From positions 124,001 through 188,000 of the forward strand of contig NZ_CAJHBU010000001.1 in NCBI RefSeq assembly GCF_904846715.1: 64,000 bases of DNA. The letters run 5' to 3'. The DNA is from Psychrobacter vallis. Lineage in GTDB: Bacteria > Pseudomonadota > Gammaproteobacteria > Pseudomonadales > Moraxellaceae. This document shows, piece by piece, positions 1 to 64,000 of this stretch. Position 1 is the stretch's first letter; each line of letters opens with the position of its first letter. The position numbers were made by a program, and so were the translations under genes. The notes beneath the pieces are model-generated. The model was not told the DNA's origin and did not search any database. It saw only the letters and a list, made by a program, of their open reading frames with translations.

Positions 1-49
1 GAATGATATGCGTGAATTAAAAAGGAAGACCGAGGAAAACCCACGCACC

Positions 50-84
50 CGTCGGGCAAATAATACTCTCGTATTTGCCCGACG
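50..84. repeat. Inverted repeat downstream of nspC
   Basis: A 13-bp stem (CGTCGGGCAAATA and its complement) flanks a 9-base loop. It sits beyond the 3' end of nspC and at the end of whatever lies left of the window. No clean T-run follows on either strand, so it is a terminator-like hairpin rather than a certain terminator. Confidence 0.5.
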
Positions 85-174
85 CGATTATAACAATTTT
101 TACATGCTTTTCGGCAATAATTAATAAATAAGATAACTAATAGTTGTGTATATCACAAACCAGCAGATTTAAAA

Positions 175-1395
175 TTAAGACAAGCTTGCTTTGTAGTCTT
201 GATAATCGAACTCGCGCTGAATATCGATACTGCCATCCAGACGACGAATAATAATGGCTGGCATATTCACACCATTAAACCAATTTTTCTTTACCATGGT
301 ATAACCTGCGGCATTACCAAAAGCAATCTTGTCCCCTACCTTTAAAGTACTCGGTAATTCATATTCACCAAAGATATCACCCGCCAAACAAGAACGACCA
401 TAGATGATCGTGTTATCTGACATATCCGCGGATTTATCAGTATTAACAGGCAAGATATTTATTGCTTCTTCGTTAATAGCATTGATGGGCGCTGACTCAC
501 GATAAATCAGCAAATCCAGCATATGCGCTTCAATGGAGGCGTCGACGACCGCCAAGTTTTTTTCATTGTGCATGGTATCTAATACGGTCGTGACCAATGA
601 ACCTGCGCCATGAATACTCGCCTCCCCCGGCTCAAGATACACTTGTACGCCATAAGTCTCGCTGAACCCTTTTAATCTTTCGGCAAGCTTTTCTAATGGA
701 TAATCAGGCGCAATAAAATGAATGCCGCCGCCCAAACTCACCCACTCTAGCTGCTCTAAAATGTCTCCAAATCGAGCTTCTATATCTGCTAAGCTCTCAC
801 TAAAAGCCTCAAAGCTGTCATTTTCACAGTTGTTATGAATCATCACACCCGTAATATCATCAAGCACTGCTGCAATTTTGTCTCTATCATGCTCACCAAG
901 ACGACTAAAAGGACGAGCAGGATCTGCAATAATAAACGATGAATTGCTCGTTTTTGGGTTCAAGCGCAATCCGACTGGAACACCTTGCGCCGCTGCTTGA
1001 TCTTTAAACGCGTTGAGTTGCGAGATTGAGTTAAAAATAATCTTATCCGCATAGCTGAGTACTTCAGGGATTTCATCAGCGCTATAGGCCACGCTATAAG
1101 CATGCGTTTCTTTTTTATCTTTGCTATTAACATCGGCATTATTACCAAAGGTTTCATAGCCCAAACGCACCTCATTCAATGATGACGAGGTCGTGCCATG
1201 TAAATACGGCTGCATCACATCAAACACACCCCATGTTGCAAAGCATTTGAGCGCCAGTAACGCCTTAGCACCTGATAACTCACACAGCCGAGCGATAATC
1301 TGCATATTGGCAACGATTGCCGCTTCATCAAGTAGGTAATAAGGCGTTGATGGCAAAGAGGCGTCGGGATTTTTTACTGAGTTTTTTGCGTTCAT
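175..1395 (-). CDS. nspC: Carboxynorspermidine decarboxylase
   Basis: PLP-dependent alanine-racemase-fold decarboxylase. It would convert carboxynorspermidine or carboxyspermidine to norspermidine or spermidine in the cytosol. The N-terminal YYLLDEAAIVANM and LLALKCFATW segments carry the PLP lysine region. SLGGGIHF and YLEPGEAS are the glycine-rich phosphate-binding and active-site segments, and GRSCLAGDIFGEY near the C terminus holds the conserved cysteine of fold-III decarboxylases. The 406-residue length suits the family, which usually runs about 370-400. Its usual partner, carboxynorspermidine dehydrogenase, is not adjacent inside the window; the upstream neighbour is a divergent DUF924 gene 89 bp away. 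Assignment by family resemblance is strong, but the exact polyamine substrate is not visible. Confidence 0.92.
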   Translation of the reverse strand: MNAKNSVKNPDASLPSTPYYLLDEAAIVANMQIIARLCELSGAKALLALKCFATWGVFDVMQPYLHGTTSSSLNEVRLGYETFGNNADVNSKDKKETHAYSVAYSADEIPEVLSYADKIIFNSISQLNAFKDQAAAQGVPVGLRLNPKTSNSSFIIADPARPFSRLGEHDRDKIAAVLDDITGVMIHNNCENDSFEAFSESLADIEARFGDILEQLEWVSLGGGIHFIAPDYPLEKLAERLKGFSETYGVQVYLEPGEASIHGAGSLVTTVLDTMHNEKNLAVVDASIEAHMLDLLIYRESAPINAINEEAINILPVNTDKSADMSDNTIIYGRSCLAGDIFGEYELPSTLKVGDKIAFGNAAGYTMVKKNWFNGVNMPAIIIRRLDGSIDIQREFDYQDYKASLS

Positions 1396-1484
1396 AAAGG
1401 TTACCTAATAGCCGCTGTTGGCATCATGACAGAGATAAATATTTGCGCTATAGTAGACTAAATTCATCATAATTAGAATATCTT

Positions 1485-2150
1485 ATGTCATTATCCACCG
1501 ATTATTCCTCTTCTACCAACCGCACCAATGTATCGGCAGTTGATCCAAAAAACATCAATTTAGAGTATCTCAATGTTGATGCCCGTGCGGTCTTGGATTT
1601 TTGGTTTGACAAAGACAACGAGCAATATTGGTTTGCCAAAAACGATCCATTTGATCAGCAGATAAATGATAAATTTGGCACAATTTGGCAGGCGGCAAAG
1701 CAGGGAGAATGTGTGACATGGCGCATCACAATAGCACCAGCAGACAGTAACAGTTCAATCACCGCTTTGGCTGGACGTTTGGCAGAAATTATTGTCTTAG
1801 ATCAGTTTTCACGTAATCTATGTCGCGGGCGAGCGTGTGCTTTTTCGCAAGACAGTATGGCCTTGGTATTGGCACAAGAGGCCATTCAGCATCCGCATTT
1901 TGATACGCTACCAGTAGATTGGCGTAAATTTATGATTATACCTTTTATGCATTCAGAATCATTAATGATTCACGAGCATTATCTGCCACTGTTTGAACAG
2001 CTAGGCGATGCTGAAACCTTGGATTTTGAGCACCGTCACAAAGATATTATTGAGCAGTTTGGTCGTTATCCCCATCGTAATGACACGTTAGATCGCGAGT
2101 CAACGGACGAAGAAGAAGCCTTTTTGCAGCAGCCGAACTCGTCTTTTTAA
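1485..2150 (+). CDS. DUF924 family protein
   Basis: 221-residue cytosolic protein of the DUF924 family, an all-helical TPR-like fold without an agreed function. Diagnostic segments are VLDFWFDKDNEQYWFAKND near residues 36-55, IIVLDQFSRNLCRG near 100-115, and FMIIPFMHSESLMIHE with RHKDIIEQFGRYPHRN toward the end. The first 25 residues are Ser/Thr/Asn-rich and probably not part of the fold. It is transcribed divergently from nspC and ends at a bidirectional terminator. No function is claimed. Confidence 0.88.
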   Translation: MSLSTDYSSSTNRTNVSAVDPKNINLEYLNVDARAVLDFWFDKDNEQYWFAKNDPFDQQINDKFGTIWQAAKQGECVTWRITIAPADSNSSITALAGRLAEIIVLDQFSRNLCRGRACAFSQDSMALVLAQEAIQHPHFDTLPVDWRKFMIIPFMHSESLMIHEHYLPLFEQLGDAETLDFEHRHKDIIEQFGRYPHRNDTLDRESTDEEEAFLQQPNSSF

Positions 2151-2206
2151 TATCGATGTTTTTTAGATCTTTTATCGTTCGCTAACCCCGAAAAAAGTTA
2201 TCTTAT

Positions 2207-2246
2207 AAAAAAGGGCTGAACCAGTTTTCTGATTCAGCCCTTTTTT
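2207..2246. terminator. Bidirectional terminator, DUF924 gene / CAP lipoprotein
   Basis: The stem AAGGGCTGAA with its complement is flanked by A-run and T-run, so it can act in both directions between two convergent genes. Confidence 0.85.
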
Positions 2247-2264
2247 ATATAGATTGAGCAGTTT

Positions 2265-3467
2265 TTAGTAGTTTACTTCACCAGTGGTAAAGGTGAACGA
2301 CTGCTTTTCTAAAGCTCTGTTGTCAACCAAGACATCAAAGCTTACTTGATATTGAGTATTACCATAAAGCCCGCATTGCTGACTTTGATTGATACTGCGT
2401 TCGGATTCACAACTGTCTAAATCATCAGTTATTGGTAGGATAAAAGCTTCGTTCGCTGGTAGAGCGTACTCGGTATTGAGATACGGATCATTATCAAAAT
2501 CAAGTAACTGGATTGGCACATCCTGAGCGCGCTGTAGATCTCGGAATTTGATGTTGCTGATCTTGATCCTGTTTGCTGTTGGCATGCTAATGTAAACGGG
2601 CTGGCCGATAGGATCAGTACTCAAATCACGTCCCGTATTTCTAACTGGGTTTGGCGATTCGTTGTATAATGCAGTCACTGTGCCAGTCACACCTTGACAA
2701 GGATAGGTAAAGATACCTGAAACTGTGTTGTCTCTGGTCGTTTGTGTTGCAGACGCATGACTGACTAAGACATAGCCTTGGCTGGTAGCTGGATTTTCAC
2801 CATTGGGTTTATATGAAACCATTCCAGTGCCCACCAAACTTGAGGCTGGTAACATCAAAGAACGCAAATGATAAGGTGCTGCCAATAATGATCTGGCCAT
2901 TAGGCTTGCTACCACATCATTACTCAAAAAATTTCCGGCTGAAGAAAAGTAAGTAGATTGAGCAATATTTTCAGTCACACCATATCGCGCATTAGAATAA
3001 TTTGCATTTATCAAGCGATTTGAAAAGCTCAAACCACTAAAAAACGGGTTATTCGTGCCGGTAACTTCAGCAGCCCCACTGATCGTATCTTCGACGTGCG
3101 CATTATATCTGGCTAGGGATGGTGAGCCATTAGCAAATGCATACTTGATATAGTTTGCATGCTGAATAGCAATATCATCAAGCTCAGTATCTAAAGACAA
3201 ACCCCCTAAGCCACAACTGGTTCTTGCAAGGCTAAAATGATTGCTGGCGCTCAATGCTCCTTGAGGATCATTCTCAGTTGGCTCGCTACCGGTACCCACA
3301 GGTATATCAGTGGGTTCTTCAGGTTGATCATCAGGTGTTGATATTACTGGTGGCGAAGTTATTGGTGACGCAGAGGTATTATCAGAGCCCCCTTCGCCGC
3401 AAGCCGTTAGAAGCGTTGTCAAAAAGAGCATTGCAACAAGGTGTGATCGAGAAGTATTAACTGTCAT
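2265..3467 (-). CDS. CAP-domain (SCP-like) lipoprotein
   Basis: A 400-residue exported protein. The N terminus is a lipoprotein signal with lipobox LTAC (Cys23), followed by a Ser/Thr/Pro-rich linker to about residue 70. Residues ~75-240 resemble a CAP/SCP domain: an LDDIAIQHANYI helix, NAHVEDTISG, an NPFFSGLSFSNR stretch and the ENIAQS segment typical of bacterial CAP proteins. The remainder looks beta-rich and is unassigned. Expected location is membrane-anchored on the periplasmic side or outer membrane. Bacterial CAP proteins have no single agreed activity, so none is assigned. It stands alone between two terminators. Confidence 0.8.
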   Translation of the reverse strand: MTVNTSRSHLVAMLFLTTLLTACGEGGSDNTSASPITSPPVISTPDDQPEEPTDIPVGTGSEPTENDPQGALSASNHFSLARTSCGLGGLSLDTELDDIAIQHANYIKYAFANGSPSLARYNAHVEDTISGAAEVTGTNNPFFSGLSFSNRLINANYSNARYGVTENIAQSTYFSSAGNFLSNDVVASLMARSLLAAPYHLRSLMLPASSLVGTGMVSYKPNGENPATSQGYVLVSHASATQTTRDNTVSGIFTYPCQGVTGTVTALYNESPNPVRNTGRDLSTDPIGQPVYISMPTANRIKISNIKFRDLQRAQDVPIQLLDFDNDPYLNTEYALPANEAFILPITDDLDSCESERSINQSQQCGLYGNTQYQVSFDVLVDNRALEKQSFTFTTGEVNY

Positions 3468-3616
3468 CTCTTATCCTATTAAATAGTAATATATATGAAT
3501 AATAGCGAAAATAAAATTCAACTATTAAAGCGTTAGTCTTTTGATTTAACAGCAATTTACATGTCGTAGTAACATTGTATTACATTACACAAAGTTTTTG
3601 TTATTATTTTAAAAAA

Positions 3617-3647
3617 ACCATCTACCTATTATTAATAGGTAGATGGT
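3617..3647 (-). terminator. Rho-independent terminator of the lpxB-rnhB unit
   Basis: A 13-15 bp perfect stem (ACCATCTACCTA and complement) is followed on the minus strand by a T-run. It lies 70 bp beyond the rnhB stop. Confidence 0.85.
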
Positions 3648-3716
3648 CTTTATTTTCTAGTCATAATTGATATGTATACTTAGGCTATTTACCAAACGAG
3701 CTACTTTCTATTTGTG

Positions 3717-4574
3717 TCAGTTCTCTAGGGCTCTTCGCACTGGCGCAAAGCTGCGTCTATGCGCGGCTAACACCCCATACGTTTCAATCGCCTCCATATG
3801 GGCGCGCGTCGGATAACCTTTATGCTTGGCAATACCATATTCTGGGTGCTTGGCATCAAGGGCATACATGGTTTTATCACGACTGACTTTTGCCAATATA
3901 CTGGCGGCGGCTATACTGGTATGACGCGCATCACCCTTCACCCAAGCTTGGCAATCAATCAATGATCTTGTTATGCCTATTTCATCAAGCATTGCATAAT
4001 CTAGATCAGGACAGCGATTACCATCAAACAATATCTGAACTTGCTGATAAGCTCTCATTTGAGAAGCTGCATGACTTGCTTCAATCACATCGTTAACAAG
4101 ATGTTTGGCGATCGCCGCTAGCAATACCTCTGTACATAAACGCATGCCAAGCATCGTTGCTTGCAAAATATTGACCTGATCGATGACTGCTGCTGGTACA
4201 TCAGCGATGACATGACCAATGGCATACTGCAAAACTTGCGGATAAAGCACGTCACGTTTCTTTTCGCTTAGCTGCTTTGAGTCCGTCAATAGTGACAATG
4301 GCGTATCCTTGAGTGGCTGATTCTCAATCAGTCCTGACCAAGCCACCGGTAATATCGCAGCCGCCACATTGACACTGCCCAGTAAGGGGCCACGCCCTGC
4401 TTCATCAACGCCAATTTGTAGTGAAGACTGTGCTAAATCCTCTCTTTTATTTATCGCATATTGAGTGAGCAGCTCGGAGACATTCAATTGACCTGATAAA
4501 TGGATGGGCGCTGCAAGTTGAATATACTGACCTTTAACATCCACTTGCTCAATAATCATATCAATTGGTGTCAT
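3717..4574 (-). CDS. rnhB: Ribonuclease HII
   Basis: Cleaves RNA in RNA/DNA hybrids and at misincorporated ribonucleotides. Catalytic signatures are visible: [22 protein letters not shown], the ILFDGNR strand and [21 protein letters not shown]. The start is set at 4574 because AGGAAA lies just upstream there, while the in-frame ATG ten codons earlier lacks a ribosome binding site. Even so, about 50 residues precede the core, making 285 residues against roughly 200 for most RNase HII. This lead segment (residues 1-52) has no recognised domain. The gene follows lpxB by 86 bp, the common lpxB-rnhB arrangement. Confidence 0.94.
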
Positions 4575-4660
4575 ATTATTTCCTACAGAATGCTGATTAC
4601 TCATAGCGTTATGATGTCTTTTTATTAATAGGATGAGAATGGGTTACGAGCGATTGTAAA

Positions 4661-5971
4661 TTAGGCGTTGTGGCTATCGTGCATAAACCACTGCTCAATC
4701 ACACTATTAGCAGGGTCATGATTGCTCTGCTGTTGCAATGATTGCTTGGTATCTACAAGGTCTCTTAATTGCTCGGCATAGGCACGTGGCTGCATGAGGC
4801 GCATGACTGTACGGCAAATATTATCGCCACTCGCCTGCTCTTGGATAAGCTCAGGAACAATCATCGTACCCGCTAAAATATTGGGCAATGCCACATAAGG
4901 CACTTTTACCAACCGCTTGGCAATTTGATAGGTTAGCTGATTTAGTTGATAAATAACCACCATTGGTCGCTCAAGCAGCATCGCCTCTAACGTTGCCGTA
5001 CCAGATGCCAGCATGACAACATCCGATGCCGCCATTGCCTGCTGACTAAAAGCTGGCTGGCTATCATCATAGACCACAACGATAGCCGCGCGCAGTTGCT
5101 CTGAGCGTCGATCAATGACATCTTGGACGATATATTGATGATTTTGATCGACAGTTGGAATGATAAAACACAGCTTGGGATCTAACAATATCAGCTTTTG
5201 GATACCGTCCAGCATCAATGGCAAAATGGCGGTAATCTCGCCGCGCCGTGAGCCCGGCATCACACAAATAAGCTGACTGACATCATCAAATCGTTCAATA
5301 AAAAACTGCTGCAACCCATCGTTATGCCAGACCAGCTCGCTACGGCGCTGATTGATAGGCGTGTCCAATAACGCTTGATCGATGGTACGTAGCAGCGGAT
5401 GACCGACACAGATTGCTGGATGGTCGTGGCGCTCATAGACTGGTAGCTCAAACGGAAATAGACACAACACCAGATTGGTGGCAGCTTTAATATTGTGGAT
5501 GCGCGACTCACGCCATGCCCAAATAGAGGGACTGACGTACTGCACACAGAACACACCTTGCGGCTTTAACTTTTTAGACACTCTCAGATTAAAGTCAGGC
5601 GCATCAATGCCAATGAACCAATCAATATTAGCTGCTTTAAACGCCGTCAGTAACTCACGGCGGGCTTTGAGCAAATCAGGCAACTGTGACATCACCTCCA
5701 CCAGCCCCATCACCGCCAAACGTACCAATGGAAAAATACTTTGCAGCCCTTGCGCTTGCATTTTGGAGCCACCAACGCCCACCCAAATGATATCATCACG
5801 CAGGTTATTCATTTGCTGCATGAAATCAGCCCCCAAACTGTCACCTGACACTTCACCAGCGACAATCCCTATGACGAGTGGTGTCGTCTTTATTGTCGCT
5901 ACGTATTGATCAGACACTGTCTGAGCGATGGCAGCAGTATGTTCATTATGAGGCGTAGCAGAATCTGTCAT
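4661..5971 (-). CDS. lpxB: Lipid-A-disaccharide synthase
   Basis: GT19 glycosyltransferase that joins UDP-2,3-diacylglucosamine and lipid X to form the lipid A disaccharide at the inner membrane. The signature GIVAGEVSGDSLGA lies near the N terminus, followed by IDAPDFNLRV, QYVSPSIWAWRE and VMPGSRRGEI, and by the TATLEAMLLERPMVV nucleotide-binding region. The start is placed at 5971; the longer in-frame extension to 6058 encodes a hydrophobic lead with no homology. First gene of a likely lpxB-rnhB unit. lpxA, lpxD and fabZ, often adjacent elsewhere, are absent here. Confidence 0.95.
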   Translation of the reverse strand: MTDSATPHNEHTAAIAQTVSDQYVATIKTTPLVIGIVAGEVSGDSLGADFMQQMNNLRDDIIWVGVGGSKMQAQGLQSIFPLVRLAVMGLVEVMSQLPDLLKARRELLTAFKAANIDWFIGIDAPDFNLRVSKKLKPQGVFCVQYVSPSIWAWRESRIHNIKAATNLVLCLFPFELPVYERHDHPAICVGHPLLRTIDQALLDTPINQRRSELVWHNDGLQQFFIERFDDVSQLICVMPGSRRGEITAILPLMLDGIQKLILLDPKLCFIIPTVDQNHQYIVQDVIDRRSEQLRAAIVVVYDDSQPAFSQQAMAASDVVMLASGTATLEAMLLERPMVVIYQLNQLTYQIAKRLVKVPYVALPNILAGTMIVPELIQEQASGDNICRTVMRLMQPRAYAEQLRDLVDTKQSLQQQSNHDPANSVIEQWFMHDSHNA

Positions 5972-6324
5972 GACAAGCTCTCGATATTCAAAATTACAAT
6001 TAATACAAAAATGACTATTATAAAAGATAATCCATAAAATGAGCGATAAGATGACCAAACCAAATGGGCATTCGTGTCATCTATCGTATTTGGATTCAGT
6101 CGTTTATGTCGTCATCATACGTGACGATGGCATAAATAGCTAAAATCGCGTATAAATTCTATAAAAAATCAACCACTCTGAAGTGTCAACAATTTTTAGC
6201 TATAACTAAGTTTTGGTTTCCTCATTCCAGTTATCAGTCAATTAACTGCGCGACTACCCTTGTCAACCAACACTTTTGTCCGCATAATGAATATTCCTAT
6301 AAATCAGCTAGATGATATATAACC
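5972..6324. other. Intergenic region between lpxB and DAHP synthase
   Basis: 353 bp between divergent genes, AT-rich, expected to hold both promoters. A 12-codon open frame (6287-6322, MNIPINQLDDI) ends just before the DAHP synthase start. It lacks aromatic codons, so it does not look like an attenuator leader. No other gene or strong hairpin was seen. Confidence 0.5.
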
Positions 6325-7407
6325 ATGACAACATCAGTTACCCATAATGCAGATATTGACGACGTGAATATTGAAAAATTTATTCCTTTGATTACTCCCG
6401 CTGAGCTAAAAACTGAGCTGCCTCTATCAGATGAAGCCTATAAAACCGTACTAAACGGTCGAAACACTATCCAAAATATCTTGGATGGTAAAGATAAGCG
6501 TCTGTTTGTGGTCATTGGCCCCTGCTCTATTCATGACATCAAAGCCGCTCACGAATATGCCGATCGTTTGGCCGTATTGGCCAAAGAAATCGAGGACAGC
6601 GTGTTTGTCGTGATGCGTGTTTATTTTGAAAAACCGCGTACTACCGTCGGCTGGAAGGGCATGATTAATGACCCTGATATGAATGACAGCTTTGATATCG
6701 AAAAAGGTTTACGTACTGCTCGCAAGCTACTGCTTGATTTGAATGAAAAAGGTTTGCCTTGTGCGACCGAAGCATTGGATCCAAATACCCCGCAATACAT
6801 GCAGGATTTGATCAGTTGGTCAGCCATTGGCGCACGTACCACCGAAAGCCAAACGCACCGTGAAATGAGCTCTGGCTTATCATGCCCCGTTGGTTTTAAA
6901 AATGGTACTGACGGCGGAATGACAGTTGCTGTCAACGCCATGCAAGCAGTAAAAGCGGGTCACAGCTTTTTAGGTCTGTCATCAGATGGCAAAGTCTGTA
7001 TTATCAAATCTAAAGGCAATCCTTACGCCCATGTGGTACTACGCGGTGGTAACGGAAAACCTAACTATGACGAAACGGCTGTCGCTCAGGTTGAAAATGA
7101 GCTGGCAAAAGGCAAAACCAATAGTAAGATTATGATTGATTCAAGCCATGCCAACTCAGGTAAAGATCCTTATTTACAGCCAATGGTCATCAATAATGTC
7201 GCTGAACAAATCAAAAACGGTAATAAGTCTATTATTGGCATGATGATTGAGAGTCATCTAAAAGGTGGTCGTCAAGAGTTAACTGCTGATTTAGACGCAC
7301 TCGAATACGGCGTGTCGATCACTGATGGTTGTCTAGATTGGGAAAGCACGGTTACTGCTCTACATAGTTTGCGTGATATGGTAAAAGACGTATTGCCTAA
7401 CCGCTAA
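6325..7407 (+). CDS. aroG: 3-deoxy-7-phosphoheptulonate synthase (class I DAHP synthase)
   Basis: Condenses phosphoenolpyruvate with erythrose-4-phosphate, the first step of aromatic amino-acid synthesis. The 360-residue length matches the E. coli AroF/G/H type. Visible motifs are VVIGPCSIHD, the MRVYFEKPRTTVGWKG phosphate-binding stretch, SWSAIGARTTESQTHRE, IMIDSSHANSGKDP and the late ESHLKGGRQ and DGCLDW segments that supply metal ligands. The feedback-inhibition class (Phe, Tyr or Trp) cannot be read with certainty, so the aroG symbol is a best guess among the isozymes. Single-gene unit closed by a strong terminator. Confidence 0.92.
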   Translation: MTTSVTHNADIDDVNIEKFIPLITPAELKTELPLSDEAYKTVLNGRNTIQNILDGKDKRLFVVIGPCSIHDIKAAHEYADRLAVLAKEIEDSVFVVMRVYFEKPRTTVGWKGMINDPDMNDSFDIEKGLRTARKLLLDLNEKGLPCATEALDPNTPQYMQDLISWSAIGARTTESQTHREMSSGLSCPVGFKNGTDGGMTVAVNAMQAVKAGHSFLGLSSDGKVCIIKSKGNPYAHVVLRGGNGKPNYDETAVAQVENELAKGKTNSKIMIDSSHANSGKDPYLQPMVINNVAEQIKNGNKSIIGMMIESHLKGGRQELTADLDALEYGVSITDGCLDWESTVTALHSLRDMVKDVLPNR

Positions 7408-7456
7408 TAGTTACGAGCGGTTATCTATCATGAGTTGATGCTAAGCCAATTGAAAA

Positions 7457-7494
7457 AATCCCGCCTAACATTTATCATGTCAGGCGGGATTCTT
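7457..7494. terminator. Bidirectional terminator, aroG / pepN
   Basis: The stem AATCCCGCCTAACA / TGTCAGGCGGGATT lies between convergent genes, with A-rich and T-rich flanks usable on both strands. Confidence 0.85.
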
Positions 7495-7528
7495 TTATCT
7501 ACTCATCTATAAGCCAATCTGTCTACCA

Positions 7529-10171
7529 TTAACTATTTTCGGCCTTTAGTACGCTATCTAAACTTTCAAGTACATGCTTAGAAGCGGCATGCTTTTGCAG
7601 ATCTAAAAGACTATCATGCGCCATTTGACGACGTGGTTCAGCCAATGTGTTCCATCGTGCCAGCACTTGCACTAAGCGTGAGGCCAATACAGGATTGGCA
7701 TCATCCAGCTTTTTAATCACACCAGTATAGATATCGAGGCCTTCTTGTGTCCATAATACTGTCGGCTGTGAGCTAAAGGCGCTGATCACTGAGCGCACAC
7801 GATTTGGCGTATTCCAATCAAAACCTTCATGATTAAGCAATGACTGGATAGCGTCAACACTCACATTATCAGCAGATGCTTGCACACTGAACCATAAATC
7901 AATGACCAAATCATTCGCTTGAAAACGCTCATAAAAATCTGTCAAATAACCATTAGCATTTGCCACTTGATGATTGACCATGGCTTTTAATGCACCAAAA
8001 CGCTCAGTCATACAGCTGGCATTTTCATACTGCTGCTCGGCCCATTCTACTGCATCATCAATATTAGCAGTCAATGCCATGTCTAGTATCACATTACGCA
8101 AGGCGCGTTTGCCGCGAGCCTCAGCACTATCCTCATAAGAGTGCATGGGCAGCTTTTTATAAAGCGTTGCCCACTGATCTTTTAGTGTATTTGCTACTTG
8201 TTGATACAATCCTTCACGCTGTACTTTAACCAACTCTGGATCATAATCTTTAGGAATGGCAGAAGCCAGCTCCTGCGCTGATGGAATATCAAGCAAGCGC
8301 GCGGCCAACATGGCGTCATCGACCGCCAATGCTGGTAACGTCTGTGCCAATGCTTCTAAATATACTTCAGGGCTGCTCTTTGAGCCTTGAGATTGCAGTA
8401 AAATACGATTTACCAGCATTTGTGTCACTTGCCAGCGGTTAAAACCATTGGTTTCATGTTTGAGTAAAAATGCCAAATCTTCATCTTGATAATCATAGTT
8501 AAGCTGTACGGGTGCGCTAAAGTCACGTAATAAAGACACCACAGGCTCACCAGCGATACCTTCAAAAACAAAAGTTTGCGTCGCTTGGTCTAACAACAAC
8601 ATACGCTCAGCGACAATATTACCCGAGTCTTTATCAAATAATGCAGTCGCTACCGGAATTGGTAAAGGTTTTGGTGCATCGAAACCGCTGACGTGACGTG
8701 TCTGCTGACGCAACGTAATGGTAAGCGTTTGTGCTGCGCTATCATAATCTTGATGCCCCGAAACGACTGGCGTACCCGGTTGGCGATACCAATCGATAAA
8801 GTCTTCGATTTTAGCATCAGTGATACTGAGTGCCGATAAAAAATCCTCAACGGTGACGGCTTGCCCATCATAACGGCGGAAGTATTCGTCTGTGCCTTTA
8901 CGGAAATCCTCTGACCCTAAGGTATTAGCAATCATACGTACGATTTCTGCGCCCTTCTCATAAACCGTCGTGGTATAAAAATTATTAATTTCAACAAAGC
9001 TCTCAGGACGCACAGGATGCGCCAGTGGCCCTGCATCTTCGCTAAACTGATGCGCACGCAAGGTCGCTACATCATCGATACGCTGTACCGCACTCGATTG
9101 CTGATCCGCTGAAAACGATTGATCACGGTAGACAGTAAAACCCTCTTTTAGACATAGCTGAAACCAATCACGACAGGTGATGCGATTGCCTGTCCAATTA
9201 TGGAAATACTCATGAGCGATGATGGCTTTCACACTAAAACTACGGCTATCTGTTGTGGTTTCAGGGCTAGATAACACGCAGGCGGTATTGAAAATATTAA
9301 GACCTTTATTCTCCATGGCTCCCATATTAAATTGACTGACCGCGACGATCATATAACGATCCAAATCGTAGGCTCGGCCATAATTGACCTCATCCCATTT
9401 CATGGAATCTTTTAGCGCCTGCATGCCAACATCACATTTATCGATGTCAGCAGACTTTGCGTATATCTCGAGTAAGACATCTCGACCCTCACTGGTTTTA
9501 TAAGAATCGGTCAATACGTCTAAATCAGCGACCACACAGGCAAATAGATAGCTTGGCTTATTAGTCGGATCATGCCAAATAGCATAATGACGGCTTGGTT
9601 CGTCTGCCACCTCACCCGCTTCAACTAAGTTACCATTGGCCAATAGCGTCGGATAGCGCTTATCAGCCTCAAGACGCGTTGTAAATATCGCCAACACATC
9701 AGGACGATCTGGATAAAACGTAATTTTACGAAAGCCTTCTGGCTCACACTGAGTGACAAACATGGTATCGTCGCCGCTACCTGCCATATAAAGCCCTTCA
9801 AGCGCTGTATTGGTTTGCGGGCAGATACGTACTTGAATATCCAACGTTGCCTCATCAGGCGCATTAAAAATCATCAACTTTCCTGCTTGTTGCTGATAGT
9901 CGTCAGCAGCCAGTTGACTGCCATTCATCGTAATCGCTAGTAGCTCTAAGTCTTCGCCAAATAAGACAAGCTCCCCTGCAGTTTGGCGCACCATTTTTAG
10001 CGTACTATCTACCTGTGCATACGTTTCAAACAACTTAATATCTAAGCTAACGGTTTCAACATCGAAGCTTGGTTTTTTATAATCTTTTAAGTTGATTTTG
10101 CTAGGCGCATGCGGCGGTACATCAGGCATACTTGGATTGATGATTTGAGCATCAGCTTCAGCGGTAGACAT
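7529..10171 (-). CDS. pepN: Aminopeptidase N (M1 family)
   Basis: Cytosolic zinc metallo-aminopeptidase of 880 residues, the length of E. coli PepN. The exopeptidase motif GAMENKGLN starts at residue 284. The zinc site HEYFH is at 320-324 with the third ligand Glu343 (HExxH-x18-E). The N-terminal beta domain and the long helical C-terminal domain after residue ~540 are both present. It is monocistronic: a terminator follows it, and a 517-bp gap containing a repeat element precedes it. Confidence 0.96.
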   Translation of the reverse strand: MSTAEADAQIINPSMPDVPPHAPSKINLKDYKKPSFDVETVSLDIKLFETYAQVDSTLKMVRQTAGELVLFGEDLELLAITMNGSQLAADDYQQQAGKLMIFNAPDEATLDIQVRICPQTNTALEGLYMAGSGDDTMFVTQCEPEGFRKITFYPDRPDVLAIFTTRLEADKRYPTLLANGNLVEAGEVADEPSRHYAIWHDPTNKPSYLFACVVADLDVLTDSYKTSEGRDVLLEIYAKSADIDKCDVGMQALKDSMKWDEVNYGRAYDLDRYMIVAVSQFNMGAMENKGLNIFNTACVLSSPETTTDSRSFSVKAIIAHEYFHNWTGNRITCRDWFQLCLKEGFTVYRDQSFSADQQSSAVQRIDDVATLRAHQFSEDAGPLAHPVRPESFVEINNFYTTTVYEKGAEIVRMIANTLGSEDFRKGTDEYFRRYDGQAVTVEDFLSALSITDAKIEDFIDWYRQPGTPVVSGHQDYDSAAQTLTITLRQQTRHVSGFDAPKPLPIPVATALFDKDSGNIVAERMLLLDQATQTFVFEGIAGEPVVSLLRDFSAPVQLNYDYQDEDLAFLLKHETNGFNRWQVTQMLVNRILLQSQGSKSSPEVYLEALAQTLPALAVDDAMLAARLLDIPSAQELASAIPKDYDPELVKVQREGLYQQVANTLKDQWATLYKKLPMHSYEDSAEARGKRALRNVILDMALTANIDDAVEWAEQQYENASCMTERFGALKAMVNHQVANANGYLTDFYERFQANDLVIDLWFSVQASADNVSVDAIQSLLNHEGFDWNTPNRVRSVISAFSSQPTVLWTQEGLDIYTGVIKKLDDANPVLASRLVQVLARWNTLAEPRRQMAHDSLLDLQKHAASKHVLESLDSVLKAENS

Positions 10172-10688
10172 ATGAATTCCTATTATTATTTATGATATGA
10201 ATAAACGGATGATAATGGAGAGATTGATAGTGATTACGGCAATAAACCAAATATTATGCAAATTCTTGAGACAATTTATTTTTAATAAATTTATAACTAC
10301 ATTGAACTAAACTGTCAGTTTTCAAGTACAAGCCTCAAAATTACTACGTTTATAATCCATAAAGGAGGTCGAAACAGTGATCAATATAGTGAGTAGTATA
10401 GAAATACGGTTGTCATATAGTCGATCCACTATAAAGTAGATACAGTGCTACTGGGGTAAATTTTGTGTAGCCTCTGTCTGCGTAGGCACAGCAAGCAAAG
10501 AAAATTTACCCCAGTAGCGCGGGATAATAGTTGTATCTCTTTTATTTAGGACTGACTATAGCGACAGTGATGGCAATCTACCAAAGATTTCAAATCAAAT
10601 AATCCGTATAAATCATCCATTGGATAATGTTCATTAAGATGATTTAATAGACGTACTGATGACCCACATTTTATAAACGGCCCATTAT
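10172..10688. other. Intergenic region upstream of pepN and the DUF6231-like gene
   Basis: 517 bp without a supportable gene. It contains the complete inverted-repeat element listed separately; the rest is AT-rich and must hold promoters of the divergent neighbours. Confidence 0.6.
10416..10560 (+). repeat. MITE-like inverted-repeat element, family 1 (complete copy)
   Basis: A 145-bp element with outer ends TATAGTCGATCC and GGACTGACTATA, imperfect inverted repeats of about 20 bp. An inner pair also matches: GCTACTGGGGTAAATTTT against AAAATTTACCCCAGTAGC. The core reads CTGCGTAGGCACAGCAAG. It has no coding capacity. Related copies occur at about 20105-20248 (opposite orientation), 15415-15470 (half copy) and, by its ends only, 12883-12989. 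Confidence 0.7.
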
Positions 10689-11288
10689 ATGACAAAGCAC
10701 ATTACCAGTCGCTCAGATATTACTTTACCACTACTCAGAGACTATGTTGATGCTCTACTACCATCGCTAGCGAATGGTGATGCTGCGGTGTTATGGATTG
10801 TACAAGACGACAGTGCTTACGCGGCCTTAAAAACACAGCTAAACAACCATATACCTAAGACAGACAATGATGCAGCAGTGAGCGCAACTGAGAAACTACA
10901 AGTATCAACTTTATCAGAGCTTACGCAACAACAGACATCTACACGCTATGATCTGGCCTGCTTTTGGCTCCCTACATTATCATCAGAGCTGTTACCACAA
11001 TATATCCCAATACTCATGCGTTATCGCGATCTTTATGCTGCACATCTGCTAATCACTCTGGATAGCACCATAGACTTAAAAGCTTATGGCTTTACCCCAT
11101 TTGACATCTTAAATGAGCATGGGTTAAAAGTAGATGAGAGTAATCAAACAATATTACCTTCATCACTCACTTCATCAGCATCAACCACCCTATGGCAATT
11201 TAACTTATATGATTATAAAAAACTACCAAATTGGCTCAATGCTGACTACTGGGCAAATCCTGAAAACTGGGGAAAGCGTCGTTGGTAA
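10689..11288 (+). CDS. DUF6231-like protein of unknown function
   Basis: 199-residue protein without signal peptide or membrane segment. It has a Rossmann-like alternation of hydrophobic strands (AAVLWIVQDD, YDLACFWLP, AHLLITLDS) and an aromatic C terminus (LPNWLNADYWANPENWGKRRW) that recalls the small DUF6231 family of gammaproteobacteria. The family name is from memory of the C-terminal pattern and is tentative. It lies 150 bp upstream of pal on the same strand, but no functional link is implied. Confidence 0.6.
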   Translation: MTKHITSRSDITLPLLRDYVDALLPSLANGDAAVLWIVQDDSAYAALKTQLNNHIPKTDNDAAVSATEKLQVSTLSELTQQQTSTRYDLACFWLPTLSSELLPQYIPILMRYRDLYAAHLLITLDSTIDLKAYGFTPFDILNEHGLKVDESNQTILPSSLTSSASTTLWQFNLYDYKKLPNWLNADYWANPENWGKRRW

Positions 11289-11439
11289 GATATTGCATAT
11301 CTAACTGTAAATTCTAGAATTATTTACAGTAATAGTACTTACATAAAGTAACATTTAGTATATGATAGATAGCAATTGCCTAAGTTTTATCGTAAGCAGT
11401 TTAAAAAAACAAATTTAATTAAAATTTTAGGAGCTCACT

Positions 11440-11958
11440 ATGTCAACCAGTTTTTCTAAGATCGCAGTTCTCGCTGTATTATCAAGCGCAGTTGCACTAA
11501 CCACAGGTTGTGCTACCAAACGTTCTACTTCTGAAGTGGTGGTTGCCCCACTAGGTATTCCAGGCGGTCAAGCTGGATACACTGGCGCTGTTATCGTAGA
11601 TAACTCAAATGCGGTCATTTCTGGTGCTGAGAATTTGCAAGCGGTTGTCTATTTTGCCTTTGATAGCAGTGCGATTACGACACAAGCAGCAAATGTCCTA
11701 AATCAACATGCAAGCTTGCTAAGCTCGAACCCAGCCGCTGGTGTGGTCATCGCAGGTCACACTGATGAGCGTGGCAGCCGTGAATACAATATCGCCTTGG
11801 GTGAGCGCCGTGCCCAAGCCGCACGTGATTATCTTGCTGCCCAAGGTGTCGCTGTCAATAACATCCGTGTCATCAGCTATGGCGAAGAACGTCCTGCGGT
11901 TGCTGGTAACACAGAAGACGCTTATGCCCAAAATCGCCGTGCTGAACTGTCTTACTAA
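11440..11958 (+). CDS. pal: Peptidoglycan-associated lipoprotein, OmpA-family
   Basis: Outer-membrane lipoprotein that binds peptidoglycan and, in the Tol-Pal system, helps pull the outer membrane inward at division. A signal peptide ends at a lipobox-like TTGC (Cys24). Residues ~66-172 form an OmpA C-terminal domain with VYFAFDSS, VVIAGHTDERGSREYN, LGERRAQAARDYL and the closing QNRRAEL, which include the diaminopimelate-binding Asp and Arg. A good GGAG ribosome binding site precedes it. tolB, tolA, tolQ and tolR are not adjacent, so it could be a second OmpA-type lipoprotein rather than the Tol partner. Confidence 0.87.
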   Translation: MSTSFSKIAVLAVLSSAVALTTGCATKRSTSEVVVAPLGIPGGQAGYTGAVIVDNSNAVISGAENLQAVVYFAFDSSAITTQAANVLNQHASLLSSNPAAGVVIAGHTDERGSREYNIALGERRAQAARDYLAAQGVAVNNIRVISYGEERPAVAGNTEDAYAQNRRAELSY

Positions 11959-12002
11959 GACTGGTAAGACCGATAAAAGTAAATAAAGCTTAATGTTCTT
12001 TA

Positions 12003-12036
12003 TAAAAGCCCAGCGATACCATATTGCTGGGCTTTT
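12003..12036 (+). terminator. Terminator of pal
   Basis: The stem AAAGCCCAGC / GCTGGGCTTT is followed by T's, 45 bp after the pal stop. It lies inside the upstream extension of the next open frame, which argues that the next gene begins after it. Confidence 0.85.
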
Positions 12037-12076
12037 TACGTTTTACTCTGTCAACCAACATCAATCGACACACTCA

Positions 12077-12868
12077 ATGATGCCAACCTTAACTCATACC
12101 CAATATACTCAGCTCACCCCTACGACATGGTGCGCCACGGCACAAGTGAATGACTCTCTATCTCCAAGCTTTGAAGAGTTCTGGGGGCAATCATCATGGT
12201 TACTCGCCTCTCACATATCACCGCTAAGTTTCTATAGGCATGATAATCTCAATTGGCAGAACTACCTTTCACCAGTAGCTTTGTCAGTGCGTGATATGAA
12301 TCACAATCAACGCCAGCTACAGCGTAAAGGCGTTCGATTATTACTGCAACATTTGCTTGATCAGCTAGAAATTAACGATGCTTTGGATGAGTCTGCTTTT
12401 CCTTATCGATTGATCGATAACAACCACTATGTCTGCTTTAGTCATACAGGCTCTAAAAATAAAAATGACGTGCATAACCACGCTGATCAAGCGACTCATC
12501 AGCCTCTAAACAATAAAGTTGCCGTGATTATTAGCCGTGATCGTCCTGTGGGGATTGATATAGAAAATAACGATGTTGCATGGCAAGTGGCTCAGCGTTT
12601 TTACTCAGCCAATGAGATTGTCGCCATGCAAGCACTGCCGATGATTCAACGTAATATTATCGCTAAACTGCTATGGCAAATAAAAGAAAGTTTTATCAAG
12701 ATACATCAGTATACGTTGGCACAAGGCTTAGGTGAGGACTACGCTTATCTCATTGCTGGTTTACTGAGTGCCCTAAGAGAGCAATCTCCTTTAATCGTCA
12801 TTGCCGACAGTCAGTCTCATTACCATATTGCAGTGTTGCCCACTCAACAAACTATCGTCATATTTTAG
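12077..12868 (+). CDS. 4'-phosphopantetheinyl transferase superfamily protein
   Basis: Transfers phosphopantetheine from coenzyme A to carrier-protein serines. The Sfp-type motif set is present: PVGIDIENND (magnesium-binding Asp/Glu), FYSANE, and WQIKESFIK, a variant of the usual W-x-x-K-E-A/S. An FSHTG segment marks the N-terminal substrate region. The open frame extends upstream to 11993, but that stretch contains the pal terminator, so the start is put at the double ATG at 12077/12080. No PKS, NRPS or siderophore genes are nearby, so the acyl-carrier target is unknown. Confidence 0.82.
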   Translation: MMPTLTHTQYTQLTPTTWCATAQVNDSLSPSFEEFWGQSSWLLASHISPLSFYRHDNLNWQNYLSPVALSVRDMNHNQRQLQRKGVRLLLQHLLDQLEINDALDESAFPYRLIDNNHYVCFSHTGSKNKNDVHNHADQATHQPLNNKVAVIISRDRPVGIDIENNDVAWQVAQRFYSANEIVAMQALPMIQRNIIAKLLWQIKESFIKIHQYTLAQGLGEDYAYLIAGLLSALREQSPLIVIADSQSHYHIAVLPTQQTIVIF

Positions 12869-12882
12869 AGATTTTATAAATG

Positions 12883-12989
12883 TATAGTCGGGGCAGTTTA
12901 AAGCGGGTACAAGGCAACCGAGTGCAAATAGTATTGGTATACAGTAAGCAAGGTTAACACCGTATCCATTTATAGATGCCTTGACTATA
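12883..12989. repeat. Inverted-repeat element with family-1 ends
   Basis: 107 bp bounded by TATAGTCGGGGCA and TGCCTTGACTATA. The outer 7 bp match the ends of the 10416-10560 element, but the interior differs. Probably a second type of non-autonomous element using the same ends. Confidence 0.5.
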
Positions 12990-13025
12990 CTTGTCGAAAA
13001 CGACAGTCATTACTTTATTACAGAC

Positions 13026-13057
13026 AAAAAAAACGACCCTAATTAGGATCGTTTTTT
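13026..13057 (-). terminator. Terminator of the outer-membrane protein gene
   Basis: The hairpin AACGA-CCTAATTAGG-TCGTT has one mismatch and reads into eight T's on the minus strand. Confidence 0.75.
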
Positions 13058-13100
13058 ATTTTGCTCTTATTCTAACAACAGTACTTAGACTGTGATTAGA

Positions 13101-13988
13101 TTAGAAACGGTAAGTTGCACCAACTTTAGCGATTGGCATCCACTCTAACCAGTTTTTATCTTCTAAATCCTTTTCAGCTTGGTCTGCAGCAATATTAGCA
13201 GCAGGGTTAAGATTTCCAGCTACACGGTTAATGGTAGCATCAACTTTACCCATATATGCAGCACCAACTTCACCGAATAAACCAAAGTTATTAGTGATGT
13301 TAGGACGGAAGCCAATAGTAGCATAAGGAGCTAGCTTGTTACGATGCTCGATAGTACCTTCTAGGTTACCGATATTTTCACCACCAAAGTCGCCATCAGC
13401 TCTCTCATCAACAGAAGCAGTACCTGCATAGAATTTCTCACCATTGATACGGTAGAAACCAGTACCTTCAGCGTTAGCACGAACATCGATATCGTTATCA
13501 GGAACAATGATACCAGCGCCCATTGTGAACCAGTTACCAGCAGGACGTAGTTGTACGCCTAGGTACGGGTTACTGAAATCTGTATCAACATCATAGTTTA
13601 CATCGTTTGCGTCAAAGTCGCCGCCGAATAGGTCAGCAACATCGCCACCTGCCCAACCAGCTTGTAGTTCAGTTTTCTCGTTTAGTGACCAACCAAGGTT
13701 AGCACCATAACCTAGCGTACCCACTTCAGCACTAACAGATGCTGGGTTGATAGCGGTTTGGAAAAAAGTCTTAGTGCCACCAACGACAGCGCCTGTAGTA
13801 TTGCGTACTACACCAGCATCAGCATTGTAGCCATAAGAAGCAGGTTGTGCTTCATAAGCGACAGCAACTGGCTCAGCTTCATAAACAACAGCATCATTAC
13901 CGTCAACAACGATAACAGGTTCAGCTGCTAGTGCGGCAGTTGATGCTAATACAGCAGCAGAAATTGCTGTTAATTTAATAAGTCTCAT
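13101..13988 (-). CDS. Outer-membrane beta-barrel protein
   Basis: 295 residues with a clean Sec signal peptide (cleavage after ALAA, about residue 22). An Ala/Val/Glu-rich region follows, then repeated amphipathic strands rich in Gly, Tyr and Asn. The C terminus KVGATYRF ends in Phe, the recognition signal for BAM-dependent insertion. Segments such as PYLGVQLRPAG, FTMGAGIIVP and APYATIGFRP alternate as expected for a small barrel. The upstream TAGGAGAG is a strong ribosome binding site, consistent with an abundant protein. It is not confidently matched to OmpW, OmpA or another named family. Confidence 0.8.
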   Translation of the reverse strand: MRLIKLTAISAAVLASTAALAAEPVIVVDGNDAVVYEAEPVAVAYEAQPASYGYNADAGVVRNTTGAVVGGTKTFFQTAINPASVSAEVGTLGYGANLGWSLNEKTELQAGWAGGDVADLFGGDFDANDVNYDVDTDFSNPYLGVQLRPAGNWFTMGAGIIVPDNDIDVRANAEGTGFYRINGEKFYAGTASVDERADGDFGGENIGNLEGTIEHRNKLAPYATIGFRPNITNNFGLFGEVGAAYMGKVDATINRVAGNLNPAANIAADQAEKDLEDKNWLEWMPIAKVGATYRF

Positions 13989-14579
13989 AAATACTCTCCT
14001 AAAGTGTGGAATAAATCGCCCAAAAAAATGATAATTTAATGTCTTTTTAAATCAATCATTTTGTTGAGCAGATTAAAACAATTTTGACTGGAAAAGTCAC
14101 CCCTATAGGTGCGCTTTTTATTTGCCATTATGTAAAGATTGCATAGGTATTGTAATAATTGCTACACCAACCCGCAAAACTCCGCCTTTCTGTTACACAA
14201 TACTCTCAAAGTAACTAAACTGCATAGACATGAATATTGGCTAGCTTAATGTTCATGTGAGGGTATTACAAAATATGTCATCATAATGACCTACCTCACT
14301 ATTTAATACAATGACAGTTATATAGGTTATTACTACAGTTTGTTGTGTTTTGTGAGTGAGCGTATCTAGTATTGCTACTATATAAAAACCATGACATGCA
14401 AATGAGTCATATAAATATTGCTATATAGCATGACTGGTTGTCGTATAAGCTTGATATTATGCTAAATTAGAAACTATGACGACATAGCACAAGGCTTCCG
14501 ATTTGCTACCGTCTGTTCTATTTATGAAAATGTTGTGATGTTTTTATTTTATTCTTTTTATTATCATTGAGTCATTCAT
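13989..14579. other. Long AT-rich intergenic region upstream of the outer-membrane protein and iclR-like genes
   Basis: 591 bp between divergent genes. A small hairpin around CACCCCTATAGGTG (about 14098-14112) precedes a T-run on the plus strand. No coding frame with a ribosome binding site was seen. The outer-membrane protein may have a long leader. Confidence 0.5.
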
Positions 14580-15338
14580 ATGCCTAAAGTATCGTCGATT
14601 ACCCGTGTGCTAGAGATAATAGAGGCCGTATCTTACGCCTCTAAGCCGCTCTCACCACTTGAGCTATCGCAAGAGCTGGATATCCCTAAACCAACCATGC
14701 ATAGATTGATTCAAAATTTGGTGGATGATGGATTTTTGACCGTCGATATTGGTGGCGGTATTATTCCTGGTAAGCGGGTACGTAACTTAAGCGTCGAGCT
14801 TTGGCAGCAGCGGTTATTTTTTAACGAGCGGCAAATGATTTTGCAAAAACTGGTTGATGAAATCACAGAAACCTGTGGTATTGGTGTTCCCTACCACATG
14901 CATATGATTTATACCAATCGGGCACAAACAACTTTGCCGCTACAGATTTATTTACCAGTAGGTGCAAAGTCACCCATGTGGTGTACTGCCACGGGCAAGC
15001 TATATCTCAGCCAATTATCTGCCGCGAGTCGCCATAAGATATTGCAGGGTCTGCCACTAGACAAATTTACCAAAAACACCATTACGAATATCGATGCGTT
15101 AAATGCTGAGCTTGATCGTATTGCTGAAACTGGCATCGGCATCGATAATGAGGAATTCATCTCTGAGATGGTGGCAGTGGCCGTACCCATATTGGACAAA
15201 AAATCACGCTATCTGGCGTCGTTATATGTGCATGCGCCAACCATACGAGTCTCGCTTGATGAACTATTGACTCATGTACCTCGCTTACAAAAAGCGGCGC
15301 AGGATATTCAAACCCTCGTATACGATCTGCAAAGCTAA
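14580..15338 (+). CDS. IclR-family transcriptional regulator
   Basis: 252 residues. An N-terminal winged helix (residues ~1-70: ITRVLEIIEAVS, LSPLELSQELDIPKPTMHRLIQNL) is followed by an IclR effector domain with PVGAKSPMWCTATGKLYL and a GIGIDNEEF segment. IclR proteins bind small organic acids and often control adjacent catabolic genes. This one converges on the valine-degradation operon, which is the obvious candidate target, though no operator was identified. A perfect terminator follows the stop. Confidence 0.9.
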   Translation: MPKVSSITRVLEIIEAVSYASKPLSPLELSQELDIPKPTMHRLIQNLVDDGFLTVDIGGGIIPGKRVRNLSVELWQQRLFFNERQMILQKLVDEITETCGIGVPYHMHMIYTNRAQTTLPLQIYLPVGAKSPMWCTATGKLYLSQLSAASRHKILQGLPLDKFTKNTITNIDALNAELDRIAETGIGIDNEEFISEMVAVAVPILDKKSRYLASLYVHAPTIRVSLDELLTHVPRLQKAAQDIQTLVYDLQS

Positions 15339-15360
15339 AGATCCTAATGAGCAAACGCGA

Positions 15361-15398
15361 AAAAGGCCTGTCTCATTATAATGAGACAGGCCTTTTTT
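15361..15398 (+). terminator. Terminator after the IclR-type regulator
   Basis: A long perfect stem AAAAGGCCTGTCTCATTAT and its complement is followed by T's; usable in both directions. Confidence 0.9.
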
Positions 15399-15414
15399 AG
15401 TTTTACTTCTAGAG

Positions 15415-15470
15415 GCGGCGAAAAATTCATACCAGTCCCGCTGGCTCGTTTTTGTACTGAACTCACTATA
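15415..15470 (-). repeat. Partial family-1 inverted-repeat element
   Basis: GAAAAATTCATACCAGTCCCGC and the end TTTTTGTACTGAACTCACTATA line up with the right half of the 20105-20248 copy. The left half is missing. It directly abuts a family-3 element. Confidence 0.5.
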
Positions 15471-15530
15471 CCAATAGCTAGTAGACTAGACTAAGCGAGC
15501 TGGACGCTGCTAATCCTATTTTTTGAAATT
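15468..15530. repeat. Partial family-3 repeat
   Basis: It begins ATACCAAT and carries GACGCTGCTAATCCTATTTTTTG, which matches GACGCAGCTAATCGTATTTTTTG in the complete element at 17897-18001. Confidence 0.5.
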
Positions 15531-15534
15531 AACA

Positions 15535-16479
15535 TTAAGACAGCACTGAGCTATCGTGGCGACCCATAATGCTGGAGAAGTCTTTATCACCGTTTTCTAC
15601 TGCATGCGCCTCATACAGCTCGGTCGCTTTGGCGCCCATTGGCGTTTCAACATGGGTATCTTGAGCCGTTTGCATGGCAAGATTGAGATCTTTTTGCATC
15701 AGCTTGCTCATAAATCCGCCCTGATAACCGTTGCTAGAAGGCACGTTTTCCATGACTTGTGGATAAGGGTTGTAGACTTCTAATGTCCAGTTGCGACCTG
15801 AACTTTGCAACATGATATCCGATAAGACTTTAGGGTCTAGGCCATTTTTGACACCCAAATTGATGGCTTCTGCTGTTCCTGCCATAAGTATACCAAGCAG
15901 CATGTTGTTGCAAATCTTGGCAACTTGGCCAGCACCATGATCGCCTGCATGAAAAATGTTTTTGCCCATAACCGCCAATATTGGCTCAGCTTTGGCAAAG
16001 ACATCGTCGCTGCCACCAACAATGAATGTCAAACTACCAGCGATTGCACCACCTGTACCACCAGACACTGGCGCGTCTAAGAAGTCTATACCAAGCTTGA
16101 CTGCTGCCTCTGCGACCTTCATGGCATCAGCCGCCGCTATCGTACTACTGTCGATGACCAGCGTGCCTTTCGGCAACGCGGCAAGTAAACCGTCGTCACC
16201 ATTTTCACCCAAATAAACAGAATGAACGTGCTTGCCAGCAGGTAGCATACTAATGACTACTTGGGCATTACTGACAGCATCTTTAGGACTATCGGCGACC
16301 CTTGCCCCTGCTTGTTGTAAGCGCTGAGTCGCTGATTCAGACAAATCATAGACTGACAGTACATATCCTGCCTTTAATAAGTTTTCTGCCATCGGTGCGC
16401 CCATATTACCAAGGCCAATAAAGGCGATACTTGGCTTGTCAGCGTTTTGCTCCGTCGTCCTGATATCATTTGTACCCAT
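15535..16479 (-). CDS. mmsB: 3-hydroxyisobutyrate dehydrogenase
   Basis: Oxidises 3-hydroxyisobutyrate to methylmalonate semialdehyde with NAD+. The N-terminal Rossmann motif IGLGNMGAPMAENLLKAG is followed by the substrate segment DAPVSGGTGGA and the GQVAKICNNMLL helix with the catalytic Lys. A strong AAGGAG site precedes the ATG. Last gene of the valine-degradation run, with a 110-bp gap from the upstream hydrolase gene. 314 residues against about 295 is explained by a 16-residue N-terminal lead. Confidence 0.93.
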   Translation of the reverse strand: MGTNDIRTTEQNADKPSIAFIGLGNMGAPMAENLLKAGYVLSVYDLSESATQRLQQAGARVADSPKDAVSNAQVVISMLPAGKHVHSVYLGENGDDGLLAALPKGTLVIDSSTIAAADAMKVAEAAVKLGIDFLDAPVSGGTGGAIAGSLTFIVGGSDDVFAKAEPILAVMGKNIFHAGDHGAGQVAKICNNMLLGILMAGTAEAINLGVKNGLDPKVLSDIMLQSSGRNWTLEVYNPYPQVMENVPSSNGYQGGFMSKLMQKDLNLAMQTAQDTHVETPMGAKATELYEAHAVENGDKDFSSIMGRHDSSVLS

Positions 16480-16589
16480 CTCATCGCTCCTTGATGACTG
16501 CTTATGTAGATAATGCTACATATAGTCTGTCATTATTTTTTGAGTCTAATTTTTATCTAAAGGTTATGCTGAACTGGTAAATCAAGTAT

Positions 16590-17852
16590 TTAGCGAACAA
16601 GCTGATTACTTAAAGCGTTGGCGCTCAACCAATTCTCTAAAGGGTGCTCACCTTGCGGGTAAGGATTCACAAAATGCTGTTGGATGTAGGCTTGCCCATC
16701 GAGGCTTAAACAATCGGCTAATGAACGTGACCACTGCGGGCTGCGATCTTTATCAATCAGTAGCGCACGCACGCCTTCTTTAAAATCAGGATTGGCGGCG
16801 CAGTGTACTGCTACATTTGTCTCTAAATATAAAACTTGTTCTATCGATAAACCCGCAACTCTGTGATACAGCGCATAAGTCAAAGCGGCAGTCACTGGGC
16901 AACCATGACGATAAGTAGCAACGGCGCGCTGTGTCCAGCTATCCTCAGCAAAGACTGCATCCAACTGTGCCAGTGCCTCATCACTTTGTAGTAATGCATC
17001 AATGTCACTCAAGCCGCCACTATTCATCAGCTGTGCGATAGGTTGCCAGTAGGTCGCCAACTTACTATCAGGTAAATCAGCCACTGGTTGTGCAGCAAGT
17101 GCGCGGCTGACGATACTGTAAGCACTATTGTTATGACATTTATCTATATTATGAGCTGCCACTTGCCAATCGCTCTGTTTTAAACGCTGGATGATGGCAT
17201 CATAATCACTACTGGTGACGGCATATTCTGCAAGATTGGCCAATAGCGCATCATTACCATTACACATCGCCCCTGTAAGCCCCAAGAACAATCCTGTTTT
17301 GGCTGGCATCCGCTGCAAAAACCAACTACCAGAAGCATCAGGGAACAATCCAATGGTAATCTCAGGCATAGCAAAACGCGTGCGCTCGGTGACCAAACGA
17401 TGACTGCACGCTGCCATGAGTCCCATACCGCCACCCATGATGATGCCATCACCCCACAGTATTAATGGTTTGGTATAAAAATGCATTTGTCGGTAAAGGT
17501 TGTACTCATTACCAAAAAATTCTGTCGCATAAGGGTTCGGGAGTGGCGCACTGGTAGACATGCTGTCATATAATTTACGGATATCACCGCCAGCACAAAA
17601 CGCCTTATCCCCAGCTCCTTTTAGAACCAATGCCACTATCTGATTGTCATCTTGCCACCGCTCTAATTGTGCTGATAACAATTGGCACATCTCAACACTC
17701 AAGGCATTCAGAGATTTGGGCGTGTTTAATGTCATTATCCCGAGCAGATGGCCGCACTCTGTCGGCTCAGTATCGAACAGAACAGGCGACTCTATCGCTA
17801 GCGTTTCTTTATTACTACTATCATCCGTCACTGTCATATCTGTTTTTATCAT
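16590..17852 (-). CDS. 3-hydroxyisobutyryl-CoA hydrolase (crotonase superfamily)
   Basis: Releases 3-hydroxyisobutyrate from its CoA thioester in valine breakdown. The crotonase fold is seen in ALVLKGAGDKAFCAGGDIRKLY, MGGGMGLMAACSHRLV and ALPEIT-like FAMPEITIGLFPDASGSW. The long C-terminal region (CPVTAALTYALYHR, FKEGVRALLIDKDRSPQW) is specific to the HIBCH branch rather than plain hydratases. The start is put at the ATG at 17852, seven bases after AGGTG; the frame opens with a GTG three codons earlier. A family-3 repeat separates it from the upstream hydratase gene. Confidence 0.9.
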   Translation of the reverse strand: MIKTDMTVTDDSSNKETLAIESPVLFDTEPTECGHLLGIMTLNTPKSLNALSVEMCQLLSAQLERWQDDNQIVALVLKGAGDKAFCAGGDIRKLYDSMSTSAPLPNPYATEFFGNEYNLYRQMHFYTKPLILWGDGIIMGGGMGLMAACSHRLVTERTRFAMPEITIGLFPDASGSWFLQRMPAKTGLFLGLTGAMCNGNDALLANLAEYAVTSSDYDAIIQRLKQSDWQVAAHNIDKCHNNSAYSIVSRALAAQPVADLPDSKLATYWQPIAQLMNSGGLSDIDALLQSDEALAQLDAVFAEDSWTQRAVATYRHGCPVTAALTYALYHRVAGLSIEQVLYLETNVAVHCAANPDFKEGVRALLIDKDRSPQWSRSLADCLSLDGQAYIQQHFVNPYPQGEHPLENWLSANALSNQLVR

Positions 17853-17896
17853 AAAAAGCACCTACGAAAATTAGAAAAATACGTTCGTTCAGTCTT

Positions 17897-18001
17897 ATAC
17901 CAATCCCAAAGATTAGAGTAGCAAGGAAAACGCGTGCAAGTACTACCTGTTGTAGGCTAAACGCATTTGACGCAGCTAATCGTATTTTTTGGGTTTGGTA
18001 T
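17897..18001. repeat. MITE-like inverted-repeat element, family 3 (complete copy)
   Basis: 105 bp with ends ATACCAATCCCAAA and TTTGGGTTTGGTAT, a near-perfect inverted repeat, and an interior related to 15468-15530. It sits between two genes of the valine operon. It has no coding capacity. Confidence 0.6.
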
Positions 18002-18004
18002 TAT

Positions 18005-18787
18005 TTATTTATTTTGCCAATTGGATTGTCGCTTCTCTAAAAATGCTTGAACACCTTCACGCTGGTCCTTGGTATCGAATAATTTAACAAATGCTTCACG
18101 CTCGTGTATGAGATTTTGCGCAGGTGGTGTATATCGGGCAGCTTGGATAAGTTTTTTAGAGTAACTGACGGCCACAGGTGACTGTTTGGCGACTTTTTGT
18201 GCTAGCGCATGAGCAGCAGCGAGACCTTCGCCTTTGGCCGCAACCTCTTCAACCAAACCAATACGCAATGCCGTCGCTGCATCGACGCGCTCACCGCACA
18301 ATATCATCCGCTTCGCCCAACCTTCACCCACGAGCCAAGGTAAGTTTTGTGTACCGCCCGCGCATGGCAATAAGCCCACACCCGTCTCAGGCAACGCCAT
18401 CTGTGCGTGTGCTTCGGCGATACGAATATCACAGGCCAGCGCACATTCAAGCCCGCCGCCCATCGCGTAACCGTTGATGACCGCGATACTAACGCCGTGG
18501 TAAGCGGATAACGCTTCAAACGCCTCACCAAAAGCAATGGCCATGCTGATGGCTTGACCTTTATCCCCATCTACAAAATTATTAAGATCTGCACCTGCTG
18601 AAAAAAACTTTTCGCCATCGCCATGAATGATTAAGGCATAGACATCGTCATTCGCATTTAGGTCAGTGACAAGCTGTTTCAATGCTTGCAAGCTATCCAT
18701 CGTCCACGTATGAGCAGGCGGATTATGCAGTGTTACGATGGCAGTATGATTGTCAATTGACAATTTAAGATTGGTATACTCTGTCAT
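18005..18787 (-). CDS. Enoyl-CoA hydratase
   Basis: 260-residue crotonase. In this context it would hydrate methacrylyl-CoA to 3-hydroxyisobutyryl-CoA. Oxyanion-hole segments are GEKFFSAGADLNNF and GYAMGGGLECALACDIRIA. The catalytic region MALPETGVGLLPCAGGTQNL contains one Glu of the usual pair, and the C terminus FDTKDQREGVQAFLEKRQ is typical. It lies 72 bp downstream of the acyl-CoA dehydrogenase on the same strand. Confidence 0.88.
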   Translation of the reverse strand: MTEYTNLKLSIDNHTAIVTLHNPPAHTWTMDSLQALKQLVTDLNANDDVYALIIHGDGEKFFSAGADLNNFVDGDKGQAISMAIAFGEAFEALSAYHGVSIAVINGYAMGGGLECALACDIRIAEAHAQMALPETGVGLLPCAGGTQNLPWLVGEGWAKRMILCGERVDAATALRIGLVEEVAAKGEGLAAAHALAQKVAKQSPVAVSYSKKLIQAARYTPPAQNLIHEREAFVKLFDTKDQREGVQAFLEKRQSNWQNK

Positions 18788-18859
18788 AGAACATCCTTGT
18801 TTTAGTATGGCTACATATATGATGCTTGGTTGGTGAATACGTTACTTTTCCAATTAGCA

Positions 18860-20020
18860 TTAGCGTAATTGGCTTAGCGCATCGTCCTGTAATAGTTGAC
18901 GCGAGACAATCACTCGCATGATTTCATTGGTGCCTTCCAAAATCTGATGCACACGCAAATCTCGCACGTGGCGCTCAAGTGGATACTCATTCAGATAGCC
19001 GTAGCCGCCATGCAACTGTAACGCTTCATTCGCAACATCGAAGCAAAGGTCTGTCGACAAACGTTTCGCCATCGCGCAGTAAGTAGACGCTTGCGAATCG
19101 TTGTTATCAACTTTGTGCGCTGCTAAATAGAGCATTTGCCGTGCAGCTATCGTTTGCGTAAGCATATCAGCAAGTTTAAATTGTACTGACTGTAAACTGG
19201 CAATTGGACTGCCAAATTGACTGCGTTCTTGAACGTAATTGGTCGCCGTCTCCAATGCTGACTGCGCTGTACCAACGGCACAAATGCCAATGTTAATACG
19301 GCCGCCATCTAAGCCTTTCATCGCGATACGAAAGCCCTGACCTTCCTCGCCTATCAGATTGTCTACGGGTACTTTTACATCCTTAAAGCTAATCGTTCGC
19401 GTTGGCTGTGCTTTCCAGCCCATCTTATGCTCATTTTTACCATATTCGATACCAGCGCTATTGGCATCAACGACAAACGCTGACACGCCTTTTGGCCCTG
19501 CACCGCCCGTCCTTGCCATCACCACCAATACATCTGTCGAGCCTGCACCTGATATAAAGGTTTTTTCGCCATTGAGTACATAATAGTCGCCCTGCTTGTC
19601 TGCTTTGGTACGCAAAGAGGCAGCATCAGAACCAGCGTTTGGTTCTGTTAAACAATAACTGCCAAGCCATTCACCGCTGACCATATTCGGCAGATACTGC
19701 TGACATAATGTATCGCTACCATATTCACCGATCATCCATGCGGTCATATTGTGGATGCTCATATAAGATGCCACAGCCGTATCGCCCCATGCCAGCTCTT
19801 CGAATACCATCGCTGAGTCGAGCCTTGGTAAACCCAAACCGTCATACTCTGGATTGGTATAAAGTCCCAAAAAGCCAAGCTCACCAGATTTTTTTATCAC
19901 ATCGACTGGGAAATGCGAGGTGCGATCCCATTCCGCCGCGTTTGGCTTAAGCTCTTTTTGGGCAAACTGTCGGGCAGTTTGGCGAAAGGCCATCTGGTCA
20001 TCGGTCAATGAAAAATCCAT
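18860..20020 (-). CDS. Acyl-CoA dehydrogenase, probably isobutyryl-CoA specific
   Basis: FAD enzyme that desaturates the branched acyl-CoA in valine breakdown. Three-domain layout: helical N domain with FRQTARQFAQKEL; beta domain with YCLTEPNAGSDAASL and GEKTFISGAG; C-terminal helical domain with ALQLHGGYGYLNEYPLER and the catalytic-base segment ILEGTNEIMR. The start is placed at 20020, preceded by AAGGATG; the longer frame uses a TTG. Substrate choice rests on its place between mmsA and the hydratase gene, not on seen residues. Confidence 0.9.
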   Translation of the reverse strand: MDFSLTDDQMAFRQTARQFAQKELKPNAAEWDRTSHFPVDVIKKSGELGFLGLYTNPEYDGLGLPRLDSAMVFEELAWGDTAVASYMSIHNMTAWMIGEYGSDTLCQQYLPNMVSGEWLGSYCLTEPNAGSDAASLRTKADKQGDYYVLNGEKTFISGAGSTDVLVVMARTGGAGPKGVSAFVVDANSAGIEYGKNEHKMGWKAQPTRTISFKDVKVPVDNLIGEEGQGFRIAMKGLDGGRINIGICAVGTAQSALETATNYVQERSQFGSPIASLQSVQFKLADMLTQTIAARQMLYLAAHKVDNNDSQASTYCAMAKRLSTDLCFDVANEALQLHGGYGYLNEYPLERHVRDLRVHQILEGTNEIMRVIVSRQLLQDDALSQLR

Positions 20021-20104
20021 GAGATCATCCTTGTGCGTACATAGCAAATATGGTGGATAAGATTTGATACGTCATTACTTCATCATGAAAGCGATATGAC
20101 GATA

Positions 20105-20248
20105 ATAAAATCCTACTGCAAAATAAAAGTCAGAACAATTAACGTATACCGCGTGACTTGGACAAATTTTCTGTCTTGCTGTGCCTACGCAGATTACGAA
20201 AAATGTATCCCAGACCCGTTATACCTCTTTTGTATTGACCTAACTATA
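20105..20248 (-). repeat. Diverged family-1 inverted-repeat element
   Basis: The core CTTGCTGTGCCTACGCAGA is the complement of the core of the 10416-10560 element. The end TTGACCTAACTATA matches its terminal repeat. Left boundary approximate. It lies between the acyl-CoA dehydrogenase and mmsA. Confidence 0.55.
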
Positions 20249-20262
20249 CAGTAGATCAATAA

Positions 20263-21747
20263 TTAAATTGAAATAGTGGTATTCACACCACGGCTCGCTT
20301 CATCATCGAACCAGCGCGCCGTGACGGTCTTGGTTTGAGTATAGAACTGTACGGCTTGTTTGCCATAAGGACCAAGAGCGCCAAGCTTACTGGCACGTGA
20401 GCCTGAGAATGAGAACATTGGTAGCGGCACAGGAATCGGCAAATTGATACCGATTTGCCCGACCTGAATGTCTTGTTGGAATTTGTGTGCCGCTGCTCCC
20501 GATTGAGTAAAGATTGCCGTGCCATTACCATGTGGATTGGCATTGAGCATCTCTATCGCCTCATCCAAGCTCGCAGCACGCATGATGCAAAGCACAGGGC
20601 CAAAGATTTCTTGTTGATAAATTTGCATGTCGGCGGTGACATGGTCAAAAATAGTGGGTCCAACGAAATTGCCTTTTTCAAACCCTTCAACCGTGATACC
20701 GCGACCATCAAGTAATAAGCTCGCCCCTTCTTCTACGCCAGTGCCAATCAAATGCTCAACCCGAGCTTTTGCGGCTGGAGAAATCAGTGGGCCTAAGTCT
20801 TTATCATTTTTACCTGCTGATACCACCAAGTTTTCTGCTTTGGCTTTGATGTCATCGATCCATTCCCCTGCTGCACCAACCAGAACCACCACTGACAATG
20901 CCATACAACGTTGGCCAGCGGCACCAAAGGCGGCACCCGCTAGCTGATTGAGCGTTTGCTCTTTATTGGCATCCGGTAGGATTACACCATGGTTTTTGGC
21001 ACCCATCATACACTGGGCACGCTTGCCTGATTTGCTAGCGCGTTCATAGACATGATGACCAACGGCAGTAGAACCGACAAATGATACGGCCTTGATATCG
21101 GGATGATCACAGATAGCATCGACCGTCGCTTTACCGCCATGCACGACGTTTAGCACGCCTTCAGGAACGCCCGCTTCTACGGCAAGCTCCACCAAACGCA
21201 TGGTGACCATTGGATCTTGTTCAGAAGGTTTTAAAATAAAGGTGTTACCCGTAGCGATGGCCATCGGGAACATCCATAGAGGAATCATCGCTGGGAAGTT
21301 AAAGGGTGTGATGCCCGCACAAACGCCCAATGGCTGCCAAATACTATAAGTATCAACACCAGATGCAACATTTTCAACGAAGTCTCCAATTTGTAAATTG
21401 GCAATGCCTGCTGCATGCTCCACCACTTCTAAACCACGGAAGACATCACCGCGCGCATCGGCAATGGTTTTGCCTTGTTCGGCGGTTAAAATTTCTGCCA
21501 GCTCATCCATGTGGTCACGAATCAACTCCTGATATTTTAAAAAAATACGGGCACGGGTGGTGATGGGTGTCTTGCGCCATGTCTGAAAAGCCGTTTGGGC
21601 AGCAGCGACCGCTTGGTTAATTTCGTCGTTCGTAGTTTGTGGGACTTTTGCGATGACTTCTTGAGTTGCTGGATCGGTGATATCAATCCACTCATCTGTC
21701 TTTGATTGAGTAAACTGACCATTGATAAGCTGCTGAACGTGATGCAT
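20263..21747 (-). CDS. mmsA: Methylmalonate-semialdehyde dehydrogenase (CoA-acylating)
   Basis: Converts methylmalonate semialdehyde to propionyl-CoA with CoA and NAD+, the last valine-specific step. Aldehyde dehydrogenase superfamily, 494 residues. [20 protein letters not shown] and FVGSTAVG form the cofactor site, and [14 protein letters not shown] holds the catalytic Cys. The MMSDH hallmark [10 protein letters not shown] replaces the usual ELGGK region. It appears to be the first gene of the operon mmsA / acyl-CoA dehydrogenase / hydratase / hydrolase / mmsB, although repeats interrupt the spacing. Confidence 0.95.
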
Positions 21748-22114
21748 AAGATATCCTTATCTTGTTTGCGAGACTACCGTTTTGTGAGGTTTTTAACTGT
21801 TTAAAGAAATTTATGAGTTATAAAATTTTATAAAAACCATCAATTTAAAATGATTTATTTTGTATCGTTATTGACTATAACAATAAAACAATTTTAGGGT
21901 CAAGTGCTTTATCGAATTTTTATTTATGGGTTAAATAATCAGGTTAATTGTAGCAAAGTGCAAAAATAAAAAAGCCCATGATGTCTCATGAGCTTATCGT
22001 TTATAGTCGGTGAAAAGTAATATCGATACAAAACATACTGCTGGTGCAATTTTAAAGTATTTCAACTACAGCATTGGCTGTGTATAACAATAACAATCCC
22101 GCCTGACTTGCGTT
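21748..22114. other. Intergenic region upstream of mmsA
   Basis: 367 bp. It holds the prpE terminator and a degenerate TATAGTCGG-ended stretch (from about 22002) that may be another worn family-1 element. The mmsA promoter should lie in the AT-rich part near 21780-21920. No gene seen. Confidence 0.5.
21972..21995 (-). terminator. Terminator of prpE
   Basis: The stem AAGCTCATGA / TCATGGGCTT, read on the minus strand, is followed by a T-run. Confidence 0.75.
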
Positions 22115-24133
22115 TTAATAGTCCTTCATAGACTGCTTAATGGCATCAATCGCTGCTGGATTGTCAAGCGTCGACATATCGCCTGTGGCTTTATCTTCTG
22201 CCAATGCTCGAATCGCTCGGCGCAGGATTTTACCTGAGCGAGTCTTTGGCAGTGCTTGCGGGAAATAAATGGCCGCTGGTCGTGCGATACCGCCCAATGA
22301 TTTCACAACAGCCCCAATCACTTGCTGCTCAATACGAAAGCGATTCTCAGTGGTCGCAACTTGCTCCTGATCTCTTAACACACAAAAGGCAATGGGTAGC
22401 TCACCTTTTAATTCATCTTGGATGCCCACCACGGCACACTCTGCCATCTCTGGATGCGTACTAATGGCCTCTTCGATCTCTTGCGTGCCTATTCGATGAC
22501 CAGCAACGTTAATCACATCATCGGTACGTCCCAAGATATAGAAATAACCCTCTTTATCCGTTACCGCGTAATCTGAAGTAGAATACTGCTGACCATCAAA
22601 CAGACCAAAATAACTACTGACAAAGCGTTCATCGTTACGCCATACCGTGGTTAGACAACCCGGTGGCAAAGGCGCTTTGATGGCGAGCAATCCTTTTTCA
22701 CCAGCTACGCAAGGTTTTCCTGTTTCTTCATTAATAACATGCGCATCGTAGCCGTACATCGGATAGCCCGGTGATCCTTGTTTGTGCGGTTTATGATTGA
22801 ATTTGGGCGTATTGCTCAAAATTGGCCAACCAGACTCTGTTTGCCAATAATGATCTAAAATAGGAACGCCTAAATGCTTGGTCAACCAATTGGCTGTTGA
22901 CTCGTCCAGTGGCTCACCTGCCAAAAAGAATGATTTGACGCTTGATACATCATAGCGCGTCATCCACGTCTCATCTTGTTTTTTGAGCATACGCACACCT
23001 GTAGGTGCGGTGAACAAAATATTAACCTTATTCGCTTCGACAATACGCCACCAGATACCCGGATTTGGGCGATGTGGCAAGCCTTCATACATGACACTGG
23101 TCATGCCAGCGAGCAATGGCGCATAGATCGTATAAGAATGCCCAACAGCCCAGCCGATATCTGATATTGCCCAAAAGGTCTCGCCCGCTTTACCATCATA
23201 GATATAATCCATCGAAGTCGTAAGTGCGACCGCATGACCGCCCGTATCGCGCTGCACCCCTTTTGGTGTACCCGTCGTCCCAGAAGTGTAGAGCAAATAC
23301 GATGGCGTATTGGATTCAAGCCAAACAGGCTCTACCACGGCATTGGCCTCACAGCTACGGCGACGTTCCGTGGCATAATCCACGTCTATATCTTGTGGTT
23401 TAAATGGCAGCACGCCGCGATTCACGACGAGCACATGCTCAGGTTTTATGTTTGCTTGCTCAACTCCTTGATTGACCAAGTTTTTATAATTGATGACCTT
23501 ACCACCGCGAAGGCCGGCATCTACCGTAATGACCATTTTTGCCTCAGCATCATCCATGCGAATAGCTAAGTTGTGGGCAGCAAACCCGCCAAATACAACC
23601 GAATGAACCGCACCAATACGAGCACAGGCCAGCATCGCGTAAGCCGCCTCTAAAATCATCGGCATGTAAATGATGACACGATCGCCCTTCTCAATACCGT
23701 GTCGCTGTAGCACATCGGCAAAATAATTTACTTCTTTGTATAAATCATTGTAAGTCAGGCGACGCTTGGTATAGTCCGTATAAAACTCAACACTATTACC
23801 CAAATCTTTAAAAGCATCCGTAATACCCGGAAAAGTCTCGATCAATTCTTGATTAATCTCGGACGATAGCCAGATAAATGCGTCTTGCTCTGCGCGTTCC
23901 TTTAAGTGGCGATCCACACAGTTATAGCAAAGATTGGTCTCGCCGCCGACGAACCATTTGGCAAAAGGCAAACGACTGTCATCAAGGATTTTTTCAGGCG
24001 CTTTATGCCAATAGATACGTTTTGCTTGCTCTGCCCAAAACTGCTCACGATTATTGATTGAATCATGATAGATATCAGCAAACGTTTGAATAGAAGCTTG
24101 GTCAGTGATTGGATGGGTGGCTTGTTCGCTCAT
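22115..24133 (-). CDS. prpE: Propionate-CoA ligase (propionyl-CoA synthetase)
   Basis: ANL-superfamily acyl-CoA synthetase that activates propionate with ATP and CoA. The P-loop-like YTSGTTGTPKGVQRDTGGHA carries the RDxGGH extension typical of PrpE rather than Acs. Later motifs are WQTESGWPIL, YSTSDYAVTDKEGYFYILGRTDDVINVAGHRIG and KTRSGKILRR, with the acetylatable lysine. The 672 residues are slightly long. It lies upstream of mmsA on the same strand with its own terminator, so it is linked by theme (propionyl units) rather than a shared transcript. Confidence 0.9.
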   Translation of the reverse strand: MSEQATHPITDQASIQTFADIYHDSINNREQFWAEQAKRIYWHKAPEKILDDSRLPFAKWFVGGETNLCYNCVDRHLKERAEQDAFIWLSSEINQELIETFPGITDAFKDLGNSVEFYTDYTKRRLTYNDLYKEVNYFADVLQRHGIEKGDRVIIYMPMILEAAYAMLACARIGAVHSVVFGGFAAHNLAIRMDDAEAKMVITVDAGLRGGKVINYKNLVNQGVEQANIKPEHVLVVNRGVLPFKPQDIDVDYATERRRSCEANAVVEPVWLESNTPSYLLYTSGTTGTPKGVQRDTGGHAVALTTSMDYIYDGKAGETFWAISDIGWAVGHSYTIYAPLLAGMTSVMYEGLPHRPNPGIWWRIVEANKVNILFTAPTGVRMLKKQDETWMTRYDVSSVKSFFLAGEPLDESTANWLTKHLGVPILDHYWQTESGWPILSNTPKFNHKPHKQGSPGYPMYGYDAHVINEETGKPCVAGEKGLLAIKAPLPPGCLTTVWRNDERFVSSYFGLFDGQQYSTSDYAVTDKEGYFYILGRTDDVINVAGHRIGTQEIEEAISTHPEMAECAVVGIQDELKGELPIAFCVLRDQEQVATTENRFRIEQQVIGAVVKSLGGIARPAAIYFPQALPKTRSGKILRRAIRALAEDKATGDMSTLDNPAAIDAIKQSMKDY

Positions 24134-24226
24134 AGTGGCTGTCCTTAGCGTAAACGATGGTGATGCGATACGATTGTATCAGATAACAATATAGTCCAAG
24201 ATTGGCTATCCCTGCCAGAACTAAAA

Positions 24227-24251
24227 AAACCGATACATAATGTATCGGTTT
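24227..24251 (-). terminator. Terminator of the acyl-CoA ligase gene
   Basis: A perfect 11-bp stem AAACCGATACA with its complement is followed on the minus strand by seven T's. Confidence 0.85.
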
Positions 24252-24351
24252 AAAATGTAGCAGAGCGCACGATAAAGGTCAACTACTAAGCAGGTGATTA
24301 GCCACTCATTTCGACTGATCTAGCATTTTGTTAGTTGGCAATCTGACGCAA

Positions 24352-26022
24352 CTACACTTCTGTTTGATTGGTATACATCTCACGCATGACTTTTTTGTCA
24401 TGCTTGCCTACCGACGTTTTTGGTAACTCATCAACAAACTTAAACTGACTTGGTACGGCATACTCAGGAATGATGCCACGCTCGACTGCTTTTTCGGCAA
24501 TGGCTTTGATATCCTCAATATTGGTGTCTTGGCAAGCCGGCTTGAGGACGATTAGTGCCAATGGACGTTCGCCCCACTGTTTATCACGAACCCCAATCAC
24601 TGACACGTCAGCCACTGATGGATGCAGCGATAAAATCGTCTCAATCTCAAGCGATGAAATCCATTCGCCGCCTGATTTGATCACATCCTTTAAGCGATCC
24701 GTAATTCTAATATAACCGTCAGGGCGTATATAGGCGATGTCTTGAGTATGCATGTAGCCATTTTCCCACAGCTCTTTGCCTGCATCATCATTCTTTAAGT
24801 AGCTTTGGGTCAACCAAGGGGCACGTAGAACCAGCTCACCAGTATGATCTTTACCCTTGCCCACTGATTGATTATTTTCGCCCCATACCTGCGCATCTAC
24901 CATTAGTACAGGCTTGCCAGTCATACAACGACGAGCAATGTCTTCATCCTCTGTCATCTCGGGTTCATTTAGACTGAATTCTGTCAAGCTAATAAGCGGC
25001 GCGGTCTCTGACATACCGTAGCCTGTATAAACCTCGATACCTTGTGCCATTGCCGTTTTTGCCAAACCTTCTGTCAATCGTGAACCCCCGATGATCATTT
25101 TTAGACCATTAAAACTGGCGTCACGATCTTGTGCTTCTTTGAGTACCATCTGTAAGATCGTAGGCACACAATGAGTGATACTCACTTTTTCATTGATAAT
25201 CAAATCCATTAAGGCATCAGGCGCATAGCGTCCCGGATAGACCTGCTTTAGACCTACCATAGTGGCTGTAAATGGAAAACCCCACGCATGTACATGGAAC
25301 ATCGGGGTCATTGGCATATACACATCACCATAACTGACGCCTTGCTTATTGGGCAACATACCGAGCGTGGCAGCTTCTGCTAAGCTGTGCAATACCAATT
25401 GGCGATGACTAAAGAACACGCCCTTTGGATCACCTGTCGTGCCTGAGGTATAAAAGGTAGTGGCAATGGTATTTTCATCAAAATCTGGAAAGTTAAACTC
25501 GCTATCAGCGGCTTTTAGCAATGCTTCATATTCACCAATGACACGGTTTTGATTGCCACCAAACACGCCTTCAAACGTCACCCCATTATCATCTAGCCAA
25601 ATAATATGCTCGATGCTAGAATTTTCGAACTGATAGTTTTTGACCAATGGCGCAAACTCAGAGTTGAGTAATAGCACTTTTGGCTTCGCATGATTGATGG
25701 TATAAAGGATTTTTTCTGGTGACAAACGAATATTCACGGTTTGCAGGATGTATTCTGACATCGGTATGGCAAAGTAAGATTCAAGATAACGATGACTGTC
25801 CCAATCCATCACTGCGACCACGTCACCTGCGTCAAGATTCAGGTCAGCTAAGACATTGGCTAAGCGATTAATACGGTTAAACAAATCTTTATACGTAAAG
25901 CGCTTTTTATCCGCATAAACAATTTCTTGATCTTGCGATACCGCCTTGGCTCGGTTTAGTAGCTGCTTTACCAATAATGGATAATCATAAGCAGAAGGCG
26001 CGCTTTGATAGATATTTGACAT
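24352..26022 (-). CDS. Medium/long-chain acyl-CoA ligase (AlkK-like)
   Basis: 556-residue ANL-superfamily ligase. Motifs in order: FYTSGTTGDPKGVFFSH, the MFHVHAWGFPF region, VYTGYGMSETAPL, ITDRLKDVIKSGGEWISS and the C-terminal lysine loop PKTSVGKHDKKVMRE. The sequence resembles the AlkK / 3-(methylthio)propionyl-CoA ligase branch that activates medium-chain acids. The natural substrate is unknown. It ends in its own terminator, upstream of prpE. Confidence 0.87.
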   Translation of the reverse strand: MSNIYQSAPSAYDYPLLVKQLLNRAKAVSQDQEIVYADKKRFTYKDLFNRINRLANVLADLNLDAGDVVAVMDWDSHRYLESYFAIPMSEYILQTVNIRLSPEKILYTINHAKPKVLLLNSEFAPLVKNYQFENSSIEHIIWLDDNGVTFEGVFGGNQNRVIGEYEALLKAADSEFNFPDFDENTIATTFYTSGTTGDPKGVFFSHRQLVLHSLAEAATLGMLPNKQGVSYGDVYMPMTPMFHVHAWGFPFTATMVGLKQVYPGRYAPDALMDLIINEKVSITHCVPTILQMVLKEAQDRDASFNGLKMIIGGSRLTEGLAKTAMAQGIEVYTGYGMSETAPLISLTEFSLNEPEMTEDEDIARRCMTGKPVLMVDAQVWGENNQSVGKGKDHTGELVLRAPWLTQSYLKNDDAGKELWENGYMHTQDIAYIRPDGYIRITDRLKDVIKSGGEWISSLEIETILSLHPSVADVSVIGVRDKQWGERPLALIVLKPACQDTNIEDIKAIAEKAVERGIIPEYAVPSQFKFVDELPKTSVGKHDKKVMREMYTNQTEV

Positions 26023-26187
26023 AAATGTGACTTCCTTGTTGTCAGGTATGCAAGTAAATTATAAATAAATAATAGCGTAAAAGGCATTCTCTTTCACTGA
26101 TAGTAAGAAAAAACCGATGCTATGTAAAGCGGCCTTACATAAGTATCGTAGGCTCCATGGTTTCTTAAACTCTTTGCAAAAAGCAGA

Positions 26188-27468
26188 TTAAGCGGTACGT
26201 GATTTCGTTTTAATCATGCCAAAACTGGCAACGAGCAATGCCAATACTTGAACAAACAATAGCAACCATACGGTGAGCGACCACTGCCCACGCGCATAAG
26301 CCATGCCGCACAGCCACGCCCCTAGCGTACCACCAGCATAGTAGCCCATGTAGTACAAACCAGAAGCCAATGAGCGGCCTTTATTCACATTGACAGCGAT
26401 ATAACTGATGGTCGCGGCTTGGGTGATAAAGACACCCGACGACATAATCGCCAGTCCAATAATAACGCCCCATAATGGCGTCACCAAGGTCAATAACACG
26501 CCAAACATTGACACCATCACTGCAACTCGAACCGTCCGCGCCGATCCAAATCGGCGCAACAACGTGGTCGATAATGGTGTAATAATCACGCCAATCAGAT
26601 AAACGGCAAAAATGTTGGCAAGCGCACCTGTACTCAAATTGTAGGGCGATTTAGCAAGATGCAAATTGATAAAGGTGAAACAACCGACTAGCGAGAATAA
26701 AACACAGGCGCCAAGCAAGCACGCTGTCACGACATAGCGATTGGTCAAATGCTCACCCAATGTCTGTACCGCTGATCCCACATTCGGATTGGCTTCAAAA
26801 CAGCGCGACGTCGGTAGCATTTTCCATGCCCATAACGCACCCACAAGTGTCAGCATTGCCATTAAATAATAGCCAAGCCGCCAACCGATAAGCTCATGTA
26901 AATGGCCAAGTAAAAAACGTCCCAAAAAGCCACCAAGCACATTGCCTGAGACATAAAATGACATCAGCTCAGTGAGTGCTCTTCCTTTAAATTCCTCACC
27001 AATATAAGCGATGGTCACAACCGTGATACCAGGAACAGATAAGCCTTGCATAAACCGGAAAAATCCCAACCAACCAATGCTAGGACTTTGGGCAATCAAT
27101 GCGGTAGGTATTGCTAAGAATAATAACGCGCCAACGATAAAGGACTTGCGCCCCAACGCATCAGATAGCATCCCTAAGAACGGTGACATGATGGCAATCG
27201 CCATCACTGTCGCCCCAACAACCATACCGACTTGTACCTCAGTAGCAGAAAAATCTGCCATCATTACAGGTAGCACGGCTTGGATAGAGTACACTTGCAA
27301 AAAAGCAAACATCCCAATTAAACCAATCGTAATTTTCAATATCCATGAGGGTGAATCAACTGACGGATGATACGCAGAAACCGATGGCGTGTCTGTGTGA
27401 GGAGCTTGGCTCTTTTTATTTATATGATCATTCAAAATAATACTGACTATATTGGAGCCATTTAGCAA
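26188..27468 (-). CDS. MFS transporter (YnfM-like)
   Basis: About 426 residues with twelve hydrophobic segments. The N-terminal half contains FSATEVQVGMVVGATVMAIA and the loop 2-3 motif GMLSDALGRKSF of major-facilitator proteins, followed by RFMQGLSVPGITVVTIAYI. The pattern fits the YnfM / arabinose-efflux-type drug:H+ antiporter group. No ATG exists near the start, so initiation at a TTG (27468 or 27435) must be assumed, and the first 35 residues are uncertain. Substrate unknown. Confidence 0.8.
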   Translation of the reverse strand: MLNGSNIVSIILNDHINKKSQAPHTDTPSVSAYHPSVDSPSWILKITIGLIGMFAFLQVYSIQAVLPVMMADFSATEVQVGMVVGATVMAIAIMSPFLGMLSDALGRKSFIVGALLFLAIPTALIAQSPSIGWLGFFRFMQGLSVPGITVVTIAYIGEEFKGRALTELMSFYVSGNVLGGFLGRFLLGHLHELIGWRLGYYLMAMLTLVGALWAWKMLPTSRCFEANPNVGSAVQTLGEHLTNRYVVTACLLGACVLFSLVGCFTFINLHLAKSPYNLSTGALANIFAVYLIGVIITPLSTTLLRRFGSARTVRVAVMVSMFGVLLTLVTPLWGVIIGLAIMSSGVFITQAATISYIAVNVNKGRSLASGLYYMGYYAGGTLGAWLCGMAYARGQWSLTVWLLLFVQVLALLVASFGMIKTKSRTA

Positions 27469-27840
27469 AAGCTATAGGCGTAGGTGATAGAAATAAAACG
27501 AGACATCTGGACTGTTAATCACAATAGGATTAAGTATTCATGATCAAGCAGTCTATGCGTTACCTCATCATATCGAATAACAGATTCAAGTTTCAGAGTA
27601 TTGCTCGATTTTTTATTCATTTAGTATAAGGCCGTGTTGGATATTAAGCGCGTTCTACTACATTTACCTAACAACTCTTTTGCATTTTTACACATCTACA
27701 GTGCTTCTATCTTTTTTATTACAGACTTTGCGCGCTCAAAAAACCATACTTGTAAGTTGTTATATTAAGACATTATTTATTAATAATTTATATTAACAAA
27801 TAGAAAGTTCTGAGAAAATCAGCCTTAAGGAACAATAATA
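27469..27840. other. Intergenic region between MFS gene and tandem MBL-like genes
   Basis: 372 bp, strongly AT-rich near the plus-strand gene (27760-27810), with no supportable gene or hairpin. Presumably a divergent promoter region. Confidence 0.4.
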
Positions 27841-28587
27841 ATGAACGATGAGATTTATGATTTAGGCCACGGATTTTGGAGTATAAGAGGTTCATTTATT
27901 AAAAATGGCATACTCGATATAGGGGTTCAATCTGCTCTGATAAAGCTGGCTTCAGGACGATTTATTTTCTTAGACAGTTATACGTTGACAGGCGATATTC
28001 ATCAGAAAGTCATGTATTTGACCAATGATGGTCACGATGTCGAAGCGGTATTAAACGTGCATCCTTTTCATACCATTCACTGTGCTCAAATGGCGCAGGA
28101 TTTTCCGCAAGCGACCTTTTATGGTAGTAGTCGCCATCATAAGCAAATACCAAGCGTGAGCTGGGCAGATGATTTGGTCGAAAGCGACGCTGTCACAGAG
28201 CGCTATGCTGAGCTTGATTTTTCGCTTCCTAAGGGTATTTACTACATCTCGCCCAATGACGCCGTCCATGCCAGCTCTTTATTGGTTTATCATGCAGCTA
28301 GCCAAAGTATTTATGTTGACGATACTTTTGAGATTCCTCCTTCTAAGCTATTCAATGCGGTACAGCCCAATTTGGGTTTGCATCCCACCACCAAACAAGC
28401 ACTTAGAGATGAGCCGAACGCTGGTAAGCAGTATTGCGATTGGGCAACGGAGCTGGCACACAAGTGGCGTGATACTCGATATTTTTGCGGCGCACACTCA
28501 GGATTGGTTGAATTTGGTGAAAGCTCATTTGAGGCAGCACTACTGTCTGCCATTGAGAATGCTCGTTCTGAGCTTCAGTCGTCATAA
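27841..28587 (+). CDS. Metallo-beta-lactamase-like protein, copy 1
   Basis: 248 residues, no signal peptide. The layout resembles an MBL fold: an early strand SALIKLASGRFIFLDSY (the position of the first MBL strand and Asp), then NVHPFHTIHC at 72-81, where the HxHxDH motif would be. His74, His77 and His80 replace the classic spacing and the motif Asp is absent. YVDDTF and CGAHSG later may supply the remaining ligands. Preceded by AAGGA. The next gene is a close paralogue (about two thirds identical by eye). Function unknown. Confidence 0.7.
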   Translation: MNDEIYDLGHGFWSIRGSFIKNGILDIGVQSALIKLASGRFIFLDSYTLTGDIHQKVMYLTNDGHDVEAVLNVHPFHTIHCAQMAQDFPQATFYGSSRHHKQIPSVSWADDLVESDAVTERYAELDFSLPKGIYYISPNDAVHASSLLVYHAASQSIYVDDTFEIPPSKLFNAVQPNLGLHPTTKQALRDEPNAGKQYCDWATELAHKWRDTRYFCGAHSGLVEFGESSFEAALLSAIENARSELQSS

Positions 28588-28710
28588 GCTACTGCGACAA
28601 TGGTTTACGTAAGACCAGCATCTAGTAGCATCCATTTTTTTAAAACTTACTCACAGTTTGAGTGACTCTCTATCAATCATTTTTCAAAAATCAAATAAGG
28701 AGAACCATAA

Positions 28711-29457
28711 ATGTCAGATAAAATACATGATTTAGGAGCAGGATTTTGGAACATACGCGGATCATTTCGCATTGGCGGTGTCTTAAATATTGGCACCCAA
28801 TGCTCACTCATTAAGCTCGAATCAGGGCGTTTTATTTTTTTAGACAGTTACGCCTTAACAGGTGAGGTACGCGATGAGGTAATGGCGCTGACCAATGATG
28901 GCCGCGATGTTGAAGCTGTATTAAACGTCCATCCCTTTCATACCGTACATTGTGCACAAATGGCCAAAGACTTTCCGAAAGCAACGTTCTATGGCAGCAG
29001 CCGACATCCGAAACAAGTACCAGAAGTGATATGGGCAGATGATTTGGTTGAAAGCGATGCTGTGGCTGAGCGCTACTCTGAGCTTCAGTTTTCCATCTCA
29101 GAAGGTATCTACTATATTTCGCCAAATGAGATGATTCACGCTGGTTCTTTATTGGCCTATCATCCTGCAAGCAAAAGCTTGCATGTGGATGACACTTTTA
29201 TGAGTCCACCGATGAAATTGTTAGAAGCGGTATTACCAGAACTGATACTGCATCCCACAACTAAAAAAGCGCTAAAAGATAAACCCGATGCTGGCAAGCA
29301 GTATTGCGATTGGGCGACCAATCTGGCACACGAATGGCGTGACGTTCGTAACTTCTGTGCGGCGCACTCATATCTGGTTAATTTCAAAGAGGGTGAGTTC
29401 GAAAAAGCATTGTTGAAGGCAATTGATAAAGCCCGTCCAAAGTTAGAAAATGCTTAA
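28711..29457 (+). CDS. Metallo-beta-lactamase-like protein, copy 2
   Basis: 248 residues, alignable without gaps to the preceding gene. Identical landmarks are NVHPFHTVHC, FYGSSRH, WADDLVESDAV, GIYYISPN, VDDTF, HPTTK and AGKQYCDWAT. It has its own AAGGAG site 123 bp after copy 1 and ends at a hairpin terminator. Divergence is greatest in the first 60 residues and around the PPMKLLEAV region. The pair arose by tandem duplication; whether both are active enzymes cannot be told. Confidence 0.7.
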   Translation: MSDKIHDLGAGFWNIRGSFRIGGVLNIGTQCSLIKLESGRFIFLDSYALTGEVRDEVMALTNDGRDVEAVLNVHPFHTVHCAQMAKDFPKATFYGSSRHPKQVPEVIWADDLVESDAVAERYSELQFSISEGIYYISPNEMIHAGSLLAYHPASKSLHVDDTFMSPPMKLLEAVLPELILHPTTKKALKDKPDAGKQYCDWATNLAHEWRDVRNFCAAHSYLVNFKEGEFEKALLKAIDKARPKLENA

Positions 29458-29489
29458 CAGACTACCTATTTTAAAGCTGTAAAAATACA

Positions 29490-29522
29490 AAAAGGGCTGC
29501 CAAAATGGTTGCCCTATTTTTA
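29490..29522 (+). terminator. Terminator of the tandem MBL-like genes
   Basis: The hairpin AAGGGC-TGCC / GGTTGCCCT is imperfect and followed by a T-rich run. Confidence 0.6.
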
Positions 29523-29651
29523 AAATTAGGACACGCCATAAACAAATTCGATATCGCTACTCATATTTTTGTGTATTGTGTAGTCAGCATTTCTTAGCCA
29601 GTACTTCTTAGTAAGCACCTTTCGACATTCTTTATTGAACATTGTCACCAC

Positions 29652-30089
29652 TTATAACTGAGCCACTGCAACCATTAATGCAAAAACCACAATCAAAGTG
29701 ACATATTTTCTGACTTTAAAATACTCATGACTGATAATCTGCGCTTGATGAAGACCATAATCAATCATTAACAAACTCACAAAACCAAGGATAAGTAGCC
29801 AAATAAACTCCGCGTTTGATAAGACCAAAAATCCGAGCCACAAGCCAAGTGCAATAATATTACTCAGCACAGGAAGCTTGAATGCCCATGCATTGTCATC
29901 AGCCAAGCTAAGATGATTACCCTAATGCGCGCCTGCCATGAATGAGGCAATCACCAAACCATAAATAGATAGAACATACTCGGTTTTCCCCAAAACCGGT
30001 ATCGCTGTAACACCCACAGTCATCAAAAAAGCACAGATGACGAAAGGAATAGCGCCAGCAAAGGTTAAATAAGGACTGGGTTTTTTCAT
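29652..30089 (-). pseudogene. DUF3429 membrane protein gene with an internal amber codon
   Basis: Reading from ATG at 30089 gives an uninterrupted 145-codon DUF3429-type integral membrane protein except for one TAG at 29922-29924 (codon 56). The flanking residues read IYGLVIASFMAGAH, stop, GNHLSLADDNAWAF. DUF3429 proteins carry AHWG at this point, so a single TGG-to-TAG change explains the break. Membrane segments occur on both sides (IPFVICAFLMTVGV; IALGLWLGFLVL; FIWLLILGFVSLL; LIVVFALMVAV). Only the downstream 84 codons remain as a separate open frame, from a TTG. Either a recent nonsense mutation or a sequencing error. Confidence 0.8.
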
Positions 30090-30128
30090 TTTTTATACCT
30101 ATCTTGTATGTAGTTTATAGTGACTTGA

Positions 30129-31484
30129 CTATACCTCACCTTGCCATTTACGGATAAACTCGCCATTTGGATCGTATTGCTCAGTTTGTTTGTTGAGATT
30201 AAATTGCCTGCACCCTCTCGGATCAGCGCCAACCCCTGCTAAATACTGCCAATTACCCCAATTGCTGGCGACATCATAATCGATAAGATGCTGCTCAAAG
30301 TAAGTCGCACCGTAACGCCAATCAAGACCCAGCTCATGAACCAAGCAGCTAGCGACCAATTGTCTGCCACGATTCGACATGTATCCTGTACTTTTTAGCT
30401 GATGCATACAGGCGTTAACGATAGAATATGGTGTTTGTCCATGTTTCCACTGCGCTAAACGCTTTTGATTAAACTGGGTCGATGGTGAGTGCTGCGCAAT
30501 GCCTTTAAGCCAAAATAGCTTTTGCTGATGAGCAGCGGCATACCAATAAAAATACTCACGCCAGAGCAGCTCGAACCATATCCAGTAAGTAGAATCATTT
30601 GCCATGATATCGCGCTCATAACGGCGCAGACGATTCAATACCATGTTCACAGACAGCGAACCATTGGCCAGCCAAGCGGAAAATTTCGTAGAGTGGGTCC
30701 AGTCATCAAGCACATTCCGCGTGGTTTTGTAAGTACTCGGCGCATCGGAGTCAAAATAACCCTTTAAGTGCTTTAGGCCACTTGACTCACCCCCTTTAAA
30801 ATTGGGCTGTTGTTGTATGTGCTCATTAAGCACTTGTGTATCAGACCTATCTATTTTAAAAAAGTATCCTTCTCTATTAAACATGCTTTCAGGCAATGGC
30901 GAGAGTGATTTCGGTGTTAAGCAAATGACACTGTCTTTTTCTGCATGCAATAAATCATGATTAGATTCAATTTTTTTGCGAAACTGCGTAAAACTTTTAG
31001 GTAGATGCTCTAACGGTAACTCATCAAATAAAGTCGCCGTTGTCTGTACATGCCAGCTTATTTGCGGATACTGCTTCTGTAAAAGCTCGTATACTTGGTT
31101 TTGATTATAATCTGCCGTTTTACTGACACAAATATCTGTGACGTATTGCTGCTCGATAAGCTCACTCAGCTGGGTGAACGAATCTGATGTTGCAGAGCTA
31201 TTGGGCAAATACAATAGCCGGTTTCCAAGCTGCATTAGTGATGCATTTAAGTCAGCCAAACTCTCGAACAAAAACTGCTTACGGGCATGACTCAGGCTGT
31301 CATAATGATAAGTATGACTGTCTTTATTTTTTAGTCTGTCAGTCAACGATGAGGCATAAACGAGCAATAACCGTCCATTGCTGGATAGCGCTGCCGCCTT
31401 TAACAAAGTCGCGTTGTCCGCTACTCGCAAATCGTTATGAAATAAAACCAACGTCACTTTTTTATTTGATGGCTGATTTGACAT
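30129..31484 (-). CDS. DASH-family cryptochrome / deoxyribodipyrimidine photolyase
   Basis: 451 residues. An N-terminal photolyase domain (VTLVLFHNDLRVADN, residues ~10-24) is followed by a helical FAD-binding domain: WIWFELLWREYFYWYA, NRGRQLVASCLVHELGLDWRYGA, and ASNWGNWQYLAGVGADPRGCRQFN. The GADPRG / RQFNLNKQTEQYDPNGEFIRKW end pattern is characteristic of cry-DASH, which repair cyclobutane dimers in single-stranded DNA and bind FAD and usually MTHF. The stop codon lies in a TATAGTGACTTGACTATA palindrome (30116-30133). Confidence 0.88.
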   Translation of the reverse strand: MSNQPSNKKVTLVLFHNDLRVADNATLLKAAALSSNGRLLLVYASSLTDRLKNKDSHTYHYDSLSHARKQFLFESLADLNASLMQLGNRLLYLPNSSATSDSFTQLSELIEQQYVTDICVSKTADYNQNQVYELLQKQYPQISWHVQTTATLFDELPLEHLPKSFTQFRKKIESNHDLLHAEKDSVICLTPKSLSPLPESMFNREGYFFKIDRSDTQVLNEHIQQQPNFKGGESSGLKHLKGYFDSDAPSTYKTTRNVLDDWTHSTKFSAWLANGSLSVNMVLNRLRRYERDIMANDSTYWIWFELLWREYFYWYAAAHQQKLFWLKGIAQHSPSTQFNQKRLAQWKHGQTPYSIVNACMHQLKSTGYMSNRGRQLVASCLVHELGLDWRYGATYFEQHLIDYDVASNWGNWQYLAGVGADPRGCRQFNLNKQTEQYDPNGEFIRKWQGEV

Positions 31485-31672
31485 CTCGCAAACCTCTTAC
31501 TATTTAGATGCTATTGTTGAACCACTACTCTTACTTTTCAATGCTTTAAAATACTATATTCTTTTAATGATAGGTTTGGTATTCGACCACGGCGCTCAAT
31601 CTTAAAAACCTTTCATAAGCATTGACTCTCAGGAGCTTGACTGCTTAAATGGCTTACCTCTAGGAGAATACC

Positions 31673-31921
31673 ATGACCCAAAATAATACTACGACTGAAG
31701 AGAACAAGTCAGACGAAAAGCGTAAGCTCATTAATAAGTTTTTGATGAGACTGACGAAGGAGCAGCCGCAAATGTATTATGCTACGACTGGTGAGATATC
31801 TCGAAGCATCCATACCATGATAAAAGAACATACCAATCGCTTGTCCGTAGAAGAGCAAGCGCTGGTTAGACGTATGAGCATCGAAGAAATCGAAGGATTG
31901 CTGGGTTTTCATGCCAGATGA
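31673..31921 (+). CDS. Small conserved-looking hypothetical protein
   Basis: 82 residues, charged, no membrane segment or signal peptide, predicted mainly helical. The first 20 residues are Asn/Thr/Glu/Lys-rich, and the rest (KLINKFLMRLTKEQ, EISRSIHTMIKEH, RRMSIEEIEGLLGF) looks like three amphipathic helices. AGGAG eight bases before the ATG and a downstream terminator support it being a real gene. It is not a family I recognise. Confidence 0.6.
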   Translation: MTQNNTTTEENKSDEKRKLINKFLMRLTKEQPQMYYATTGEISRSIHTMIKEHTNRLSVEEQALVRRMSIEEIEGLLGFHAR

Positions 31922-31980
31922 GTAGTTATTAAATGACGATCAGATAAAATACTATCAATGAAAATCAAAAATCTCGCATA

Positions 31981-32013
31981 AAAAAAAGACCGCCATAAAG
32001 GCAGTCTTTTTTT
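31981..32013. terminator. Bidirectional terminator, small ORF / aldehyde dehydrogenase
   Basis: The stem AAAAAGAC-GCC / GGC-GTCTTTTT has A- and T-runs on both sides, between convergent genes. Confidence 0.8.
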
Positions 32014-32075
32014 GTATATATCACTCTAAGGTAATACTTTTAGAACGGTTAATACGCTTAGAGCGGTGAACACTA

Positions 32076-33557
32076 TTAGAAAGGATAGTCACGAGGCTCG
32101 TTTTGCATTGAGATCCAATGCGTTCTGGTAAATTCTTCAAGTACCCACTCGCCATTGAAGCGTCCAATACCTGAGTTTTTCTCACCACCAAATGGTGTAT
32201 TGCTTTCATCATTCACTGAGATATCGTTGATGTGCGTCATGCCTGCTCTGATACCGCGAGCGAAGCGCAGACCTTTTTGCATATCAGCGGTAAATACAGC
32301 GCTAGACAAGCCATACATAGAATCATTGGCTATCGACAATGCATCGTCTTCATCTTTGGCACGGATAATACCGACCAACGGTCCAAACACTTCATTGCGT
32401 GATAGATCCATTTCGCGAGTTACTTCAGTAAAGATATGCGGTGGTACTACTTGGCCGTCAATCTCGCCACTTAGTATCATCTTTGCGCCTTCTTCCTGTG
32501 CTTTAGCAATTTTTTCTTTGAGCGATTTGACTTGTTTTTCATTGATGATAGGGCCAACAGCAGTGTCCTGTTTGCTAGGATCTCCCACGTTCAATGTTTT
32601 GACATGTGCCAAGAAGCGCTCTACAAACTCGTCATATATGTCATCTTCGACGATCACTCTGTTAATGGCGATACAGATTTGACCTTGGTGTAAAAACTTA
32701 CCAAAAGCAGCGGCTTTTACTGCTTGTTCAATATCAGCATCTTTCAATACCACAAACGGACTATTACCACCCAGCTCAAGTGCTACTTGCTTGATATACT
32801 CACCGCCATTGGCCAGCTCACCAATGTGCTTGCCTACTGAGGTTGAGCCTGTGAACGATATTAGGCTTGGGGCTTTGTGCTCGACGATGGCATCGCCTAT
32901 CTCGCTACCTGAGCCGACAACCACATTTAACAGACCCTTTGGCAGACCTGCTTCTTCAAACACTTTTGCAAGCAGTAAACCACCAGTCACCGGCGTATCG
33001 CTAGCAGGCTTTAACACAACAGCATTACCAAGCGCTAAAGCTGGTGCGATAGAGCGCTGTGTCAGATGTAGTGGAAAATTCCATGGGCTAATAACAGCGA
33101 CGATGCCAATAGGCTCACGGTAGATGAAGTTTTCTTTACCAGGAGTGTTCGATGGGCGAATCTCACCATGTACACGGTTAGGGAAAGTCGCTGCCTCAAG
33201 AGTGATCGCACGCGTCGCACTAAATTCGACCATGGCCTTAATACGCGTACTGCCCGACTCTTTAATCAGCCAATCGACGATTTCGTCTTGGCGCTGCTCC
33301 AATATATGAACAGCCTTATATAGCACAGCAGCACGAGTTGCAGGTGTCTGCTTCGCCCATTCGGCTTGAGCTTGGTCGGCGGCATCGTATGCTTCATTGA
33401 GTTGATCTTTAGTCGCTTGCTGAATTTCTACAAGCGTATCGCCATTATAGGGATTAGTATTGGTATTAATGCTATCATCTTTGCCTTTTTGCCATTCACC
33501 TGCGATGAACTGCAAATGAAAATCACTGTAGGCACTATTGTTATCGTTACTTGACAT
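32076..33557 (-). CDS. NAD(P)-dependent aldehyde dehydrogenase
   Basis: 493 residues from the ATG at 33557, chosen because AAGGA lies just upstream; an in-frame ATG 15 codons earlier lacks one. Motifs: [42 protein letters not shown] with the general base, and GQICIAINR with catalytic Cys295. It resembles the benzaldehyde/vanillin-type dehydrogenases, but the substrate is open. It is transcribed away from the NemR-like regulator, with a copy of the putative operator in the shared 339-bp spacer. That suggests a role in oxidising reactive aldehydes as one arm of the cluster to its right. Confidence 0.9.
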
Positions 33558-33896
33558 GGTTGTCCTTATTTTTACTTTGTTATGTGGCAGATTGATTTTC
33601 AATAAATTGATTGAATCGATTAAATTAAAGCGATCTTACCAGTAATAGGTTTGAACTATTATTAAATCATCACCTAAAAAACCATAGGATAACTGATATA
33701 AACAAAACCTGTCTTGATAGACGACTGGTCTAATGCTATCATAGCTGTCAATAAAACGAGTCTATTTTGTCTGTAAACATTGTTGATGAAATGTAATATA
33801 TAGGCATATATGCCACTAAAATATACCATCAATATGATATACAAATGACAGCCAATTACTCTATATGTACTATTATTAAAGGAGGCACTCCTACTT
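33558..33896. other. Divergent promoter region of aldehyde dehydrogenase and NemR-like regulator
   Basis: 339 bp, AT-rich, containing the first operator palindrome near its middle and AAAGGAGG just before the regulator ATG. No gene is supported. Confidence 0.6.
33718..33732. promoter_or_regulatory. Putative NemR-type operator 1
   Basis: TAGACGACTGGTCTA is an inverted repeat, TAGAC / GTCTA around a 5-bp centre. The same 15 bases recur at 34632-34646. It lies about midway between the divergent aldehyde dehydrogenase and regulator genes, as expected for an autoregulated TetR-family repressor. Confidence 0.75.
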
Positions 33897-34505
33897 ATGT
33901 CTAACACTAAAGAGGCTACCACCACTTCACTAGACACCAAGGCTCACTTACTTGCTACCGGCTACCAATTGATAGCCAAAAAAGGCTTTACCGCTGTTGG
34001 TCTAAAACAGATTTTGGACACAGCAGGTGTACCTAAGGGTTCTTTTTATCATTACTTTGCTTCTAAAGAAGCCTTTGGTGAAGCCATCATCAATCATTAC
34101 TTTAGCTTATATAAAACTCGTTTAAATATCATAGACGCACAAGACGTCAGCGCACAGCAAAAATTATATAACTACTTTCAAAACTGGTATGATACTCAAC
34201 AAAACGGCTGTGACGATGGCAAATGCTTAGTGGTCAAACTCAGTGCAGAGGTGGCCGATATGTCAGAAACCATGCGTAAAGCGCTCGATACTGGGTATCA
34301 ACAAACGACCATGTGGCTCGCTGACCAGATCAAAGCTGGCTGGCTAGATGGGTCCGTACCACGCCAAGATAACATTTCAGCTGAAAGTATGGCCAAGCGC
34401 TGGTATTTTGCGTGGCTGGGAGCAAGTCTGATTGCCAAGATCAGTCAAACAAACACACCTTTGGCAGAAATTTGGCACATGACCACCACTCAAATGGGTC
34501 GTTAA
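33897..34505 (+). CDS. nemR: NemR-like TetR-family transcriptional repressor
   Basis: 202 residues. The N-terminal TetR helix-turn-helix (HLLATGYQLIAKKGFTAVGL, GVPKGSFYHYFASKEAFG) is very like E. coli NemR. So is the ligand domain: KCLVVKLSAEVADMSETMR contains Cys110, the counterpart of NemR Cys106, and WLGASLIAKISQT contains Lys181, the counterpart of Lys175. That Cys/Lys pair is the reported hypochlorous-acid switch of NemR. Cys105 is an extra nearby cysteine. AAAGGAGG gives strong initiation. Identical palindromes upstream of this gene and of the next reductase gene suggest it represses both. The symbol is by resemblance, not proven orthology. Confidence 0.87.
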   Translation: MSNTKEATTTSLDTKAHLLATGYQLIAKKGFTAVGLKQILDTAGVPKGSFYHYFASKEAFGEAIINHYFSLYKTRLNIIDAQDVSAQQKLYNYFQNWYDTQQNGCDDGKCLVVKLSAEVADMSETMRKALDTGYQQTTMWLADQIKAGWLDGSVPRQDNISAESMAKRWYFAWLGASLIAKISQTNTPLAEIWHMTTTQMGR

Positions 34506-34511
34506 TAGCGT

Positions 34512-34549
34512 AGCCACCTTTGACGCTCTAATCAAAGGTGGCTTTTTTT
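34512..34549 (+). terminator. Terminator of the NemR-like gene
   Basis: The stem AGCCACCTTTGA / TCAAAGGTGGCT is followed by seven T's, six bases after the stop. The downstream genes therefore need their own promoter. Confidence 0.9.
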
Positions 34550-34618
34550 GTACCTAATCACTAGTCTAATAATAACGTTTAGAATTATGATGGGTGGTTA
34601 TCCTGTTTCATGAGAGTT

Positions 34619-34648
34619 TTGTAAACATTACTAGACGACTGGTCTAAT
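34619..34648 (+). promoter_or_regulatory. Putative promoter of the yqhD-like gene
   Basis: TTGTAA (34619-34624), an 18-bp spacer and TCTAAT (34643-34648). The operator palindrome covers the spacer end and most of the -10, a classic repression geometry. Confidence 0.5.
34632..34646. promoter_or_regulatory. Putative NemR-type operator 2
   Basis: An exact second copy of TAGACGACTGGTCTA, 115 bp before the yqhD-like start and 900 bp from the first copy, overlapping a plausible -10 hexamer. Confidence 0.75.
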
Positions 34649-34761
34649 TGATGTACAATGCGCATCAATCTTAGAGTATATGCACAAACACGCATTGCTG
34701 ACCATTCATTGTTTAACGTCAAAATATTTGACTGATATATTTTTATCACACTAGGAATTTT

Positions 34762-35973
34762 ATGAATAACTTTCAATATTACAACCCCGTCCGTATCGTT
34801 TTTGGTGAAGGCCAAATCGAACAATTATCAGATCTCGTCCCTACTGATGCACGTGTTCTTATCACTTATGGTGGTGGTTCAGCGCAGCGTACAGGTACGT
34901 TAGACGAAGTTAAAGATGCGTTATCAGCGAGCGGTAACCGTACGGTATTTGAGTTTGGCGGTATCGAAGCCAATCCAGAATTCACAACCCTATTGAAAGC
35001 GGCGGACATGGTCAATGAGCACAACATTGACTTTTTACTAGCCGTTGGTGGCGGCTCTGTCATTGATGGCAGTAAATTTGTCGCGTTGGTGTCTTCACTG
35101 ACCGAAGAAGACGGCACTGTCTCACGTGATAAGGCGTGGGATGCGCTCACTGGCTATTGCAAAGACATGGACTCGGCCATTGATTTGGGTGCTGTATTGA
35201 CTATCCCAGCCACTGGTTCTGAGATGAATTCAGGCGGCGTGATCAACTATAGTGAACGTCAAGCAAAACTACCATTTGGTAACCCACTTGCTTTCCCTAA
35301 ATTCTCAATTCTAGACCCAGTCAAAACGTTGACTCTACCTGAGCGTCAGGTAATGAATGGCGTTGCTGATGCATTCGTCCATGTGATGGAACAGTATCTA
35401 ACTTATCCTGTGAATGCTAAAGTCCAAGACGCTTTCGCTGAGAGCTTGCTTAAAATTCTTATTGACGAAGGCTTAGTGGTCAAGCAAGATCCAAAAAACA
35501 TGGAAACGCGTAAGAACATTATGTGGACGGCGACCATGGCGTTGAATGGTCTGATCGGTACTGGTGTGCCACAAGATTGGACCACTCATATGGTCGGTCA
35601 TGAGCTTACGTCCTTACACGCTATTGATCATGCACGCACGCTTACCATCCTTTTACCATCAGTGATGCGTGAACTTAAAGAAAGCAAAAAAGAAAAACTG
35701 CTTCAGTATGCTCGTAACGTTTGGAACATCACTGACACTGACCAAGATGACGATGCCATCATTGAAACTGCCATCACCTATACCGAAAACTTCTTCCGCG
35801 AGCTTGGTTTGCCAGTCAGCTTAGAAGACGTTGACTTAACTGAATCAGCGATTGACCCGATCGTCAAGCAGCTTGACGCCCATAAGATGGTCAAACTTGG
35901 TGAGCACGGCAAAAATGATTTAGAGGTATCACGTCGTATCCTACAACGTGCAGTGACCAGTAAAGCCTCATAA
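34762..35973 (+). CDS. Iron-containing alcohol dehydrogenase, YqhD-like aldehyde reductase
   Basis: 403 residues of the group III alcohol dehydrogenase family. E. coli YqhD reduces short reactive aldehydes with NADPH. The cofactor segment AVGGGSVIDGSKFVAL is followed by PATGSEMNSGGV. Metal ligands Asp203, His207, His276 and His290 reproduce the YqhD ligand spacing (4, 69 and 14 residues). The start MNNFQYYNPVRIVFGEGQI is the usual family start. First gene of a same-strand run of four carbonyl/electrophile-handling enzymes and directly behind the second operator. Confidence 0.9.
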   Translation: MNNFQYYNPVRIVFGEGQIEQLSDLVPTDARVLITYGGGSAQRTGTLDEVKDALSASGNRTVFEFGGIEANPEFTTLLKAADMVNEHNIDFLLAVGGGSVIDGSKFVALVSSLTEEDGTVSRDKAWDALTGYCKDMDSAIDLGAVLTIPATGSEMNSGGVINYSERQAKLPFGNPLAFPKFSILDPVKTLTLPERQVMNGVADAFVHVMEQYLTYPVNAKVQDAFAESLLKILIDEGLVVKQDPKNMETRKNIMWTATMALNGLIGTGVPQDWTTHMVGHELTSLHAIDHARTLTILLPSVMRELKESKKEKLLQYARNVWNITDTDQDDDAIIETAITYTENFFRELGLPVSLEDVDLTESAIDPIVKQLDAHKMVKLGEHGKNDLEVSRRILQRAVTSKAS

Positions 35974-36035
35974 TAAAAACGGTAACAGTCACAATAAGTA
36001 CATAGGGTTATGCTATCTATTGTGACTACTCAATC

Positions 36036-36069
36036 GGTAATAACGACTCAGAGCTGAGTCGTTATTACC
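36036..36069. promoter_or_regulatory. Perfect 15-bp palindrome upstream of the CurA-like gene
   Basis: GGTAATAACGACTCA and its exact complement flank GAGC. No T-run follows. A TATAAT at 36081-36086 lies such that a -35 would fall in the right arm, so it may be a protein-binding site; an atypical terminator of the yqhD-like gene is the alternative. Confidence 0.45.
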
Positions 36070-36119
36070 ATTAATGTTACTATAATAATTACAATGAATA
36101 ATTCTAAAGGAGTCTTAAA

Positions 36120-37169
36120 ATGAGCTTCGATAAACAACAAAGCCAAGATACAAACCGTCAAATCAAACTGGCCAGCCGCCCAACAGGTGAGCCGAAAGCT
36201 GAAAACTTTGATATGGTGACTAGCGATATCCCAACGCCAAAAGACAATGAGATGCTACTGCGCACCGTCTATCTATCATTAGATCCTTACATGCGTGGAC
36301 GTATGAGCGATGCGAAAAGCTACGCGGATCCATTAGAAGTGGGCGATGTCATGTTAGGTGGAACCGTTGCCCAAGTGGTTGAATCCAATATTGATACATT
36401 TGCCGTGGGTGATTTGGTCGTCTCAAACTCAGGCTGGCAGGACTATAGCGTCAGTAATGGCGAAGGCGTTCTAAAGCTTGATAAAGATATGGCAAATCCC
36501 TCTTATGGTTTAGGCGTCTTAGGTATGCCAGGATTTACTGGTTACATGGGTCTAACTGATATCGGTAAACCACAAAAAGGCGAAACCTTAGTCGTCGCGG
36601 CTGCCACGGGTCCAGTTGGCGCCACGGTCGGTCAAGTTGGTAATCAGTACGGTGTGCGTACGGTTGGTGTCGCTGGTGGCAAAGAAAAATGCGACTTTGC
36701 GGTTAATGAGCTGGGCTTTGATATCTGTATCGATCATAAAGCTGACGATTTTGCTGAGCAGTTAAAAACAGCATGTCCAGATGGTATCGATATTTACTAC
36801 GAAAATGTCGGCGGTCACGTATTTGATGCCGTAATGCCGCTATTGAATGCGCATGCGCGTATCCCAGTTTGTGGTCTGGTCGCACAATACAACGCCACCG
36901 AACTGCCTGAAGGCAAAGATCGTTTGAGCGTATTGACAGGACTGGTCTTAAGCCGCCGCCTCACCATTAAAGGCTTTATCATTTTTGAAGAGTATGGCGA
37001 TCACTACCCAGAGTTCTTAAAAACGATGAGCAAATGGGTAGCGTCAGGCGATGTTAAAACCAAAGAATACATTGCTGACGGTCTGGATAATGCCCCAAGT
37101 ACTTTTGTAGATATGCTGAATGGCGATAACTTTGGTAAGACAGTGGTCAAAGTCGCTGATATTAAGTAA
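36120..37169 (+). CDS. NADP-dependent medium-chain oxidoreductase, CurA / leukotriene-B4-dehydrogenase type
   Basis: 349 residues of the zinc-free MDR group that reduces the C=C bond of alpha,beta-unsaturated aldehydes and ketones. YLSLDPYMRGRMSD is the signature N-terminal segment. The Rossmann region AATGPVGATVGQVG is followed by GIDIYYENVGGHVFDAVMPLLN. AAGGAG precedes the ATG. It lies 146 bp downstream of the yqhD-like gene, after a palindrome, and may have its own promoter. Fits the cluster theme of electrophile removal. Confidence 0.9.
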   Translation: MSFDKQQSQDTNRQIKLASRPTGEPKAENFDMVTSDIPTPKDNEMLLRTVYLSLDPYMRGRMSDAKSYADPLEVGDVMLGGTVAQVVESNIDTFAVGDLVVSNSGWQDYSVSNGEGVLKLDKDMANPSYGLGVLGMPGFTGYMGLTDIGKPQKGETLVVAAATGPVGATVGQVGNQYGVRTVGVAGGKEKCDFAVNELGFDICIDHKADDFAEQLKTACPDGIDIYYENVGGHVFDAVMPLLNAHARIPVCGLVAQYNATELPEGKDRLSVLTGLVLSRRLTIKGFIIFEEYGDHYPEFLKTMSKWVASGDVKTKEYIADGLDNAPSTFVDMLNGDNFGKTVVKVADIK

Positions 37170-37394
37170 TTCATGACAGCATGAGACTGTTGTAAATAAC
37201 TACTTAACAACACAACTCGTTAAGATCACTACTGAAAATGATGTTTGAAGCAGGAATAATATTAGCAGTCACCATTTGTACCAATAGGGCTTCGTTGTTT
37301 GAAAGCAATAACGCAAATCATATCGGTACCACTTAAGAAGCGTGACTGTTAACGATCTGCTTTACGCAAACATAAACAATAAATAAGGACAATT

Positions 37395-38072
37395 ATGAAT
37401 ATTTTAATGGTACTAACTTCACATGACCGTTTAGGCGATACTGGTAAGAAAACAGGCTTTTGGCTAGAAGAATTTGCCGCGCCTTACTATGCGTTTTTGG
37501 ATGCGGGCGTCAATGTCACCCTAGCCTCTCCTGCTGGCGGTCAGCCACCACTAGATCCTGGTAGCGACACTAAAGACACGCAAACCAAAGATACCAAGCG
37601 TTTTAAAGACGATAAAGAGGCCCAAGAGCACTTGGCCAATACTAAAAAACTTGCTGATATGAAAGCTGAAGATTTTGACTCAGTCTTTTATCCTGGTGGT
37701 CATGGTCCATTATGGGATTTGGCCGTGGATGAGAATTCTATCAACCTGATCGAGACTTTCGTCAAGCAAGACAAGCCTGTCGCCTTTGTTTGTCACTCTC
37801 CTGCAGCCCTCAAAAATGTGAAAGTTGATGGCGAGTACTTAGTGAAAGGCAAAACAGTCACTGGTTTTACCAACTCTGAAGAAGAAGCCGTTGGCCTAAC
37901 CGACGTCGTGCCTTTCTTAGTAGAAGATGCATTAAAAGCCAATGGCGGCAATTATGAAAAAGCCGCTGATTGGGAATCGTTTGTCGTTGAAGATGGTTTG
38001 TTAATCACCGGACAAAACCCAGCATCATCAGAAGAGGCTGCTAAGCGTCTGATAACGAAGCTTAAAGGTTAA
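37395..38072 (+). CDS. DJ-1/PfpI-superfamily (type 1 glutamine amidotransferase-like) protein
   Basis: 225 residues. The nucleophile elbow FVCHSPAAL puts Cys133 as the active residue, with FYPGGHGPLWDL forming the oxyanion region and Glu25 or Glu26 in GFWLEEFAAPYY as the paired acid. The pattern resembles the HchA-like glyoxalase III / deglycase group, which acts on methylglyoxal, but the activity is inferred. It is preceded by AAGGAC and ends 4 bp before the glutathione transferase start, so those two are co-translated. A 225-bp spacer separates it from the CurA-like gene. Confidence 0.87.
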   Translation: MNILMVLTSHDRLGDTGKKTGFWLEEFAAPYYAFLDAGVNVTLASPAGGQPPLDPGSDTKDTQTKDTKRFKDDKEAQEHLANTKKLADMKAEDFDSVFYPGGHGPLWDLAVDENSINLIETFVKQDKPVAFVCHSPAALKNVKVDGEYLVKGKTVTGFTNSEEEAVGLTDVVPFLVEDALKANGGNYEKAADWESFVVEDGLLITGQNPASSEEAAKRLITKLKG

Positions 38073-38076
38073 TATC

Positions 38077-38706
38077 ATGATTCGCTTACATCATCTCAAT
38101 CAATCACGTTCATTACGGATTTTGTGGCTGTTAGAAGAGCTAGATGTCCCTTATGAAATTGTCAGTCATCAGCGTGATGCCAAAACTCATTTGGCACCAG
38201 AGTCTCTAAAGGCGGTACATCCACTCGGTAAGTCTCCGGTTATCGAAATAGATGGTCAACTCTATGCAGAGTCAGGTGCGATCACTGAGTTATTGATTGA
38301 ACGATTTGCACCAGAGCGCTTGCGTCCTGCGACAGACAGCTCAGACTATGGCTATTATCTACAGTGGAACGACTTTGCAGAAAGCTCGCTTATGTTGCCA
38401 TTAATGCTGGAGCTATTTAGCAAAAAAGCAGGCGTTAATGACAATGAGTTTTTGAATGGTTACATTGATACTGAAAAAGCCAGATTGTTTAAGTATTTGG
38501 ATGCGGCCGTTGAAGGTAAATCGTTTATTGTTGGTGATAAGCTGAGTGGTGCTGACTTTATGCTATCATTTGATTTGATCATTCTGGCCAAGCGTCAAAA
38601 ACTCGACGCTTATCCGAATATCAGAAAATATGCTGAAGCGCTGGCTGAACTTGATAGCCACAAGCGCGCCATGCAGCTAGAGGCAAAGTACGACGAAACC
38701 CTTTAG
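38077..38706 (+). CDS. Glutathione S-transferase family protein
   Basis: 209 residues. Thioredoxin-like N domain (IRLHHLNQSRSLRILWLLEEL, SPVIEIDGQLYAESGAITELL with the ESGAI glutathione-gamma-glutamyl site) and a helical C domain from residue ~90 (LQWNDFAESSLMLPLMLEL, LSGADFMLSFDL). The Ser10/Arg11 region is of the bacterial GST3-like type. Its start 4 bp after the DJ-1-like stop indicates one transcript. It would conjugate electrophiles to glutathione; substrate unknown. Two hairpins follow its stop. Confidence 0.9.
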   Translation: MIRLHHLNQSRSLRILWLLEELDVPYEIVSHQRDAKTHLAPESLKAVHPLGKSPVIEIDGQLYAESGAITELLIERFAPERLRPATDSSDYGYYLQWNDFAESSLMLPLMLELFSKKAGVNDNEFLNGYIDTEKARLFKYLDAAVEGKSFIVGDKLSGADFMLSFDLIILAKRQKLDAYPNIRKYAEALAELDSHKRAMQLEAKYDETL

Positions 38707-38707
38707 C

Positions 38708-38739
38708 ATCAAGTATTAACCACACGCTTAATACTTGAT
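38708..38739 (+). terminator. First hairpin after the glutathione transferase gene
   Basis: A perfect 12-bp stem ATCAAGTATTAA with its complement and an 8-base loop, starting 2 bp after the stop. It lacks a T-run and is followed at once by a canonical terminator. Confidence 0.55.
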
Positions 38740-38743
38740 AGAC

Positions 38744-38772
38744 AAAAACAGCTCTGTATAGAGCTGTTTTTT
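38744..38772 (+). terminator. Terminator of the electrophile cluster
   Basis: The stem AAAACAGCTC / GAGCTGTTTT is followed by T's, closing the run that starts with the yqhD-like gene. Confidence 0.88.
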
Positions 38773-39062
38773 ATGCGTGCTTTAGCTTAATAACCATCTC
38801 GTATAAAATATCATATAACATAATTGAACTTTTAATACTAGCGGTCAATAAAATTGCACAGTAGTCCATGAATGTCGTGCAAATGACAAAAGCGCTATAA
38901 AGATTATGATAAAATCTTCGCCATATTTCTTAGGTTGTCTCTCTAGTTCTACCAGTGTATTGAATGGCTTTTATGTCATGACCGTCAATTGCACTGACGC
39001 GATCTTCCGTCTGGAATCTGTTCTATGTCATCGTATTTTCTTATACAGATTGTGGTACGTCC

Positions 39063-40751
39063 ATGAGTAACGAATACCAGTTTAAAGCCCACGAGCAACC
39101 GATTATGGTGGGCTCTCCCTCCAATCCTGACCATCCTACACGCCGTAAACTGTTCTATTTACTCATCGGCATTTTTATTGGGATAACCGCCAGTTTTCAG
39201 AACGGCCTATTGGTTGCGAATTTGACTCAAATCCAAGGCGAAATGGGACTCACGCCAGTCGAAGGCGGTTGGATATCGGTCAGTTATAATATGACCAATG
39301 CTTGTATCACTGTCCTATTATATAAAATTCGCCAGCAGTTTGGCATGTCACTTTTTAGTAAAATTACGCTATTTTTTCTATTAGCTGCCACGAGTCTACA
39401 GTGGTTGGTCAGCAGCCATCTATTAAACGACCTCTCTATTAATATTGATTCTTACGATCTAGAAATTATCGCTAGAGGGTTAAGTGGCATGGTGGCTAGT
39501 GGGATGACCATCCTAGGCGTTTTTTATTGCTTACAAGGTATGCCAACCGTTAAACGTACTAGTGGGTTGATCTTAGGTTTTGGTTTGGTGCAGTTCGGTA
39601 TTCCATTATCACGAATTATTTCGCCCTATCTTGCTATCGATGGTCAGATTGAAAACTTATTTTTATTTCAATTTGGATTGGCACTGATTTGCTTTGGACT
39701 CATTAATATATTAGAACTACCACCCGGCAAAACCGAAAAAGTCTTTGAAAAACTTGATTTTTTGAGCTTTGCTTTTTTTGCCAGTGGTCTTGCCGCCTTG
39801 GCGGTATTTTTGGTACAGGGCCGTATTCAGTGGTGGACAACGCCTTGGCTGATCTACGCACTCATTATTGCCGCCGTCAATATTAGCATAGCGCTGTGGA
39901 TTGAAACGCATCGCGAAAACCCCATGCTACAAGTTCGCTGGATGCGTAGTCGGAATATTATTGCTTTTACAGTCACTGGTGCCGTTATGCGTATTTTGCT
40001 GTCTGAGCAAAATGTAGGCGCCGCAGGATTGCTTGCCAACCTTGGCTACGGCAACGAGCAGCTGATTACTTTTTATGCGGTCATACTAGCCGCCAGCGTC
40101 TTGGCGTTGGTAATTAGTGTTTTTAGCACCGTTGCGACGGAGTTGCGTCGTCCTGTTATTTTTGCAGTGGCGTTAATTGCATTAGGCGCTTGGATGGATA
40201 CGGGTATCTCTATCAATTCCGCGCCTTACATGTTTTATTTCAGTCAATTTTTAATTGCTTTTGCTGCTGTATACTTTATGGGACCGCTGGTTTTCGAAGG
40301 GTTTTTACGTGCTATTGCCAGTGGCCCTGCCTATATCATTAGTTTTTCGGTGATTTTTGGCATTTCACAAACGGTTGGCGGGCTGGCAGGTGCTGCTGGC
40401 ATTCAGGCCTTTACCACCATTCGCACCCAAACCCATTATGCAGATATGGTCAGCTCACTCAACTTAGGCGATCCTACGTTCAGCGCCCAAATTGCTAACA
40501 ACCGTAATATATTATCGAGTCAAACTACAGATGCAGCACAAGCAAATGTGGCAGCCGTCGGTCAAGTATTGCAAGGTATCCAGCGACAAGCGACTGTCGC
40601 AGCGTATAACGACTTATTTTTTCTCATGGCGATGCTGGCGACCGTGACCACCATTTTATTGCTGATTAATTACCTCTACTATCGCTACCACAAACGCAAC
40701 CCACTTGCCAAAGAACTCGCCGTCATTGCCAAAATGCGTGAAACAAAGTAA
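39063..40751 (+). CDS. DHA2-family MFS efflux transporter (EmrB-like)
   Basis: 562 residues with about 14 hydrophobic segments, the DHA2 count. The N-terminal membrane entry LFYLLIGIFIGITASFQNG is followed by GLTPVEGGWISVSYNM. A large periplasmic loop near residues 450-510 separates the last segments. The adjacent adaptor gene 84 bp downstream makes this the inner-membrane pump of an EmrAB-type system, which would use an outer-membrane channel encoded elsewhere. Substrate unknown; no regulator adjoins it except the electrophile cluster upstream, from which it is isolated by terminators. Confidence 0.87.
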   Translation: MSNEYQFKAHEQPIMVGSPSNPDHPTRRKLFYLLIGIFIGITASFQNGLLVANLTQIQGEMGLTPVEGGWISVSYNMTNACITVLLYKIRQQFGMSLFSKITLFFLLAATSLQWLVSSHLLNDLSINIDSYDLEIIARGLSGMVASGMTILGVFYCLQGMPTVKRTSGLILGFGLVQFGIPLSRIISPYLAIDGQIENLFLFQFGLALICFGLINILELPPGKTEKVFEKLDFLSFAFFASGLAALAVFLVQGRIQWWTTPWLIYALIIAAVNISIALWIETHRENPMLQVRWMRSRNIIAFTVTGAVMRILLSEQNVGAAGLLANLGYGNEQLITFYAVILAASVLALVISVFSTVATELRRPVIFAVALIALGAWMDTGISINSAPYMFYFSQFLIAFAAVYFMGPLVFEGFLRAIASGPAYIISFSVIFGISQTVGGLAGAAGIQAFTTIRTQTHYADMVSSLNLGDPTFSAQIANNRNILSSQTTDAAQANVAAVGQVLQGIQRQATVAAYNDLFFLMAMLATVTTILLLINYLYYRYHKRNPLAKELAVIAKMRETK

Positions 40752-40835
40752 TCCTGCTTATTTCACTACTCGTGTTCAAACTAATTAAATAAAAGTTAAA
40801 CTTTTAAATATTTATTCAAAATTCAGGAGCGCGTC

Positions 40836-42137
40836 ATGAGCCAAGAAAAACCCAGTGAGCTTGATCAAACACCTCAGACGTCAACTGGTGCTCCCATAAA
40901 AGACACACGTATAGAATCAGATAACAATACTGTAGAGACGACTACAAACTCTGTGCAAGAAACCATTGATACACCACAGCAAAAAGCGACTGTTGACAAT
41001 CTGGAGGGGTCACGTGTGGATAGCTCTATAGATAGTGACGAGACGCCTATGCCACCAAAAGAGCCTATTCCTGACTCAACGGGCTGGTCACCGAAGAAAA
41101 AATCCTATTTAAATTTAGGTTTCTTGATTCTTATGATTGTGGTTGGCGTGGCCTTGATTTTATATGCATGGAAGCTACCTCCTTTTACTCCGTCGGTACA
41201 ACAAACCAATAATGCCTTTGTTAAAGGTCAGACCACCATCATTAGTCCGCAAGTATCTGGTTACGTCACTGAAGTGGCAGTACAAGACTTTGCGAATGTC
41301 AAAGCTGGTGACCTCCTGATAAAAATAGACGATCGCACTTTCCAGCAGCAGCTTGAGCAGGCACAAGCTGCTATCGAAGTGGCTGTGACCAACCGCTCTA
41401 GTAACACGCAAGATACACAGACCAGTCAAGCGCAAATAGAAGCACGCAAGGCCGATTTATACAGTGCCAAGATCAATGTAGAGAGTGCTCGTGAAGATGT
41501 AAACCGCTACCAAGGGTTAGATTCTATTGGCGCTGTATCAAAAGCAGAAGTTGCCCATATCAAAGCGCAACTCGCTCAAGCACAGGCGAGCGTGCAACAA
41601 GCAGAAGCAAATTTACAAGCTGCTCAACAAAATCGTGAGAAAACCAGTGGCAATCGATCTTCTTTGGACGCCAATATCAAAAATGCTCAAGCCGGTGTCA
41701 AACAAGCCCAAATTAATCTCGACAACACCCACATCACCGCACCTGAATCTGGTCAGTTGAGCCAAGTCAGCGTCAAAGAAGGTCAGTACGTTAGCGCCGG
41801 TACTCAGCTTATGTACATCGTACCAAAAGGCATCTGGATCATTGCAAACTTTAAAGAAACGCAAATAACCGACATAGCCGTTGGTGAGGCGGCAACTATT
41901 CGTGTAGATGCGCTTGGCGGCGCCGAATTTACGGGCCATGTCAGTAATATTTCGCCAGCAACGGGTAGTGAATTTAGTGCAGGCGCAGCCAATCCTGCGA
42001 CAGGCAACTATATAAAAGTTGCGCAGCGTATACCCGTACGAATCGACTTAGACCCAAATCAGCCAGAGATTGTGAGGCTCCGTCCTGGTATGTCAGTCTC
42101 AGCTGGTATCGACACTGATGGCACAATAAAAAATTAG
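40836..42137 (+). CDS. HlyD/EmrA-family membrane-fusion protein
   Basis: 433 residues. A long acidic, Ser/Thr-rich cytosolic lead (residues 1-90) precedes one membrane segment (about 91-112). A periplasmic barrel-sandwich region starts VKGQTTIISPQVSGYVTEV, with a long coiled-coil hairpin (about 160-280; repeated AQAQASVQQAEANLQAA) and a closing lipoyl half ITAPESGQLSQVSVKEGQYV. AGGAG site upstream. Partner of the preceding MFS pump. The acidic lead is longer than the 15-25 residues usual in EmrA. Confidence 0.88.
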   Translation: MSQEKPSELDQTPQTSTGAPIKDTRIESDNNTVETTTNSVQETIDTPQQKATVDNLEGSRVDSSIDSDETPMPPKEPIPDSTGWSPKKKSYLNLGFLILMIVVGVALILYAWKLPPFTPSVQQTNNAFVKGQTTIISPQVSGYVTEVAVQDFANVKAGDLLIKIDDRTFQQQLEQAQAAIEVAVTNRSSNTQDTQTSQAQIEARKADLYSAKINVESAREDVNRYQGLDSIGAVSKAEVAHIKAQLAQAQASVQQAEANLQAAQQNREKTSGNRSSLDANIKNAQAGVKQAQINLDNTHITAPESGQLSQVSVKEGQYVSAGTQLMYIVPKGIWIIANFKETQITDIAVGEAATIRVDALGGAEFTGHVSNISPATGSEFSAGAANPATGNYIKVAQRIPVRIDLDPNQPEIVRLRPGMSVSAGIDTDGTIKN

Positions 42138-42145
42138 CATAAAAA

Positions 42146-42185
42146 AGCCACTCTAAATGCTCGTATAATTGGATTTAGAGTGGCT
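42146..42185 (-). terminator. Terminator between efflux adaptor and pdxH
   Basis: The stem AGCCACTCTAAAT / ATTTAGAGTGGCT reads into a T-run on the minus strand. It lies between convergent genes and may serve both. Confidence 0.8.
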
Positions 42186-42230
42186 CTAATACATGTTCAA
42201 ACAACATGGATTTTTAAATTAATCTAAACG

Positions 42231-42896
42231 CTATGGTAGTAGACGTTTGGTTGTCCAACTTGCCGTACTTTCACTGTTACCGCTGTCTTGTGTATACACA
42301 ATGCGGTCATGCATACGACTGGCACGACCTTGCCAAAATTCAATCTTTTCAACCGTAAGCTCATACCCACCCCAAAACTCTGGTGTTGGCACGGTAGTGT
42401 TGTCTGGATATTTTGCTTGGAGCTGCTCAAACGTTTGCTCCATTACGTCACGATTATCCACTTCACCACTTTGTGGTTGACTGACCCAAGCGCCTACTTG
42501 GCTATCATGAGGACGTTTTTGGAAGTAACTGGCAGATTTATCAGCATCAATTTTAGCAATACTACCGCTAATACGAACTTGACGCTCAAGCTCATGCCAA
42601 AAAAACAGTGCCTCAGCATTGGGATTTTCTACAATGTCTTGTCCTTTCGCACTTTCGTAATTGGTATAAAAAACAATACCGGTATCCGTCATTTCACGCA
42701 GCAAGACGATACGCACACTGGGCTTATTATCTGCGCCGCAGGTTGCCAAGCTCATCGCATATGGTTCTTGCACGTTTTGCTCTATGGCTTCATTCATCCA
42801 AGCATTTAATAGCTCAAATGGTGACTCTGGTACTGACTGTTGGTCAAGCTCGCCTTTTTCATAGGAGAGGCGCTGATCGCTAAAGTCCATGCTCAT
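42231..42896 (-). CDS. pdxH: Pyridoxamine 5'-phosphate oxidase
   Basis: FMN enzyme making pyridoxal 5'-phosphate from the pyridoxine or pyridoxamine phosphates. 221 residues. RIVLLREMTDTGIVFYTNYESAKG and ALFFWHELERQVRISG bind FMN, QKRPHDSQVGAWVSQPQS is a family hallmark, and the C-terminal EFWQGRASRMHDRIVY closes the fold. The C-terminal tail TTKRLLP is a variant of the usual W-x-x-x-R-L-x-P ending. It lies directly after glmM, same strand, 52 bp apart. Confidence 0.95.
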   Translation of the reverse strand: MSMDFSDQRLSYEKGELDQQSVPESPFELLNAWMNEAIEQNVQEPYAMSLATCGADNKPSVRIVLLREMTDTGIVFYTNYESAKGQDIVENPNAEALFFWHELERQVRISGSIAKIDADKSASYFQKRPHDSQVGAWVSQPQSGEVDNRDVMEQTFEQLQAKYPDNTTVPTPEFWGGYELTVEKIEFWQGRASRMHDRIVYTQDSGNSESTASWTTKRLLP

Positions 42897-42948
42897 CGTA
42901 ATTCCTTATTTTAATATTGATATCGTTAAGGCGTGCCGTCGAGAACGA

Positions 42949-44319
42949 TTAACCTAATACCGCTTTAATATGATCGGCTAATTCATTCGCCATCACATCG
43001 CACTCTATGACATCATCTGACTCGACCATCACCCGAATCATCGGCTCTGTCCCTGATTGACGAATGAGTAAACGACCTCGCCCTTCTAACGTAGCCTGCG
43101 CTTTATCAAAAGCCGCGACCAGTTCTGGATAATGAAAAGGATCTTGCATTTGAGACAAACGCACATTGACCAGTTTTTGTGGGAGCACGTCAAAACCTTC
43201 GACGAGATCGCTAAGCGCACGACCTCGCGCCTGCATGACTGCCAGCACTTGTAAGCCAGCGATGATGGCATCGCCTGTACGGCTTTTATCGAGACATAAA
43301 ATGTGGCCAGAAGGCTCTCCGCCCAATATCCAACCGTTGGCCTCAAGCTCGTGCATGACATAACGGTCACCCACTTTTGCCCGAGCAAACTCAATTCCTG
43401 CTTCTTTGAGTGCCAGCTCTAAACCCATATTACTCATGAGTGTGCCCACCACACCTTTAGCCTTAGTATGACCTTGGGTAGCAAGCAAGTATAAGATACC
43501 ATCGCCGTCAATGAGTTTGCCCGTTTCATCAACCATCACGATACGATCACCGTCACCATCTAGAGCGATACCAACATCTGCTTCGTGCTCGAGTACTGCC
43601 TTTTGTAAACCTTCAGGATGTGTCGAACCGCAATCAGCATTGATATTGACACCATCAGGCGTATTGTTAATGGCAATTACGTTTGCACCCAGCTCACGCA
43701 TGACTCTTGGTGCCACGCTGTAGCCTGCCCCATTGGCACTATCGACTACTATGGTCAGATGGCTCAAATCATACTGATAAGGGAAACTGCCTTTACAAAA
43801 CTCGATATAACGGCCTTTGGCATCGTTGATTCGATTATTTTTGCCTAGCTGTGCCGGATCAAGAATAGGCATAATGACATTATTATCAGCCTCAGAGGCA
43901 TTCATAATGGCTTTTAACTTATCATTGATAGAGTTTTGCATCTCATCTGTCAGCTTTTTACCATCCGCCGAAAACAGCTTGATACCATTATCATAATATG
44001 GATTGTGTGAAGCTGAGATCACCACACCAGCATCCGCATTAAAACTACGGGTCAAGTGCGCAATAGCAGGCGTGGGTAATGGGCCGAGCATATGAACATC
44101 GACGCCAGCAGCATTGAAGCCTGCTTGTAATGCGCCTTCGATGACATAGCCTGATAGGCGGGTATCTTTACCAATAACCACACTTGGCTTGCGAGCAGGG
44201 TTGTCATTATTCTCTATTAATACTTGTCCTGTCACATAACCTAATTTTAAAATAAAATCAGGCGTAATCGGTAACTCACCAAATTTGCCGCGAATACCAT
44301 CGGTGCCAAAGTAACTCAT
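42949..44319 (-). CDS. glmM: Phosphoglucosamine mutase
   Basis: Interconverts glucosamine-6-phosphate and glucosamine-1-phosphate for peptidoglycan and LPS. 456 residues. It starts with [13 protein letters not shown]. The phosphoserine loop [14 protein letters not shown] centres on Ser104. The metal loop [12 protein letters not shown], substrate loop [13 protein letters not shown] and C-terminal phosphate site [13 protein letters not shown] follow. All four catalytic loops are intact. Single gene between the guaB terminator and pdxH. Confidence 0.97.
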
Positions 44320-44410
44320 TATGTATATTCCTCAAGTCTAGAAATGAAAGGCCAGACGTATATGTAGGCAGTGTTGTAGTTATAATAATCTGTTATGTAT
44401 TTTACAAAAA

Positions 44411-44446
44411 AAACAGCCAACAATAACAGAGCATTGTTGGCTGTTT
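44411..44446 (-). terminator. Terminator of guaB
   Basis: The stem AAACAGCCAACAAT / ATTGTTGGCTGTTT, read on the minus strand, runs into eight T's. Confidence 0.88.
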
Positions 44447-44514
44447 GTATCTCAAAGTCACGACATTACTGTCAATCGTTACTATTAATACACTTTAGGA
44501 CAATTAAATACCGT

Positions 44515-46005
<1,491 letters not shown>

Positions 46006-46186
46006 TTATTTTGATGGGTGGGATTTTTGCATTTATCCCTTAAAAATAACGCCACATTATAACAAATAAGCAGACGAACCGCATGCTTATTTATCAGCTT
46101 ATTTCACACAAGCGCGTCTTGGTCTAACGATAGGCATGGCAAGCTTTGCATGATTGGTGATTTTTTTTAGTGACTCTCTTTTACTC

Positions 46187-48166
46187 CTAATGGTCTTGTC
46201 TTAATGCAAAACGCTCTGTTGGTAAATACTTATTTTGCTGCTCATGCAAGTAGCTAAGCATCTGTTCACGTATCTCACAGGCAAGCGTCCACGCTTCTAT
46301 GGGACCTATCGCCGATACAGCGCCGCGCAGTTGAATGGTTTTTTCGGTCACCTCAACGACAAATATTTCAGGCTCATTTTTGTTATCCCAAAGCTTGTGG
46401 TCTTTGACCATCGATATAAAATGCTGACGGATGGCGCCAATATCTGCGCCATAATCGATATATAAAAACACAGGACAGGTCTGATGAACCTCTGTATGTG
46501 ACCAGTTTTCTACGGTTTCCGTAATTAACTCGCGCATCGGCACAATCAAGCGACGTTCATCCCATGTTTTTAGGACGGCATACGTATAACGCAAGTCTTC
46601 AACGGTACTAAAATTGCCATCCATTATTACACTGTCGCCAATCCGTACAGGCTGCGTCACCGCTACTTGTACACCAGCGATAATATTGCCCAAGATAGGC
46701 TGCGCCGCTATACCGATGACCACGCCTGCAATACCCGCCGAAGTTAACATCGTCTTGCCAAGGCCTTCCATGTTGGCAAACTCACTCAAACCTATCCAGA
46801 TGCTGCCGAGAATCATAACAAAGATAAAAACCCGGCGAAATATCGATACATAAGTACGGCGACGTCGTTCTTTATCAAAATGTTCTTCAGCCAAATTTTC
46901 AATCTGCATGTTTTGATAACGATTGGCAAAAAAGTTAATGATGCGGATGCCCAACCACATGGTACTAAAGACCAGACCGATCCAAATCAGTGGCCGTGTC
47001 GATGAAGCAACGGCATCTAAGTAAGGAAATCCACCAGACACTAAGGTAAATACCAGTAAAAAACTGATGGCAAAGGTTAGAGGTACTGTCAGCTTACCGA
47101 CCAAGTCTGCCACGCCATTACTACTACCAACATACATACTGTATTTTTCATCATCGATATAATAACTGATGATCTTTTCGGTTCCTTTACTCAGCAGCCA
47201 ACCCACACCCATCGTCAGTAAAAAAAACGAGATTAACGCCAAAAACTCCCACAATGCGATACCAAAGACTTTAAACTTCATCCACGTGGGTAAATAACGC
47301 TCAAATTCTGCTGGATGATATTGCTCATATAGATTGTCAATATTTCCAACTGTTTGAGCTGAAAACACCCAGACAGGCGCACTGTCCTCTACCCGTACTC
47401 GCTGCAAATAAATAGGGACACGGCGCTCACGATAATCAATGTAGCCAAGTTGGATAGAGCGTCTGGCAATGCCCATTACGCTGCTGGTATTACCGAGTGG
47501 CGGCTCTATCAGACCATCAGGTCGATCTGGCAAATCATCAAATACGTAAAGCTTTCTTTCGGACAATAAAAAATCAAGACGTCGCGTTAGCTCAAGAGCA
47601 CGACTACGCTGAACGTCATCCTCAATCAAATTCATATTCAGCGCGTAAGCAGCCAAATCATACTGCTGCTTCATCACTGCTGATTGAAAAAACTCTAAGG
47701 TGGCCAGTGGTGTGGTTAGATTCGGGGGTTTAGATAAAGGTGGCAGGCCTGCATTGAGTCGATCTAATACATAATAACTTTCATGATACTCCCCCGTTAG
47801 CCCCGCATCACCTTGCAACGTCCCTGCCTGCTCTACCGCGGTACGCTCGTTAGGATCAAACATTTCTTCTACGACACTAGAAGTGGTTATTTCTTTGTCT
47901 TTAATCGCATTAATCTTTTGAGCGGCATACTCAGTAAAGGTATCAGGGTTGCTTGCTGCTGATGGAGTGCTGGACGTGTCGGTTGTATTTTCCTCACTAC
48001 TGCTTGGTGTATCGGTAGTGCTTGCCGCGTGCGCAGAAATAACGGGAATACCAATGGCACTGATGACAATAAATAGAGAAGCCAATAGCAACGATAATCG
48101 ATGAAAATATTGACCTATAGAGTGGCTATGGCCTTCGACCTCAATTGTCTTACTGTTGGTGGTCAT
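46187..48166 (-). CDS. MscS-family mechanosensitive channel protein
   Basis: 659 residues from the ATG at 48166, preceded by AAGGG; a longer frame to 48205 is unlikely. A signal peptide ends near AHAAS, then comes a Ser/Thr-rich linker and a periplasmic region of about 230 residues. Several membrane helices (LWEFLALISFFLLTMGVG, TFAISFLLVFTLVSGG, LIWIGLVFSTMWLGIRI) lead to the pore helix GIAGVVIGIAAQPILGNIIAG. The MscS beta domain VRIGDSVIMDGNFSTVEDLRYTY follows. The large exported N-terminal part makes it YbiO/YnaI-like rather than minimal MscS. Confidence 0.87.
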   Translation of the reverse strand: MTTNSKTIEVEGHSHSIGQYFHRLSLLLASLFIVISAIGIPVISAHAASTTDTPSSSEENTTDTSSTPSAASNPDTFTEYAAQKINAIKDKEITTSSVVEEMFDPNERTAVEQAGTLQGDAGLTGEYHESYYVLDRLNAGLPPLSKPPNLTTPLATLEFFQSAVMKQQYDLAAYALNMNLIEDDVQRSRALELTRRLDFLLSERKLYVFDDLPDRPDGLIEPPLGNTSSVMGIARRSIQLGYIDYRERRVPIYLQRVRVEDSAPVWVFSAQTVGNIDNLYEQYHPAEFERYLPTWMKFKVFGIALWEFLALISFFLLTMGVGWLLSKGTEKIISYYIDDEKYSMYVGSSNGVADLVGKLTVPLTFAISFLLVFTLVSGGFPYLDAVASSTRPLIWIGLVFSTMWLGIRIINFFANRYQNMQIENLAEEHFDKERRRRTYVSIFRRVFIFVMILGSIWIGLSEFANMEGLGKTMLTSAGIAGVVIGIAAQPILGNIIAGVQVAVTQPVRIGDSVIMDGNFSTVEDLRYTYAVLKTWDERRLIVPMRELITETVENWSHTEVHQTCPVFLYIDYGADIGAIRQHFISMVKDHKLWDNKNEPEIFVVEVTEKTIQLRGAVSAIGPIEAWTLACEIREQMLSYLHEQQNKYLPTERFALRQDH

Positions 48167-48255
48167 AATGCGGCCCTTGAAAGTATTCATATATGTAAAA
48201 GCCACCCATTCGTGTGAGGTTTGAGGTAAAAAATGGTTGTTATAATTAACTTAAC

Positions 48256-48323
48256 TAGGGCGTGTCATCAATTAGATTATAAGCATTAAAATTAATAAAT
48301 GTGCCAGTTGATGACATACCCTA
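48256..48323. repeat. Short inverted-repeat element, family 2, copy 1
   Basis: 68 bp with ends TAGGGCGTGTCATCAA and TTGATGACATACCCTA (15 of 16 complementary), flanked by TA if the repeat starts at GGGCGTGT. Non-coding, upstream of the MscS-like gene. Confidence 0.6.
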
Positions 48324-48342
48324 AATATAGTCTACAAAAAAA

Positions 48343-48364
48343 GCCAGCATAAGGCTGACTTAAT
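48343..48364 (-). terminator. Terminator of cysS
   Basis: AGTCAGC-CTTAT-GCTGGCT, read on the minus strand, is followed by seven T's. Confidence 0.75.
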
Positions 48365-48402
48365 TTATGACTATCTGTATGTGTGTTTTGTAAACTTGTG
48401 CT

Positions 48403-49863
48403 TTATGCACGCCGCCATGTCGTACCAGCACGGCTGTCTTCAAGCTCAATGCCAGCCTCTTTTAACTGCTCACGTATCTCATCGGCACGCGCAAAGTTTT
48501 TACTGATTTTGGCGTCTGCGCGCTCAGTGATGAGGCCATCAATAACAGCATCGGTTAAGCCGCTATCTGTCTGCTCACCAATCACTGCTTGCAAAAATTG
48601 CTGTACTGGCTGCTGTAAAATATTCAACACTTGTGCCAATGCTTTGAGTTGCTGCGCCAATTGCCAAGCCGTCTCCACGTCCTCAGCTTTAATCGCTTTA
48701 TTGATATCACGCGCCAGCCCGAACAACACACTAATAGCCGTAGAGCTGTTAAAATCATCGTTCATCGCTTTGATAAAATCTTGCCCAGTTGCGCTAACAT
48801 AGGCATCATTTATCAACGCCTCATCAATTGTTAAGGTCTGCTCTTTTTGCTGTTCCGCCAATTTGAGCGCGTTGTATAATCTGCTTAGGCTATTATGTGC
48901 TTCATCCAATGCGCTATCAGAGAAGTTTACTTGGCTGCGATAATGGCTCGATAATAAGAAAAATCGCACGGTTTCAGGCAAGTACTTCGCCATCACGTCG
49001 CGAATAGTTGCAAAATTGCCTAGTGACTTAGACATTTTTTCGCCATCGACATTGATAAAGCCGACGTGCATCCAGTTACGTGCGTATTCACAACCAGTCG
49101 CGGCTTCAGACTGAGCGATCTCGTTTTCATGATGCGGGAATTGTAAATCATGACCACCACCATGAATATCAAAGGTGTTGCCTAGGCACTTAGTTGACAT
49201 CGCCGAACATTCAATATGCCAACCCGGACGCCCTTGTCCCCACGGTGATGCCCACTGCGGCTCATCAGGTTTTGCCGCTTTCCACAAGACAAAGTCAAAC
49301 GGATTGCGTTTATTGTTTTCGACATCGACTCTCGAACCTGCCTGCATATCGTCTAAATTGCGCTTTGATAATTTGCCATAATCGGCAAAACTATCGACCG
49401 CATAATAGACATCGCCATTGTCTCCTGCATACGCATAGTTACCCGTGACTAGCGTCCCAATCATTTGTTGCATCTCGTTGATGTGATCGGTCGCACGTGG
49501 CTCGGCATCAGGCGATAAGCAGCCAAGCGCAGAAAAATCTTCGTGCATCGCGTCAATAAAGCGCTGCGTTAATGCGCCAATTTCCTCACCATTTTCGTTC
49601 GCACGGGCGATGATTTTGTCATCGATATCGGTAATATTACGCACATAATTGACGTCATAACCCAATTGTGTCAGCCAGCGTACTGCCATATCAAAGCCAA
49701 TCATCATCCGAGCATGACCAATATGACAATAATCATAGACAGTCATGCCGCACACATACATGCCAACCTGTCCTGCTTTGAGTGGTACAAACTGACGCTT
49801 GCCGCCAGTCATTGAATCATAGATGGCAAGCTGAGACATCGCATCGGCAAAGGGTGTGGTCAT
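48403..49863 (-). CDS. cysS: Cysteinyl-tRNA synthetase
   Basis: Class I synthetase, 486 residues. HIGH is at 47-50 ([13 protein letters not shown]) and KMSKS at 276-280. Zinc ligands include the Cys of VCGMTVYD, the Cys of [11 protein letters not shown] and the [15 protein letters not shown] stretch. The C-terminal DALR-type domain and a basic end close the protein. Monocistronic, with a terminator behind and a short inverted-repeat element in the upstream gap. Confidence 0.97.
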
Positions 49864-49956
49864 AGTGGAAAAGCCTTTTTATTAAAAGTATAAAGAACAA
49901 AATGAAATATTAAGGAGCTACAGTTGTCCATAAACAAAAAATTTACAACCATTGTA

Positions 49957-50031
49957 TAGGGCGTGTTCGATTATTCGACTATTCGACTATGGCACTGACA
50001 GTACCTATTTGTGAATATCAAACACGCCCTA
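49957..50031. repeat. Short inverted-repeat element, family 2, copy 2
   Basis: 75 bp with ends TAGGGCGTGTT and AACACGCCCTA, perfect 11-bp inverted repeats, also TA-flanked. The interior contains a small tandem repeat of ATTCGACT. It lies between cysS and the cobalamin adenosyltransferase gene. Confidence 0.65.
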
Positions 50032-50151
50032 GTCAATATAAAAGAGAGCCAGCCAAAATTTAACCCATTATCTTAGCGAAAACAGCCATAAAATACTACA
50101 ATGGGCGCGCAACTAATATCATTCAATCATAAAAATAGTTAAGGAATCGCT

Positions 50152-50793
50152 ATGGGCAATCGTTTAAGCAAAATATACACTCGTACTGGAGATGATGGTA
50201 GTACGGGTATGGCAGATGGCAGCCGCCTCAGTAAAACAGACACGATATTCAACGTCATGGGTGATATCGACGAGCTCAACTCACATATCGGTTTGGTACG
50301 CGCCCATTTGGCACAAGCCGTAAAAGACAACGAGACACCAAATAAAAAACAACTCCCTGAACATTTGCAATCCCAACCAGCGTTAGATTTTGCACAAGCC
50401 TTGGTCATCATTCAGCATTTGTTGTTTAATATTGGTGGTGAGCTGGCGATGCCAGAATATGAAGGCGTGAATGCCACTCATATTGATTGGTTAGAGCAGC
50501 AGATTGATGCCATGAATACTTTTCTACCACCATTAAAAGATTTTATCTTACCGACAGGTTCGGTATTGGTCAGTCAGTTACATGTGGCGCGTAGCGTGTG
50601 CCGTCGGGCTGAGCGCCAAGCCGTTCTGTTACAGCAGCAACAGCCTCAAGCAATTCGTCCGACTGCGGTGAGCCTTATCAACCGCTTATCCGATTGGCTG
50701 TTTGTTGCTGCTCGCTTTTGCACTGATCCCAAGCAAGTTGCTGAAGTACTTTGGGACAGCCAAGTGTTACAAAAACTCGCTAATGATAAATAG
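50152..50793 (+). CDS. Cob(I)alamin adenosyltransferase, PduO type
   Basis: Transfers the adenosyl group of ATP to cob(I)alamin. 213 residues. The N-terminal KIYTRTGDDGSTGMADGSRLSK is the ATP-binding signature. GDIDELNSHIGLVRAH and FILPTGSVLVSQLHVARSVCRRAERQAV complete the trimer active site with its catalytic Arg and the salt-bridge Asp/Arg. AAGGAA precedes the ATG. No cobalamin-dependent mutase or diol dehydratase lies nearby. Methylmalonyl-CoA handling of the propionyl-CoA made by the valine operon would be one use, but that is inference. Confidence 0.92.
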   Translation: MGNRLSKIYTRTGDDGSTGMADGSRLSKTDTIFNVMGDIDELNSHIGLVRAHLAQAVKDNETPNKKQLPEHLQSQPALDFAQALVIIQHLLFNIGGELAMPEYEGVNATHIDWLEQQIDAMNTFLPPLKDFILPTGSVLVSQLHVARSVCRRAERQAVLLQQQQPQAIRPTAVSLINRLSDWLFVAARFCTDPKQVAEVLWDSQVLQKLANDK

Positions 50794-50835
50794 CTGTATT
50801 TAATAATGCTACGATATCGAGCCGTCGTCATAAGT

Positions 50836-50871
50836 TAAAAAAGCCCGCAACGTTGACGCTGCGGGCTTTTT
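50836..50871. terminator. Bidirectional terminator, adenosyltransferase / lipoprotein genes
   Basis: The stem AAAAGCCCGCA / TGCGGGCTTTT lies between convergent genes, with A- and T-runs on both sides. Confidence 0.9.
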
Positions 50872-50929
50872 ATTGACTTGGTATTACTGCTTAACTATTT
50901 ATAAGCAGTATTGGTATTAACCCAACTTA

Positions 50930-51847
50930 TTAATAAGTAGCGCTTTCATCTTCAATAATAACCATGTCGATGCTTTCATCATTAGGCACGACTTTTGGTA
51001 CGGCAGGCGTTTTAGGATTGGAGGTTGCCCCATTGCTTTCGTTAGAACTGCTTTGATTGTTATTCACAGTTGGCGGCGTAGCAGGACGAGTCGGCTCAAC
51101 TGGGTTGGTTACTCTAGGCTGACGAACGGGTGCTGACTCACTGTCATTGTCTTGTGCAGATTCACGGCGCTCCGCGGCACGTTCTGCACGCTCCTCATCC
51201 ATAGCTGACTGGAATACAGACCCTGCCATCACATCCGCCACAACGGTAATCAATGCTGGCTGTCCAGCAATACGTGTACGTACTTGACCACCTTGAGTGC
51301 CAACAACATAGGTAAAGGCGTCATCAACGAGCATATTGTTATTGATACGAATATTGTTTTGCGCCAAACGCGATTGCAGGCTTGGCTGGTTATTTGCCGC
51401 TTGTACTTGGCTGGCTTGATACAAATCTTCGCTCGGCAACGTCATACTAACGCTAGCCTGACAAGTCGTCATACCATTGTTATTGGTGTCTTGTAAGATC
51501 GCCGCATTTTGTACATCAATGACAACGCTATTGGTCTTGTCAGTAATGCTGCCACTACTTAGATCGATTTCTGCCTCATTTGCATAGTCGGCAGCCAGCG
51601 ATTGTGCTTGCTGATTGAGCGTATTTCTTAGCGCTGCTTTGAGACGATCTTGCACCATTGGGTCATCACAACTGACCGCAGTAGCAGCAGTATCCTCAGT
51701 GTCTACTGAGTCTTGTTCTGTTAATTCCGCTGTCTCAGTGGTATCTTCTTTCTCTGAGCGATCGCAGCCTGTCAGCACCAAACCACATACTATGCCAATT
51801 CCAGCAACTTTCTGCCACTTGCTCAAACTCTTATTTGCTACGCTCAT
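50930..51847 (-). CDS. Hypothetical lipoprotein
   Basis: 305 residues. The lipoprotein signal ends in LTGC (Cys28), followed by an acidic Glu/Asp/Thr linker. A folded-looking region spans residues ~58-215 and starts SCDDPMVQDRLKAALRNTL. It has two similar-looking cysteine-containing stretches (SCDDP; TTCQASVSMTL). The tail after residue 225 is disordered and Pro/Asn/Ser-rich. Not a family I recognise; related proteins are probably common in Moraxellaceae. Membrane-anchored in the periplasm or outer membrane. Confidence 0.72.
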   Translation of the reverse strand: MSVANKSLSKWQKVAGIGIVCGLVLTGCDRSEKEDTTETAELTEQDSVDTEDTAATAVSCDDPMVQDRLKAALRNTLNQQAQSLAADYANEAEIDLSSGSITDKTNSVVIDVQNAAILQDTNNNGMTTCQASVSMTLPSEDLYQASQVQAANNQPSLQSRLAQNNIRINNNMLVDDAFTYVVGTQGGQVRTRIAGQPALITVVADVMAGSVFQSAMDEERAERAAERRESAQDNDSESAPVRQPRVTNPVEPTRPATPPTVNNNQSSSNESNGATSNPKTPAVPKVVPNDESIDMVIIEDESATY

Positions 51848-52279
51848 GTTTATCTTGCTCCCAATTTACTATTCGTACCGCCACTGATGGTCAGTGTTTA
51901 ACGTTCAAACCACAACCTTAAAGATTATCGGTTTAAAAACCACATTATTATACGGTGTTTAGATTAAATGGTCATTAGTGTAGCCTATGGATATACAAAT
52001 AACGCCCCCATTGTGAACAAAACCTGCAATTGGTTGCAAAAACATAACAAACCCGCCTCTATAAAGCTGCTTAAAAAATACTCTTAAGCTGTCATCATCG
52101 AAAAATACGCTATACAAATGATATAAAATCCACAAATCTACACCAAAATAATGGCTTGTATGCGCTCTAGCCTTAGTGAAAAAGTTACAGAAAATTTTTT
52201 TTGAATCGGCAAATTTCATTAGACGAGCTAAGTATGACGATATATGCTTACGGCTAAAAACAGGCTAGAGCCGATACAT
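51848..52279. other. Intergenic region upstream of lipoprotein and GDPD genes
   Basis: 432 bp. An 86-codon minus-strand frame (51959-52219) exists but lacks a ribosome binding site and recognisable composition, so it is not called. Otherwise AT-rich divergent promoter region. Confidence 0.4.
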
Positions 52280-53008
52280 ATGATAAATCTTGGAAATACG
52301 CGATTATTGGGTCATCGCGGTGCTCGTGGCGAGGCGTTAGAAAACACATTTGCAGGCTTTCAATATGCCCAGCGTCTTAAGCCACAAGGCTTGACGGGGG
52401 TGGAGTTCGATGTGCAATTAAGCGGCGATGGCCGTTTGGTCGTGTTTCATGATGATGATTTGGCGCGCATGTGTGGTCAGCAATCACGCGTTGATCAATT
52501 AAGTATGATTGAGATCCAGCGTCATTTGCAATTCAAGCATCGAATTATTGCATTGGCCGATATAGCGCCCATATTGGCTGACTTTAGTTACATTGAGCTG
52601 GAAATTAAGACCCACTGCCGTACTGATTACAGCAAACTCATTAAGGCTTTGACACACGATCTAACTGACAGCCCATTTGCCAGCCTTCCCATTGTTCTGA
52701 CCAGCTTTGATGTGGAGCTACATACGCGGCTGCAAAGCAACAAACTATTGAGGCATATTCCACGTGGCTTGTTGATTCGCACACCTGAGACATTGATACT
52801 TGCACCGAATACGGCCTTGCAACTTGACTGTGTGCAGCTGGGCATCCACTACCCTCTCCTGAGTCAAGCTGTCATTAAAAATAGCCACCGTTATGGCTTG
52901 CCAGTGAGTGCGTGGACAGTCAACGATATCGACACCATTAAACAGCTAATAAAATGGCAAACTGACGTCATTATCACGGACTTCCCAAGTCATTTATTAC
53001 TAAAATAA
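52280..53008 (+). CDS. Glycerophosphodiester phosphodiesterase
   Basis: TIM-barrel enzyme hydrolysing glycerophosphodiesters to glycerol-3-phosphate and an alcohol. LLGHRGARGEALENTFAGF holds the catalytic His/Arg/Glu. GVEFDVQLSGDGRLVVFHDDDLARM supplies the metal Glu/Asp and second His. YIELEIKT and VSAWTVNDIDTIKQL match later barrel motifs. No signal peptide, so the cytosolic (UgpQ-like) form is likely. Start taken at 52280; an in-frame ATG at 52244 is possible, and neither has a strong ribosome binding site. Confidence 0.9.
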   Translation: MINLGNTRLLGHRGARGEALENTFAGFQYAQRLKPQGLTGVEFDVQLSGDGRLVVFHDDDLARMCGQQSRVDQLSMIEIQRHLQFKHRIIALADIAPILADFSYIELEIKTHCRTDYSKLIKALTHDLTDSPFASLPIVLTSFDVELHTRLQSNKLLRHIPRGLLIRTPETLILAPNTALQLDCVQLGIHYPLLSQAVIKNSHRYGLPVSAWTVNDIDTIKQLIKWQTDVIITDFPSHLLLK

Positions 53009-53232
53009 TAAATCTATCCTACATTGCATTTGTCTAACACAGCCTACATATCTATCGTGTTTCTTACACTTTTACCCCATGCCTGATAAGTCACCGATTA
53101 TTTTTGTGAATACATTCTATAATTGATACAAGTTATTGTTATTTAGCAATATTTTTATAGTGTATAAGTGTTCACTTTATTAGTTATTTAAGGTACTATA
53201 GAGGCTTAAATTAATACCGCTAGGGATATTAT

Positions 53233-54636
53233 ATGATTGCAAAAAAAGCACTTGGCTTCCCGCTTAAAGGCTTACGTTTCGCTATCAAATCTGGTGACAC
53301 GCTTGTCAAAGCTGCCAGCATTCAAGTCACACGTTTTAAGACGCGTTTTGACGAGAATAAAACGAAAAACTCACTCGATGAGCAGCCTGTTGCCAAACGC
53401 AACTACGCTGATACTGCCGATCAAATCGATACTTCTAGTAAAGAAGCATCCATCGATATGCGTGAGTTTGAGTTTACAAAAGCACCGATCAACTGGATTC
53501 CAGCGACTATCTTGGTAGCCACGCCTATTGCTGCCGCTATTATCACGCCATGGTATTTGTTTACTCATGACGTTAGCGCGCCAGTTTGGGGGGTGTTTGG
53601 TGCCTTTATGGTGTGGACAGGTATCAGTATTACTGCTGGTTATCATCGTCTATTGTCGCATCGTGCTTATAAAGCACATCCAGTGGTAAAGAACTTTTTA
53701 TTACTTGGTTCTACCCTAGCGGTGCAAGGCTCTGCGTTTGACTGGGTCTCTGGTCACCGTACCCATCATCGTCATGTTGATGACCGTTTAGACGATCCTT
53801 ATTCAGCGAAACGCGGATTTTGGTTTAGTCACATGGGTTGGATGCTGCGCAATTATCCTAGTGGTAAGTTTGACTACAAAAACATTCCTGATCTAACCAA
53901 AGACAAAACCCTACGTATTCAGCATAAGTATTATGGTCTGTGGGTAGTCGCATTGAACGTCGGTATGGTCGCTGCTATTGGCTGGCTACTTGGTGATGTA
54001 TGGGGCACATTGGTCATCGTTGGTTTGTTGCGTTTGGTATTGACCCATCACTTTACCTTTTTCATCAACTCTTTATGTCATATGTTTGGTACGCGCCCAT
54101 ATACTGACACCAATAGTGCTCGTGATAACTTCTTCTTAGCACTTGTGACTTGGGGTGAGGGTTATCATAACTATCATCATTTCTTCCAATACGACTATCG
54201 TAACGGCGTAAAATGGTGGCAATATGATCCAACCAAATGGTTGATTGCTGGCTTATCAAAACTTGGCTTAACCACCGAGCTACGTACGGTTGATGATACG
54301 ACCATTAAACATGCTGAAGTACAGATGCAGTTTAAGAAAGCTCAACAACAGATTGATACGGCAGCAGTGAGTGGCCTTGATCTTCCTCATGCGATGAAAA
54401 CATTCCAAGATCGCATTAAGTTTGAATACGATGCTTTCACGCAAACGGTTGAAGAGTGGCAAGCACTAAAAGCCAAAACTATCGAGCTAAAAAAGACAGA
54501 GTTTGCTGATCGTTTGCATGAAGTTGACGATAAATTGAAGCATGATTATGCTAAGATTGAACAGAAAATACTTGAGCACAATAGCAATCTAAAAACAGCG
54601 TTTCGCTCTATTGGTCAAAACACCAAAGCTGCTTAA
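53233..54636 (+). CDS. Membrane fatty acid desaturase (acyl-CoA delta-9 type) with C-terminal helical tail
   Basis: 467 residues. Di-iron histidine boxes: HRLLSH (138-143), HRTHHRH (175-181) and HNYHH (312-316). They are set among four membrane helices (WIPATILVATPIAAAIITPW, GVFGAFMVWTGISIT, VVALNVGMVAAIGWLLG, TLVIVGLLRLVLTHHF). This is the stearoyl-CoA-desaturase-like pattern that makes palmitoleate and oleate, useful for cold membranes. Residues 1-75 are a charged cytosolic lead. Residues ~350-467 form a charged, probably coiled-coil tail not needed for the fold and absent from many relatives. Confidence 0.9.
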   Translation: MIAKKALGFPLKGLRFAIKSGDTLVKAASIQVTRFKTRFDENKTKNSLDEQPVAKRNYADTADQIDTSSKEASIDMREFEFTKAPINWIPATILVATPIAAAIITPWYLFTHDVSAPVWGVFGAFMVWTGISITAGYHRLLSHRAYKAHPVVKNFLLLGSTLAVQGSAFDWVSGHRTHHRHVDDRLDDPYSAKRGFWFSHMGWMLRNYPSGKFDYKNIPDLTKDKTLRIQHKYYGLWVVALNVGMVAAIGWLLGDVWGTLVIVGLLRLVLTHHFTFFINSLCHMFGTRPYTDTNSARDNFFLALVTWGEGYHNYHHFFQYDYRNGVKWWQYDPTKWLIAGLSKLGLTTELRTVDDTTIKHAEVQMQFKKAQQQIDTAAVSGLDLPHAMKTFQDRIKFEYDAFTQTVEEWQALKAKTIELKKTEFADRLHEVDDKLKHDYAKIEQKILEHNSNLKTAFRSIGQNTKAA

Positions 54637-54673
54637 ATGCTAATCATCAGACACTCTATTTGACGTTTCTCCT

Positions 54674-54707
54674 TCCCTCTATCTGCAACAGATAGAGGGA
54701 TTTTTTT
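54674..54707 (+). terminator. Terminator of the desaturase gene
   Basis: The 11-bp perfect stem CCCTCTATCTG / CAGATAGAGGG with a 3-base loop is followed by seven T's. Confidence 0.92.
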
Positions 54708-54857
54708 GTATATGATTTTATAATTCTTTAATAAAAACAGATGAATCATTATAGATTACAAGAGATGGACAGAGTGAAACGCCGCTCTATCAAGGCTATG
54801 CTATAGTAAGTTTCTGACTTTATAATTCGATTTTATACTTCAATAGGAACGGCTTTT

Positions 54858-56324
54858 ATGCGTTATCAAAACAGCTATATCCACTTGGACACGCGCCTTT
54901 ATCATGAGCAGCCGCCTACGCCATTAGACAATCCGCGCGCTGGTCATTTCAACGTGCAGGTTGCAGAGCAGTTGGGTTGGACGGGCGATGATGTGTTAAT
55001 GTCGCGCTGGGTGGAAATCCTTGCTGGTCAATATGTTCCAGCTGAATTTAAACCGCTGGCCATGGCCTATGCGGGTCATCAATTTGGTCAATGGGCTGGC
55101 CAATTGGGTGATGGACGCGGTTTATTAATGGCACAAGTGCTGGATAATGACGGTCAGCCACAAGACTTGCATCTCAAAGGCATTGGTTTGACACCCTACT
55201 CACGAATGGGTGATGGGCGCGCGGTGCTGCGTAGCACTATTCGGGAGTATCTGTGTGGTCATGCCCTTACTCAGCTTGGTATTCCATCATCTAACGCCTT
55301 AGGTTTTGTGGTATCGGATACAAGAGTACGGCGCGAGCGTATGGAGGCGGGAGCCGCACTGATGCGGGTGGCTGACAGCCATATTCGCCTTGGTCATGTC
55401 GAGTGGATTGCCAGCTTTGCGCCTGATTTGCTCGCTGAATTTACTGATTATATGATTGACACTTACTATCCAGAATGCCGTGATAGCGATACACCCGTAC
55501 TGGCATTTTTGACAGCAGTGGTTGAGCGTACCGCGAAGATGATAGCGGACTGGCAGCTGATCGGCTTTGCCCATGGCGTCATGAATACTGATAACTTATC
55601 TATTACAGGCAGTACCTTAGATTTCGGGCCCTTTGGTTTTATGGAACGGTTCAATCCAGCGTGGATCAACAATCACTCTGATCATACAGGGCGCTATGCT
55701 TATCAAAACCAGCCCGCTATCGGTCATTGGAATCTCAATGTTTGGCTGCCCCATTTTATGCGCTTAGAAGGTGTCAATCGTGAAACGCTAGCAGATTGCT
55801 TGGCACCTTACGAGGCAACCTTTATGCAGCATTATCAGCAAGGACTGTGCCGTAAGCTTGGATTGCCACATGAAAAGGAAAGCTTAACCTTGGCGTTTGA
55901 ATGGTTGACCCTATTAGAAGACAACTTGCTTGATTATACCAATAGCTTTAGGGCGCTATTGGGTCTTGTGGCGCCAGACGAACACCCTTACGAGCAGCAT
56001 CTGCTGGCAACACTGACAACGGAGCTCAATCAGGAAGCACAAAAAGTTTGGCAAGACTGGTCAATAAATTATTTGGCACAAATAGAGCTTGTGTCTTTTG
56101 AACAAGCCATCAATGACATGCGAACCAACAATCCGGTTTATGTCTTGCGCAATAGTATGGCGCAGCGGGCTATCACAGCAGCAGAACAAGGTCAGTTTGA
56201 AGAGGTCAATCGAGTGTTCGATTTACTCGCCACTCCTTATACCGTCCAAAGTATTGCCACCGAGCTTGATATCATACCGCCTGCACCAGATGCACCGCAA
56301 ATGCCAATCAGTTGCTCATCCTAA
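54858..56324 (+). CDS. selO: Protein adenylyltransferase SelO (YdiU family)
   Basis: Pseudokinase-fold enzyme that transfers AMP to Ser/Thr/Tyr of target proteins, linked in E. coli to redox homeostasis. 488 residues, full length. Motifs: MAYAGHQFGQWAGQLGDGRG, the HLKGIGLTPYSRMGDGRAVLRS nucleotide loop, and GVMNTDNLSITGSTLDFGPFGFM with Asp245/Asn246 and Asp255 as the metal-binding set. It ends ISCSS, the bacterial cysteine version of the C-terminal redox tail rather than selenocysteine. Monocistronic. Confidence 0.95.
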   Translation: MRYQNSYIHLDTRLYHEQPPTPLDNPRAGHFNVQVAEQLGWTGDDVLMSRWVEILAGQYVPAEFKPLAMAYAGHQFGQWAGQLGDGRGLLMAQVLDNDGQPQDLHLKGIGLTPYSRMGDGRAVLRSTIREYLCGHALTQLGIPSSNALGFVVSDTRVRRERMEAGAALMRVADSHIRLGHVEWIASFAPDLLAEFTDYMIDTYYPECRDSDTPVLAFLTAVVERTAKMIADWQLIGFAHGVMNTDNLSITGSTLDFGPFGFMERFNPAWINNHSDHTGRYAYQNQPAIGHWNLNVWLPHFMRLEGVNRETLADCLAPYEATFMQHYQQGLCRKLGLPHEKESLTLAFEWLTLLEDNLLDYTNSFRALLGLVAPDEHPYEQHLLATLTTELNQEAQKVWQDWSINYLAQIELVSFEQAINDMRTNNPVYVLRNSMAQRAITAAEQGQFEEVNRVFDLLATPYTVQSIATELDIIPPAPDAPQMPISCSS

Positions 56325-56656
56325 TTGCTAATAGGGCGTGATAATAATAACAATAATATCGAGATTATGGTTGATATAAACCCACAGTCTTTAGTATTAT
56401 CAACTGGCGAAATGTTGAATATCATTTTAGTATATTATTCGTTTAATTCAACGCTATTGACTAGGCGATAAATTGCCAATAATGCTCAAACAGCGGTTTA
56501 TGCTAACGTGTTTTTGACCTAATATTCAATCGCCACTATTTATTTTTTACTGTCTTTATGCCCTTCAACTTTTATCATTCCATGATAGTTAAAGGGTGAG
56601 ACATATTTTTGGCACCATTTACATTATTCCAATTTATTCCAACCATGGCAATTATT
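56325..56656. other. Intergenic region between selO and maeB
   Basis: 332 bp of AT-rich sequence. TAGGGCGTG at 56332-56340 looks like a solo end of the family-2 repeats, but no partner end was found nearby. No gene apart from the possible upstream TTG start of maeB (56609). Confidence 0.4.
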
Positions 56657-58978
56657 ATGAATGACGATACCATTTTGAATACGGACAACCACAGTACAGA
56701 AAAAGAGCAGTTTGAACAAGCTGCCTTACATTATCATGAGTTCCCACGCCCGGGTAAAATCTCAGTTACTCCTATTAAACAGCTCGCCAACCAGCGCGAT
56801 CTAGCACTGGCCTATTCCCCTGGTGTGGCAGTGCCTTGTCTTGAGATTCAAAGAGATCCGACGTTAGCAGCTAAATATACAGCACGCAGCAACTTGGTTG
56901 GTGTCATCACCAACGGTACGGCGGTACTGGGTTTGGGTAATATCGGCCCATTGGCATCAAAACCTGTCATGGAAGGTAAAGGCGTTCTATTCAAAAAATT
57001 CGCAGGTATCGACGTTTTTGATATTGAAATTGCCCAAAACGATCCAGATAAGTTCATCGAGGCGGTTGCTTCTCTTGAACCTACCTTTGGTGGTATTAAC
57101 TTAGAAGACATCAAAGCGCCAGAGTGTTTCAAAATCGAGCGTGAATTGCGTAAACGCATGAACATTCCAGTGTTCCATGATGACCAACATGGTACGTCAA
57201 TCATTGTTGCAGCAGCGATGCTCAACGCTTTGTTGATTACTGGCAAAAAAATCGAAGAGATCAAAATTGTTTGTTCAGGCGCAGGCGCGGCAGCCATTTC
57301 TTGCCTAGACATTATTTGTGCACTTGGCGTGAATAAAAACAATGTCTTTGTTTCGGACTCACGCGGTATCATCAGCACCAGCCGCGAAAACCTTGACGAA
57401 ACCAAACAGCGCTATGCTCGTGAGACGACTGCGACCACTATCGAAGAAGTCATGGACGATGTTGATATGTTCCTAGGGCTATCTATGCCAGGTACATTAT
57501 CAGAAGATATGGTTCGCCGTATGGCAAAAGATCCTATCGTCTTTGCACTCGCCAACCCAACCCCTGAAATCATGCCAGAATTGGCGCACGCTGTGCGTCC
57601 AGACGTTATCATGGCAACAGGTCGCTCAGACTATCCAAACCAAGTAAACAACGCACTATGCTTCCCTTATATTTTCCGCGGCGCATTAGATGTTGGTGCC
57701 ACGACCGTTAATGAAGAGATGAAAGTGGCTTGTGTTAAAGCCATCGCTGCCATGGCACACGTCGAGGCCACACCAACCACCAGCGCCAGAAATATTGAAA
57801 AAATGCAACGTTTCGGTCGCGACTACTTAATCCCAGGCCCTCTAGAACCAAACTTAATCATTGAGATTGCTTCTGCTGTCGCTAAAGCAGCAATGGATTC
57901 AGGCGTTGCAACCTTACCTATCGATGACATTCAAGCGTATCGTCAGCGTTTGTCTGAGTTTGTTTATAACTCAGCGTTTGTGATGAAGCCTATTTTTGCT
58001 CGTGCCAAGTCAGCGCCAAAGCGTATTGTTTATTGTGAAGGTGAAGACAACAATGTACTGCTTGCTGTGCAAGTCGTCGTTGACGAACAACTGGCGAAAC
58101 CGATTTTGGTTGGTCGCCCTGCCGTCATTGAAGCCAATATCGAAAAACTGGGTCTACGTTTAAAGGATGGCGAGAACATCACTATTATTAATCAAGATGA
58201 TGATCCGCGCTACAAAGATTACTGGCAGGGTTATTACGAGAAAAACAAACGCCGCGGTGTCAGCATCGAGCTTGCACGTCGTGATGTCCGTCGCAAAACC
58301 ACCTTAATTGGTTCACTACTGGTTGACAATGGCGATGCAGATGGCATGATTTGTGGTACGTTCAGCCATTATCAACTGCACCTAGAATACGTTCAAAGTG
58401 TCATTGATAAAAAAGAAGGCGTTAATGACTTTTATGCGATGAATGCCATCTTAATGCAAGATCGCAATATCTTTATCGCTGATACTTATGTGCATGAAGA
58501 TCCAACAGCTGAACAGTTGGCTGAAATGACGGTATTAGCGGTCGATCAATTACGTCGCTTCGGTATCACCCCACGTGTCGCGCTGGTTTCACATTCTAAC
58601 TTTGGTGCTTCGAACCGTGCCAGCGCTGTCAAAATGCGTAAAGTGTACCAGTTACTAACTGATATGAAAGTAGACTTTGATTTTGAAGGTGAAATGCAAG
58701 GCGATGCGGCGCTTAACGAAATTATTCGTTCAAACCACATGCCATCAAGTCCACTAAAAGGTGCGGCAAACCTACTGATTTTACCAACGCTTGACGCATC
58801 AAATATTGCCTTTAACCTACTTAAGACGGCAACCAGCAGCGCTTCTATTGGTCCAATTCTGTTAGGCACCAGCAAACCAGTACATATTCTAACGCCATCA
58901 GCCACCGCACGTGGTGTCGTCAATATGACAGCCCTTGCAGTCACTGAAGCTCAAGACTTAGAAAACGAAAACCAGTAA
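56657..58978 (+). CDS. maeB: NADP-dependent malic enzyme, MaeB type
   Basis: Oxidative decarboxylation of malate to pyruvate with NADPH. About 773 residues: a malic enzyme domain ([41 protein letters not shown], the NADP fold [13 protein letters not shown]) to about residue 420, then a phosphotransacetylase-like regulatory domain ([20 protein letters not shown] through [14 protein letters not shown]). That domain senses acetyl-CoA in relatives. Start at 56657 follows the conserved beginning. A TTG at 56609 is the only upstream codon with a Shine-Dalgarno-like GGTGAG, but it would add a hydrophobic lead of 16 residues. Confidence 0.94.
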
Positions 58979-59018
58979 TATATGACACACATCATAAAAG
59001 TGTGCGCATATTATTAAA

Positions 59019-59050
59019 AGGGTCTCTATAACTTATTAATAGAGACCCTC
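59019..59050 (+). terminator. Hairpin after maeB
   Basis: The 11-bp stem AGGGTCTCTAT / ATAGAGACCCT has no T-run and sits just upstream of a canonical terminator. Confidence 0.5.
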
Positions 59051-59059
59051 TGCTATACT

Positions 59060-59100
59060 AAAACCAGTCAATGCTATCAAGGCATCGACTGGTTTTTTTT
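59060..59100 (+). terminator. Terminator of maeB
   Basis: The stem AAACCAGTC / GACTGGTTT, with a further ATGC/GCAT pairing, is followed by eight T's. Confidence 0.88.
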
Positions 59101-59161
59101 GATCAGTTTTCATGGCATGACTTAATATCAGCAATAACTTATTCAATAAGAAGAGAACAGT

Positions 59162-60367
59162 ATGCAAATTTACCTTGTTGGCGGTGCGGTGCGCGATCAG
59201 CTGTTAGGTCGCCCTATCAAAGATAAAGACTTCGTCGTCGTCGGTGCTACCGTTGAGGCCATGCTGGATGCTGGATTCCAGCAAGTGGGCACAGACTTTC
59301 CCGTGTTTTTGCATCCTACCAGCCATGAAGAATACGCCTTGGCTCGCACTGAACGCAAGCAAGGCGTAGGCTATCAAGGTTTTTGTGTCCATGCCAGCTC
59401 TGACGTGAGCTTAGAAGACGATCTGCAGCGTCGCGACTTGACGATTAATGCCATGGCAATAGAAGTCACCAGCCTAAACGATGACACTCCCATCAATGGT
59501 CAGGTAATCGATTATTATGGCGGACTGGCGGACATAGAGACTAAAACCTTGCGCCATGTCTCAAGTGCATTCAGTGAAGACCCGCTAAGGGTATTACGCA
59601 CTGCTCGTTTTTATAGCCGTTATTATGATTTGGGATTTACTATTGCTGCTGAAACCTTAACGTTGATGCGCCAGTTGGTTCACTCTGGAGAACTTGCGCA
59701 TTTGAGTGCAGAGCGCATTTGGCAAGAATCAAGCCGCGCAACCATGCAGCTCTCCCCTCATATATATTGGCAGCAACTGTTCGAAATCGGTGCGCTTACA
59801 GCGTATTTTGCGCCATTGCATCAGGCTTGGACTGATGATCATGTACGAGAAACGGTGCAAACAGCTCTATATTTTTCCGGTCAAATGCAGTTGAATCTAT
59901 CACAGCGTTGGGCACTATTGATGAGCAGTGTTAATCCCGCTTTATTGAATTTGCAATCAAACGCTCTCGGCTTCAGTGCCTCAACGATAGAAAAAGAAAT
60001 TAATGAAATAGGTAATATTGCTAAAATTCCAAAAGCTCAAACCCAATTTGCCAAGTTATTCGTGCAACAGGCCAAAAATTTAAGCGTCATAAACAGTCTT
60101 AATGCGGCTGAAAAAATTGACCTTATACAAGCTTGCAGTGCTCACAAAGAGCCTGATAAGCTCTCACAATTGCTGGTAACCAGTCATGTCTTGCAGTTGG
60201 CAATACAGCACCGCCAAATGATGATAGCCTTAAATAGCTTCCATGCCATAAGCATACAAGACATTGCGCCAGACCTAAAAGGCCCAGCGATTGGTGAAGC
60301 ATTGCGTCAAGCTAGAATTGAGCATTTGCAAACGCAAATTACTGCTAAAACAGATCTTAGAAAATAA
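59162..60367 (+). CDS. cca: CCA-adding tRNA nucleotidyltransferase
   Basis: Adds or repairs the 3' CCA of tRNAs. 401 residues, gammaproteobacterial type. The N-terminal MQIYLVGGAVRDQLLG and KDKDFVVVG contain the catalytic carboxylates. FPVFLHPTSHEEYALARTERK and LEDDLQRRDLTINAMA are the class II hallmark. RVLRTARFYSRY is the conserved basic segment. The C-terminal part lacks the clear HD phosphohydrolase motif of E. coli Cca, consistent with its length just under the 412-residue E. coli enzyme. A tRNA gene lies 165 bp downstream. Confidence 0.93.
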   Translation: MQIYLVGGAVRDQLLGRPIKDKDFVVVGATVEAMLDAGFQQVGTDFPVFLHPTSHEEYALARTERKQGVGYQGFCVHASSDVSLEDDLQRRDLTINAMAIEVTSLNDDTPINGQVIDYYGGLADIETKTLRHVSSAFSEDPLRVLRTARFYSRYYDLGFTIAAETLTLMRQLVHSGELAHLSAERIWQESSRATMQLSPHIYWQQLFEIGALTAYFAPLHQAWTDDHVRETVQTALYFSGQMQLNLSQRWALLMSSVNPALLNLQSNALGFSASTIEKEINEIGNIAKIPKAQTQFAKLFVQQAKNLSVINSLNAAEKIDLIQACSAHKEPDKLSQLLVTSHVLQLAIQHRQMMIALNSFHAISIQDIAPDLKGPAIGEALRQARIEHLQTQITAKTDLRK

Positions 60368-60487
60368 AACCTTTAATGGCGATGACTCAAAAGCTTAATA
60401 CGAGCTCGCTCAATCACATTGATACACGAGTTTTGACATAAAAATAGACAATCATAAAAAATATCTTTATTACTGGCTATCTTTTAC

Positions 60488-60515
60488 TTGAAAAATCGAA
60501 AAAATCAGGTATCAT
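60488..60515 (+). promoter_or_regulatory. Putative promoter of the tRNA gene
   Basis: TTGAAA, a 16-bp spacer and TATCAT, with the tRNA starting 17 bp downstream. The overall fit to sigma-70 is fair. Confidence 0.45.
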
Positions 60516-60531
60516 TGTGCGTCTAACGTTA

Positions 60532-60608
60532 GGGCCCATAGCTCAGTTGGTTAGAGCAGAGGACTCATAATCCTTTGGTCGTAGGTTCAAGTCCTACTGG
60601 GCCCACCA
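60532..60608 (+). tRNA. tRNA with CAU anticodon, probably tRNA-Ile2 (lysidine-modified)
   Basis: 77 bases with a full cloverleaf and encoded CCA. The acceptor GGGCCCA pairs with TGGGCCC, the D-loop contains AGTTGGT, and the T arm is GTAGG-TTCAAGT-CCTAC. Anticodon CAT at 60566-60568 sits in loop CTCATAA. C4 and C5 of the acceptor and the body sequence are like E. coli tRNA-Ile2, recognised by TilS, rather than elongator tRNA-Met. The body is not initiator-like because G1 pairs with C72. Programs that look only at the anticodon would call it Met. Confidence 0.93.
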
Positions 60609-60628
60609 TATATAAGCTATACTATTAA

Positions 60629-60657
60629 AGACTTTCAAGTGATTGAAGGTCTTTTTT
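60629..60657 (+). terminator. Terminator of the tRNA gene
   Basis: AAGAC-TTTCAA / TTGAA-GGTCTT has one bulge and is followed by six T's, 20 bp after the tRNA. Confidence 0.75.
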
Positions 60658-61001
60658 ATTGTCTACTGTTTTCTATCACTTACTATTTAGTACCCATATA
60701 GTACCTAGTATTAAATAATTTAAACCAGTTACCGAGTAATCCTCGCAGACTCAGTTATTCGATAAATTCGAACAATCACTCAAAAATCCCTATAGTATAT
60801 TTTACGCCTTTAATGAACGTTTATATGGCTGATCCTCGATAAATACCTTATATTGAAGGTGCTATTTGATGACTTTTTATAACCTGTCTTCAACACCCAA
60901 ACCCGCTTTATTTTGATCGCTGTTCCAATAAAAATACGTCAAATATCTTCCTTTATCTATCTTCAAATAGACATCTTCCTTATTGATTGGCTGTATAACT
61001 T
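60658..61001. other. Intergenic region between tRNA and the TVP38-fusion gene
   Basis: 344 bp, AT-rich, no supportable gene. TAGTACC occurs twice within 22 bp (around 60689-60707). No integrase remnant or repeat of the tRNA 3' end was seen. Confidence 0.4.
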
Positions 61002-63170
61002 ATGATTAAAAAAATAGCCTTAGTATTGGCCGTATCGCTGTTGATTATTAGCTTTTTTTACTTTGATCTCAATGAGTTATTGACGCTTGATGGGTTAAAA
61101 AGCTCGATGGGTCAATTCGATCAATATAAAGCACAGTCACCATGGCTCGTCATTGGTGGCTTTTTTTTCGTCTATATATTAGTGACAGCCTTATCATTGC
61201 CTGGTGCGACCATTATGACGTTGGCAGCTGGCGCATTATTTGGCTTGTTTCAAGGCTTACTCATCGCCTCATTTGCCTCTAGCATTGGCGCAACATTGGC
61301 ATTTTTGGTGTCTCGCTACTTATTACGTGATTCTATCAAGCAACGCTTTCCTGAACGCCTACACTCGATTGACTCTGGAATAAAAAAAGAAGGTGCCTTT
61401 TATCTATTTACCTTACGTCTGGTACCCATATTCCCCTTCTTTTTAATCAATTTATTGATGGGTGTCACGGCTATTAAGGTCAAGACTTTTTATTGGGTAA
61501 GCCAACTCGGTATGCTCGCTGGCACTTTGGTTTACGTCAATGCAGGTACGCAGCTGGCGCAAATTGAAAGCCTATCAAACATTTTCTCTTTTAATTTACT
61601 TGCCTCATTTGCCTTGTTAGGGCTTTTTCCATTACTCGCTAAAGGAATATTAAATATATTAAAAAAACGTCGCGTCTATAAAAACTATACCAAGCCTAAA
61701 ACATTCGATCGCAATATGATTGTCATTGGCGCCGGTGCTGGTGGCCTCGTCACTAGTTATATTGCTGCTACTGTTAAGGCAAAAGTCACACTTATTGAAG
61801 CCGGAGAAATGGGCGGTGACTGCCTAAATTACGGTTGTGTCCCTAGTAAAGCGCTCATTAAAAGTGCTAAAGTTGTAGAACAAATGCGTAATGGCGAGCG
61901 CTATGGTCTAAATAATAGCCAACCAGAATTTTCATTTAACAACGTCATGAGCCGTATCCATAAGGTCATTGCTGATATCGCGCCAAATGATAGTGTTGAG
62001 CGCTATAGCAACTTGGGGGTTGAAGTATTAAAAGGTTACGCTAAATTTGTCGATCCGTGGACGATTGAGATTGCACTTAATGATGGTGGAACACAAAGAC
62101 TCACTGCCCGCTCAATTGTCATTGCTACTGGCGCACGTCCTTTTGTACCAAATTTGCCAGGTCTAGAAGAAACGGGCTATGTGACTAGCGACACTCTTTG
62201 GAATACGTTCTCTAAGCTTGAAAAACCTCCTAGCAAGCTTGTGGTACTTGGCGGTGGACCTATCGGCTCAGAGCTGGCGCAAGCTTTTGCCCGCTTAGGA
62301 TCAAATGTGACACAGATTGAAAGCGGCGAGCGACTCCTCAAAAAAGAAGATGTAGAAGTTTCAGCATTTGCCCAACAAGCACTCATCGAAAGTGGCGTTG
62401 ATGTTTTAACCTCACATCAAGCGATTCGTTGTGAGACTCGTGATGATAAAAAATACCTTATCGTTGAGCGGTACAGCGAAAGCACAGATAAGCAAGAAAT
62501 AGCCATTGAATACGACGAATTAATCTGTGCCGTTGGCCGTAGCGCACGTTTGGAAGGCTACGGTCTTGAATCCTTAGGTATCGAAACTGAACGCACTATC
62601 AACACCGATGAATACTTAGAAACACTCTACCCTAATATCTATGCCGCTGGCGATATCGTTGGCCCTTACCAATTTACCCATATGGCTGCCCACCAAGCAT
62701 GGTATGCCGCGGTAAATAGTTTGTTTGGCAATCTAAAGAAATTTAAAGTAGATTACCGAGTGGTTCCTTGGACAACTTTTCTTGATCCAGAAATCGCCCG
62801 TGTGGGTCTAAACGAGCAAGAAGCTATCGACAAAGGGATTGATTTTGAAATTACTCGTTACGATTTTAAAGACTTGGACCGTGCGGTAACTGAAAGCGCA
62901 AATCATGGCTTTATTAAGGTCATTACCCCAAAAGGCAAAGACAAAATACTAGGCGTAACTATCGTAGCTGAGCATGCTGGAGATTTGATGGCTGAATTTA
63001 TACTGGCAATGAAACATGGTTTAGGTCTTAATAAAATACTTGGCACCATTCATATATATCCAACATGGACCGAAGGCAACAAATATGCTGCTGGTGAATG
63101 GAAGCGCAATCATGCGCCTGAAAAGATATTAAACCTACTTGAAAAGTACCATACGTGGCGGCGGAGCTAA
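61002..63170 (+). CDS. TVP38/TMEM64-type membrane domain fused to a pyridine-nucleotide-disulfide oxidoreductase
   Basis: 722 residues. Residues ~1-225 form a SNARE-associated/TVP38 (DedA-superfamily) membrane domain: a first helix, then LSLPGATIMTLAAGALFGLFQG, a re-entrant-like GATLAFLVSRYLLRD, and RLVPIFPFFLINLLMGVTAI. Residues ~235-722 are a class I flavoprotein reductase. FAD site VIGAGAGG starts at 242, redox disulfide CLNYGC is Cys274/Cys279, NAD(P) site is VVLGGGPIGSELA, second FAD strand is IYAAGDIVG, and the C-terminal HIYPTWTE carries the catalytic His/Glu. It resembles mercuric reductase and dihydrolipoamide dehydrogenase, but the substrate is unknown and the extra CC pair of mercuric reductase is absent. 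Confidence 0.9.
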   Translation: MIKKIALVLAVSLLIISFFYFDLNELLTLDGLKSSMGQFDQYKAQSPWLVIGGFFFVYILVTALSLPGATIMTLAAGALFGLFQGLLIASFASSIGATLAFLVSRYLLRDSIKQRFPERLHSIDSGIKKEGAFYLFTLRLVPIFPFFLINLLMGVTAIKVKTFYWVSQLGMLAGTLVYVNAGTQLAQIESLSNIFSFNLLASFALLGLFPLLAKGILNILKKRRVYKNYTKPKTFDRNMIVIGAGAGGLVTSYIAATVKAKVTLIEAGEMGGDCLNYGCVPSKALIKSAKVVEQMRNGERYGLNNSQPEFSFNNVMSRIHKVIADIAPNDSVERYSNLGVEVLKGYAKFVDPWTIEIALNDGGTQRLTARSIVIATGARPFVPNLPGLEETGYVTSDTLWNTFSKLEKPPSKLVVLGGGPIGSELAQAFARLGSNVTQIESGERLLKKEDVEVSAFAQQALIESGVDVLTSHQAIRCETRDDKKYLIVERYSESTDKQEIAIEYDELICAVGRSARLEGYGLESLGIETERTINTDEYLETLYPNIYAAGDIVGPYQFTHMAAHQAWYAAVNSLFGNLKKFKVDYRVVPWTTFLDPEIARVGLNEQEAIDKGIDFEITRYDFKDLDRAVTESANHGFIKVITPKGKDKILGVTIVAEHAGDLMAEFILAMKHGLGLNKILGTIHIYPTWTEGNKYAAGEWKRNHAPEKILNLLEKYHTWRRS

Positions 63171-63254
63171 TTAGAGACACGCTATAGACAAACCACCATC
63201 CAAATAAAGCTGATGGTAGCTAAACTGATATCAATGAGACAGTCGACGAGGTAA

Positions 63255-64000
63255 ATGATGGCCAATGAAGTATGGTGGCGGCTGGGCTTCTTTTTGAGCA
63301 TATTGGTCATGATGATGCTACTGGAATACCGATATCCGGCACGTCAGTCCCCCATTAAAAGTAGCACGCGCTGGTTTGCTAACTTTGGGTTAGTATTTGC
63401 CGCTTCGGTAACTGCTCGATTGGTGGTTCCTATTGGGTTAACCGCTGTGGCAATTTACAGTCAACAAAACGGTATTGGTTTATTTAACCTAATCGATTTA
63501 CCCCATGTGGTCACCATTATTCTTAGTTTATTATTACTCGATATCATCATTTATTGGCAACATCGATTGTTCCACCAAGTGCCTCTACTTTGGCGCTTAC
63601 ACCGCGTCCATCATGCCGATGCGCATATCGATGCCAGCACCGGACTTAGATTCCATCCCATTGAGATTGTGTTAAGCATATTGATTAAGCTTGTTTCTGT
63701 CATTGTATTGGGTGTACCTGCTATAGCCATACTCATATTTGAAATTATATTAAATGGTTTGGCCATGTTTAATCATGCCAATATTCGCTTGCCAGCAGCA
63801 GTTGAAAAACCATTACGTCTAGTGTTAATAACACAAGTGTTGCATCGTATTCACCACAGCCAAGTCGTATCTGAGACCAATTCAAATTACGGGTTTAGCG
63901 TTGTTTGGTGGGATAAGTTGTTTGGCAGTTATAAACGTGAAGCCGCCAAATCAGATCAAAAGTTAAATATTGGGCTAAAAGAATATCCTGAACCCGAACA
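63255..64000 (+). CDS. Sterol desaturase / fatty acid hydroxylase family protein (partial)
   Basis: The frame opens at ATG 63255 (a second ATG follows directly) and runs off the window end, so the C terminus is missing. Several hydrophobic helices are followed by the histidine clusters of the family: HRLFHQVPLLWRLHRVHHADAH-type spacing near residue 110-125, then FNHANIRL, and VLHRIHHSQVVSETNSNYG near 195. The di-iron ligands are thus intact. Bacterial members act on lipids of unknown identity. It starts 84 bp after the fusion oxidoreductase on the same strand. Confidence 0.85.
   Translation, partial: MMANEVWWRLGFFLSILVMMMLLEYRYPARQSPIKSSTRWFANFGLVFAASVTARLVVPIGLTAVAIYSQQNGIGLFNLIDLPHVVTIILSLLLLDIIIYWQHRLFHQVPLLWRLHRVHHADAHIDASTGLRFHPIEIVLSILIKLVSVIVLGVPAIAILIFEIILNGLAMFNHANIRLPAAVEKPLRLVLITQVLHRIHHSQVVSETNSNYGFSVVWWDKLFGSYKREAAKSDQKLNIGLKEYPEPE

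Follow-up and report, generated by a model that had tools for sequence, protein, structure and literature searches.

AcuR of Rhodobacter sphaeroides is an acrylate-responsive TetR repressor encoded with acuI and dddL (acuR-acuI-dddL), and its operator, TAATAGAC/n6/GTCTATTA, lies over its own promoter (PMC3017554). AltR of Pantoea ananatis, a NemR-related repressor with one key cysteine, also has an inverted-repeat operator over its own promoter; the operator letters are CAATCTAC-N6-GTAGATTG, and the protein responds to thiosulfinates (PMC13178969). In NemR, residues C106 and K175 were reported as a hypochlorite switch, and C21 and C116 were reported to be essential for the electrophile response (PMC5297802, PMC7464077). 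Kindred work includes a PA2196-DNA structure (4l62) and a cited paper on NemR of Acinetobacter nosocomialis. Among the open-access papers listed for the letters of the box, none concerned the regulator described here, although wider print may differ, and among the matches listed for CurR, PA2196 and NemR by name none concerned a CurR operator. The extracts consulted of PMC12274486, PMC3739934 and PMC9342713 contain no operator letters.

The window analysed here is a stretch of 64,000 nucleotides from Psychrobacter vallis, in which a TetR-type gene stands between two copies of one 15-bp word, TAGACGACTGGTCTA (boxes 1 and 2, Table 1). We propose with high confidence that the two 15-mers are the predicted operators of the TetR-family product of the gene that they flank, a putative thiol-sensing repressor of the CurR/NemR type. 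At the level of sequence, this reading is based on the presence of the sites, on how they are placed in the promoters, on the fact that they are conserved together with the regulator and on the membership of the regulator in the CurR/NemR/AcuR group. The box has the same arms as the operator of AcuR, with a spacer of five bases where that of AcuR has six, and the box directly upstream of E. coli nemR, TAGACCGACTGGTCTA, is one base longer than the window box. The AltR operator is a different word.

Table 1. Positions of the genes, boxes and other elements around curR, counted from the first base of the window
Feature	Position	Strand	Remarks
DASH-family cryptochrome/photolyase gene	30129-31484		
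82-aa reading frame beside aldH	31673-31921		no Pfam or NCBIfam match
aldH, aldehyde dehydrogenase, 493 aa from ATG	32076-33557	-	PF00171, 547 bits; divergent from curR
Sigma-70-type promoter toward curR, TTGATA - 17 - TATCAT	33714-33742	+	best-scoring promoter-like site of the region, 10/12
Box 1, predicted operator, aldH/curR spacer	33718-33732	+	TAGACGACTGGTCTA; core toward curR
curR/nemR-like TetR-family repressor gene, 202 aa	33897-34505	+	TetR_N and TetR_C_13
Terminator-like 12-pair stem with T-run, downstream of curR	34512-34543	+	folding energy of the stretch -19.4 kcal/mol
Box 2, predicted operator, before yqhD	34632-34646	+	TAGACGACTGGTCTA
Probable -10 (TACAAT) of the yqhD promoter	34654-34659	+	
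yqhD-like iron-containing alcohol dehydrogenase / aldehyde reductase, 403 aa	34762-35973	+	PF00465, PF25137; 500 bits on NF011717, under the cut-off of 645
15-pair hairpin in the yqhD-curA gap, weak T tail	36036-36069	+	possible attenuator/terminator
curA-like NADPH-dependent enone/curcumin reductase, 349 aa	36120-37169	+	NF058644, 568 bits, above the cut-off of 440
DJ-1/PfpI family protein, 225 aa	37395-38072	+	PF01965
Glutathione S-transferase-like protein, 209 aa	38077-38706	+	GST_N and GST_C families

The regulator and its putative sensor residues

The product of the TetR-type gene matches PF00440 (TetR_N) with 46.8 bits and PF16925 (TetR_C_13) with 35.2 bits, above the curated cut-offs of 24 and 27. 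Its best NCBIfam model is the CurR equivalog NF058643, on which it scores 199.8 bits and stays under the cut-off of 300; the AcuR equivalog NF051457 ranks second, with 121.4 bits against a cut-off of 247. Since the CurR model also gives E. coli NemR a score of 196, it does not distinguish the window regulator from NemR. We take PA2196 to be the CurR that adjoins curA in Pseudomonas aeruginosa. It was the top PDB sequence match of the regulator (3rd3/4l62, the title of the latter describing PA2196 as "bound to its operator DNA"), and NemR (4yze) was also among the nearest matches. The predicted model of the regulator, with a mean pLDDT of 87.4, was superposed on 4l62 with a Z score of 24.5 and 1.6 A over 189, and on E. 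coli NemR 4yze with a Z score of 24.5 and 1.5 A over 186.

The likeness to CurR/PA2196 lies in the best NCBIfam model, in the top sequence and structure match and in the curA-type reductase gene of the cluster; the differences are that the regulator falls short of the equivalog cut-off and that yqhD sits between curR and curA. Like CurR, E. coli NemR is also close to the window protein, with 80 of 186 aligned residues identical. C110 and K181 of the regulator align with C106 and K175 of NemR, and in an alignment of 34 proteins (the window protein and 33 of 80 named relatives) C110 was invariant and K181 was kept in at least 90%. In contrast, C21 and C116 of NemR are replaced by I26 and A120, and where E. 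coli NemR has nemA and gloA as neighbours the window regulator has aldH, yqhD, curA, DJ-1 and GST genes. A candidate operator word of the form TAGAC-(n5-6)-GTCTA at the promoters of the regulator and of its presumed target is a mark of the NemR/CurR/AcuR group, and the window locus has it at both promoters. Judged from its sequence, the TetR-type gene between the boxes is a member of this group. The preliminary description had called the system NemR-type, which stands for the wider NemR/CurR group and is not supported in the strict sense, given CurR as the best-matching model, CurR and AcuR scores that both stay under their cut-offs, the curA neighbour in place of nemA/gloA and the two missing cysteines.

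The two boxes, their promoters and their conservation

It had been proposed that the 15-mer occurs exactly twice, as a palindrome, the first copy lying in the spacer between the aldehyde dehydrogenase and the regulator. The count and the place of the first copy were borne out. Both copies read on the + strand, no further match to TAGACGACTGGTCTA with up to 3 mismatches was found in the window, and the whole genome (56 contigs, 3,222,629 bases) holds exactly 2 perfect copies, both at promoters; the word is not common outside promoters. Near copies in the genome with up to 2 mismatches amount to one with a single mismatch, within a sensor-kinase-like reading frame (its function judged by eye), and two with 2 mismatches, all of them within open reading frames. 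When scored with a matrix derived from the sites of the genus, both window boxes reach 29.3 bits and the next best stretch of the window 4.0. The term palindrome applies to the 5-bp arms, TAGAC and GTCTA, which are perfect; the core GACTG is asymmetric, and the reverse complement of the word departs from it at 3 of 15 positions.

We also considered whether the regulon extends more widely in this genome, using TAGAC-n5-GTCTA with one mismatch allowed. The pattern was found at 46 places, each of which matches on both strands (2 perfect, 44 with one mismatch), and the reversed control at 99; the wider regulon was rejected because the one-mismatch places do not exceed the control in number.

In the curR promoter, box 1 covers the final two bases of the -35 element (TTGATA) and most of the spacer. 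The same geometry, TTGCTA or TTGATA followed after 17 bp by TACCAT, TAACAT or TATCAT, surrounds the upstream box at 74 of the 81 genus sites examined. For box 2 two arrangements were found. The sequence TACAAT stands 7 bp past the box in 71 of 90 genus loci, and an alternative pair, TTGTAA-18-TCTAAT, which would place the box over the -10 element, is present in 41 of 90. It had been suggested that the second site covers the -10 of the yqhD-like gene. The box does overlap the promoter, and the alternative pair fits the suggestion, but since the best conserved -10 lies just downstream, box 2 more probably covers the -35 and spacer. We infer that a bound repressor would block either promoter. The T-run stem after curR stands between the regulator and yqhD, which makes it probable that a second transcription unit starts at box 2.

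Among 105 Psychrobacter genomes a match to the regulator was found in 101 and an ortholog in 99, two weak matches (G078 and G079, E about 1e-5 and 1e-8) being set aside as non-orthologs. The pattern TAGACGACYGGTCTA is present in 98 of the 105 genomes, that is, in 98 of the 99 ortholog holders, and the 99th (G032) carries a one-base variant, TAGACGACCAGTCTA. Neither word was found in any of the 6 genomes with no ortholog (G044, G063, G075, G078, G079 and G082), G063 and G082 being incomplete assemblies. A reversed control pattern gave 4 matches over all 105 genomes. Of the 99 ortholog loci 90 were read in detail, and in all 90 TAGACGACYRGTCTA occurs without change on the downstream (yqhD) side of the regulator. 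Upstream of the regulator a box within 1 mismatch was found in 81 of the 90; 8 have the regulator and no such box, which means that autoregulation through box 1 is not universal, and one further locus (L088), with 55 bp of upstream sequence covered, was counted apart. Pairwise identity was 0.989 and 0.964 in the boxes versus 0.469 and 0.359 in the ungapped flanks. The comparison of orthologous loci thus agreed with the preliminary description, and its proposal that the word is the operator of the flanked TetR-family gene is very probably right, as the word tracks the ortholog (99/99 versus 0/6) and is kept at its loci.

The box was also followed beyond the genus, in 80 named loci that encode regulator relatives of 42-93% identity, the best of 587 confirmed; they include Vibrio, Pseudomonas, Shewanella, Burkholderia, Methylobacterium and others. 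Of these 80 loci, 65 have an exact box no more than 350 bp upstream of the regulator (8 of 12 Psychrobacter loci and 57 of 68 others), and 76 have a box with up to 2 mismatches, against 0.26 of 80 expected from mononucleotide shuffles. Outside the genus 11 of 68 loci have no exact box, and three of these 11 (L159, L193 and L196) have nothing with up to 2 mismatches. The exact boxes of the non-Psychrobacter loci in this sample begin 15-70 bp before the regulator start; box 1 of the window, in contrast, ends 164 bp before the start of curR. In a sample of 398 genomes of the phylum, the motif with a five- or six-base spacer was found in 51. Thirty loci of this sample were selected by the motif alone; 28 of them have a CurR/AcuR-type match within 1.5 kb (that of L232 being short and weak), and the remaining 2 have a DJ-1-type match alone. 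A relative with 47% identity, with an exact box upstream and a second box just after it, was also seen on a contig titled Spongiactinospora, an actinobacterium (L216), which would reflect either transfer or contamination.

Presumed target genes, paralogs and other explanations

Whether curA, DJ-1 and GST are co-transcribed with yqhD is uncertain here because of the stem after curR and the second hairpin after yqhD. The order yqhD-curA-DJ-1 is kept in 55 of 58 genus loci with enough flank (60 examined), and the yqhD-curA gap has no box in any of the 57 loci, out of the 60, where both genes were placed. The hairpin within this gap is near-perfect, occurs once in the window and is a possible attenuator of the downstream genes. 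On the other side of the locus, the 82-aa reading frame beside aldH has relatives, 50-88% identical, at a similar place in many genus loci, and a DASH-family gene lies past aldH and this frame in a number of them.

One alternative is that box 1 chiefly serves the divergent aldehyde dehydrogenase and not the promoter of the regulator itself. The neighbour of curR could be judged in 86 genus loci, and in 74 of them it is aldH; an upstream box is present in 73 of these 74 loci versus 5 of the 12 without aldH (Fisher p 1.1e-6), a value that shared ancestry weakens, since the loci that lack aldH are mostly more diverged and the counts are therefore non-independent. In addition, the box is located inside a conserved promoter pointing to curR, its core is also directed toward curR, and one locus (L100) has aldH and no box. 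We consider it unlikely that aldH is the chief target of box 1; the association does suggest that box 1 also matters for aldH.

Another possibility considered is that a different TetR-family member of the group, such as an AcuR paralog encoded elsewhere, binds the boxes and that the local gene is incidental. An AcuR-like second match occurs in 19 genus genomes (18 with E below 1e-16 and a fragment in G049), and in 17 of these 19 the exact box word adjoins the AcuR-like gene. In three loci read gene by gene (L130, L133 and L134) a second box with one base changed is followed by an acuI-like gene, and AcuR of L130 and AcuI of L133, one each being tested, passed their NCBIfam cut-offs. Because the word is common to the AcuR-like paralogs, it does not by itself identify the regulator, and the equal arms of the R. 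sphaeroides operator (PMC3017554) point the same way. Against this, a search of the window genome with the regulator protein returned one TetR match at E<=0.001, the regulator itself, and the box tracks the ortholog also in genomes with no AcuR-like match. Binding by another protein of the group is thus very improbable in this genome, and the protein encoded between the boxes is retained as the predicted binder. Two tandem boxes were seen between the acuR-like and acuI-like genes at L130:3609-3657, and likewise in L133 and L134.

In other relatives the word precedes a pair of medium-chain reductase genes, either as the box (G001) or as a CAG variant (G080, G085, G087, G096 and G100), the variant having been sought in 31 of the 105 genomes. 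In six genus members (L132 and L138-L142) this pair was seen to consist of a quinone-oxidoreductase-like and a YhdH/AcuI-like gene. In the window genome the ortholog of the pair (a 93% identical protein) has no box upstream, the best candidate having 4 mismatches, and a search with AcuI returned only a 40% relative, which is the second gene of the same pair. The idea that the two sites set the borders of a regulon was not upheld, for in some relatives the word also precedes acuI, beside the AcuR-like paralog, or the reductase pair. The two boxes would define the local targets in this genome and not a fixed regulon, the word apparently being common to two related regulators.

That the repeated word is a product of chance or a mobile repeat with no regulatory function can practically be dismissed, in view of its two genome-wide copies, both at promoters, a conservation far exceeding that of the flanks and its recurrence, across many genera, beside this regulator group.

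Direction of the core and the proposed switch

When the regulator upstream regions of the 80 named loci were searched for the arms only, all 65 sites with a GACYG core pointed toward the regulator, 7 further arm sites with other cores being left out of this count. Over all loci, 214 distinct one-sided contexts were counted, many of them from close relatives and hence non-independent; in 209 the core reads toward the gene start and 5 were flagged as reversed. The count omits 115 two-sided contexts, 4 with no gene start and 37 sites with no GACYG core. Four of the flagged reversals (L169, L182, L190 and L209) were traced to artefacts of the start-codon rule, the box beginning 17-70 bp before the start of the regulator and pointing toward it. 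The fifth is the second site of the Spongiactinospora-titled contig, where no start of a gene of at least 150 aa lies within 420 bp in the direction of the box.

Overlap with the promoter is a poor explanation of this polarity because the position of the promoter differs between Psychrobacter and the others. Common descent of the sites could explain a part of it, and no mechanism was found in the portions of the literature consulted. We tentatively suggest that the operator is polar, its core GACYG being read toward the regulated gene, a reading that would span very different promoter positions and several proteobacterial classes. Polarity would imply that the repressor, though a symmetric dimer, binds or acts in an asymmetric way, perhaps with two dimers placed in offset registers or with a directional contact to RNA polymerase. 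Under the same suggestion, CurR-type and AcuR-type paralogs that respond to different inducers would share one word in a genome, and acrylate and oxidant or electrophile signals could cross.

For the window locus, we infer binding and repression, the inducer, the extent of the operon and the control of aldH along the following lines. In the unstressed cell a dimer or a pair of dimers would occupy box 1, in the -35/-10 interval of the repressor's own promoter, as well as box 2 over the yqhD promoter, so that both promoters would be blocked. A reactive oxidant or electrophile would attack Cys110 and the protein would be released. Release would raise the repressor itself and an aldehyde and enone detoxification set including the YqhD-like reductase; the CurA-like reductase, the DJ-1 protein and the glutathione S-transferase may be raised by read-through or shared control, and the divergent aldehyde dehydrogenase may likewise come under the influence of box 1.

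Such a switch would be of a known kind, with a box word that appears unusually well conserved and fixed in its direction. The analysis provides a sharply defined candidate operator for a Psychrobacter stress regulator. With the 15-letter word, members of this regulator group and their targets can be located across Proteobacteria at the cost of few false matches. The direction of the core, and a word common to CurR-type and AcuR-type regulators, bear on how TetR-type dimers read near-palindromes.
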